A stretch of 39,685 nt of DNA, from the NCBI RefSeq assembly GCF_000466405.1, contig NZ_KE952966.1:70659-110343 (forward strand), in the 5' to 3' direction. The notes under the pieces are model-generated. The model was not told the DNA's origin. It did not search any database and saw only the letters and a program-made list of their open reading frames with translations. Source of the DNA: Atopobium sp. oral taxon 810 str. F0209. Lineage in GTDB: Bacteria > Actinomycetota > Coriobacteriia > Coriobacteriales > Atopobiaceae. The translations under genes were made by a program, and so were the position numbers. Of this stretch, positions 1 to 39,685 are shown piece by piece (the stretch's first letter is position 1; each line of letters starts with the position of its first letter).

Positions 1-36
1 AATGGCGCATATCGGCTCTCAGAGCGAAGATGGGTC
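1..36 (+). repeat. Right end of dispersed inverted-repeat element (copy A, cut by window start)
   Basis: The first 36 bases match the right terminal repeat of the complete element at 9175-9406 and of the copy at 39463-39685, apart from a few substitutions. Only the right arm is present, because the window begins inside the element. Short reading frames through it (beginning MAHIGSQSE) arise from the repeat and are not taken as genes. Confidence 0.8.
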
Positions 37-72
37 TGAAAATGCTGATTTTTACTGCAAAGGTTACATTCT

Positions 73-981
73 TCAAGTTAAATACTTTGATTGCACTGCC
101 GCAGCTGTAGAAATCCCAGATTCGGCTGAGCGTGCGTTAATCCGTGTCGCTGCATCACGTGCGACCCAGCTATCTCCTCCCTGAGCAGCAATAGATGCAA
201 AGATTTCACGCGCAAGATTCAGATTGCCTTGAGCTTCGGCAAGACGAGCGATGTCATTGTTGCATTCCAGTTTCTGGAGGGGTGTAACTGCGGCTGCCTC
301 CATCGCATTAATCGCTTTATTACACCCCGCCCAATCGCCAGCGTTAAATGCAAGGTCAAAATCTATCCATGCAAGCATCTGTGCGCTTACCCTATCTGCT
401 CTCTCATTAGTTCGGGCAAGCGTCTCCACCTGCGCGCGTATACAAGCAAGTTCCTCGTAGTTACCATTCTGGGATGCGATATGGGCGCGTACGTTGCATC
501 CTAGAATCCTGTTCTCCACACGCAATTTGAGATTTTGCTCAGCATGTTCTACCCAACGAAGAGCGACATCATTGTTGCCAAGCTGCTGAGAACATTGAGC
601 ATAAAGCATGGTATAGGTGCCTTGCTCTTGTTTTTTTGCTTTTACACTTTTCCATGATGATAGAAAGGGCACAAAGTATTTTCTGTGGGTCAAAATCGGC
701 GTGGAGGATTTTAATGAATTCATTAAAATTGCGGGCATGCAAGAACATAGTTAAAGCTACAAGAATCAGGTAGGCAACTACACAGAGAACGAACATCCCA
801 GGGTGCTCAATATTCGGATCTACCCAAATGACGCACACAGCCAGCAGCATGACCATTGTCATCATAGATACACCCATGATGATCCTATATCGACTTAGAA
901 CTCTGCCTGCTGCGCAGTCAAACTGGCGTACTTCGAAACTTTGGCATGAGTTGTAGGGTTGATGAATTGGTCTGAAGCCAT
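73..981 (-). pseudogene. Frameshifted membrane protein with C-terminal helical (TPR-like) domain
   Basis: Three overlapping reading frames on the minus strand look like pieces of one gene. The first starts at 981 behind a strong purine-rich ribosome site (GGAGGAG near 985-997) and stops at 895 after 28 codons. The second frame is open from 1015 and contains MGVSMMTMVML at 877, with two hydrophobic segments, and runs to 569. The third, joined near the T7 run at 631-637 (A7 on the coding strand), carries about 180 residues of helical, alanine-rich sequence resembling TPR repeats (LYAQCSQQLGNNDVALRWVEHAE). Removing one A from A7 restores the second junction; another frameshift is needed between about 895 and 960. 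The order would be N-terminal tail, two membrane helices, cytoplasmic helical-repeat domain. Function is unknown. It could be a decayed gene, a phase-variable gene, or carry sequence errors. Confidence 0.6.
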
Positions 982-1015
982 GGAGCTTCTCCTCCTCAAT
1001 CGCGCTAACGCTACC

Positions 1016-1669
1016 CTATGCCGCAGCTGCAGCAACAGAAGATGCAATGGTTGAGAAGACCCATCCCGCACCTACCATCAGAGAGATGGCGATAATACTA
1101 ATTACGATAGCCACAACGATAGTAAGCCCGCGCCAACGTCCTACTCGCCACGTAAGCACCATGGTATCGATGACGTCAGTTACAAACACAAACTGGAGTA
1201 GAGCATTGACCACAACAGACGCGGTCGAACGTATGCCGTCACGCTGAGTAGCCACGAGATAAGCAAGTGAATATGCCGACCCTGCCGCCATAAGAACCCA
1301 TCCCACAACAGATAGGAATATGGCAGTAGGCGATCCCACAAATATCATGAATGGTACAGGAATGAAGGTAGAAAGCGCAAAACCCGCAGCAAGCGCACCA
1401 CCCATTACAAAGAAAGGAACGAGTCCATACTTCAGCAAAACGGCGCTATTCAGTAGGAACGCACGCGATTCAGACTGATACCCCACCACAGCAGCAGCAA
1501 TGTTCGCTACAGCAAGAATAAACGGGATTGCCATCACCGTCAGTGCGGCGGAGCCAGCCTCCTCAGATTGTCCCTGAGGCAAGAACCCAAGCAGAATGGG
1601 ACATGCGTACAGCGAGACTAGATAGAGAATCGGCACCATGTAAAGCACTCGAAAACCGGTTCGCTCCAT
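1016..1669 (-). CDS. Integral membrane protein of unknown function
   Basis: A 217-residue protein with about six hydrophobic segments: near residues 7-30, 42-65, 75-100, 108-140, 155-175 and 183-210. The tail is alanine-rich. I chose the ATG at 1669 because AAGGAG lies six bases upstream; an in-frame ATG at 1693 has no such site. I do not recognise a family. It precedes the frameshifted gene at 73-981 by 34 bp on the same strand, so the two were probably one transcription unit. The ABC/YxeA module lies upstream, separated by about 290 bp and a hairpin. Likely membrane-located; no role is assigned. Confidence 0.75.
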   Translation of the reverse strand: MERTGFRVLYMVPILYLVSLYACPILLGFLPQGQSEEAGSAALTVMAIPFILAVANIAAAVVGYQSESRAFLLNSAVLLKYGLVPFFVMGGALAAGFALSTFIPVPFMIFVGSPTAIFLSVVGWVLMAAGSAYSLAYLVATQRDGIRSTASVVVNALLQFVFVTDVIDTMVLTWRVGRWRGLTIVVAIVISIIAISLMVGAGWVFSTIASSVAAAAA

Positions 1670-1906
1670 GTCTCTCTCCTTCGGCAGGGGCACTTCAACG
1701 GTAATTGGCTGCTCACAATCGTATCATGCACCCGCCAATCGTAGCTCGAAGATGCTTTATCCCAGCTCATTTTGCCAGAGATGGAATTCACCTCTTAAGA
1801 TGAACGCCATTCGAGCACCCATCAACAAGCTAATCAATGTTCATCCGTATCAAAGATGGCCTGACAAAGGATAAGGGGAGATGGCATCAGAACGCCGCAA
1901 GAGCCA

Positions 1907-1950
1907 CCTTCGCATTTGTCTCACATTAATACATCGAGACAGATGCGAGG
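1907..1950 (-). terminator. Hairpin just downstream of the YxeA-like gene
   Basis: Arms CGCATTTGTCTC (1911-1922) and GAGACAGATGCG (1936-1947) pair with one G-U wobble around a 13-base loop, eight bases past the stop at 1958. There is no clear U tract, so it may be a weak terminator or an mRNA-end stabiliser. The rest of 1670-1957 shows no gene. Confidence 0.45.
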
Positions 1951-1957
1951 CCAGCTC

Positions 1958-2305
1958 CTAGTGCTCAGGTAATCGCTCACGCACTGCTTGCGGTAGTTGA
2001 TCGGACTGGACCTCCTCCCACGAAATCACTTCGCGCACGGGCAAGTAGGCAAGCTTGAGGTATGCCCCATCCCTGAGTCGCTTGCCCGCAGTAAAGGTAA
2101 GCTGTCGACTCGCGCCGCCATCGTTATACGCGTTAAGCGTGTACTCCCAGAGCTCCTCGTCTCCGTCGCTTTTTTCTTGTGCTACCGCATCATTTACTTG
2201 GGCATACCATATGGAAGCGTTATCGCTATTTGTCAGCCAAAAAGCTCCTGCCAGGGCACCCAGCACAAGCAGGGTCAATACGATTGATATGATTCTCTTC
2301 ACCAT
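1958..2305 (-). CDS. YxeA-like (DUF1093) exported protein
   Basis: 115 residues with an N-terminal hydrophobic signal or anchor (about residues 4-25). A small domain follows whose end (LKLAYLPVREVISWEEVQ, then a conserved LP near DQLPQ) resembles the YxeA/DUF1093 family of small exported proteins. No lipobox cysteine is visible, so it is probably membrane-anchored or secreted. AGAGGAGT precedes the ATG by seven bases. It lies 78 bp after the second ABC permease on the same strand, consistent with being the last gene of that operon. YxeA-like genes commonly sit beside peptide-antibiotic ABC transporters, but the biochemical role is unknown. Confidence 0.7.
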   Translation of the reverse strand: MVKRIISIVLTLLVLGALAGAFWLTNSDNASIWYAQVNDAVAQEKSDGDEELWEYTLNAYNDGGASRQLTFTAGKRLRDGAYLKLAYLPVREVISWEEVQSDQLPQAVRERLPEH

Positions 2306-2383
2306 TCGATGACTCCTCTCTCAGTGCAATTCTTTCTAGCGTGACTCGTGATTTACTCCGAGCATTCCTGCAGTTCCCTCGTC

Positions 2384-3118
2384 CTATTCAGATGTTGCTG
2401 CCGCATGCGACATCATCAGAGCGCAGATAGTGGAGGCTGCGATGGAAAAGAGGGCAACCACGCCCACAAACCGCACGAGCTCGGCGGGCGCAAGGGTCCC
2501 ACCTCCGTTGGCGTTTGATGCCAATGACATAAGCGCCCAAGGCCACCACAGACCCCATCCCTTAGACGAGAGCAAAAGGCCCGCAACGCTCCCTGCAAGT
2601 GCTATTCCCACTGGTGCGGCAAAGCTGCGCACGACTAATGACACGAGTAGTTGCACTGCCACCATGGCCACACCCCCGACCCAAGAGAGCAAGAGATAGA
2701 CAACATAGTCACAGGACGGGAAACCAACTAGGCCCACCATCTTGCCGCAAACCACGAACAACGCTCCCGTCGCGGCAAGAGCAACACCCAGCATCCCTGT
2801 GCCCACCACGAGTTTCGCAACGACTATGCGCCAAAGAGCGACAGGGCTCGTGAGTAGCTGGTTCCAATTTGACCCCGCGTGCTCGAGTCCCATAAGCCAT
2901 GAGCAACCTGCACCTACGAGTGCAGGCAAAAAGAAGTAAAACTCAAACAGGGTGTGCTGCGTCCAAAGATTTTCCCAGCCCAGCATGAGGAGGTCTAAAT
3001 TTTGCTGGTAGTTGAAGGTACCGATGGCTGCTGCGATGAAGGGTAGCACCACATAAGCAATCCAGATGGGCGCGCGGCGCAGTTTGTCAACCTCCGCGCA
3101 CAGGGCTTGCATCATCAT
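2384..3118 (-). CDS. ABC-2 type permease, lantibiotic-immunity (MutG/EpiG-like)
   Basis: About 245 residues with six hydrophobic segments and a short cytoplasmic start (MMMQALCAEVDKLRRAP). This fits the second permease of MutFEG/CprABC-type transporters, which expel lantibiotics or other cationic peptides from the membrane. Three consecutive ATGs occur at 3118, 3115 and 3112; the first is chosen because AGGAG lies seven bases upstream. The upstream permease ends at 3120, so the two are tightly coupled. The ATPase gene at 3866-4765 supplies the energy. Family assignment is good; the actual substrate cannot be told from sequence. Confidence 0.75.
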   Translation of the reverse strand: MMMQALCAEVDKLRRAPIWIAYVVLPFIAAAIGTFNYQQNLDLLMLGWENLWTQHTLFEFYFFLPALVGAGCSWLMGLEHAGSNWNQLLTSPVALWRIVVAKLVVGTGMLGVALAATGALFVVCGKMVGLVGFPSCDYVVYLLLSWVGGVAMVAVQLLVSLVVRSFAAPVGIALAGSVAGLLLSSKGWGLWWPWALMSLASNANGGGTLAPAELVRFVGVVALFSIAASTICALMMSHAAATSE

Positions 3119-3119
3119 G

Positions 3120-3866
3120 CTAGAGCTCCTTTCTTGAGAACCAAACGGACGAGACCGCGATGACTGTCGCGCATATCGCAACCAAAAGAACTGCATCTCC
3201 CCAGGTAAAGGGTACGGTGTAGGAGGACGTCACGTGTGTAGCGGCATCCCAACTCATCCGCACGCACGAAAGCAGACCGAAGTAGCCACTAGGGACAAGA
3301 CGCTGAATGACAGGTGGGAAAAAGAGACTAAAGAGACCCGCAAGCGAGAGGGCAAGGCCCAATGCGAGTGAGACAAACTGGTTCTCCCAGCGCAGCGCAA
3401 CAGCCTGTACAACGGCAGCCACCGTGAAGGTGGGACCAATCTGGCAGATGGCAAAAGCTGCGAATTCGACGACACTCAACTGATCAGTAAAGCCCTTGTA
3501 GGCCGCAAGTATGGCAAGTCCCCCTGTTTCCAGCGCGACCGTAATGGTGATGAGCGTGAGACTACAGACGAGTTTTGCAGCAAAGAGCGTAGCTGGCCGC
3601 TGCAGACATAGGAGCTCCTTCAGAGCCTGCGCCTCGTGATCGGTCTCACACGCTTGAGATGAGATGACAGCAGCAAATAGGGTCAAGACGATGGAGTTTA
3701 CAATTGGAGCCATAGAGAGCAGGGATGTTGTTCCGTCCGATGAACCTTGGGCAGTGCGTGCAGCACTGGACGCCATCCATATAAGGCAGAGCGCAGCAGT
3801 ACCAAAGCAGATGAGCCATACGTTCCTGCGCCTGAGCTTCGCAAACTCAAGCATAAGCGCGCACAT
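3120..3866 (-). CDS. ABC-2 type permease, lantibiotic-immunity (MutE/EpiE-like)
   Basis: About 248 residues with six hydrophobic segments and the typical short N-terminus (MCALMLEFAKLRRRNVW) of MutE-like permeases. The stop of the ATPase gene and this start overlap as TGATG. ATG 3866 is preferred because GGAGGAG lies six bases before it; GTG 3869 is an alternative. Together with the next permease it would form the membrane channel of a three-gene ABC exporter for cationic peptides. The neighbouring regulator and kinase at 5006-6975 support an inducible resistance system. Confidence 0.78.
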   Translation of the reverse strand: MCALMLEFAKLRRRNVWLICFGTAALCLIWMASSAARTAQGSSDGTTSLLSMAPIVNSIVLTLFAAVISSQACETDHEAQALKELLCLQRPATLFAAKLVCSLTLITITVALETGGLAILAAYKGFTDQLSVVEFAAFAICQIGPTFTVAAVVQAVALRWENQFVSLALGLALSLAGLFSLFFPPVIQRLVPSGYFGLLSCVRMSWDAATHVTSSYTVPFTWGDAVLLVAICATVIAVSSVWFSRKEL

Positions 3867-4765
3867 CACAGACTCCTCCCCTCCGTGAAAGCAAGGAAAA
3901 GGTCTTCAATGCTCTCGCTACGTTCCTCAATCCGCACGACGCCAATACCCGCCCGCGCAAGTGCGAGAGAAAGACGCGCTACCGTCACATCATCGGCAAA
4001 AGGAGCAAGCAGCCAACCATCCTGTTTGGTAGCGCCCAAGAGCATGGATGCACGCTGGTCGTCGGTCGTGCGAAAGGCTAGCTGTCGCTTGGCGCATGCC
4101 CTCAGCTCCTTGAGAGAACCTTGCCATACCATTTGACCTCGACTGATGATGCCCACATGATCGGCCATCTGCTCGACCTCAGAAAGCAAATGACTCGAGA
4201 CTAGGACCGTGGTGCCATGTGTCTGGGGCAGCATACGAACGAGTGCACGCATCTCATGGATACCCTCGGGGTCAAGACCGTTAGTAGGCTCGTCGAGCAG
4301 TACAAGCTTAGGGTTGCCAAGCAATGCAGCCGCAAGTCCCAAGCGCTGCTTCATGCCCAGCGAGAATTGACCAGCAAGCTTCTTGCCTGTATCGGCCAAC
4401 CCCACCGTCTCGAGAGCCTCATCAATTGAAGAAACAGGAAGTCCCTTGAGCCTGCGAATGATATCAAGGTTCTCACGAGCGGTAAGATGGCGATAACAAC
4501 TCGGGTTCTCTATGAGCGAGCCCACATGCGCAAGAACCTCAAGGCGATTCTTTCTCCCCATGTGCTCACCCAACACGTCCACCTCTCCAGATGAAGGGTG
4601 CACCAGACCCAAAATCATCTTCATGGTGGTGGATTTTCCTGCTCCATTGGGTCCAAGAAAGCCATACACTGCTCCCTCTGGCACCCTAAGTTCGATGCTA
4701 TCTACAACCCGCGTGCCACTGTACGACTTGGTAAGTGCATGCGTAGCGATTGTCAATTCGGTCAT
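3866..4765 (-). CDS. ABC transporter ATPase, lantibiotic/bacitracin-resistance type
   Basis: 299 residues. Walker A is GPNGAGKST (37-45), the signature FSLGMKQR (133-140), Walker B LVLLDEPTNGLD (153-164) and the switch histidine H191. The start TKSYSGTRVVDSI and the extra C-terminal region of about 80 residues fit the BcrA/MutF/EpiF class, which drives two small permeases. It is the first gene of a minus-strand operon ATPase-permease-permease-YxeA and is divergent from a response regulator gene. Start ATG 4765 has GGAGGAG just upstream. The ATPase looks fully functional. Alternative: another ABC-2 exporter class, but the two permeases make the antibiotic-peptide type most likely. Confidence 0.88.
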   Translation of the reverse strand: MTELTIATHALTKSYSGTRVVDSIELRVPEGAVYGFLGPNGAGKSTTMKMILGLVHPSSGEVDVLGEHMGRKNRLEVLAHVGSLIENPSCYRHLTARENLDIIRRLKGLPVSSIDEALETVGLADTGKKLAGQFSLGMKQRLGLAAALLGNPKLVLLDEPTNGLDPEGIHEMRALVRMLPQTHGTTVLVSSHLLSEVEQMADHVGIISRGQMVWQGSLKELRACAKRQLAFRTTDDQRASMLLGATKQDGWLLAPFADDVTVARLSLALARAGIGVVRIEERSESIEDLFLAFTEGRSL

Positions 4766-5005
4766 CCCGCTCCTCCCTCGCTGCTATTTCCTCACGGCTT
4801 GGAAAGACCTGCCTCCATATGGATCCCGCGTGAAAAGCAAATCTGTCGGCTACCTATCCAAACCGCAATTCCAAGGCTAATCTCCGCAAATTTCACCTCG
4901 CTTTCCCCGACCTTTCGTTCAGCTTTCATTTTTCGAGAAAGAAAGATGCCCTAAGAAAGCCCTCTTACTGCTGGGTTAAAATGCAGGAAAACAGGAGGTA
5001 AAAGC
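4766..5005. promoter_or_regulatory. Divergent control region between ABC operon and response regulator
   Basis: 240 bases between two divergent operons that are probably controlled by the regulator encoded at 5006. On the plus strand a -10-like TAAAAT (4976-4981) lies just before AGGAGGT and the regulator start; no convincing -35 was found. I could not identify a clear direct-repeat operator by eye. Confidence 0.4.
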
Positions 5006-5713
5006 ATGAGAGACATATACGAGGCACGAGTACTAGTGGTGGAAGACGATCCCACCCTCCGCACGCAATTGCTCGGGCTTCTTGGTCGCGAGGGCTATCG
5101 CGACGTACATGGGACTGGTACCGTGGCGGATGCTCTCCTCATCGCCAGCACCTGGCAGCCCCATCTCTACCTGCTCGACGTGATGTTGCCTGATGGCAAC
5201 GGCTTTGATCTTTTACGCCACCTGCGCGAGACAAGCGATGCGCCCGCGCTGTTCCTCTCCGCCCGCGACGAGGATGCCAGCCGACTACGAGGTTTGGGAC
5301 TGGGCGCCGACGATTACGTAACCAAGCCATTCTTACCCGCTGAGCTTCTGCTGCGGCTAGCTGCCGTACTACGTCGCAGTTATCGCCTGCCCGAAGTACT
5401 TCCTACAATCACGCTGGGAAAGACAGAGGTTGATCTGGCCACGGGTGAAGTGCATCGTGGCGGTAACGCAGTGGCAACGCTTACTGCCAAGGAGCATGCA
5501 CTGATCAAGCGCTTATCCGAGAGTCGTGGCTCCATCGTAACAACCGACGAACTGTGCCACAGCGTCTATGGAGATGAATTTGGCTATGCCAATGCCCTTG
5601 CAATCCTTATGCGCCGCCTGCGTGAAAAGGTCGAGGATGATCCCTCACATCCATGCTGGATTGTTACGGTACGTGGCTTGGGCTATCGCCTAGTGAACGA
5701 GGATGCACAATGA
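5006..5713 (+). CDS. OmpR/PhoB-family response regulator
   Basis: 235 residues. The receiver domain (about 8-120) has the acidic pair near E13-D15, phospho-acceptor D58 in LLDVMLPDG, S86 and K107 in VTKP. The winged-helix domain (about 135-230) has the usual end IVTVRGLGYRLV. Start ATG 5006 has AGGAGGT seven bases upstream. The gene overlaps the kinase gene by ATGA, so the pair is translationally coupled. It is divergent from the ABC exporter operon, matching systems such as C. difficile CprRK-CprABC, where the regulator induces the exporter when a cationic peptide is sensed. The target assignment is inference from position. Confidence 0.9.
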   Translation: MRDIYEARVLVVEDDPTLRTQLLGLLGREGYRDVHGTGTVADALLIASTWQPHLYLLDVMLPDGNGFDLLRHLRETSDAPALFLSARDEDASRLRGLGLGADDYVTKPFLPAELLLRLAAVLRRSYRLPEVLPTITLGKTEVDLATGEVHRGGNAVATLTAKEHALIKRLSESRGSIVTTDELCHSVYGDEFGYANALAILMRRLREKVEDDPSHPCWIVTVRGLGYRLVNEDAQ

Positions 5714-6975
5714 AGGGATTAGCGCGTACGCGCATGCGAGACGGTCTGGGCATTATTGCATCCTGCATCATCGGCGCCACAGTCATTCTCATCGCCAATG
5801 TTCTCATCGTGGGTGCTGTCACCTTGGCACTTTCCCTCACGGGCGCTAGCAACACTGGCCCAAGCGCCACAGAGGTATCCCAAGCACTCGCCAAACAAGG
5901 TGGTACATACACTCTCTCTGCGAATATGGTACGGGATCTACGCAAGCACAACTGCTGGGCTTTGCTCATCAACAAAGATGGACAGGTGACTTGGGGCCTT
6001 GACGTACCGGATGATATACCCACAAGCTATACCCCAGCTGACATCGCATCCTTTGCGCGCTGGTACTTAAATGACTACCCCGTATCCATTTGGAGACACG
6101 GTGAGGGACTTGTAGTGGTGGGGCTGCCAAAGAACTCGCTATGGAAATACTCCTTTACATCGAGCTTCAAGACATTAGGTGGAGGCATTCTGCTCGTCGT
6201 TGCACTCTTCTTTGCCGATCTAGTTGTGCTTGTTGTGCTCGCACGGCTATTTGCTCGCCGATCATGGAAACAGCGCGACGATGCCCGCAATGAATGGGTA
6301 GCGGCGGTTTCACACGACGTGCGTACACCACTTGCGGCAGTTGTTACAGATGCAAGTGAACTGTTGGAAAGCCCTCAGCTTGACGAAGCAGAGCGAGTAC
6401 GCGCTAAGCGCATCGTGACAAAGTCACAAGAAACGGCAGCACTACTCGCCGATCTCAACACAGCAAATCGCCTACGCTACGCCATGGAGCCAGTTGATAC
6501 ATGCGACGTGCACCTAGCAGCAGTTGCGCGCTCGGTGGTAGCAAGCTTCCTAGACGGAGGAACGGGTGGTTGCGAGCTAGAACTGGCTGTGGCACCTGTA
6601 GCTGAAGGCGTCTGCGTACGTGGCAACGAGGCACTGCTAAAGCGCATGCTATCAAACCTCGTAGGCAATAGCATCCACCACAATCCGCAGGGCTGCCATG
6701 TGACCGTATCGTTTGATATACGTGCAGGATTGTTGGGGTCGGCATTCAGACAACGTTGCGTGCTCTCCGTGAGCGATGACGGACGTGGATTTGGGGCTGA
6801 GTCACTCTCAACACTTAGAAAGAAGTCGGGTGACGAGCTTCCCGAACACGGACTGGGACTTGTTATCGTGCGACGCATCGCTACGGCTCATGGTGGACGA
6901 GCAAACTTCACGAACAATGAGGGTTGCGGGTGTACTTGTACCGTGGAGCTACCAGTCGCAGTGCGACGAACGTAA
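5710..6975 (+). CDS. Sensor histidine kinase
   Basis: 421 residues from ATG 5710, which overlaps the regulator stop as ATGA. Two membrane helices (about 12-46 and 156-182) enclose an extracellular loop of roughly 110 residues. The dimerisation box is AVSHDVRTPL with H202. The ATP-binding domain has the N box around N316-N320, DDGRG near 356-360 and HGLGLVIVRRI (380-390). The sizeable outer loop is unlike the very short loops of Bce-type sensors, so it may bind its ligand directly. It most likely controls the neighbouring lantibiotic-type exporter. All catalytic motifs are present. Confidence 0.9.
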   Translation: MKGLARTRMRDGLGIIASCIIGATVILIANVLIVGAVTLALSLTGASNTGPSATEVSQALAKQGGTYTLSANMVRDLRKHNCWALLINKDGQVTWGLDVPDDIPTSYTPADIASFARWYLNDYPVSIWRHGEGLVVVGLPKNSLWKYSFTSSFKTLGGGILLVVALFFADLVVLVVLARLFARRSWKQRDDARNEWVAAVSHDVRTPLAAVVTDASELLESPQLDEAERVRAKRIVTKSQETAALLADLNTANRLRYAMEPVDTCDVHLAAVARSVVASFLDGGTGGCELELAVAPVAEGVCVRGNEALLKRMLSNLVGNSIHHNPQGCHVTVSFDIRAGLLGSAFRQRCVLSVSDDGRGFGAESLSTLRKKSGDELPEHGLGLVIVRRIATAHGGRANFTNNEGCGCTCTVELPVAVRRT

Positions 6976-7053
6976 AGCATGAAGAGGCCAAGTGAAATAA
7001 TAGGGCGCGATATTGCAGCCCCATTCGTATACCTCATCTCTGTCTGACCTTTT

Positions 7054-8718
7054 TCAGAACGCAATCGCACAGGCCGATCCTATGAGCAATAATGCAAAGA
7101 AAATGGTAAGGGGCAAGAAGCATAGTATGGCCAGCCCGGTACGCAGGATAGTACCAAGCAGAGAGCCTTCGACGCTAGAGTTGCTTGTATCAAAAGGACC
7201 AAAGCTACCATCAGGCATGATGCGACGGAATATGGGGAAGTCAAACACCAGCCTTCGACCAGCCTTTGTCCAAGCAACAACCATCAAAAAGAAGCCGATA
7301 CAATACCATGCTGCACCATAGCTAATATCGAAATCCGCAAACAACTCCGCCCAAGCTCTACCACCCAAACCAACTTGTATCAGACGAAGCAGTGCTGCTA
7401 ACACCACGGGTACAAACAGTGCAAACAACCCTATAAAGAGAAGCATAGCCACACGGGCTGGTGTATAAAAACGCATATCAACAGGCACCCAGTTATCCTG
7501 TTGACGCTCAAAAAGCACGGGTGGCGCTACAGATGCTTTAAGCTGCTTATCATTACTACTGGTGACGTAGCGAAGTATATTGCCTTCGCGCACTGCACTA
7601 ATGACGCCATTGTCATAAATAACATGTATTCCACGTGTGTCGCGATTTTGTCCAAGTATCCCAAAGAAAAAAATTCCTGCGACCCCAGCAATAGCCATCG
7701 ATATGACTATGCATTCGTACCAGACCTCGTATACCTCGCGGAATAAATACATCATGATCAGCAGCACTACCAGTGTTGCCAGCCCTGCTTCGATTGCCCA
7801 CTTGTAGTCGCGCTTGTACCGCTTGGTGTTTACCGCGACGCGTCCAGTCTGACCATTCACGGCAGCAAGTGTTTCTTTTCCCTGCTTTATAAAATAGATG
7901 GGCAACAGCGTCGCGGTATTCAGCATGTTGTCGATGTGCGGCATAATGCCAATTCCCTGTGTACCAAACTTTTTTGCAAATATAGCTGAATAATCATGAC
8001 GTACTTCTTCGACAATACGTTTTTTGAGTTCTGCTTCACTCACATCCTGTAGCTTTACTTTCTGTCCAGCAATCCAGCCGAACTCAAACTCACGAATGCC
8101 AGATGAATCAAAGGGTTCGATGGCATCAAGCAGCTCGTTATCAAGATTGCGTACCGTATTGACCGGCGTATCCTCAAGCTTGCCAGCACAACGATAAATA
8201 CGCTCGGAGTTGTCCTGCGAAACATTACATACAACCGAACCCGCAATATATTGGTAGGGCAGATAAGCTCCCTTGAGACTGGAGATTTTCTTCCTAAGCG
8301 CGTGGGCTTCAGGAGCGCTCACATGAGCATCGCACCAGGCAGTAAGCTGCGCTGCTGCTTCGGTCTTTGTAAGAACAAAGGGAATGATAGTCCAGGGCAT
8401 ATTGGCAGCATCCGTAAACTCAGATCGCACAAGCTTACCTCCGCAATAGTCGCAGATGCCCCCTGCTTCACCTTCTTCTACCGAAATTTCGGCTCCACAG
8501 TTGGGGCAGTTATAAACTGCACGCGAATACTTGCGTGCCTCTAGTGCAACACGTTGCTCGCCAGCTTTCTGCCGAGCCTTAAAACTAGCAAGAGCATCGC
8601 CCACAGAGTCAACGTTCCCGCAGTAAGCACAACGGTACGACTGCGTCATGATGTCAAAGTCTGCCTGCTGCCCACATGAGGAACATTTAATAAGGAAAGG
8701 GGACTGTTCATGTGCCAT
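7054..8718 (-). CDS. Zinc-ribbon membrane protein (TFIIB-type zinc ribbon)
   Basis: 554 residues with two predicted zinc ribbons at the N-terminus: C12/C15 with C30/C33, and C71/C74 with C89/C92. A long soluble middle region (about 100-310) follows, then four to five hydrophobic segments (about 308-330, 338-358, 420-450, 475-490 and 530-554). Such proteins are widespread in Actinobacteria and Firmicutes and are often annotated only as TFIIB-type zinc-ribbon-containing protein. The function is unknown; a role as a membrane-bound scaffold or protease-like factor would be guesswork. It is convergent with the kinase gene and appears monocistronic. Confidence 0.75.
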   Translation of the reverse strand: MAHEQSPFLIKCSSCGQQADFDIMTQSYRCAYCGNVDSVGDALASFKARQKAGEQRVALEARKYSRAVYNCPNCGAEISVEEGEAGGICDYCGGKLVRSEFTDAANMPWTIIPFVLTKTEAAAQLTAWCDAHVSAPEAHALRKKISSLKGAYLPYQYIAGSVVCNVSQDNSERIYRCAGKLEDTPVNTVRNLDNELLDAIEPFDSSGIREFEFGWIAGQKVKLQDVSEAELKKRIVEEVRHDYSAIFAKKFGTQGIGIMPHIDNMLNTATLLPIYFIKQGKETLAAVNGQTGRVAVNTKRYKRDYKWAIEAGLATLVVLLIMMYLFREVYEVWYECIVISMAIAGVAGIFFFGILGQNRDTRGIHVIYDNGVISAVREGNILRYVTSSNDKQLKASVAPPVLFERQQDNWVPVDMRFYTPARVAMLLFIGLFALFVPVVLAALLRLIQVGLGGRAWAELFADFDISYGAAWYCIGFFLMVVAWTKAGRRLVFDFPIFRRIMPDGSFGPFDTSNSSVEGSLLGTILRTGLAILCFLPLTIFFALLLIGSACAIAF

Positions 8719-9174
8719 ATGAAAATCTCCTCACTATATCGGTTCCGTCACGCAATATACGAGGCGGAGCCAAAATCAGTAGCCTCTACTTTTAGCAAGC
8801 TAAAACCGCTATGTTGGACTCGATAGGCTGACTTTGCCTGTTCTACCTTGGATTAGATAGAGCAGAATTACTCTTTTTCTGAGGTGAGGTTTACGGGGAA
8901 ATGCGCAGATACGGGTCAACATACATATGGCGGGGGCGGGCTTGAAAATGCTCACACAAGCATCTTTCCCACGGAAACTTCTTCGATATGCAACAAGGGT
9001 GAGATATAGAAACGTGCTAGGTATGTTTGCTGCTACCACAACCTATATGCTGCCATCGATCTATCGGTAGTGTTGTTATTAGCTGCTTTTTTCTTTCAAA
9101 CAAATTGATCCATGGAAAATTACATCTCGAAGCTATTTCTTAGCCTATACCTTGAAGGAAAATAATCATTCACA
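8719..9174. other. Gene-free stretch left of the repeat element
   Basis: About 450 bases upstream of the zinc-ribbon gene. The only reading frame of note (76 codons on the minus strand, 8809-9039) has no ribosome site or recognisable sequence. The 5' part must contain the zinc-ribbon gene promoter, but no clear hexamers were identified. Confidence 0.5.
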
Positions 9175-9406
9175 GACCCCTCCTCGCTCTGAGGGCCGAT
9201 ATGCGCCATTTAGGGTCGTTGTTGGATAAGATATTTATATTTGAAATGCAGACCTAGGCCGTCTACCAGCGAATTTGTTAAAACCAAAAGATGCGGCAAA
9301 ACACGGGAAAACAGCCGCCTTCCAAAACAGCTCTTCTACCAGCAGGAATGCTGCAACACAAATTTCAGCAAATGGCGCAGATCGGCCCTCAGAGCGAAGA
9401 GGGGTC
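9175..9406. mobile_element. 232-bp MITE-like element with 37-bp terminal inverted repeats (copy B)
   Basis: The left arm (9175-9211, beginning GACCCCTCCTCGCTCTGAGG) and right arm (9370-9406) are inverted copies identical at 35 of 37 positions. The 158-base interior is AT-rich on the left and contains TCTACCAG twice. The copy at 39463-39685 has the same arms and a similar interior, including the shared block AAAACACGGGAAAA. No transposase frame fits inside. No convincing target-site duplication is visible. It resembles a non-autonomous element mobilised from elsewhere; a conserved structured RNA or protein-binding repeat is the alternative. Confidence 0.75.
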
Positions 9407-9681
9407 AAACGGTAGGTTATTTTGGCTGTTTGGGGATATCTAGGGGGCACAATGCAAGACTGCGCACGCGGATCCGCAGTTTCCGATGCCCCCATACCCC
9501 AGTACTCCGATGCGAGGTTTTCATATAGCGCCTTCATATGAGCATTTTCATATTGAGCCGCGTATTTTTAAAAAAATATCGAAAATGAGAATTCTTGCGG
9601 GTAAAAGCATTTCCGCTTACCGAATGTACGCTTGACCTGATACCATATTCAAGCTCGCTAACCGCGTGTAATGGAGGCTGT
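9407..9681. other. Gene-free stretch upstream of the phosphate transport genes
   Basis: 275 bases. A palindrome GCGGATCCGC sits inside an imperfect hairpin ACTGCG/CGCAGT near 9462-9484. The promoter of the DUF47-PiT operon should lie here, but no hexamer pair is convincing. Confidence 0.4.
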
Positions 9682-10305
9682 ATGAGCCGAGTGAAGCATC
9701 ACGAGGACATTTTTTATCGTCTGATTGATGATTTTGGTACCAACGTTGTTGCTGCCGCAGACCTGTATAAAGACATCATTTACAATTTCTCACCCGAAAA
9801 TGGACGTGTGCAGGAGTTCCGTGATATGGAGCATACCTGCGACGCATGTGTACGTGCCATTATGGTTGAGCTTGCGCAGTCCTTTATCACGCCGTTTGAT
9901 CGTGAGGATATCGCAGCATTGGCGCACAAAATGGACGATATTGTTGACTCCATGTACGGGGTTGTTCAGCGTCTAACAATTTTTCATGTTGATGAAGTAC
10001 GCCCTAGTGCTCGGGATTTGGCAGACATTACAGTGAACTGCACCCACGAGCTCAAAATTTTGTTTGAGCATTTACCTAATTTCAAAAAAGACAAAGTGGT
10101 TCGTGAGCAAACCGAAAAGATTAAGCTTCTTGAGGATGACGGTGACGACACCTATCACATTGCCCTTGGACATCTCTATGACGGTGGTATTGATACTGTT
10201 GATGTTATTAAGTGGAATAAACTCTATGACACCATGGAAGCAGCTATTGATGCCTGCGAGGAATGCGCCTATGTAGTTGATGGCGTAGTTATAAAGAACG
10301 CATAG
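9682..10305 (+). CDS. DUF47 (PhoU-like) accessory protein of the PiT transporter
   Basis: 207 all-helical residues of the DUF47/TIGR00153 family, distant relatives of PhoU. The family hallmarks of conserved acidic residues in paired helices are visible (HKMDDIVDSMYGV; later KWNKLYDTMEAAIDACEECA). ATG 9682 is chosen because GGAGG lies five bases upstream; the frame is open further upstream without a ribosome site. The gene is three bases from the PiT permease gene. DUF47-PiT pairs are common in bacteria, and the accessory protein is thought to modulate the low-affinity phosphate transporter. Soluble and cytoplasmic. Confidence 0.9.
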   Translation: MSRVKHHEDIFYRLIDDFGTNVVAAADLYKDIIYNFSPENGRVQEFRDMEHTCDACVRAIMVELAQSFITPFDREDIAALAHKMDDIVDSMYGVVQRLTIFHVDEVRPSARDLADITVNCTHELKILFEHLPNFKKDKVVREQTEKIKLLEDDGDDTYHIALGHLYDGGIDTVDVIKWNKLYDTMEAAIDACEECAYVVDGVVIKNA

Positions 10306-10308
10306 CCT

Positions 10309-11301
10309 ATGTTTAGTCCACTCCTCATAGCTGTCCTGATTGCTGCGACAACTTTTGAACTCATCAACGGCTTTCACGATACAGCAAATGCTATTGCAAC
10401 GACGGTCTATACCCGAGCTCTTACACCTACTCTGGCTATTGGCATGTCGGCTGCAATGAATTTTATCGGCGCTCTTACAAATGATTCGGTTGCGTTGACG
10501 GTCGCACATGGCTTGGTGAGTACAGACCTGCATCTTTATGCAATTCTTGCAGCGTTGATTGGCTCTATTGCCTGGGACTTGTTTACGTGGTGGCGTGGTA
10601 TTCCATCAAGTTCTTCTCATGCACTCATTGGTAGTTTGATTGGTGCCACGATAGTGTTTTCGGGTTCACTTAGAACCGTTGAGTGGGGAAACGTTCTTGG
10701 CAAGGTTGTTATCCCTCTTTTTACTTCCCCGCTCATAGGTATGCTCATTGGTTTTTCAGTGATGCATCTGGTGTTTGAGCTTTTTGCGGAGTGGCCTCAT
10801 GCCAAGGCAAACGGTCTGTTTCATAAGGCGCAGATTTGCTCGTCGGCGTTTATGGCATATTCGCATGGTTGCAACGACGCCCAAAAAACGATGGGTATTA
10901 TCACCCTTGCACTGATTGCCAGCGGCCTGCAGCCTGCGGGTTCTGATGTGCAGCTTTGGGTCAAGATTTTCTGTGCAGCGACAATGGCGGTGGGTACCGC
11001 TGTAGGTGGTCAGCGTGTTATGAAGACGGTTGGCCAAGGCGTGACCAAGCTTGAGCCTGTGATGGGTTTTGTGTCCGAGACTTCCTCAGCTATTGCCATC
11101 CAAATCATGACGGCGCTTGGTGCCCCCGTGTCAACAACGCAGGTTATTACGACCTCCATCATGGGTGCAGGTTCTGCTCGTAGTATTAAGAAGGTTCGTT
11201 GGGGTACCGCGCGTTCCATTATTGGCGCATGGATACTGACGCTGCCTGCAACCATCGCTCTCGGCGGCGTTTTTGCATTTGTTGTAGGGATGTTCCTTTA
11301 A
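10309..11301 (+). CDS. pit: PiT-family inorganic phosphate transporter
   Basis: 330 residues with about ten hydrophobic segments. Both PiT signature repeats are present: ELINGFHDTANAIAT at residues 17-31 and YSHGCNDAQKTMG in the second half. The length suits short bacterial PiT proteins. These carry metal-phosphate coupled to protons across the cytoplasmic membrane. The gene follows its DUF47 partner by three bases and is followed after a single base by a response regulator gene, so the three appear co-transcribed. Confidence 0.9.
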   Translation: MFSPLLIAVLIAATTFELINGFHDTANAIATTVYTRALTPTLAIGMSAAMNFIGALTNDSVALTVAHGLVSTDLHLYAILAALIGSIAWDLFTWWRGIPSSSSHALIGSLIGATIVFSGSLRTVEWGNVLGKVVIPLFTSPLIGMLIGFSVMHLVFELFAEWPHAKANGLFHKAQICSSAFMAYSHGCNDAQKTMGIITLALIASGLQPAGSDVQLWVKIFCAATMAVGTAVGGQRVMKTVGQGVTKLEPVMGFVSETSSAIAIQIMTALGAPVSTTQVITTSIMGAGSARSIKKVRWGTARSIIGAWILTLPATIALGGVFAFVVGMFL

Positions 11302-11302
11302 T

Positions 11303-11971
11303 ATGGCGCGCATTTTTGTTATAGAGGATGACGAAGCAGTTCGTACTCAACTTGCAATCCTTTTGCAAAATGTAGGGCACGAAGTCATTGAACCGTCGTC
11401 ATTCAGTCATCTTGCAACAGAAGTTATTAGGTCTAATCCGCATCTAGTTTTGCTTGATCTTGGCTTGCCAGGTACTGATGGTCAGTATGTAGCGCGCGAA
11501 TTGCGTCAGCGTTCTGATATCCCCATTGTGGTTCTTACCAGTCGTGCAAGCGAACTTGATGAGCTTATGAGCCTTTCTTTGGGTGCAGATGACTTTATTG
11601 CAAAGCCCTACAATGGGCAGGTTTTGCTTGCCCATATTGACGCGATACTTCGCCGTACTCAGTCTGCTATGGAAGTAGGACGTAGCATAAGCTGGAAAAA
11701 CCTCACACTAGATGTGTTGCGTTCTACCGCAAGTCATGAAGGCAAAAGCGTTGAACTTACCAAAAATGAATTGCGCATTCTTGAATTGTTGATGCGTGGT
11801 GAAGGTGCGGTTATATCGCGCGAAGAACTCATGGAAGCACTGTGGGACTCCGATAGCTTTGTCGATGACAATACTCTCACGGTCAATATGAATCGCCTGC
11901 GTCAGACTCTAGGGCGAATTGGGGTAAATAATTACATCACTACTCATCGCGGGCGAGGATATTCTGCATGA
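11303..11971 (+). CDS. OmpR-family response regulator, BceR-like, partner kinase lost
   Basis: 222 residues. The receiver domain has ED at 8-9, D52 in LLDLGLPGTDG, T79 and K101 in IAKP. The winged helix ends in YITTHRGRGYSA. The size and style resemble BceR/GraR-type regulators of peptide-antibiotic detoxification modules. It starts one base after the PiT stop and ends in an ATGA overlap with a kinase start. That kinase is truncated after about 45 codons (see 11968), so this regulator appears orphaned. It may be inert, phosphorylated by another kinase, or in decay; its own reading frame is intact. Confidence 0.85.
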   Translation: MARIFVIEDDEAVRTQLAILLQNVGHEVIEPSSFSHLATEVIRSNPHLVLLDLGLPGTDGQYVARELRQRSDIPIVVLTSRASELDELMSLSLGADDFIAKPYNGQVLLAHIDAILRRTQSAMEVGRSISWKNLTLDVLRSTASHEGKSVELTKNELRILELLMRGEGAVISREELMEALWDSDSFVDDNTLTVNMNRLRQTLGRIGVNNYITTHRGRGYSA

Positions 11972-12165
11972 GTCCCCTTGATTATCTGCGTGCCCACCTC
12001 GCAAGTACAATTGCCTCACTTGCTGCATCGGCGTTGCCTTTTTTGTTATTACAGCAGATGGGTCTTGAGCATGACCCAGCCTTGCTCATTTCTCTTTGTA
12101 CTTGGCTGTGGATTGGTGGGAGTTGCCTATTATCGTCTGTTGACTTGGGGCTTTCCTGGTTTTAA
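11968..12165 (+). pseudogene. N-terminal fragment of a Bce-type sensor histidine kinase
   Basis: Starts with ATGA overlap on the regulator stop, as kinase genes of such pairs do. The first 40-48 residues (MSPLDYLRAHLASTIASLAA...) form the start and first membrane helix of a small BceS-like sensor. The frame then runs into permease DNA read in the wrong frame and stops at 12165. No dimerisation or ATPase domain is present. The junction with the permease remnant lies at roughly 12095-12125. Confidence 0.7.
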
Positions 12166-13564
12166 TTCTGGAGCAAATCCCTTGCAGTTTATTGTGACTA
12201 CCGTGATGGTCATCGTGGGTACGGTTTTGGTATTCTTTGGTCTCGCTACGGTGGTTACCTTATTGCTTCGTAGGTCAAAGCGTTATTGGCGCGATCTTAA
12301 TGCCTTTACGATGCGACAGGTAGACTCTCAGATTAATTCGGCCTGCATGTCAATGGCGGTGGTTTCTCTGGTGCTGTTTTTGGCAATTACTTCAGTGACA
12401 GGTGGTATGAGTATATGTTCAGCGCTCAATGAGATGGCACGTATTTCTTCACCGTTTAGCGCCTCAATTAAAGTGATATATACTCCCGATGCGACAAAGG
12501 TACTAGATATCCAGCAGATTGCTGCAGATGAAGGAGCAGATCTTGCATCTGTAGGTGCTACTAGTTTGTCAACGCTGTACCGCACTGACAAACTAGTAAG
12601 TGAGCACACCTCAGTTCATCTTTCTGATATTGGGGATAAGCTTGGGATTGAGTTACCCGATGCATTTAAGTATGCCAATGCCAATACGCTGGGTATGTTT
12701 ACAATGAGCCTGAGTGATTACAATTCGACTCGTGAGATTTTGGGTATGCCAAAAATTCAACTCGCAGATGATGAGTATGCAATTAGCTGTACCCTCAGCG
12801 GTATTGAGCAGTTTTACAAAGAGATGCTGAGGAAGGGTTATGACCTTGAGGTAGGAGGACGCAAGCTTCATGCATCCAAGTTTGGCTTGATAAGTGATCC
12901 TTCGGCTGCTATCGAGAATTCTTCCATTGCAATAAATCCCGGTACGCTTATTCTTCCCGATGATGTAATAGAGACAGGGACGCCTTATGAGACTGTGTTG
13001 AATCTTGCTTATACCCAGCCAACAAAGCAGGCAAATGTTTCAGTTAAAAAGGCGATTGGAATCCTAGAGCAGTTCCAAGCTGGCAAGGGCAAGGCAAATC
13101 ATGTAGTTCAGGTAATGAGTCTCACGGCAACCGAAGCGGCGCAAAATGGAAATACACTATCTGGCCTAATTAGTTATTTGGCGGTATATATCGGATTTGT
13201 ACTCGTAGTAAGCTGCGCTACTATCCTTGCAATTCAACAGCTTTCATCTTCTGCTGACTCCGCTCCCCGCTATCGCACTTTGGCAGAGCTTGGTTGTCCA
13301 GATAGGCTCCTACGTCGCTCGCTTGCTACTCAGATTGGTGTGTCATTTATTTTGCCTTTGCTAGTAGCTTTGGCTCACTCACTATGTGCGCTCAAAGTTG
13401 TGCTTAAGTTGATTGAATCTTTTGGCTTTGTAAATTTAGCTTCAAGTTCCACCTTGGTACTCGTGATATTTGTGGTGGTATACGGTGGTTATTTGCTGGT
13501 GACCTATGCCTGTTCGCGCGGATTGATGCTTACAGCTATTGCTGAAGGCAGGCATGCACTATAG
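12105..13564 (+). pseudogene. C-terminal two thirds of a BceB-type (FtsX-like) ABC permease
   Basis: About 485 codons, one frame away from the kinase fragment. The sequence begins in a membrane helix (VLGCGLVGVAYYRLLTWG), then helix-pair and NAFTMRQVDSQIN, a large extracellular domain of about 220 residues (roughly 12450-13100), and a final FtsX domain with three helices. This is the layout of BceB permeases after their first FtsX domain; the first 150-200 residues are missing. The partner ATPase gene (bceA-like) is absent. No ribosome site in the right frame was found, so it is probably not translated efficiently. The end at 13564 looks natural and is followed by a terminator. Confidence 0.72.
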
Positions 13565-13600
13565 TTTTTAGTGTGGAGATATCGCAAGTAAATATGTATC

Positions 13601-13632
13601 AAAAGGGCCGGTCATCCCGACTGACCCTTTTT
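13601..13632. terminator. Rho-independent terminator, probably bidirectional
   Basis: Arms AAAAGGGCCGGTC and GACTGACCCTTTTT form a 12-13 bp stem with one mismatch and a GU pair, with T on the right and A on the left. It lies between the convergent permease remnant and the DegV gene. Confidence 0.8.
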
Positions 13633-13683
13633 ACATAAGAAGTGACTTAGCTTATGGAGCAAAACGAAATCGGAGGTAAAATG

Positions 13684-14583
13684 TTAGGCAGTAATAATCT
13701 CTGGCATCGTTGAAGCAAGTTTGGTAGCAAGAGACTCTTGGCATTCGTAGGCTAATCCCACTGCAGGACCTACGTGCACGCCAATTACAGGACTTGCTGG
13801 CGTTACCATGACCTCTTTTCCGATGATAGGCTCGATACACTCCGTTGCCCATGTCTGTGCAATGTCTTTGGCGCCGATGTAATGGACGGCGACGTTTGCC
13901 AATCCCTTTTCATGGATATCGTGCTTGAAGGTGTCAACAATCTTTTGTAGAGCTTTCTTTTGAGTTCGCACCTTCGCATAGGTTGTTGCGATACCGTCTT
14001 GTACAGTGAGGATGGGGGAGATACGAAGCACGTTACCTAGAAGTGCCGAAGCCCTTCCGATACGTCCGCCTTTTTCTAAAAACCTCAGGGATTCTGGTAC
14101 AAACAAAAATCTTGTTGACAAAATACTTCTTTTTGCAGCTTTGACACAATCCATCAGGCTGCCACCTGCATCTCTACAGGCGCATGCAGAAATAACAGGC
14201 CAACCCAATTCCATGCAGTTAGTCATACTATCGATGAGCGCATAGTTAAATGATGGATGTCTTTCGGATATCTCCCGCGCAGCTCTTATCACGCTTTCCA
14301 AAACTCCGGACATCTTATTGCTAATGAAGATACCCAAGACCTCTTTTCCCTCTATGGCAGCCTGCTCAAGTGCAGTTTCTACAGCGAGCGCAGAAGGTTG
14401 GCTTGAGGTGGGTATATCGTCAATCATCTCGTATATTTCAGAATAAAAGGCATCGAGATCCATTTCGCCTTCGCTGTAGCTAGTACCACCATGGTTGACC
14501 ATTAGGTTAAGTAAGCAAATATCTAGCTTTTCCCTTAAAGCTTTGGGGATCGAAGACGTAGAGTCGGTGATGATGCGTATCAT
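13684..14583 (-). CDS. DegV-family fatty-acid-binding protein (FakB-like)
   Basis: 299 residues starting MIRIITDSTSSIP, the hallmark of DegV proteins, followed by TSSQPSA near 100, which belongs to the fatty-acid pocket. The LRFLEKGGRIGRASALLG segment in the middle is also typical. DegV/FakB proteins carry an acyl chain to the FakA kinase for phosphorylation and use in phospholipids. ATG 14583 follows GAGAGG by about ten bases; in-frame starts further upstream lack the conserved beginning. It is divergent from ABC pair 1. No FakA gene is nearby. Confidence 0.88.
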   Translation of the reverse strand: MIRIITDSTSSIPKALREKLDICLLNLMVNHGGTSYSEGEMDLDAFYSEIYEMIDDIPTSSQPSALAVETALEQAAIEGKEVLGIFISNKMSGVLESVIRAAREISERHPSFNYALIDSMTNCMELGWPVISACACRDAGGSLMDCVKAAKRSILSTRFLFVPESLRFLEKGGRIGRASALLGNVLRISPILTVQDGIATTYAKVRTQKKALQKIVDTFKHDIHEKGLANVAVHYIGAKDIAQTWATECIEPIIGKEVMVTPASPVIGVHVGPAVGLAYECQESLATKLASTMPEIITA

Positions 14584-14792
14584 GGGCTTAAAACCTCTCG
14601 TATCTATAACACGGCAGGCTCTGTTGTTGCAGCCCATTTTGATACTGAGAGATTTTAGATTCAAGCTCTTTTTTGCTTTGTTTGTTAGGGCGAAACGTAA
14701 GTGTTTTACCTGCACCGCTGGGATAAAACCTTCCTCTTCAATTCGTTTTAGAAATTCAGCGTTCTTATTTCATATTTAAGTTTTATAAGTTA

Positions 14793-14838
14793 GTGACAGA
14801 TTACTTTAGTGAGATTATAGTTAGCCATATATAACTAT
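14793..14838 (+). promoter_or_regulatory. Promoter of ABC pair 1 with inverted repeat on the -10
   Basis: A -35 GTGACA (14793-14798), a 17-base spacer and a -10 TATAGT (14816-14821) make a near-consensus promoter. An inverted repeat ATAGTTA (14817-14823) / TAACTAT (14832-14838) overlaps the -10 and the likely start site. This is a good position for a repressor; alternatively it is an RNA hairpin at the 5' end. Confidence 0.6.
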
Positions 14839-14874
14839 TGTTCTCTATGGTAAGTCCGAGGAAGAGAGGTGGCT

Positions 14875-16695
14875 ATGGCTGAAAAGGCAGCAAGAAAAGC
14901 TGCAGCTCAGCAGCAAAACAAAAGCATTGCTCTTATGTTCAAATATGCAGGTAAGTATCGTTTTCTTACCTATCTAGGTGTGCTTTGCTCTGTATTAGCT
15001 ATGGTATTGGGATTTGTCCCATATATCTGCATTTGGCTTGTTGCGCGTGACCTTATTGCAGTTGCTCCCAACTGGGCTGAGGCAACTCAGTTAGCTCATT
15101 ATGGTTGGATAGCCTGTGCTGCAGCAATTGGCGGTATTTTGTTGTACTTTATTGCATTAATGTGCACACATGTGGCAGCGTTTCGTACCGCCTCTAACCT
15201 ACGTAAAGCTAGCGCAAAGCGATTGATGCAGCTGCCTTTGGGTTACTTTGACACTCATGCATCAGGAGAAATTCGCCGTATCATTGACGGCTCAGTGGGA
15301 TTGACTGAAGCATTTTTGGCACATCAACTTCCTGATGTAGGTGGTACCGCTGCATTGTTTATTGGCATGCTTATCTTACTTTTTGTCTTTGATTGGCGCA
15401 TGGGATTGGCATGTTTGTTGGACGCTGTGATTTCTATTGCCTGCGTTGGCATGATGATGGCGGGCGAGGGCATGAACTATATGAATGAATATCAAGCAGC
15501 CCTTGACCGTATGAATAAGGCGGCTACGGAATATGTTCGAGGCATTCCTGTTATCAAAGTTTTTCAGCAGACCATCTATAGTTTCAAAGCCTTCCATGAG
15601 GCTATCGAAGCATATAGCGATATTGCTCAGCGTTATGCAATCAATCTTTGCCGTGTGCCCCAAGCACTCAATCTCACTTTTGTTGATGGCATAGTAGCGC
15701 TGCTTGTACCAGTCGTTTTGATTTTGGCCCCAGGGGCAAAAGATCTGCCGCACTTTTTGGCCGACTTTGCCTTTTATGCTATTTTCTCTGCAGTAGTCTC
15801 GACTGCTCTCCAACGCCTTATGTTTGCGGCGAATTTTACCTTGCAGGCAAATAATGCAATGGAACGCATTTCAGCTGTACTCGAGGCTCCTGTGTTACGT
15901 GATGCAGTGGTGACCGAGCATCCATCAGATTCCTCCATTAGTTTTGAGCATGTGAGCTTTCGTTATGAGAACACCGAAGTTGATGCACTGAATGATTTGA
16001 GTTTTGCCATACCTGCGGGATCAACTGTTGCCTTGGTGGGTCCTTCGGGTGGAGGCAAGACAACCGCCGCATCGCTTGTCCCACGCTTTTGGGACGTATC
16101 CGCAGGAAGAGTGCTGGTTGGCGGTGTGGATGTACGCAATATTGCCCAAAGCGAATTGATGAACCAAGTTGCTTTTGTCTTCCAAAATGATCGCCTATTT
16201 AAAGGCAGTATTCTTGAGAATGTTCGAGCTGCCCGTCCTGAGGCTAGTCGTGAAGAAGCGCTTGACGCTTTGCGTGCAGCTCAGTGTGATGACATCTTGC
16301 TCAAAATGCCAAATGGCGTTGATGAACTTATTGGTCCTGGTGGTACCTATCTCTCTGGTGGTGAAGCCCAACGCATAGCACTTGCGCGTGCAATTCTCAA
16401 AAACTCACCCATTGTGGTGCTTGATGAGGCAACCGCTTTTGCAGATCCAGAAAACGAAGCACTTATCCAAAAGGCTCTCGCACGTCTTGCTAAGGATCGT
16501 ACGGTTTTGATGGTGGCACACCGTCTTACTACCATACGCAATGCTGATCAGATTGTGGTACTTGATGGTGGCAAACTTGTTGAAAGCGGCAGTCACGATG
16601 ATTTGCTTGCTGCAAATGGGCGTTATGCACGTATGTGGGCAGATTATCAACAATCCATTGATTGGAAGATTTACTCCACTGGAAAGGAGGCATAA
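14875..16695 (+). CDS. ABC exporter half-transporter (membrane plus ATPase), pair 1 subunit A
   Basis: 606 residues. Six membrane helices (about 20-310) contain the usual DTHASGEIRR coupling region. The ATPase domain has Walker A GPSGGGKTT (389-397), signature LSGGE (493-497), Walker B ending in D517-E518 and switch H549. The D-loop reads AFADPE rather than the common ALD. ATG 14875 is chosen with AGAGGTGG before it; GTG 14869 is possible. Three bases separate it from subunit B, so the two form a heterodimer. The style resembles IrtAB/YbtPQ siderophore transporters as well as drug exporters; substrate unknown. Confidence 0.85.
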   Translation: MAEKAARKAAAQQQNKSIALMFKYAGKYRFLTYLGVLCSVLAMVLGFVPYICIWLVARDLIAVAPNWAEATQLAHYGWIACAAAIGGILLYFIALMCTHVAAFRTASNLRKASAKRLMQLPLGYFDTHASGEIRRIIDGSVGLTEAFLAHQLPDVGGTAALFIGMLILLFVFDWRMGLACLLDAVISIACVGMMMAGEGMNYMNEYQAALDRMNKAATEYVRGIPVIKVFQQTIYSFKAFHEAIEAYSDIAQRYAINLCRVPQALNLTFVDGIVALLVPVVLILAPGAKDLPHFLADFAFYAIFSAVVSTALQRLMFAANFTLQANNAMERISAVLEAPVLRDAVVTEHPSDSSISFEHVSFRYENTEVDALNDLSFAIPAGSTVALVGPSGGGKTTAASLVPRFWDVSAGRVLVGGVDVRNIAQSELMNQVAFVFQNDRLFKGSILENVRAARPEASREEALDALRAAQCDDILLKMPNGVDELIGPGGTYLSGGEAQRIALARAILKNSPIVVLDEATAFADPENEALIQKALARLAKDRTVLMVAHRLTTIRNADQIVVLDGGKLVESGSHDDLLAANGRYARMWADYQQSIDWKIYSTGKEA

Positions 16696-16698
16696 AAG

Positions 16699-18438
16699 AT
16701 GTTCAATTTGCAAAAACGGCATGGCCTCTCTGCCCAAGGAGCAAAAAATATCCAGAAGGGTATCTGCTGGACTGTTGTCGTAAATCTTGTAGTTATGGCA
16801 GGAATGTCTCTGTTTTATTTAGCAATGCGCGACCTCATGGCAGCAGCTACGCAAGATGCGAGCATGCCTGCTCTGCTTCCTTATATTTTGGGCTGCCTTG
16901 TCTTTTTACTGCTTTCTTTTGTTACTCATGTGCAGCAGTACATCAATACCTACGGTACGGTTTATGACGAAGTATCGCATATCCGCATCTCGCTGGCCGA
17001 GCGCCTGCGTAAACTACCTTTGTCTTTCTTTGGTAGTCACGACCTTGCCGATCTTACCGAGACGATGATGTCTGATGTAGATAAGCTAGAACACGTGTGG
17101 TCTCATGTATTGAGTTATCTATACGGGTCGATTATCTCGACAGCCATTATCGCGATAGGTCTCTTTGTCTTTGATTGGCGCCTGACCTTGGCGGCTCTTT
17201 GGTCGGTGCCCCTGGCATTCGTATTACTTTTTGGCTCACAGTCTTGGTGGAAGTCTTTGCAGGATCAAGCGCGCATGAAGTCGCTTGAGGTTTCCGATGG
17301 TATGCAAGAGATGCTCGATAATGCTCGTGAGATTCATGCGACTAACCAAATTGATAGTTATCTTTCGCGGCTGAACTCAAAGATTGATCGTGCGGAATCA
17401 ACAATGCAGAAGGCAGAGTTTGTTGGTGGGCTTTTTATCAATAGTGCTGCCGTGATTTTGCGCCTTGGTATTGCAACGACGATTTTGGTTGGTGCATATC
17501 TCATTAGCATAGGCGCGATTGACTTCCTGACACTTTTTATGTTTTTGTTGGTGATATCTCGTATTTATGCACCATTTGACCAGTCATTTGCACTTATTTT
17601 CGAGCTCATTATGAGCAAGTTTTCCTCTGCTCGTCTCAATCGCTTTTTTGATGAACCGCTTGCAACAGGCGGTGAGAATTTTCAGCCTGCAAATCACAAC
17701 ATTAGCTTTGAGAAGGTTGGGTTTGATTATGGTACAGGTACCGAAAAAGTGCTTGAAGATGTGAGTTTTGTAGCACGTGAGGGTGAAGTTACCGCTTTGG
17801 TAGGTCCTTCGGGTTCGGGCAAGTCTACCTGTGCGCGCTTGGTGGCTCGCCTTTGGGATGCAAATGCGGGTGCCGTGTGTATTGGTGGTATTGACGTAAC
17901 AGAGGTTGATCCCGAAACGCTCTATGGGCATATATCGATTGTTTTCCAGGACGTTATGCTCTTTGATGACAGTGTGATGGAAAATATACGTATTGGTCGT
18001 CGCGATGCGAGTGATGAAGAAGTGCTTGCAGCGGCCGCAGCAGCCAACTGTGATGAATTTGTTGAGCGTATGCCTGATGGCTATCAGACCTTAATTGGTG
18101 AAAATGGCAGTCGCCTGTCAGGGGGCGAACGCCAGCGTATTTCTATTGCACGCGCGATGCTTAAACGATCGCCAATTATTCTGCTTGATGAGGCAACGGC
18201 GTCGCTTGATGTGGAAAACGAGACCAAGGTGCAAAAGGCCTTGTCTAAGTTATTGGAAGGCAAGACTACCCTTGTTATTGCTCATCGTATGCGCACTATT
18301 TCTAATGCTGACAAGATTGTGGTGCTCGATGAGGGGCATGTGGTTGAGCAAGGTAGTCCTGCAGATTTGCTTGCGCATAACGGAAAATTTGCTCATATGG
18401 TTCAGCTGCAAAACCAAAGTGAGGCTTGGGTATTGTAA
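16699..18438 (+). CDS. ABC exporter half-transporter, pair 1 subunit B
   Basis: 579 residues. The membrane domain (about 20-310) has six helices and the coupling segment SHDLADLTETMMSD. The ATPase domain has Walker A GPSGSGKST (369-377), signature LSGGE (473-477), Walker B D497-E498 and an ordinary D-loop ASLDVENE. AGGAGG inside the end of the upstream gene serves as ribosome site nine bases before ATG 16699. It complements subunit A, whose D-loop is different, a common asymmetry of heterodimeric exporters. A hairpin terminator follows at 18466. Confidence 0.85.
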   Translation: MFNLQKRHGLSAQGAKNIQKGICWTVVVNLVVMAGMSLFYLAMRDLMAAATQDASMPALLPYILGCLVFLLLSFVTHVQQYINTYGTVYDEVSHIRISLAERLRKLPLSFFGSHDLADLTETMMSDVDKLEHVWSHVLSYLYGSIISTAIIAIGLFVFDWRLTLAALWSVPLAFVLLFGSQSWWKSLQDQARMKSLEVSDGMQEMLDNAREIHATNQIDSYLSRLNSKIDRAESTMQKAEFVGGLFINSAAVILRLGIATTILVGAYLISIGAIDFLTLFMFLLVISRIYAPFDQSFALIFELIMSKFSSARLNRFFDEPLATGGENFQPANHNISFEKVGFDYGTGTEKVLEDVSFVAREGEVTALVGPSGSGKSTCARLVARLWDANAGAVCIGGIDVTEVDPETLYGHISIVFQDVMLFDDSVMENIRIGRRDASDEEVLAAAAAANCDEFVERMPDGYQTLIGENGSRLSGGERQRISIARAMLKRSPIILLDEATASLDVENETKVQKALSKLLEGKTTLVIAHRMRTISNADKIVVLDEGHVVEQGSPADLLAHNGKFAHMVQLQNQSEAWVL

Positions 18439-18465
18439 AGAATCTCAAGTCGTAGCTCTCGACGA

Positions 18466-18501
18466 ACTGAGCTGAGTTCTGTTAATAGGACTTAGCTCAG
18501 T
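18466..18501 (+). terminator. Strong hairpin after ABC pair 1
   Basis: A 15-bp stem (ACTGAGCTGAGTTCT at 18466-18480 against 18487-18501, two GU pairs) closes a six-base loop. The following U run is weak (CTTGTT). The remaining AT-rich stretch to 18722 should hold the promoter of the LPQTG gene; TTGACT at 18570 is a possible -35 without a clear -10. Confidence 0.7.
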
Positions 18502-18722
18502 CTTGTTGGCTATGCAATTGAGGAAGAATAAATTCATAGAATTATACAATTAATAAATAAAATAATACATTGACTGTAAGATTCTTTACAATTTTTAAAT
18601 TTTCCTAAATATATAAACGCAAGCTAAAAAATAATTTATATCAATACAAGCTGTGTTAATTTCTAATTGTAAGATCGTGTTCTAAGTAGAAACATGTTGT
18701 TTAAAAAAGAGCGGAGGCGTTT

Positions 18723-19757
18723 ATGAAGAATTATGGACGTGTATGTAGTGTCACAATGGCAGGTCTTTTGCTCGCAGGTCAGTTGACCATGGCGGGTGTT
18801 ACTCCTGCTTATGCGGCTGATTCCGCAACGGATAATTCCGATACTCCCGCTGTTGTTAAAGACGTGGAAAAGCAGGTTGAGAAGCTTCAGAAGGATGGCG
18901 TTACGCAGGATCCTAAGAAGCCAAACACCTCTGGTAGCGAGAAGTCTCTTGAGGATCTTGTCAAGAGTATCAATAAGGCACTTGGCACCAAAGATGACAA
19001 ACCCATTACTGATACCAATGCCACACTTGATTCTCTTGAGGGGAAGATCAAAGACTTCATTGAGAAGACCAAGACTGATGAGCCTAACCTCTCTGGCAAA
19101 GATAAGACCATTGAGGAGCTTGCGAAGAGTATCAATACGTTCTTAAAGAGTGCCGATAAGCCCAAGCTTGATGGTCACGATTCGACGCTTAAAGATCTTG
19201 CAGGCAAGCTGAACAAGCTTCTCAAAGCAGATGATGAGAAGAAGCCTGAGGGCGAACCCGAGGATAACAAAAAGCCCGAGGACAATAAACCCGAGACCCA
19301 ACCTGAAGAGCAGAATCCCGAGGCTGATACCAAGCCAGAAGATCAAAAAGATCCTGAGGATGAAACAAAGCCTGAGACCGATCCCAAGAACAACGAGCAA
19401 AAGGATCCTGAGGACAATAAGAAGCCTGAGACCGATCCAAAGGATCAGAAGAAGCCCGAAGAGAAGAAGCCTGAGGCAAAGAAACCTGAAACCAAGAAGC
19501 CAGAAACCAAGAAGCCAGAGACAAAAAAGCCCCAAGCTAAAAAGCCTGAGGTAAAGAAGCCTCAAGCTAAGAAGCCCCAAGCCAAGAAATCTGATACCAA
19601 GAAATCTGACACCAAAAAGGCTAAGAAGACTAAGAAGGTTATCAAAAAGAAGGGTTTGCCCCAGACTGGTGATGCAGGTGCAGCAGCCGCTGGCTTGACT
19701 ACTCTGCTTGGCGCTGGTGCTATTGCTGCTGGTGCTCTTACTCGCAAGAAGCACTAA
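18723..19757 (+). CDS. Sortase-anchored (LPQTG) surface protein with KKPE-rich stalk
   Basis: 344 residues. A signal peptide ends near AYA (residue 31). Residues about 45-175 hold several related helical units of roughly 30 residues with the pattern K-T/S-L-x-x-L-x-x-x-I/L-N-K-x-L-K. Residues 175-305 are a low-complexity stalk of Pro, Glu, Lys, Asp and Thr repeats (KKPET, KKPQA). LPQTG lies at 312-316, followed by a hydrophobic segment and TRKKH, a complete cell-wall sorting signal. GGAGG stands eight bases before ATG 18723. It is monocistronic, closed by a terminator. Sortase would link it to peptidoglycan. The ligand or role is unknown; the sortase gene is not in this window. Confidence 0.88.
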   Translation: MKNYGRVCSVTMAGLLLAGQLTMAGVTPAYAADSATDNSDTPAVVKDVEKQVEKLQKDGVTQDPKKPNTSGSEKSLEDLVKSINKALGTKDDKPITDTNATLDSLEGKIKDFIEKTKTDEPNLSGKDKTIEELAKSINTFLKSADKPKLDGHDSTLKDLAGKLNKLLKADDEKKPEGEPEDNKKPEDNKPETQPEEQNPEADTKPEDQKDPEDETKPETDPKNNEQKDPEDNKKPETDPKDQKKPEEKKPEAKKPETKKPETKKPETKKPQAKKPEVKKPQAKKPQAKKSDTKKSDTKKAKKTKKVIKKKGLPQTGDAGAAAAGLTTLLGAGAIAAGALTRKKH

Positions 19758-19801
19758 GCTGCGTTTTGCTCGTACCGCTTAACGAAGCCCCCCACACAAC
19801 G

Positions 19802-19833
19802 CCCCGGCCACTGCTTATAGTGGCTGGGGTTTT
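19802..19833 (+). terminator. Rho-independent terminator of the LPQTG gene
   Basis: CCCCGGCCAC and GTGGCTGGGG pair with one GU wobble around TGCTTATA and are followed by TTTT. Confidence 0.85.
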
Positions 19834-19879
19834 GGCATTTATTGCTGGTGGTATGTATGGTTAGCTCTGTATGAGTATC

Positions 19880-20830
19880 TTAATCTTTGTGCTCATGATG
19901 ATGTTCATGTCGCAGCTCAGCATGTTCTCGCCATAGAGCAGGTACAAAGGTTTCGCGCAAGCCCGAGCGTAAAAGTTCTTCTCCGATAAAGACACAACGT
20001 GTTTCTTCTTGATTATCTTCGATGCCAGTAATAGCCCAGCTCCGTTCGACCAAATCAAAGCGCAGTTTTTGGTTTCCGCAATTAATAGTACCTTTTGCTC
20101 GAGCTAATTTGCCAAATACACCAGCTGAGAGGGCGTCAAGCAACCAGATAAGATGGGCGGGACTGGGTAGTTCTACGTGCTCGAGAGCCATAGTTTCAAA
20201 TTCAGGACTTACTGCATTATATGCATCTGACGTTTCTAGTGTGCCTGTGCGTCCACGGAGAAGCAGACTAGACCACCATTCATCAGGAATATCTTTATAA
20301 AGAAGTGCAACAAATTCAGCCTGCGGGTTAAGCTGTTCTACCAACTTACGAATTCCATCCGTGTCGGATGTTGCTCCCAGCTTGGATACGATTACCGTTG
20401 CAGCATGCATGATTTGATCATCAAATATCTGCTGCGCATGTTGTCTTTGTTGGACCCATGAAAGCGCATCTACTACCACAACGGGTGCTAGCTGCGAAAT
20501 TCGTTCCCACTCTACCTGTGATAGATTGTCCAGAACGTTGCCCAAGCGAGCAACTCCAGTGGGCTCCACAATAAGATATTCAGGATCTAAGGTATTTGAA
20601 ATAGTAAGTACCGAGCTTGCAAAGTCCTGCTTACCCGAGCAACAAATACAGTTTTCAACAGACTCCCATACTTGCAAATCAGAGTCAGACCGTAGGCGTC
20701 GTGCATCAATATCTGCTTCGCCATACTCATTCTCGTAGATAACGACGTCCTTGCCACTTCGGCGCAATAATTCCTGGATAAAGGTAGTTTTACCTGCGCC
20801 AAGACAACCAGATACTACGAGAATCTTCAC
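19880..20830 (-). CDS. CobW/COG0523-family GTPase, putative metal chaperone
   Basis: 316 residues. Walker A is GCLGAGKTT (8-16), the family CxCC motif is C61-I-C63-C64, and EPTGVAR follows Walker B. The C-terminus is histidine-rich (HEHHHEHKD). COG0523 GTPases deliver metals, often zinc or cobalt, to target proteins. The usual NKxD guanine motif is SKLG here, which is unusual for the family. The start is GTG 20830, supported by AAGGAG six bases upstream. It is a single gene; the alcohol dehydrogenase upstream is separated by a terminator. Which metal or client it serves cannot be told. Confidence 0.82.
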   Translation of the reverse strand: MKILVVSGCLGAGKTTFIQELLRRSGKDVVIYENEYGEADIDARRLRSDSDLQVWESVENCICCSGKQDFASSVLTISNTLDPEYLIVEPTGVARLGNVLDNLSQVEWERISQLAPVVVVDALSWVQQRQHAQQIFDDQIMHAATVIVSKLGATSDTDGIRKLVEQLNPQAEFVALLYKDIPDEWWSSLLLRGRTGTLETSDAYNAVSPEFETMALEHVELPSPAHLIWLLDALSAGVFGKLARAKGTINCGNQKLRFDLVERSWAITGIEDNQEETRCVFIGEELLRSGLRETFVPALWREHAELRHEHHHEHKD

Positions 20831-20873
20831 AGCGTACTCCTTGCTTGATCCACTGTGCCAGCAGAAGAAAAAC

Positions 20874-20903
20874 CAAAAAGGCCGCCGCGCAGGGCGACGG
20901 CCT
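20874..20903 (-). terminator. Terminator of the alcohol dehydrogenase gene
   Basis: Read on the minus strand, AGGCCGTCGC and the complementary GGCGGCCT form a GC-rich hairpin followed by TTTTT. It lies 24 bases beyond the stop at 20927. Confidence 0.8.
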
Positions 20904-20926
20904 CAGTCATACAAGCGCTACAAAGC

Positions 20927-21985
20927 CTAGTCGATGACAACAACGGGCTTGATGAGATCTACTGGCTTATCCCTCATGAGGAACAGGGCCTCCTCGAGGT
21001 GTTCCCAACCATGGAAGAGATGGGTAACCTCGGGATGCAGATCAAGGCGACCAGACTCAACGAGACTTGCAAGCTTCTCCATGCGCAGACGGCCGCCAGG
21101 CATCAAACCACCGCGGATATCCTTGTGACCCATGCCAACACCCCATTCGACGCGTGGGATGTTGATGTAGTCGCCAGAACCGAGGTAGTTGACGTTACCA
21201 ATCTTTCCGCCAGGCTTGAGAACCTTGATAGCAGGTTCAAAGGTCTCAACAGTACCGCCAGCAACGCAAACGCGGTCGACGCCTTTGTCACCCGTAAGCT
21301 CCATGACCTGTTCGTCAATGGGGCCATTCTTGTAGGAGATAAAGTCAGTCGCGCCATAACTCTTAGCTGCTTCCACGCAGACGGGACGCGTACCAACGGC
21401 GATGATACGAGAAGCACCACGTAGGGCAGCACCAGCAACGCTCATCAGGCCAACAGGACCAATGCCAATAACAAGAACGGTATCACCAAACTGGACGTCA
21501 GCGAGCTCAACTGCATGGAAGCCAGTGGGTACCATATCCGAGAGGATGCAGGCATCAGCGGGGTCGATGCTCTCGGGCATATGAGCTAGATTGCCGTCTG
21601 CATCGTTGACATGGAAGTACTCTGAGAAGACACCATCTTTGAAGTTGGAGAACTTCCATCCAGCTAGCATGCCGCCAGAATGCATGGAGTAGCCTGCCTG
21701 TGCTTCCAGAGAGTTCCAGTCGGGAGTAATAGCGGGGATAAGCACGCGGTCACCGGGCTTAAAGTCCTTGACCTCAGAACCAACTTCAACGACCTCGCCA
21801 GAAGCTTCATGGCCCAAAATCATGTTGTGACGGTCACCGATGGCGCCTTCCCAGAGCGTGTGAACGTCTGAAGTGCAGATGGCGACAGCGAGCGGTTTGA
21901 CAATGGCATCGAGCGGACCGCAGGCAGGCGTATCCTTCTCAATCCAGCCAGACTCGCCAATCCTGAGCATTGCATAACCCTTCAT
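20927..21985 (-). CDS. Zinc-dependent secondary alcohol dehydrogenase (isopropanol type, NADP)
   Basis: 352 residues, closely resembling the Clostridium beijerinckii and Thermoanaerobacter secondary alcohol dehydrogenases as I remember them (shared start MKG-AML and [20 protein letters not shown]). Catalytic zinc ligands are C37, H59 and D150, with E60. The dinucleotide fold has GIGPVG (174-179). G198, T199, R200 and Y218 match the NADP-binding residues of those enzymes (serine at 199 there). It interconverts small secondary alcohols and ketones. ATG 21985 is the natural start; upstream in-frame residues are not conserved. Single gene, divergent from glycerol dehydrogenase. Confidence 0.9.
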
Positions 21986-22367
21986 GGTTCCTCCCTTTCG
22001 TTGAAACAGACCTACCATCCATGTGTGCCGAGTCATACTTTTAAGCACACCAATTCGCTTGGAGTTTAACGTATTAATTAGTGGTCTGAATAGACCTTAT
22101 TTTCATTAATCTTTTGATATTAATAGAGAACATACTTTATATCGAAAAAACAGCCTGAAGATATGCATAAAATGAATACCTTATCGAGTAAACAACCACA
22201 TAAGTAATGTGAGTTTTAGTGTTATGTCGCTATGACCTGCGATGAATAAATAGTTCTAATTAATTTCAAAATGAGGGTAATAGATAGTCAGATTTGCTCT
22301 AAAGTGAATAAGGTCGTTTTATAGGAAAGTAACGACATCATAAGTTTTGGCTAGGAGAGGAACTGCC
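21986..22367. promoter_or_regulatory. Divergent AT-rich control region between the two dehydrogenase genes
   Basis: 382 bases with no gene. A perfect hairpin GGTCT-GAAT-AGACC lies at 22083-22096. A second inverted pair, GTCGTT (22313-22318) and AACGAC (22331-22336), lies just before the glycerol dehydrogenase start. TTGCTC (22294-22299) with TTTTAT (22317-22322) is a possible plus promoter with a 17-base spacer. These palindromes are candidate operators. Confidence 0.45.
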
Positions 22368-23459
22368 ATGAAGCTTTTGCGTGCTATGCGTGAGCCCTTG
22401 AAGTATGTTCAGGGCAAAGGTGCTCTTTTGAAGTTTGAGGAAGAGATGGGCTACATGGGCCAGCGTTGGCTCTTTGTGTGCTCAAATAGTGGTTATAAAG
22501 CTTGCCACGATCAGATTGAAGAGAGCTTTGGCGACAAGGATGCATATCGTCGCTACGAGATTTTTGGTGGCATCTCTAGCAAGGGCGAGATTGCAAAGAT
22601 GCAGAAAATCGTCGAGGAAGACAACATTGATGCTGTTGTTGCCATTGGCGGAGGTTCTGCCGTTGATACTGCAAAGGCTACCGCATACTACTCAGGCAAG
22701 AAGGTCGTTATCATTCCGACCGTAGCTGCTACCGACGCACCTTGCACTGGCCTGTCTGTCATCTACAACGACGACGGCAGCTTTGACAAGTATCTCTTCT
22801 ATCCCGAGAATCCCGCAGCAGTTATGGTTGATACACAAGTTATTGCTAACGCTCCTGTGAAGTTCCTCATCGCAGGCATGGGAGATGCCCTGGGAACCTA
22901 CTTTGAGGGTCTTGCTTCCATCCGCACTGAGTCCACAAGCCTTGAGGGTACCGGCATTACTCGCGCTGGTCTTGCTATTGCCAAGCTCTGCTATGAGACC
23001 CTGCGCGATTACAGCACCCAGGCAATCACTGCTTGCGAGAACCATGTTGTGACTCCTGCGTTTGAGAATGTTGTTGAGGCTTGTGTCTACCTGTCCGGCG
23101 TTGGTGCGGACAACGTAAACTGCGCCGCAGCTCACTCCTTCTACAATGGCTTGACCTCGCTGGGTGGTCACAGTGCAGCACATGGTTCTTGCGTTGCATT
23201 TGGTACGCTAGTGCAGCTGGTGCTCGAGGGTGCTACGCAGGAAGAGTTCGAGAATGTCCAGGGTTACTGCCTTGAGGTTGGTCTGCCTACCACCTTGGCT
23301 GAGCTGGGTATTACCACCGATGAGCAGATTAAGCAAATTGCTGAGGCTGCTTGCGTTCCTGGTGAGACCATTCACAACCTCGCTGGTGATGTTACCCCCG
23401 ATGAACTCTACGCAGCTATTGTTGCTACTGATGCTATGGGCAAGAAGGTTGCTGAGTAA
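22368..23459 (+). CDS. gldA: Glycerol dehydrogenase (NAD-dependent, iron-type ADH family)
   Basis: 363 residues. The nucleotide motif GGGS is at 94-97 with D100. The metal ligands by family pattern are D173, H256 and H272, all present. It oxidises glycerol to dihydroxyacetone, or runs in reverse, in the cytoplasm. ATG 22368 is chosen because AGGAGAGG precedes it; the in-frame TTG at 22347 is not needed. It is monocistronic, with a terminator 49 bases after its stop. The divergent secondary alcohol dehydrogenase suggests joint use in redox balance. Confidence 0.92.
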   Translation: MKLLRAMREPLKYVQGKGALLKFEEEMGYMGQRWLFVCSNSGYKACHDQIEESFGDKDAYRRYEIFGGISSKGEIAKMQKIVEEDNIDAVVAIGGGSAVDTAKATAYYSGKKVVIIPTVAATDAPCTGLSVIYNDDGSFDKYLFYPENPAAVMVDTQVIANAPVKFLIAGMGDALGTYFEGLASIRTESTSLEGTGITRAGLAIAKLCYETLRDYSTQAITACENHVVTPAFENVVEACVYLSGVGADNVNCAAAHSFYNGLTSLGGHSAAHGSCVAFGTLVQLVLEGATQEEFENVQGYCLEVGLPTTLAELGITTDEQIKQIAEAACVPGETIHNLAGDVTPDELYAAIVATDAMGKKVAE

Positions 23460-23507
23460 GTTCTGCTTACCTGCATTGGTCTGTACCTTGTTGTATCTAA
23501 ATACTGT

Positions 23508-23542
23508 AAAGGCGCTGGCACCTTTGGTTTCAGCGCCTTTTT
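23508..23542. terminator. Bidirectional terminator between gldA and hipA
   Basis: AAAGGCGCTG (23508-23517) and CAGCGCCTTT (23531-23540) form a perfect stem with T on the right and A on the left. It serves convergent genes ending at 23459 and 23543. Confidence 0.85.
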
Positions 23543-24844
23543 CTATCCTTCGACGAAACTCTCAAGGACATGGAGTCGCGTCTGCAGATCGTCTACCAAA
23601 TCCTCTGCATCATAGGAAAGCGTTTCAAATCCGAGAGCTTCTTGTTTGTAGGCTTCTACCATTATCGCAGATGGGAGCGTATGTATCATTTTTTTTGCAA
23701 GCTTGCGCAATAAGTTAGGGCTGATAGAAAGCTCATTTGCAAACAGGGAAAAGTCACGAGAGTTGATCTCATCAATATTCCTATGAGTCCCGATGTTCAT
23801 ACCCATTTCCCTACTGAAACGAGGAAAAATTGCGGTGGGCACTAAATCGTATGCAGGGGAAAGTCTCACCCATTTCCCCTCATGGATGAGCGAAAAATTC
23901 TTGAGATGATTATCACAGTTACCAATGAGATAGTTGAAGAGCGCAATGTGAGCGAACATCCTTATATCGTCGAGTGGACGTGCAGAATGCTGCTTGAGTA
24001 ATTCGGCTATTACTTTGGCACTGCTTGGCTCAAGCTCGGCATACTTTGAGCCTGAAGATAGCCTAAGCGCTTGAGAGAAGTCTTCTTGATGGCGGCGTAG
24101 CACGGTAAGTTTTTTGTTGGCATCCTTTGAAATTTGACGATCAAAGCGTTCAACACAAATTGCAATATTACCTGGTTGTAGTTCGATTAACTCAGCAGAC
24201 GCCACTTTGATACCGCAGGATCTTGCTGCAGATAAAGCAAGCATTTCCAACTCAGGTATGCGAGTAATTTGACCAGCTTTGAGTATATGTGTAGAGGCTG
24301 CTCCATCTAGAGGCCGAAGCCACGTCAAAGTTTTTTTGTCGTCAAACATGCGTGCAAGTCCAAGCTTGTGCTGTGTGCCAGTTAGAGAGAGGCGGGAGGC
24401 AAGACTGGCCTGAGCAACCCTCTCACTTGATGTGAGCGAGCAGGAGATATCAGAAAGTGAAATCGGCTCGTAATGAGCTAAAGAAAGCAAATCTTCCCAA
24501 TTTTTCTCTCCTTCAGGAAGTTCAACAACTGCAATGTCACCGATGCAGTCAAGTATGCCGCACAAAAGTGTTAGATAATCTTCTTCCCGTGCTCCTAGCT
24601 GTGCAGCAAGAGCGTGCCGTGCCTCACCTTCTGGAAGGAGACCTTCAAAATATGGTTTAAATTCAGGCTCCTCATAGGGTCTGTTCGTTAGAGGAAGAGA
24701 AAGCGAAAGTGCAGTTCCCTTCATGCTCTCTAGATAAGCCTTTTCATAACAAAAATGCTTTATCTGCGGATCGATTGTTCCTGCGAGAGTTACGTGCTCG
24801 CCGTTAATGAGTAGAACTCCAAGCATTTTATTATCGTGTGCCAT
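23543..24844 (-). CDS. hipA: HipA-type serine/threonine kinase toxin
   Basis: 433 residues, the usual HipA length. The N-terminal subdomain is followed by the loop SLTGTQHKLGLA (153-164), which corresponds to the HipA ATP-binding loop containing the autophosphorylated serine. K189 and the kinase core follow. IGNCDNHLKNFSL gives the catalytic aspartate D311 and N316, and SPAYDLV gives the metal-binding D333. In E. coli, HipA phosphorylates glutamyl-tRNA synthetase and causes dormancy. The gene starts two bases after the HipB stop, so the pair is coupled. Residues needed for activity are present. The target here is unknown. Confidence 0.9.
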   Translation of the reverse strand: MAHDNKMLGVLLINGEHVTLAGTIDPQIKHFCYEKAYLESMKGTALSLSLPLTNRPYEEPEFKPYFEGLLPEGEARHALAAQLGAREEDYLTLLCGILDCIGDIAVVELPEGEKNWEDLLSLAHYEPISLSDISCSLTSSERVAQASLASRLSLTGTQHKLGLARMFDDKKTLTWLRPLDGAASTHILKAGQITRIPELEMLALSAARSCGIKVASAELIELQPGNIAICVERFDRQISKDANKKLTVLRRHQEDFSQALRLSSGSKYAELEPSSAKVIAELLKQHSARPLDDIRMFAHIALFNYLIGNCDNHLKNFSLIHEGKWVRLSPAYDLVPTAIFPRFSREMGMNIGTHRNIDEINSRDFSLFANELSISPNLLRKLAKKMIHTLPSAIMVEAYKQEALGFETLSYDAEDLVDDLQTRLHVLESFVEG

Positions 24845-24846
24845 TA

Positions 24847-25068
24847 CTAGTCCCTTACCTGGGCAAAGAGGTCAATACCAAGTATGCGAGCGACGCGCAA
24901 TACGCGATCAAACTCAGAGCTACCTTTTCCATTTTCAAGTTTTGAAATAAAGGTAACACCTACACCTACTCCCTCAGCGAGTTCAAGCTGGGTATAACCA
25001 AGCTCTTTACGTCGTTTGCGGATAAGAGCACCAAGATCATCTGCGCTCGAAATAGAAGATAGAAGCAT
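24847..25068 (-). CDS. hipB: HipB-type Xre antitoxin and repressor
   Basis: 73 residues, almost entirely an Xre helix-turn-helix (LGALIRKRRKELGYTQLELAEGVGV...). It neutralises HipA and represses its own operon. It is shorter than E. coli HipB (88 residues). GAAAGG lies about eight bases before ATG 25068. The upstream region holds three palindromes that probably bind it (see 25083-25178). Confidence 0.88.
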   Translation of the reverse strand: MLLSSISSADDLGALIRKRRKELGYTQLELAEGVGVGVTFISKLENGKGSSEFDRVLRVARILGIDLFAQVRD

Positions 25069-25082
25069 GATGAACCTTTCTT

Positions 25083-25178
25083 ATGCGTTCACATATATTA
25101 TAACCTTCATGTTGAATATTTATGCGAACGCATCAATATTGTAGAACGTAGGAGATTTTATGCGAACGCATAAAATCT
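25083..25178 (-). promoter_or_regulatory. hipBA promoter with three palindromic operators
   Basis: On the minus strand a perfect -10 TATAAT lies at 25102-25097. Three copies of ATGCG-NN-CGCAT lie at 25083-25094 (one mismatch), 25122-25133 (perfect) and 25160-25171 (perfect, extended to a 26-bp palindrome 25153-25178). Their centres are 38-39 bp apart. The first covers the transcription start and the second the -35 position, as expected for repression by HipB. Confidence 0.75.
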
Positions 25179-25387
25179 AGGAGCTGAGATTACTTATGCC
25201 TGTGAGCTAGCTGCAGCAGAGTGCATCCATTCGAGTGTTGCTACTTGCATGGTTCTGCTTGCCGATGTAGGGGAAATCCGACTACTTTTATAGAATCGGA
25301 GCAGCATAAGAGAAGAGTGTAAGCAGAACGCCGAGAAGTAGAACATAAGCAAAACATGAGGAAGCATAGCTTGCTCAACGAAAACCA

Positions 25388-25416
25388 TTGACAAGAAACC
25401 AAAGTGATATCACAAT
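25388..25416 (+). promoter_or_regulatory. Promoter of the SPFH gene
   Basis: A consensus -35 TTGACA (25388-25393) is followed after 17 bases by CACAAT (25411-25416). The SPFH start lies about 100 bases on. The stretch 25179-25387 shows no gene; a 66-codon minus frame there is unsupported. Confidence 0.6.
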
Positions 25417-25517
25417 GAGTTCACCGCATGCGCGATTTGCCTCAGCATGCGCAGCAATACAGCTGGGCTATGAATTGCTCCAGCCATTTTCTGGCGTCTT
25501 TCGAAAGGGATGTCATT

Positions 25518-26528
25518 ATGAGCAAGGAAAAAGTATTACATGTCGCTTCTGGTTGGGGCATGCTTGCAGTGGATTTGCTGATGTTCGTTGGCTCCATTGC
25601 CTGTTTTGTGCTAAGTCTCATCAGCCTGATTCAAGCAGCAGATAGTGCACTTCCAGTGCCAGTTTTAGCAGTGTTCGGTCTCATTCTGAGTGTGGTAATT
25701 CTTATAGCTGCCATCATCGTTGCTTGTGGTTTCTTTTCCCTACAGCCAGGCCAAGCACGCATTTGCGTACTTTTTGGTCAATACAAAGGCACCGTACGCG
25801 ATGAAGGCTTGCGCTGGGCAAATCCGTTTTTCTCTAAGAGTTTGGGCGGTGTTTTAGGGGAGTCTTCTTCAAGCCTCAAAGTAGGCGAGGAAGGCGTGTC
25901 TTTTGATGCGAGTAAGTCCACATCAGCGACTATTTCTCTACGTGCCCGCACTCATGACGGTGAGCGTATCAAGGTTAACGACAAGATGGGCAATCCCATC
26001 GAGATTGCAACAGTTGTTGTATGGCATGTAGCCGATACGGCAAAGGCCGCCTTTGACGTTGACAACTACGAGAGTTATGTGTCGATGCAAACCGAAACTG
26101 CCCTGCGTCATGTGGCAAGTATCTATGCCTATGATCATATGGAAGACGAGGACGACAATAATAACGCTATAACCTTGCGGTCCAATATTGAAGAAGTGTC
26201 TGCCACGCTCAAAGCAGAGCTTGACCGCAAATTAAGTGTTGCTGGTGTAAGTGTGGATGACGCTCGTCTTACTCATTTGGCATATGCACCTGAAATTGCG
26301 CAGGCAATGCTTCGTCGTCAGCAGGCTGATGCTGTTATTGCTGCACGCAAAAAGATTGTTGAGGGTGCCGTCAGCATGGTTGACATGGCACTGTCTCAAC
26401 TCTCTGATGGGGGTATTGTCGAGTTCGATGATGACCGTAAAGCTGTCATGGCTTCAAACTTGATGGTGGTTCTTTGCGGTGAATCTGAAGCTCAGCCTGT
26501 GGTGAATACGGGCAGTCTCTATCAGTAG
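25518..26528 (+). CDS. SPFH (band 7/stomatin-like) membrane protein
   Basis: 336 residues. Two hydrophobic segments (about 10-38 and 48-78) form a membrane hairpin. FSLQPGQARICVLFGQYKGTVRDEG opens the SPFH domain, which runs to about residue 290 with the typical WHVADTAKAAFDVDNYESYV segment. The C-terminus is short and mostly helical. Such proteins oligomerise in membrane microdomains and scaffold other proteins. ATG 25518 follows AAAGGGAT. The small Arc-like gene starts 12 bases after its stop, a pairing I recall from other Actinobacteria. Confidence 0.82.
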   Translation: MSKEKVLHVASGWGMLAVDLLMFVGSIACFVLSLISLIQAADSALPVPVLAVFGLILSVVILIAAIIVACGFFSLQPGQARICVLFGQYKGTVRDEGLRWANPFFSKSLGGVLGESSSSLKVGEEGVSFDASKSTSATISLRARTHDGERIKVNDKMGNPIEIATVVVWHVADTAKAAFDVDNYESYVSMQTETALRHVASIYAYDHMEDEDDNNNAITLRSNIEEVSATLKAELDRKLSVAGVSVDDARLTHLAYAPEIAQAMLRRQQADAVIAARKKIVEGAVSMVDMALSQLSDGGIVEFDDDRKAVMASNLMVVLCGESEAQPVVNTGSLYQ

Positions 26529-26540
26529 GGTTGATTTGCT

Positions 26541-26729
26541 ATGGCGAGAAAGCAGTATCCCCTGCGTATAGATCCTGAACTCTGGGAAGCGGTGCAGCTA
26601 TGGGCAAACGATGAAATGCGTAGCTCTAATGCCCAGGTAGAGTGGATTATTCGCGATGCTCTCAAGCGTGCAGGACGCTTGCCTGCCGCAAAACGTGCGC
26701 CCAAGAAAGATTTAGGGTCACAAAGCTAA
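26541..26729 (+). CDS. Small Arc-like (ribbon-helix-helix) protein
   Basis: 62 residues. The pattern KQYPLRIDPELWEAVQLWA followed by a second helix (SNAQVEWIIRDALKRAGR) fits the ribbon-helix-helix fold of Arc-type regulators. The basic tail KRAPKKD could contact DNA. It is probably co-transcribed with the SPFH gene. A DNA target is not known; a protein-interaction role is possible. Confidence 0.75.
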   Translation: MARKQYPLRIDPELWEAVQLWANDEMRSSNAQVEWIIRDALKRAGRLPAAKRAPKKDLGSQS

Positions 26730-26740
26730 GCGGTGGAATA

Positions 26741-26777
26741 AAAACATACCTAGACGTTATGTGTCTAGGTATGTTTT
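26741..26777 (+). terminator. Rho-independent terminator
   Basis: AAAACATACCTAGAC (26741-26755) pairs perfectly with 26763-26777 around a seven-base loop and is followed by ATTTT. It ends the SPFH operon and may work in both directions. Confidence 0.88.
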
Positions 26778-26952
26778 ATTTTCAAGTACAAGTAGTCTTT
26801 CAAGGCAGTTCACAAAGCATTTTTTTGCAGACGGTCGCAGTTGCGCCTCGAATCTCAGGGCATCCATATTAGGTGCGATACTGTCTCTGGCTTCCTGCAG
26901 GCGGTTCAATGCCGTCGCTCTATTGCCGTAAAAGCACTGTTTGCTTTTTTGC

Positions 26953-27177
26953 TGAGGGTGCATCTTGAATCCGATGTGAGCAAAATACAAATAAATGGAT
27001 GCATCATGAACCCGTTGTATTGCATTTCTCACAGGCGGTTCAAAAGCGTACCGAATGGCTCGAGAAACCCCAGATAAAAATTGTCGTAAGGGTGCTTATT
27101 GAACCGTTTGTGGGTAAAAAGGTGCTTATTGAACCCGATGTAGCCAAAAGGGTGCTTCTTGAACCTATTGCATGCCC
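26953..27177 (+). repeat. Degenerate 30-bp direct repeats in a gene-free stretch
   Basis: Three adjacent units of 30 bases start near 27088, 27118 and 27148, each built on GGTGCTT-TTGAACC with a following GT-rich half and AAAA. Two further diverged units (GGGTGCATCTTGAAT near 26957; GGATGCATCATGAACC near 26998) lie upstream. The whole interval 26730-27319 has no gene that I can support; frames through the repeats give the peptide K-R-V-L-I-E-P. Confidence 0.6.
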
Positions 27178-27319
27178 AGCTTTGACAAGATGGTTCATCT
27201 TTCGAGATTCAGAAAAATCTGACCAGCCCTTTTTGCAATTGCCAAGTTCGAAACTTGAACCATTTGTGATTGGAGCATTTCAACCCTATATAAGAAATCT
27301 AACCAGACACACTTTTTGC

Positions 27320-27985
27320 CTATATGCAAAGTAGTTTGGCTCGTCCCATAAAGAATTCAGGATTCATGAAGCCATACGGGCTCTGTGCACATAGGTCAAA
27401 GGCTGCCATACCGATGTCCTCTAAATCATCGGAATTACAGCTTGCTATTGCATCATTAATCAGATCATCGAAAAAATCGAGACTGCGACTTGCTGGTTGC
27501 CACCCATCGACTGTTCTCAACAAGGCATTATCACGAACAAGGTTTGACCAGACTTGTTTGAACCATATGGCATCAACTGGTGATGAATGAATGCCTCCGC
27601 ATATGCCTGATGGATTGATTGCTCCATTTTCGTCCATGAGTCCAGAAGCATTTACATCTACGCTGCATATAGTTGCATTTTCTACAGATATAAAGCAGGT
27701 ATATATGCATGCCAGGATTTCGTAAGGCATGTTTGCATACCAAACTCTGAGTTCTGAGGCGTGCGATACTGTATTGACAAAGGACGTATACTGCTCCTCA
27801 AAATCCTCTGCAGGATGTATTGAAAGCTTTTCTAACTCGCTTCTCCGTTGTTGGGGACTCATGTTTGACAAGCTTCCGAGGGTCAAATCATCTGGGAAAA
27901 GAGCAATATCACCAAGCTCAACACCAAAATTTTTTGCAAGGCAAAGGAGGGTGCGCACATTTTGGCTAAAGCAAACTTCAATCAT
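27320..27985 (-). CDS. DUF1835-like protein
   Basis: 221 residues. The start MIEVCFSQNVRTLLCLAK and LFPDDLTLGSL (near 29-39) recall DUF1835, whose members begin with a short strand and a DDLS-GPL motif. The rest is helical, with an acidic C-terminal half. Members are often found as stand-alone genes of unknown function in Firmicutes and Actinobacteria. ATG 27985 has only a weak ribosome site. It is alone, facing the repeat region on one side and a 309-base spacer on the other. Confidence 0.6.
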   Translation of the reverse strand: MIEVCFSQNVRTLLCLAKNFGVELGDIALFPDDLTLGSLSNMSPQQRRSELEKLSIHPAEDFEEQYTSFVNTVSHASELRVWYANMPYEILACIYTCFISVENATICSVDVNASGLMDENGAINPSGICGGIHSSPVDAIWFKQVWSNLVRDNALLRTVDGWQPASRSLDFFDDLINDAIASCNSDDLEDIGMAAFDLCAQSPYGFMNPEFFMGRAKLLCI

Positions 27986-28221
27986 GAGTGCAGAGTCCTG
28001 CTTCTATTGTAGTAAGACGTTTTCCCAAAGACTGTCTGTAATATACCAATACGCATTATATGAGTAAGTAGAAGATGAAAAAGGTACCATATTCAATATT
28101 TACTAAATCCAGTTTGAATGCTGCACTCTCGCAGCTTCATTGAGTAGTGTCGTATTCGATATGTGCCAGTTTAGACATTATCATCTCGTTATTTAGTTTC
28201 CACACGCATCTTCATAATACA

Positions 28222-28259
28222 AGTCCCGTTTTCCAAGTTAAACTATGAAAAACGGGACT
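28222..28259 (-). terminator. Terminator of the small secreted protein gene
   Basis: AGTCCCGTTTT (28222-28232) pairs perfectly with AAAACGGGACT (28249-28259). It lies 36 bases past the stop at 28295. The remainder of 27986-28294 holds no gene; a 22-codon plus frame at 28075 has no good ribosome site. Confidence 0.75.
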
Positions 28260-28294
28260 AATTAATTATAAAAGTCAAATTCTATCTATATAGC

Positions 28295-28717
28295 TTACCA
28301 GCTGAAAGAACCCCAGATATCATACTTATATAGTGGATCATTTGCTTTAAAATACAGCTTATAAGTACCAGGTTTGCAACGTGCTGAAAAGGTTCCACTT
28401 GTAGTTCCTACAAAAGATTTAGAAGCAATAATCGACCAGCCCCACCATTCGCGTTTTTGGATATAGACAGTCAACCCATGGTTATCTTGTTTATATTTTT
28501 TCTTTTGATGATGGCTTACTTTCCCTTTTGTAGAAGACTGTATAGCTGCGGTTCCAACAGAAGGCCAATCTCTGATTCCGTATCCCTTATATGTAAAATT
28601 TCCTGCATTTGCAATATTTGGAGTTAGTATTGATAAGGCAATCACGAATGCGCTAAATCCATAAATGACTGTCGATCTGATTATCTTTTTTATTGATGGT
28701 TTTTTCACTGCATTCAT
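28295..28717 (-). CDS. Small secreted protein of unknown function
   Basis: 140 residues. A basic start and hydrophobic core end at ANA (about 36-38), a clear signal peptide. The mature part is about 102 residues, rich in lysine, tyrosine, glycine and tryptophan, with one cysteine. Beta-strand-like segments end in YKYDIWGSFSW. The composition resembles small secreted bacteriocin-like or immunity-associated proteins, but I recognise no family. The purine-rich sequence GAAGGGAG is about 13 bases upstream of the ATG, longer than usual. It is divergent from the VanZ-like gene by 86 bases. Confidence 0.65.
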   Translation of the reverse strand: MNAVKKPSIKKIIRSTVIYGFSAFVIALSILTPNIANAGNFTYKGYGIRDWPSVGTAAIQSSTKGKVSHHQKKKYKQDNHGLTVYIQKREWWGWSIIASKSFVGTTSGTFSARCKPGTYKLYFKANDPLYKYDIWGSFSW

Positions 28718-28803
28718 TTTTACAACACTACTCCCTTCATTTGAGTAAACATTTATCTATGATTAAGATAATCTATTTCGTTACAATTGGAAAGGAGAAT
28801 GTT

Positions 28804-29442
28804 ATGCGCAGACTACTCAGTATTATTTTTGCTGTGTTGGCAGGGTATGTAGGATTTAGATTCTCCATCAGTTTTTTTGGGGGAATTGGATATAACTTTC
28901 TTTCTCTCCTTATAGGAGAGCATTCCTTCAGTCTCTTAGGAAATCCTGCTTTTATGATTACGATACATGCAGTTGTTGCACTATGTGCCTCTGGCATTGC
29001 CTATCAGGTTGCTATGAATCGGTATCTTACAATATTGGTTAAAGCTGCTCCTGCAGTTTATATTGTTCTTGCATTTGGACTCATCATGCTAAAGAGCAGA
29101 GGGGTTCAGGGAGTCAATTTTAACTTTGCAGATGTAGGGGATATTTTGCTTTGGCAACCCGCTACCTTTTTCTTTAATCTCTTTATTCTAGTGCCTTTGG
29201 GATGTATCTTTCGCACGAAGGCGGTGTCTGTAGGTAAATCAATCATTGCCGCAATACTTATTGTACTTGTGTGCGAATCGTTACAGTATGTGTTCAAACT
29301 TGGCATCTTTGACGTGATAGACATCGTGTCTAATGTAATTGGTTTTATTTTTGGCTTCTATTTGGCTGATGCGCTTATTGAGTTTGGATTGCAATTTAGA
29401 GTTGTCAGCGAACATGTATGCTCGTTGACAAGAAAAAAATAA
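28804..29442 (+). CDS. VanZ-like membrane protein
   Basis: 212 residues with five to six hydrophobic segments. The end segment FDVIDIVSNVIGFIFGFYLA carries the D-x-x-N-x-x-G-x-x-x-G pattern of the VanZ family, and LVCESLQYVF precedes it as usual. VanZ confers low-level teicoplanin resistance in enterococci; most relatives are uncharacterised. ATG 28804 follows AAGGAG by six bases. It is convergent with the AraC gene and divergent from the small secreted protein. Confidence 0.78.
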   Translation: MRRLLSIIFAVLAGYVGFRFSISFFGGIGYNFLSLLIGEHSFSLLGNPAFMITIHAVVALCASGIAYQVAMNRYLTILVKAAPAVYIVLAFGLIMLKSRGVQGVNFNFADVGDILLWQPATFFFNLFILVPLGCIFRTKAVSVGKSIIAAILIVLVCESLQYVFKLGIFDVIDIVSNVIGFIFGFYLADALIEFGLQFRVVSEHVCSLTRKK

Positions 29443-29545
29443 TGTCCAGCATGCTTTTAAGTTTTGCTTTGCTTGCCTGCAAAAGAAAAGTGTCCTGTCC
29501 GGCATATTTTGTGTAAAAGAGGCTGTGCGTGGGATGGGCAGCATG

Positions 29546-30667
29546 CTACCTATCCAAAAGATTTTGACATGGGTGTGACAGTTTGTCGCGACGAAAGCGG
29601 CTCGGTGTCAGGCCCGTCATTGCTTTGAAAGCCTCGGAAAATGCGCCTTGATTGGCATAACCAACATGCTTGGCTATGTTACAGATAGTCTCGTTTCCGT
29701 CTAACAATTGCATAGCGGCAAATTCCACGCGCTGCTTTCGTATAAAATCTTGAGGAGTAGTTCCGCGACTGCGCCTAAAGGCATCAATGAGGCGCGCCGC
29801 ACTAAGATGTAGCACCTTTTCAAGGGTACGCGTGGATAGATCTTGATCAAGATTTGCTTTTATATATTGGCTAGCTTCTTCACAGATTTCCCAATCCTGT
29901 ACCGAACGTGAGCTACGAGCTGTATGATCTCTGTGCACACCATCTATAAGCAGTACAAGAAGTTCAATAAGCTTAGCGTGATAGTAGGCAGGCGCACAGT
30001 TTTTACTAGGACGCGCGTCTACGAATTCATTCATTGCTTCTTTAAGCTTAGATAGCTCTCGAGTGCCGTCAAGCTGTGAAATAGCAGAAAGAATATCTTT
30101 GGGAGTAACTCCCAAAAGACAACTATAGCGCTCAAGTGCTTTTGGACGCAGAGAAAGAGAACAACTTTTGAATTGAGCGTGAGCTTCGCATATTTGTTGG
30201 AACAGATGATAGGTCCATCTATAACCAATAAGAGCTGGGCGCTTATCTGGTAGTGGTTCGATGAAATAGTTGGTCATATCATGTCCATAGCAACCAAACC
30301 CTATGAGTTCGACTGACGGACCTCGATAAATCGCGCGTTCATTCAGCTTTAAATCCATTGAGATAAGTACCGCATCTGAATCGATGATGCCATACCAGCA
30401 CTCTCCACTGCCTCGGGCTGGATTCATTACCCAAGTTGACCCATACGATCTGATTGCAGTCTTAGAAATCCATCCCTGGTCCAGCGCTTCTTTACTGGGA
30501 ACGCAGCCTATAGTTTGCAGTATTGGCTCAAAGGTATTGCGGATGGCAGATAAATCACCAGATGACTGCTCAGTCAACAATTCCGGGTCTTCCGATAGCT
30601 TTTTGTACCACTTACTCGAGAAATGATTTTCGGTAATATTCGTTATTTTTTCGGGGACCTTCTCCAT
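29546..30667 (-). CDS. AraC-family regulator, probable controller of ABC pair 2
   Basis: 373 residues. The N-terminal part (1-250) resembles the sensor region of YbtA/PchR-type regulators only loosely. The C-terminal double helix-turn-helix (about 264-362) contains TPQDFIRKQRVEFAAMQLL and HVGYANQGAFSEAFKAMTGLTPSRFR, the AraC hallmark. It is divergent from ABC pair 2 with a 119-bp shared region. AraC regulators next to paired ABC exporters are characteristic of siderophore-type uptake loci (YbtA with YbtPQ). The ligand is unknown. Confidence 0.85.
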   Translation of the reverse strand: MEKVPEKITNITENHFSSKWYKKLSEDPELLTEQSSGDLSAIRNTFEPILQTIGCVPSKEALDQGWISKTAIRSYGSTWVMNPARGSGECWYGIIDSDAVLISMDLKLNERAIYRGPSVELIGFGCYGHDMTNYFIEPLPDKRPALIGYRWTYHLFQQICEAHAQFKSCSLSLRPKALERYSCLLGVTPKDILSAISQLDGTRELSKLKEAMNEFVDARPSKNCAPAYYHAKLIELLVLLIDGVHRDHTARSSRSVQDWEICEEASQYIKANLDQDLSTRTLEKVLHLSAARLIDAFRRSRGTTPQDFIRKQRVEFAAMQLLDGNETICNIAKHVGYANQGAFSEAFKAMTGLTPSRFRRDKLSHPCQNLLDR

Positions 30668-30786
30668 TTAGTACTTTCTTAGCAGCTCATATGCAAAGCT
30701 CTATAGAATGAAATGTTAGTAAAGGTTAACATACTTCAGTTCGCCTTCGGGTTTGGACTGAGTGGTGACTCATGGGAGGTACTGCT
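30668..30786. promoter_or_regulatory. Divergent control region of AraC gene and ABC pair 2
   Basis: An inverted repeat ATGTTA (30713-30718) / TAACAT (30727-30732) lies in the middle and is a candidate operator. On the plus strand GGAGGT (30775-30780) sits six bases before GTG 30787 and fixes the start of the next gene. Confidence 0.5.
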
Positions 30787-32589
30787 GTGCCACAAGTTTC
30801 TGAAGAAGACCGCCAAAAAGATAAAGCTGGTCGCGAGGCAATGAAAAAACTCTCGGCACCAATTAAGGGAAGAACAAGAATCGCCCAGATACTTACTGTT
30901 GCATCTGCCATGCTTGCTTTTGTACCGTACTTTGCGCTAGTAAAGCTGGGAGACGTTTTTCTTGATGCGTCGACGGGTAACTATCTACTTGATACTCATC
31001 AGGTTGAGCATATTGTTTCGCTGCTTGTTATGTTCTTTTTAACTAAGATGACGTTGTATGTGCTAGCGCTTTCGATTACACACTTTGCCGATGTGAAGCT
31101 GCGCGTGTTGATTCGTGAGCGCATTGCAGAGCGTCTGAGCAGTGTTCCTTTAGCATGGTTTGACACTCATGGTTCGGGTTCTATTCGTAGTGCCGTACAG
31201 GATGACACGCGTGTGGTGCATACCGTGATTGCACATGCACCAGTTGATTTGGTTAATGGTGCATTAACGCCGCTTGTTCTGCTTGTTTTTATGTTTGTTA
31301 TCAACTGGAAGTTGGCTCTGGTAGGCGTCGTTACGGTGCCTATTTATATGCTGCTTTACGGTAGTTCAATGAAAGATATGGGTCCAAAAACTGCCGAAAT
31401 GAATACGCATCTTGCTGAGGTTTCCTCAACGATGGTTGAGCTTGTCTCGGGCATTAAAGTGGTTAAAGCCTTCTCTAAGGTAGGGGAGGCACACGACAAT
31501 TATCAAAACGCAGCCAAGGGTTTTGCAGATTCTTACTGGGCTTGGTGCGGACCCTTAATTGGTTTGTGCTCCGTAGCACAGGAGTTTGTGTCCATACCTG
31601 TAATTTTGCTGGTAAACCTTGGCGGTGGCGGCCTGCTGTGTACTGCTGGTTTGGCGACAGTTCCACAATTGCTTGCTTGCACGCTTATAGCCGTTGTATT
31701 GCCAAATGCAATGACTACGGTTTCGAATATCGTCTGGTCATATCAGACTGCAGGTGCAGCTGCGATACGTCTTTGCGAACTCATGGAAGTTGATACTTTG
31801 CCGCAAGCAGATTGTCCTCAACTACCTGAAGGTGATTTGGATATCGAGGTTGATGGCGTCTCTTATTCCTATGGAGAGACAAACGCTTTATCACAGCTTT
31901 CATTGACGTTTAAATCCAATACGGTGACAGCGCTGATTGGTCCTTCGGGATCGGGTAAATCAACGCTCGCCACGCTTATTGCACGTTTTGATGATCCTGA
32001 CGAGGGGACAATTCGTCTAGGTGGGATTGATTTGCGACAGATTGATACAAACGAACTGTATCGTTATGTGTCTTTTGTTCTGCAAGATTCGATGTTGCTT
32101 AATACCAGCATTCGCCGAAATATCTCCTTGGCATGTCCTGATGCTAGCTTGGAAGAAGTGCGGAGAGCTGCACAGATTGCGCAGATAGATGACTATATTA
32201 TGTCGCTACCCAAGAGCTATGACAGCGTGTTGGGCTCCGATTGTCAGCTATCAGGCGGTGAAGGTCAGCGTGTAGCTATTGCTCGTGCGATTTTAACTGA
32301 TGCTCCAATTTTGATTATGGATGAGGCAACTGCCTTTGCCGATCCTGATTCTGAGGTTGAAATTCAGCGTGCTCTCAGAAATTTAATCCAAGGGCGTACC
32401 GTGCTTGTTATTGCTCACCGTCTCAATTCGATTCTCGGTGCCGATCAAATTGCAGTAATGGAACGTGGGCATATTGTTGCGCTCGGCACTCACCAGGAAT
32501 TGCTTAATAACGGTCATTACCAAGCCCTGCTTCAGCAGAGTGGTTTTGAAAATTTCCTTTCCGCAAAGGAGAGTGACATTTATGCTTAA
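30787..32589 (+). CDS. ABC exporter half-transporter, pair 2 subunit A
   Basis: 600 residues from GTG 30787, chosen because the GGAGGT ribosome site would otherwise lie inside the gene started at ATG 30772. Six membrane helices include the segment FDTHGSGSIRSAV, similar to the DTHASGE segment of pair 1 subunit A. The ATPase has Walker A GPSGSGKST (385-393), signature LSGGE (488-492), Walker B D512-E513 and the same AFADP D-loop as pair 1 subunit A. It overlaps subunit B by eight bases and forms a heterodimer with it. Substrate unknown; siderophore- or peptide-type. Confidence 0.85.
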   Translation: MPQVSEEDRQKDKAGREAMKKLSAPIKGRTRIAQILTVASAMLAFVPYFALVKLGDVFLDASTGNYLLDTHQVEHIVSLLVMFFLTKMTLYVLALSITHFADVKLRVLIRERIAERLSSVPLAWFDTHGSGSIRSAVQDDTRVVHTVIAHAPVDLVNGALTPLVLLVFMFVINWKLALVGVVTVPIYMLLYGSSMKDMGPKTAEMNTHLAEVSSTMVELVSGIKVVKAFSKVGEAHDNYQNAAKGFADSYWAWCGPLIGLCSVAQEFVSIPVILLVNLGGGGLLCTAGLATVPQLLACTLIAVVLPNAMTTVSNIVWSYQTAGAAAIRLCELMEVDTLPQADCPQLPEGDLDIEVDGVSYSYGETNALSQLSLTFKSNTVTALIGPSGSGKSTLATLIARFDDPDEGTIRLGGIDLRQIDTNELYRYVSFVLQDSMLLNTSIRRNISLACPDASLEEVRRAAQIAQIDDYIMSLPKSYDSVLGSDCQLSGGEGQRVAIARAILTDAPILIMDEATAFADPDSEVEIQRALRNLIQGRTVLVIAHRLNSILGADQIAVMERGHIVALGTHQELLNNGHYQALLQQSGFENFLSAKESDIYA

Positions 32590-34336
32590 AGACAAGTTGA
32601 TTCTTCCGCGTCTCTATCGTTTTATGTCTCACGCTGATAAAGCAATTCACCAGAAAGGCTCCTTTTATAAGCTTGTATCAGGTGTTATTAGCGGTGTGAG
32701 TTTAACTGCAATTATGCCAACAGTTGCTGCTTTGCAATCTGGGACGCCACAGTGGGGATTGAGCTATAAGGCATGGATAGTTTTTCTTGTCGTGCTTGCT
32801 TTGTGTGGAGCCTTGACTTCGGTTGAGGGTACCAAGCTGAGCTATATATCGGGTTTAGGGTACATGCGCGATCTGCAGATTATGATTGGCAATAAAGTTT
32901 CGCGTTTGCCTCTGGGCTGGTTTGACTCTCAGAGCGCGGGCCGCCTAAGTCGTATGGTTACCAATGAAATGATGTCAACAGGACAAGTAGCTGCATATTT
33001 CATTGGTAGCCTTCTGCATAATGCGTCTGCCTGTATTATCTTTTGTCTTGGTTGCTGGATATGGAATTGGCAGCTGGGACTGTTGCTTAGTGTGGGTGTG
33101 CCTATTGTATTTTTGCTGATGCATGTGGGGCAGGCCTGTGTTTTTCGCATGTCTCATTTAGAAAACAAAGGAGAAGAGCTAATTGCAGCACGCATCGTTG
33201 AGTTTGCTCAGTGTCAAGGAGCGCTTCGCGCTTGCAACGCGAGCAGTAGCTATCCCGAGTTGAAGGATAGTTTTTCAAAGAGCAAAGCTTATCTAACTCG
33301 TGGTCTGTGGTGGGGTGTTGTAGGAAATTTCCTTTCGGGTATGGGTGTGCAGATGCTTACTGTGCTAGGCATCGTGGTTGTTTGCCAGATGGGGCTTACA
33401 GGAAACATGAGCCCTCTTGAAACACTCATTATGATTGGCGTCATTTTGCGTTTTTCGGCACTTCTCACCGAGGTAGCAGCTTCACTTTTTGGTCTTGAAG
33501 AGCGCCGTATGATGCTCAATGGTATTGATGAGGTAATGGATGCACCCGAGATGTCTGTATGCGAGCAGAGCGCAGGGCTGCCCGCTGATAGTTCCGTTGA
33601 GCTAAAAAGCGTTGCTTTTAGCTACATAGAAGGTCAACCTGTTATTCGCAATGTCAGCGTGACGGCGCCTGCATCAAAAATGATTGCTATCGTAGGCCCA
33701 TCTGGCTGTGGCAAAACTACACTTATCAAACTCATTGCTCGTTTTTATGATGTCGATGCAGGACAAATTACCATCGGCGGAACAGATATACGGAATCTTT
33801 CTATGCAGCATCTCTTTGAGCAAGTGTCTTTTGTTTTTCAGGATGTGTATCTCTTTAACGATACGCTTCGCAATAATGTATTGATTGCTCGCCCCAATGC
33901 TGGAGAAACAGAACTTACGCGTGTTGCTGAGCTAGCAGGAATGACAGAGATTATCGAACGTTTGCCCGAAGGCTGGGAAACACCTTGTGGCGAAGGTGGA
34001 CGTAGTCTATCTGGCGGCGAGCGTCAACGTGTTTCGATTGCACGTGCTCTGCTCAAGCAGGCACCTATCGTGCTGTTTGATGAGGCAACCTCTGCACTTG
34101 ATGCAGAAAACGAGGCGAATATCGTGCGCTCCATGGAGGAACTGAGACAGCATTCGACTCTGATTGTGGTGGCTCATAAGCTTGAAACTATCAAAATGGC
34201 AGATCAGATTGTGGTAATGAATGCGGATGGAGAGTTGGTAGAGGTGGGCACTCATGAGGAACTGCTTGTGCAGAATGGTAGCTACGGTGATTTTTGGAAC
34301 AAGCGCTGCTTAAGTGCTCAGTGGAGTCTTGTATAG
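32582..34336 (+). CDS. ABC exporter half-transporter, pair 2 subunit B
   Basis: 584 residues from ATG 32582, preceded by AAAGGAG ten bases upstream, overlapping subunit A. The membrane domain has six helices, with coupling segment FDSQSAGRLSRMVTNEM. The ATPase has Walker A GPSGCGKTT (372-380), signature LSGGE (476-480), Walker B D500-E501 and an ordinary SALD D-loop. The arrangement repeats pair 1: one subunit with AFAD and one with a standard D-loop. An inverted repeat follows at 34397. Confidence 0.85.
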   Translation: MLKDKLILPRLYRFMSHADKAIHQKGSFYKLVSGVISGVSLTAIMPTVAALQSGTPQWGLSYKAWIVFLVVLALCGALTSVEGTKLSYISGLGYMRDLQIMIGNKVSRLPLGWFDSQSAGRLSRMVTNEMMSTGQVAAYFIGSLLHNASACIIFCLGCWIWNWQLGLLLSVGVPIVFLLMHVGQACVFRMSHLENKGEELIAARIVEFAQCQGALRACNASSSYPELKDSFSKSKAYLTRGLWWGVVGNFLSGMGVQMLTVLGIVVVCQMGLTGNMSPLETLIMIGVILRFSALLTEVAASLFGLEERRMMLNGIDEVMDAPEMSVCEQSAGLPADSSVELKSVAFSYIEGQPVIRNVSVTAPASKMIAIVGPSGCGKTTLIKLIARFYDVDAGQITIGGTDIRNLSMQHLFEQVSFVFQDVYLFNDTLRNNVLIARPNAGETELTRVAELAGMTEIIERLPEGWETPCGEGGRSLSGGERQRVSIARALLKQAPIVLFDEATSALDAENEANIVRSMEELRQHSTLIVVAHKLETIKMADQIVVMNADGELVEVGTHEELLVQNGSYGDFWNKRCLSAQWSLV

Positions 34337-34396
34337 AAGTGCTGAAGTGTAATTGCGTGCTTTAAGACTGCGATTAGGACGAGCAGGACTATAGTG

Positions 34397-34419
34397 TCAA
34401 GAATGATTTGTATTCTTGA
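34397..34419 (+). promoter_or_regulatory. Perfect inverted repeat between ABC pair 2 and hydrolase gene
   Basis: TCAAGAAT and ATTCTTGA (8-bp arms) flank a seven-base loop, 28 bases before the hydrolase start. It could be a weak terminator of the ABC operon or an operator for the following genes. Confidence 0.4.
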
Positions 34420-34446
34420 TATTGGTTTAAGACGGAAGAAGTTACA

Positions 34447-35352
34447 ATGTCGCGTCCTGTCGCAGTCGTGCTTGGAATAGTTGGTGTAGCCGTAGTTGGT
34501 GTAGCAGGATTTGCGCTCTATATGGCATCAACCATAGCGCACCCGCAAGGCAACGATCTTAAAGCCGAATGTCAGTGGGAGATTGACCATGGGCTTTGGG
34601 GAGATTTTGATTTGCTTCCTCAAAGCGAATATCAGGTAAAAGGATATGACGGATATGAACTCCACTGCAGTTTTGTGCCTGCAGAACACACCAGCAATAA
34701 GTACGTCATTATTTCCCACGGTTTTCGTTCTAATCGCTATGGTGCAGTGAAATATGTAGCAAGTTACCGCAAGCTCGGCTTTAACTGCATCATCTATGAT
34801 ATTCGCGCACATGGGGAAAATGCCCCAACTACCTGTACGCTTGGCAATCTTGAGTCTGAGGATTTGCTTACCCTCATTCAGGACACACATCAACGCTACG
34901 GCAAAGACATTACCCTTGGCCTGCATGGTGAGTCTATGGGCAGTGCAACAACGCTTTCGGCGTTGGGAAAAAGTCCTGACATAGATTTTGCTGTAGCGGA
35001 TTGCGGTTTTGCTAATTTATACGATCTGCTGCAGGCAGGATACGATCAAGCCCATCTAGGAGCACTGATGCCTGTGGTTGGTGCAGCGCATCGCCTGCGT
35101 TACGGTTATGACTTGCACGATACTAATCCCATAGGAGCGCTTAAAAACAATGAAGTGCCTCTGTGCTTAATTCATGGGTCTGACGACGACCTGATTGCAC
35201 CATCAAATAGCGAAAAATTACGTGATGCTACCAAGGGTTATGTTGAGCTACATCTTGTCGATGGTGCCGGGCACGCAGAGTCTCGAGAGTTTTTGGGTGA
35301 GGATGCTTATACTGAAATCATCGCAACATTTCTCAAGAAGGCGCTGCATTGA
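34447..35352 (+). CDS. Membrane-anchored alpha/beta hydrolase
   Basis: 301 residues. A hydrophobic segment at 5-28 acts as signal or anchor. The hydrolase fold has the oxyanion HGF (91-93), nucleophile elbow GESMGS with S163, acid D247 or D248 in HGSDDDLI, and H276 in DGAGHAES. All three catalytic residues are present. The family resembles serine aminopeptidase-like (YqkD-type) exported esterases; the substrate is unknown. GGAAGAAG lies before ATG 34447. The CMD-cupin gene begins 26 bases after its stop. Confidence 0.8.
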   Translation: MSRPVAVVLGIVGVAVVGVAGFALYMASTIAHPQGNDLKAECQWEIDHGLWGDFDLLPQSEYQVKGYDGYELHCSFVPAEHTSNKYVIISHGFRSNRYGAVKYVASYRKLGFNCIIYDIRAHGENAPTTCTLGNLESEDLLTLIQDTHQRYGKDITLGLHGESMGSATTLSALGKSPDIDFAVADCGFANLYDLLQAGYDQAHLGALMPVVGAAHRLRYGYDLHDTNPIGALKNNEVPLCLIHGSDDDLIAPSNSEKLRDATKGYVELHLVDGAGHAESREFLGEDAYTEIIATFLKKALH

Positions 35353-35378
35353 TCTCAAAATAAAGGCGGGTGTTAGGT

Positions 35379-36143
35379 ATGGCAAAAATTGTACAAACCG
35401 CTGGTAGAGACGCACTAGGAACTTTTGCTCCCGAGTTTGCGCACTTCAACGACGACGTGCTGTTTGGTGAAAATTGGAATAACCCCGATATTGATCTCAA
35501 GACACGCAGCATCATTGTCATTTCGGTTTTTATGGGGCGCGGCTTGGTGGATTCGTCTTTGCGTTATCACCTTGTGACTGCAAAGAAAAATGGTGTGAGC
35601 AAGTCCGAAATTGCAGCGATCATTACGCATGCTGCTTTTTATGCAGGCTGGCCGGTGGCATGGGCAGTATTTAATATGGCCAAAGAAATTTGGACAGATG
35701 AAGAGACGGTTTCTTCTGCCAATCAGGAACTTGCTGAGTATCAAAAAACGATTTTCTTCCCCGTGGGTGGACCCAACGATGCCTATGCTGACTATTTCGA
35801 TGGGCAAAGTTATCTAGCGTCGGTATGTGGTGAGCCATTTCCTATTGCTAATGTGACCTTTGAGCCAGGATGCCGTAACCATTGGCATGTGCATCATGCG
35901 TCAACAGGTGGCGGCCAGCTGCTGATTGCGGTTGGTGGACGTGGTTACTATCAAGAATGGGGCAGACCTGCTCAGCAGATGTTGCCGGGCGATGTGATTG
36001 AGATTCCAGAAGGTGTCAAGCATTGGCATGGCGCAGCACCTGACTCATGGTTTAGTCATCTGGCATTTGAAATCCCTGGTACAGACTCAAGTAATGAGTG
36101 GCTTGAGTCTGTGGCGGACGAAGAGTATTCCAAGCTCGCTTAG
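35379..36143 (+). CDS. Carboxymuconolactone decarboxylase-like and cupin fusion
   Basis: 254 residues. Residues 1-110 are a CMD/AhpD-like domain (AAIITHAAFYAGWPVAWAVF), without the CxxC of peroxidase-type AhpD. Residues about 125-245 are a cupin domain with a metal site: GCRNHWHVHHA for the first motif and PGDVIEIPEGVKHWHG for the second. Such fusions occur in many anaerobes and are often annotated only by domain. A redox or aromatic-acid role is possible but unproven. ATG 35379 is preferred over the in-frame GTG at 35370. Its stop overlaps the convergent CutC gene stop. Confidence 0.8.
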   Translation: MAKIVQTAGRDALGTFAPEFAHFNDDVLFGENWNNPDIDLKTRSIIVISVFMGRGLVDSSLRYHLVTAKKNGVSKSEIAAIITHAAFYAGWPVAWAVFNMAKEIWTDEETVSSANQELAEYQKTIFFPVGGPNDAYADYFDGQSYLASVCGEPFPIANVTFEPGCRNHWHVHHASTGGGQLLIAVGGRGYYQEWGRPAQQMLPGDVIEIPEGVKHWHGAAPDSWFSHLAFEIPGTDSSNEWLESVADEEYSKLA

Positions 36144-36895
36144 ACTTCAGCATGATGCACGGCATAAGTGAGCGCTTGAACACGCTCCTTGCTTACGCAG
36201 TCGTAGGCGCAGGATAGGTCATCCTCAAGATAGGCATAACTGACCCCATTACAGGTAGTAGTGGGGTCTTTTTTGTAGTCTCGGCAGGAAGCATGTACTT
36301 GGCAAACGCCAGTTTTGTTAATGAGATCACAGACATTTTGTGCATTGATGCCAGCGCCAGCAAGGATTTGAATACGCCCTGCTGCTTGTTTTTGCAGCTG
36401 AGCAATGAGCGTTGCTCCCGCATGTGCGCTTGGCTTCTGACCACTCGTGAGAATACGGTCTACTCCGCAATCAACAAGTGTCTCAAGTGCGGCTTTGGGG
36501 TCAGGCGTCACGTCAAAAGCACGGTGAAACACGGCTTCTTTGGCTGCTGAATGTGCAAGTTCGACCATCATACGTGTTTGATCAACGTTAATGGTGGCAT
36601 CGGGATTAAGAAAACCAAAAGCAATACCATCTGCTCCCGCATCTATGAGTGCTGAAGCATCGGCGAGCATAACCTCGACTTCGTGGGAAGAGTAACAAAA
36701 ACCTGCCCCGCGTGGGCGCAGCATTGCGATAATGGGAATATCAAGGACAGAGCGCGCAAGACGCAGCGTGCCCAAGCTGGGCGTAAGACCTCCCAGCCAC
36801 AAGGCAGAGTTGAGTTCTACGCGGTCGGCACCTGCATCCCGGGCGTTTAAGCAGTCTTCGTAGCTTCCAGCGCATATCTCGACTGTTGTAGGCAT
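36140..36895 (-). CDS. cutC: CutC-family protein
   Basis: 251 residues starting MPTTVEICAGSYEDCLNAR and containing GADRVELNSALWLGGLTPS, the CutC hallmark. IAMLRPRGAGFCYSS and EAVFHRAFDV add to it. The fold is a TIM barrel. CutC was named for copper handling in E. coli, but that role is disputed and the true reaction is unknown. ATG 36895 is chosen with AGGAG six to seven bases upstream, rather than the more upstream 36928. The stop overlaps the convergent CMD-cupin stop by four bases. Confidence 0.88.
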   Translation of the reverse strand: MPTTVEICAGSYEDCLNARDAGADRVELNSALWLGGLTPSLGTLRLARSVLDIPIIAMLRPRGAGFCYSSHEVEVMLADASALIDAGADGIAFGFLNPDATINVDQTRMMVELAHSAAKEAVFHRAFDVTPDPKAALETLVDCGVDRILTSGQKPSAHAGATLIAQLQKQAAGRIQILAGAGINAQNVCDLINKTGVCQVHASCRDYKKDPTTTCNGVSYAYLEDDLSCAYDCVSKERVQALTYAVHHAEV

Positions 36896-37020
36896 TGCTT
36901 CTCCTGGTTTTGCTTCAAAACTCTCCAAAACTATTCCTTAGTTTTTATCAACTGCAACAATCTTACATGTGATAAATCTTACATGCAGCAAGTCTGCGTC
37001 TGCATCTAGGTAGTTAAAAC

Positions 37021-37083
37021 TTTTAGCCCCGAGGAGTTGTTTTTGTTCGCATTCCGAATAAAAACGCGTCCACGGGGCTAAAA
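37021..37083 (-). terminator. Two-tier hairpin, probable terminator of the SDR gene
   Basis: An outer perfect stem TTTTAGCCCCG (37021-37031) / CGGGGCTAAAA (37073-37083) encloses an inner stem GTTTTTGTTCG / CGAATAAAAAC with one mismatch. On the minus strand the structure is followed by AGTTTT. It is about 145 bases past the SDR stop, and its size suggests a structured RNA is also possible. Confidence 0.55.
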
Positions 37084-37125
37084 AGTTGAACCATTGGCCG
37101 TTTTGTGACCTGAATATGAGCGCTT

Positions 37126-37166
37126 GGTACAACTGTCGCATTCAATCGGTACAACTGCATTCAATC
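37126..37166. repeat. Tandem near-repeat next to a palindrome
   Basis: GGTACAACTGTCGCATTCAA (from 37126) is repeated from 37148 with a TCG deletion (GGTACAACTGCATTCAATC). A perfect palindrome TGTATGTA-C-TACATACA lies at 37192-37208. No gene lies in 36896-37227. Confidence 0.5.
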
Positions 37167-37227
37167 GTGGATGACCAACCGCGACATATGATGTATGTAC
37201 TACATACAAATGTAGACAAGCAAAACT

Positions 37228-38010
37228 TTAGTGAGCAGGAACAATAGCATCCAAGTTGAAGCCCATACCTGTAGTGTGAGCGGTGATATCAGAAGACATT
37301 ACCAAGACTGCATTTGCAACTTCCTCAGGAGTGGCGTAACGCTTGTCAAGAGCGGTGCCCGCAAACATTGCCATGGCCTCTTCGTGAGTCATGGTGTCGC
37401 CCACAGCGTCATGCTCGATGCGGCGCATCATGTCGGTGTCAACGGGGCCGGGGCAGATGTAATTGCAGGTGATACCCTCAGGCATAAGCTCCTGAGCAAT
37501 GCATTTTGTGAGGCCAGCAACGGCATACTTGGAGGAGACGTAGGCTCCCATCAAGGCAGTCGGAGTATAAGAGCCAGCAGAGGCAAGTACCACAATGGAG
37601 CCGTGCTTCTTTTCCTGCAGGGTAGGAGCCGCGTACTTCATGAGCCACATGGGGCTATAAACGTTGAGTGTATAAACCTTTGCAAACTCTTCGGTGCTTT
37701 GAGCGGCGATAGGGGACATCTTGCCCTCATAGCCAGCGTTAGCAATGACGATATCGATGGTGCCAAATGCCTCCTTTGCGCCATCCACAAAGGCTTTAAC
37801 CTGCTCTTCTTTGGTAGCATCGCAGACAAATCCGCGCACATGATCTTCATCGATACCAAGGGTGGGAATTAGTTTGTCCAGCTTTTCTTGACGGGTAGAT
37901 GAAATAGCAAGTTTCGCGCCCTCAGCAGCAAAAGCACGAGCGATTGCAGAGCCGATACCGCCGGTTGCGCCGGTAAGAATAACGACTTTGTCCTTGAGAT
38001 TGAGATCCAT
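37228..38010 (-). CDS. Short-chain dehydrogenase/reductase
   Basis: 260 residues of the classical SDR type. Nucleotide motif TGATGGIG (13-20), NAG (91-93), and the catalytic S144 or S147, Y157 and K161 are all present. ATG 38010 has AAGGGG seven bases upstream. It is a single gene with no partner that fixes its substrate. It probably reduces or oxidises a small hydroxy/keto compound with NAD(P), in the cytoplasm. Confidence 0.85.
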   Translation of the reverse strand: MDLNLKDKVVILTGATGGIGSAIARAFAAEGAKLAISSTRQEKLDKLIPTLGIDEDHVRGFVCDATKEEQVKAFVDGAKEAFGTIDIVIANAGYEGKMSPIAAQSTEEFAKVYTLNVYSPMWLMKYAAPTLQEKKHGSIVVLASAGSYTPTALMGAYVSSKYAVAGLTKCIAQELMPEGITCNYICPGPVDTDMMRRIEHDAVGDTMTHEEAMAMFAGTALDKRYATPEEVANAVLVMSSDITAHTTGMGFNLDAIVPAH

Positions 38011-38179
38011 GAGACCCCTTCCATAGAAGTTGTATGAGCCTTAATTGGCCCTTGTTAAGTACAGGTTTGGCGGAAATTGATGAGTTTTATTTTTTTGTTC
38101 TGTCATATTGATGGCATATTTTGAGCTCTTAGGCGCTGGGAGTAAAACTATTTTCTCTGCTATGTCCTTTAAGTTGTAA

Positions 38180-38227
38180 CAACTATATATAGTGGTTTGG
38201 TTTCGTATATGCTCCTAAATATTGCGT
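38180..38227 (+). promoter_or_regulatory. Two NrdR-like boxes
   Basis: CAACTATATATAGTGG (38180-38195) matches the NrdR box ACAC-TATATATA-GTGT at 13 of 16 positions. A weaker match, CTCCTAAATATTGCGT, begins 32 bases later (38212-38227). Paired boxes about three helical turns apart are typical of NrdR-controlled ribonucleotide reductase genes. They precede the truncated reductase gene at 38326. Confidence 0.7.
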
Positions 38228-38235
38228 ATGCTGGC

Positions 38236-38262
38236 TTGAAAAGCAGAGAGCTATGGTATTGT
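38236..38262 (+). promoter_or_regulatory. Candidate promoter of the reductase gene
   Basis: TTGAAA (38236-38241), a 15-base spacer and an extended -10 TGGTATTGT (-10 at 38257-38262). The NrdR-like boxes lie just upstream. Confidence 0.5.
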
Positions 38263-38325
38263 AGTCACCGTTATTTTTTGGCCTAATCGGGGCAGATATG
38301 CTCCGTTTTGTAGCATGGGGGATAC

Positions 38326-38865
38326 ATGCAAATCATCAAACGCAATGGCTCGCAAGAGGAGTATGACTCATCCAAAATTGCGCGTGCAATAAAGAAATCC
38401 TTTGCAGCAACTTCGACCAAGCTCGCAGAAGATGAGATTGCCAAACTCGTCTCACAGATTGAGAGACGCATGGCAGAAGAAAATGCTACAAGTGTTGAGC
38501 ACATCCAAGACCTCGTAGAAGAAGTGCTGATGCGTGAGGGATATTTTGCGCAGGCAAAGTCCTACATTTTGTATCGATCACGCCGTACGGAACTTCGTCA
38601 GCAGCGCCAGGAAATCGCTGGATTGGTGGGCGATGAGGGTATTGACGCGCTTATATTGCGTATGCAGCACGATTTTCTGGATGAGCAGTACTCGACCTCT
38701 GCTTTGCTTAATCGTTTCAGAGGATTTCTTACAGAAGATATGGCTTATCAACAGCGTCTTGAGGCGCTGGTGCGTGCGGCTGTAGAGTTGACAAGCAAAG
38801 AAGCACCCAAGCTCAGAAACGATGCAATCCTCTCTAGAAGTGCAGCATCGGTCACCTTGCTCTGA
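38326..38865 (+). pseudogene. Truncated class I ribonucleotide reductase large subunit (ATP-cone end)
   Basis: Residues 1-90 (MQIIKRNGSQEEYDSSKIARAI...) are an ATP-cone. Residues 105-162 continue as the start of the class I reductase large subunit (LLNRFRGFLTEDM, then LVRAAVELTSKEAPK). After about 38811 the reading frame continues in unrelated DNA and stops after 17 more codons. A full protein would need roughly 550-700 more residues, including all catalytic cysteines, so this copy cannot reduce ribonucleotides. GGGGGAT precedes ATG 38326. Promoter and NrdR boxes are intact. The product, if made, would be an isolated ATP-cone. Confidence 0.82.
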
Positions 38866-39310
38866 CCCTGGATTCTATCTCTGTTAAGAATGTCTCTTGT
38901 CACTACTGCATCATAAAGACTTAAGAAATATGCAGAATGAGCTTGTTTTGTCGTAGCCAAAGATGCAATGGTAGGCATGCCGCCGTACGTTAAATAACGC
39001 TCAAGAACATCATCAAACAAGATGGGCTGTCCGCATGGTGTTTATGGCGGTCTGCTATCCCTCAATCCGCTGGGGGCTCATCAATGAAGATGTAGGTTTT
39101 GCTCTCTAGTTGGATCCTATCTCTAAAGTAGGTATATAGCTCATCCTCTGTCGCCGCTGAGCATGTCTTGCTTTCCAGATTGAGAGAAACGAGGGCGGCT
39201 GGCGCAATGCCTTCCGAGCCGAGTTTATCCTGTACCAATCTGAGCAGACTTGACTTTCCACAGCGTCGGATACCAGTAACTACTTTGATGAGGTCCGTAT
39301 CGCGAAACAT
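38812..39310 (-). pseudogene. Broken AAA/DUF4143 ATPase
   Basis: The N-terminal piece (39310-39062) has Walker A GIRRCGKSS and Walker B YIFIDE, then stops shortly after. A second piece in a different frame, ILFDDVLERYLTYGGMPTIA and on to LLERIASFL, covers the middle of the same family (about 39020-38812). The stretch that normally links them, about 100 residues, is missing. The N-terminal leader and the C-terminal DUF4143 half are also gone, the latter at the junction with the reductase fragment. Such ATPases are common in Coriobacteriia, in many copies. Not functional. Confidence 0.8.
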
Positions 39311-39462
39311 GATCTAAAGGAGTGCAGTCATAGAGTATTCTGCGTCAAAGATGCTCCTTGGCAGTGTATTATACGTCACTACGTGCGCGAACTTGTCCTG
39401 CTGCGCCCTCTTGGAATGAGATGGCAATGTATCGTTTTGCAGTGGGGCAACGGACCTCTTCT

Positions 39463-39685
39463 GACCCCTCTTCGCTCTGAGAGTCGATGTGCGCCATTTT
39501 AGGATGATATTGAATAAAATATTTATACTTGAAATATAGACACAGCTCTTCTACCGTCAAGTTTGTGAACCTTACAAGATGCGACAAAACACGGGAAAAT
39601 AGCTGCCTTTCAAAATAGGTCTTCTACCAGCAGAAATGCTGCAGTACAAAAACGGGGCAATGGCGCATATCGGCCCTCAGAGCGA
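39463..39685. mobile_element. Copy C of the inverted-repeat element, running off the window
   Basis: Left arm 39463-39499 (beginning GACCCCTCTTCGCTCTGAGA) and right arm from 39659 match copy B with a few substitutions. The interior is similar in length (159 against 158 bases) and shares several blocks, but differs more than the arms do. The last ten or so bases fall outside the window. The stretch 39311-39462 to its left has no gene. Confidence 0.75.

Follow-up and report, generated by a model that had tools for sequence, protein, structure and literature searches.

The host genome (G000), placed in the genus Olegusella of the class Coriobacteriia, contains a genuine 232-bp dispersed repeat, which is non-coding and hairpin-shaped. 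A complete copy (copy B) lies in the window, that is, in the whole stretch of 39,685 nucleotides analysed (G000:C34:70659-110343, on contig 34). Palindromes related to it have unrelated ends yet one common internal box, which, on the sequences compared, is an unusual feature. The reading we prefer, to which we give about half of our confidence, is that the element is a mobile palindrome of MITE/REPIN-like habit, which is non-autonomous and depends for its movement on a putative enzyme supplied in trans, and that selection for mobility keeps its arms, spacing and box.

Copies in the window and in the host genus

Copy B is bounded by two inverted arms of 37 nt each, 158 nt apart, which agree at 35 of 37 positions as the preliminary description had reported. 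The features of the window are as follows.

9175 to 9211, plus strand: first arm of copy B, GACCCCT.TTCGCTCT followed by six variable nucleotides and CGAT.TGCGCCATT
9212 to 9369, minus strand: interior of copy B, 158 nt, aligned without gaps with eight other copies
9262 to 9270, minus strand: internal box 2 of copy B, GCTGGTAGA, a direct repeat of box 1 at a distance of 73 bp (sequence and alignment columns 137-145)
9297 to 9311, minus strand: central block of copy B, TTTTCCCGTGTTTTG (plus strand CAAAACACGGGAAAA), halfway between the boxes (sequence and alignments)
9335 to 9343, minus strand: internal box 1 of copy B, GCTGGTAGA on the minus strand (sequence and conserved alignment columns 64-72)
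9370 to 9406, minus strand: second, inverted arm of copy B, 35/37 identical to the first
1 to 36, minus strand: arm belonging to one more copy, which is truncated and starts beyond a scaffold gap to the left of the window
39463 to 39685, minus strand: copy C, ended at the window edge by a 10-N scaffold gap; 232 bp after the overlap is merged
39463 to 39499, plus strand: first arm of copy C (sequence and arm-pattern match)
39623 to 39631, minus strand: internal box of copy C, GCTGGTAGA (sequence)

With up to three mismatches allowed, the arm pattern has four matches in the window, against none in 100 shuffles. The peptide reading MAHIG corresponds to ATGGCGCATATCGG within the arm. Copy C is 79% identical to copy B across 223 nt. 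Each end of the window abuts a 10-N scaffold gap that lies inside a copy; copy C therefore runs on beyond the window, and both its cut end and the remnant at 1-36 are assembly effects. The same arms had been noted at copy C and at 1-36, and they are there, but what was taken for an arm surviving at 1-36 belongs, as its right arm, to another, truncated copy with its remainder left of the gap. Likewise, the interior of 158 nt given for copy B stands, whereas the 159 nt given for copy C becomes 158 nt once the gap overlap is merged. Contigs C2, C9 and C32 of the same assembly also terminate inside copies, and the repeat accounts for the assembly breaks at the two window ends. Elsewhere in the window, at 19230-19520, an open reading frame carries coding repeats rich in proline, glutamate and lysine (AAGAAGCCTGAG units).

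The earlier count of three copies was too low. A genome-wide search found about 14 in the fragmented host assembly, whole, gapped or truncated, and exactly four in Olegusella massiliensis KHD7 (G004), one genome being compared per species. Among 396 Coriobacteriia genomes, an arm with up to three mismatches is present in these two and in no others, and across a collection of 84,980 species the exact arm pattern matches Olegusella only. The arm was absent from the viral contigs searched, and the phage and plasmid records searched held no match to the element. A phage, plasmid or viral origin was rejected for want of a match; the box alone occurs in one viral contig.

Constant length, conserved interior and differing arms

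Intact copies are all 232 bp long, with one of 231 bp, and two scaffold-gapped copies also come to 232 bp with the duplicated overlap removed. Nine copies with pairwise identities of 59-92% can be aligned without any gap. Orthologous intergenic DNA of G000 and G004 gave an indel:substitution ratio of 17 to 314, by which the 241 interior substitutions counted by parsimony would be accompanied by about 13 indels; none was observed (P about 2e-6). The arms are 93% identical across copies, with the variable hexamer left out, versus 62% for the interior. Inside the element the nine-copy alignment contains two conserved direct boxes, GC(A/T)GGTAGA, 73 bp apart, and a conserved TTTTCCCG(G/T)GTTTTG midway between them. 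Blocks shared among the interiors had been noticed before and do exist, although AAAACACGGGAAAA is a subfamily form of the conserved CCCGGG-centred block. Some copies have matching middle hexamers in their two arms and several others have non-complementary ones, so that perfect pairing is unnecessary at the hexamer.

A sequence-model search with the element yielded homologues in two other Olegusella genomes (G001 and G003). The arms of family X (GACCCTGACTTGACATTTTGACCCTTTTGTTGCAAA) and of family Y (GACCCCTCTTCGAAGATATGACCCTTTTGAGTCAT) differ from those of the window family (W) and are internally complementary. The homologues in G001, G003 and another genus are 228-231 bp long and have the same interior, in which a CCCGGG centre lies between two GCAGGTAGA boxes separated by about 73 bp. 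Family X has 15 arm pairs in G001 with start-to-start distances of 176-178 bp, and the 14 units measured span 229-231 bp; G003 lacks X arms. Their arms are 90% identical; the interior value of about 50% is an underestimate because four X copies were aligned in the wrong orientation, which leaves lengths and arms unaffected. Units of 230 bp with a third kind of arm occur in G035, from another genus. Counting the other genus and the four Olegusella genomes together, total length stays within 228-232 bp, and copies have inverted arms of about 36 bp that are complementary to each other. In the 20 elements of families W, X and Y, 92% of the cells in the arm columns are paired, and 158 cells hold double changes, against a shuffled mean of 57 and 14-39 in slid controls. 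The comparison of the three families indicates that complementarity, length, boxes and centre are common to them, while the arm sequence is not.

An ordinary MITE would be a remnant of insertion sequences whose transposase-bearing copies were lost, with the fixed length inherited from a single founder. The size, the inverted ends and the intergenic scatter fit such an origin, and the boxes could be a host-factor site comparable to the one for integration host factor within Correia elements (PMC10969869). However, subfamilies only 60% identical have accumulated zero indels, relatives keep the interior but change the ends, which is the opposite of MITE decay, and the arm is found in Olegusella only, never around a gene. 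We regard this origin as unlikely. The MITE label of the preliminary description holds in part: inverted ends, dispersal, a non-coding and intergenic nature, site turnover and inversion agree with it, whereas a missing parent element, the lack of a consistent target duplication, the constrained interior and homologous interiors with unrelated arms do not.

The other possibility raised at the outset was a structured RNA or protein-binding repeat. A structured RNA or cis-regulatory hairpin would be transcribed, its arms paired and its boxes bound by a conserved protein or RNA partner. The arms do covary between families, the boxes and their spacing are conserved, and some terminators of tRNA genes in G004 also have GCAGGTAGA as their stem. 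Copy B folds far beyond its shuffles (z of -8.6 and -8.9), though the inverted arms alone suffice for that. Against an RNA, the six middle arm nucleotides are non-complementary in several copies, the interior pairs show no convincing covariation, Rfam 15 gave no match, there is no consistent gene or orientation context, and positions are not kept between the sister species. An RNA or protein-binding function is in our judgement improbable.

Turnover of positions and the proposed mode of movement

Copies are intergenic and non-coding, their neighbours are ordinary unrelated genes without a common theme, and many lie downstream of or between genes. G000 and G004 share two orthologous loci with three elements (C9:22929/1344034 and the C21 pair/736427+738044). 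The remaining copies occupy non-orthologous sites; C21:26071 is closest to G004:539921, which is a different place. Divergence at the two shared loci compared is 11/148 in the arms, 35/316 in the interior and 34/489 in the flanks. The arms have thus diverged much as the flanks have, which gives no indication that they are held constant site by site and does not suggest a site-specific function.

No consistent target duplication is evident by eye in the flanks. The longest flanking direct repeat averages 3.97, versus 3.41 +/- 0.16, a weak excess of short repeats, and in a few cases the flank is itself palindromic, with the copy lodged between its halves. The G000/G004 comparison gave no clean empty sites, the element-free sites being mosaics of other repeats. 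The right flanks of G000:C6:2219 and G000:C9:52 share about 36 more bases (GATCGCAG.TATATTGCGCC) that are absent from G004, which suggests a larger mosaic repeat. Only the C21 pair in G000 is recent enough for current movement, and its 99% identity suggests gene conversion, which could explain the pair.

At C21:34020/736427 the flanks are identical and the whole unit, hexamers included, is inverted between the species. Were the arms the sites of a site-specific recombinase, the interior might flip and alter neighbouring transcription, and inversion has been reported for Correia elements (PMC10969869). But the other shared loci have unchanged orientation, no recombinase gene was found beside the copies examined, and the many copies downstream of or between genes would flip without a promoter role. 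Homologous recombination between the arms suffices, and the in-place inversion could stem from such ordinary recombination. An invertible switch is, on this evidence, very improbable.

A gene of 405 amino acids is flanked by two 232-bp elements in both species (G000:C21:34054-35646 and G004:C2:736655-738044) and is 94% identical between them. It has a weak REase-like match (MTES_1575, E 9e-4, below the cutoff), and the two flanking elements have opposite orientations in G000 but the same orientation in G004. A tie of the element to this gene or to a DUF4143 ATPase was rejected, as each is found at some loci only.

No transposase was found with the copies, in agreement with the initial observation, and no gene-bearing element with W arms was found in G000 or G004, nor one with X arms in G001. 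The idea that these ends also bound a larger insertion sequence was rejected: all W arms of G004 pair at 231-232 bp and the X units of G001 at 229-231 bp. A longer element with W arms was also not found in G000, where contigs break inside copies and the search is not fully closed. A RAYT gene (Y1, PF01797) was detected in none of the five Olegusella genomes, the control genomes being positive, and membership in the RAYT/REPIN system was rejected as the genus has no Y1 transposase. The outer ends of the palindrome read ACCC...GGGT instead of carrying a GTAG tag, and GGTAGA is internal. Near-identical ORFs that by eye look like IS110-type transposases lie at both ends of a G004 contig (G004:C2:359-1528 and 1754379-1755548); apart from these two, O. 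massiliensis KHD7 has nearly no multi-copy transposase genes.

Since RAYT is absent and no gene-carrying element has these ends, we propose a trans-acting enzyme of another kind. For the mobile palindrome that we prefer, this putative enzyme would recognise the boxes at their fixed spacing along with the paired arms, the latter read either as DNA ends or in a folded single strand, and would move or flip the unit. Selection for mobility would then preserve the arms, the boxes and their spacing and leave the remaining interior free to drift, and both arms may change jointly when a lineage gains a new recognition sequence. Such turnover of sites, combined with the preservation of ends, boxes and spacing, would be expected of a non-autonomous mobile element selected for mobility, as has been argued for REPINs (PMC3116915).

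The internal box and comparison with known repeats

With up to one mismatch allowed, a 23-bp form of the box, TTNGCAAAANNGCWGGTAGATGG, was matched in nine genera of the family (20 of 140 genomes), and the reversed pattern has no match. It is nearly missing from a phylum-wide sample (2 of 396 genomes, one of them outside the class). Eighteen of the 30 box loci examined lie within long inverted repeats (score of at least 15; the maximum in 30 control regions was 13). The arms of these repeats vary between species and the units range from about 80 to 230 bp. The 23-bp form thus appears as a mark of shorter palindromes with unrelated arms across Coriobacteriales.

O. massiliensis has further box-carrying palindromes, namely a 75-bp family, a CGTTGCAACC family and a GCCAAACGCCACGTTC family. 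The members of 74-76 bp number at least 15 in G004 (e.g. C2:65741, 346522, 1146654 and 1355213), with ends AGATGGTTCGAG...GAACCAT and interior AAAACCGCAGGTCAGATTTT; the same family adjoins several 232-bp copies in G000. Replication-strand bias was looked for in the 75-bp family of G004 and none was seen (9/15). Besides the 75-bp family, two box-carrying palindromic families, CGTTGCAACCTCAGGTTGCAACG (an inverted box pair) and GCCAAACGCCACGTTCTGTTTC repeats, are present at G004:C2:751766, 1081614 and 1097260 and at 582018 and 1069032. In the same species GCAGGTCAGA was seen 31 times, versus 2.9 for permuted words. The tRNA-gene terminators at G004:C2:146212, 148604, 868639 and 1496937 have GCAGGTAGA or GCAGGTCAGA as their stems, e.g. 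CACAAAAGACGCAGGTAGATGG-GATAGA-CCATCTACCTGTTTTTC. As the same stem word serves in some tRNA-gene terminators, the box enrichment may partly have another cause. The literature search on the box motif or on Collinsella repeats returned nothing relevant.

We put forward only tentatively a class of mobile palindromes across the order Coriobacteriales that would be set by the internal box TTTGCAAAAnnGCAGGTAGATGG and not by the ends. The arms would be freely replaced between lineages, with complementarity, the box and, in the 230-bp class, the spacing kept. For such a class, a so far undescribed enzyme acting in trans would have to read the box plus a hairpin of nearly any sequence.

REPINs are paired REP sequences moved by RAYT transposases in Pseudomonas and other bacteria (PMC3116915). 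The Olegusella element resembles them in its inverted, conserved hairpin ends, a less conserved spacer of preferred length, intergenic location, many copies, compensatory end changes and persistence as a within-genome population. It differs in its longer arms and 232-bp unit, compared with REPIN spacings of 71 or 110 bp, and while REPINs have a GTAG tag and a RAYT, the element has no terminal GTAG and its genus no RAYT/Y1. Its conserved internal box has no counterpart described for REPINs in the literature compared (PMC3116915).

Chunjie of Geobacter (178-235 bp) and Correia of Neisseria, for which inversion is reported, are MITEs (PMC10969869). They share with the Olegusella element a size below 500 bp, terminal inverted repeats, the lack of genes and an intergenic location. 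The element differs from them in that neither a parent insertion sequence nor a clear target duplication was found for it, its length is invariant at 40% divergence, and its ends are swapped from species to species around a retained interior. ERIC, RUP, BOX and similar repeats are dispersed imperfect palindromes of near-constant length, and we know of no mobilising enzyme for them. The Olegusella element is likewise a dispersed imperfect palindrome, unrelated to them in sequence, and differs in that its W arms are confined to Olegusella whereas its box is spread over Coriobacteriales.

The usual basis for grouping small palindromic repeats is their ends, since these are what the transposase is presumed to read. 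In the present elements, by contrast, the ends are species-specific and only the internal box and the length are carried over. If confirmed, the box would help to track down the mobilising factor and to annotate many unexplained repeats of vaginal and gut Coriobacteria.
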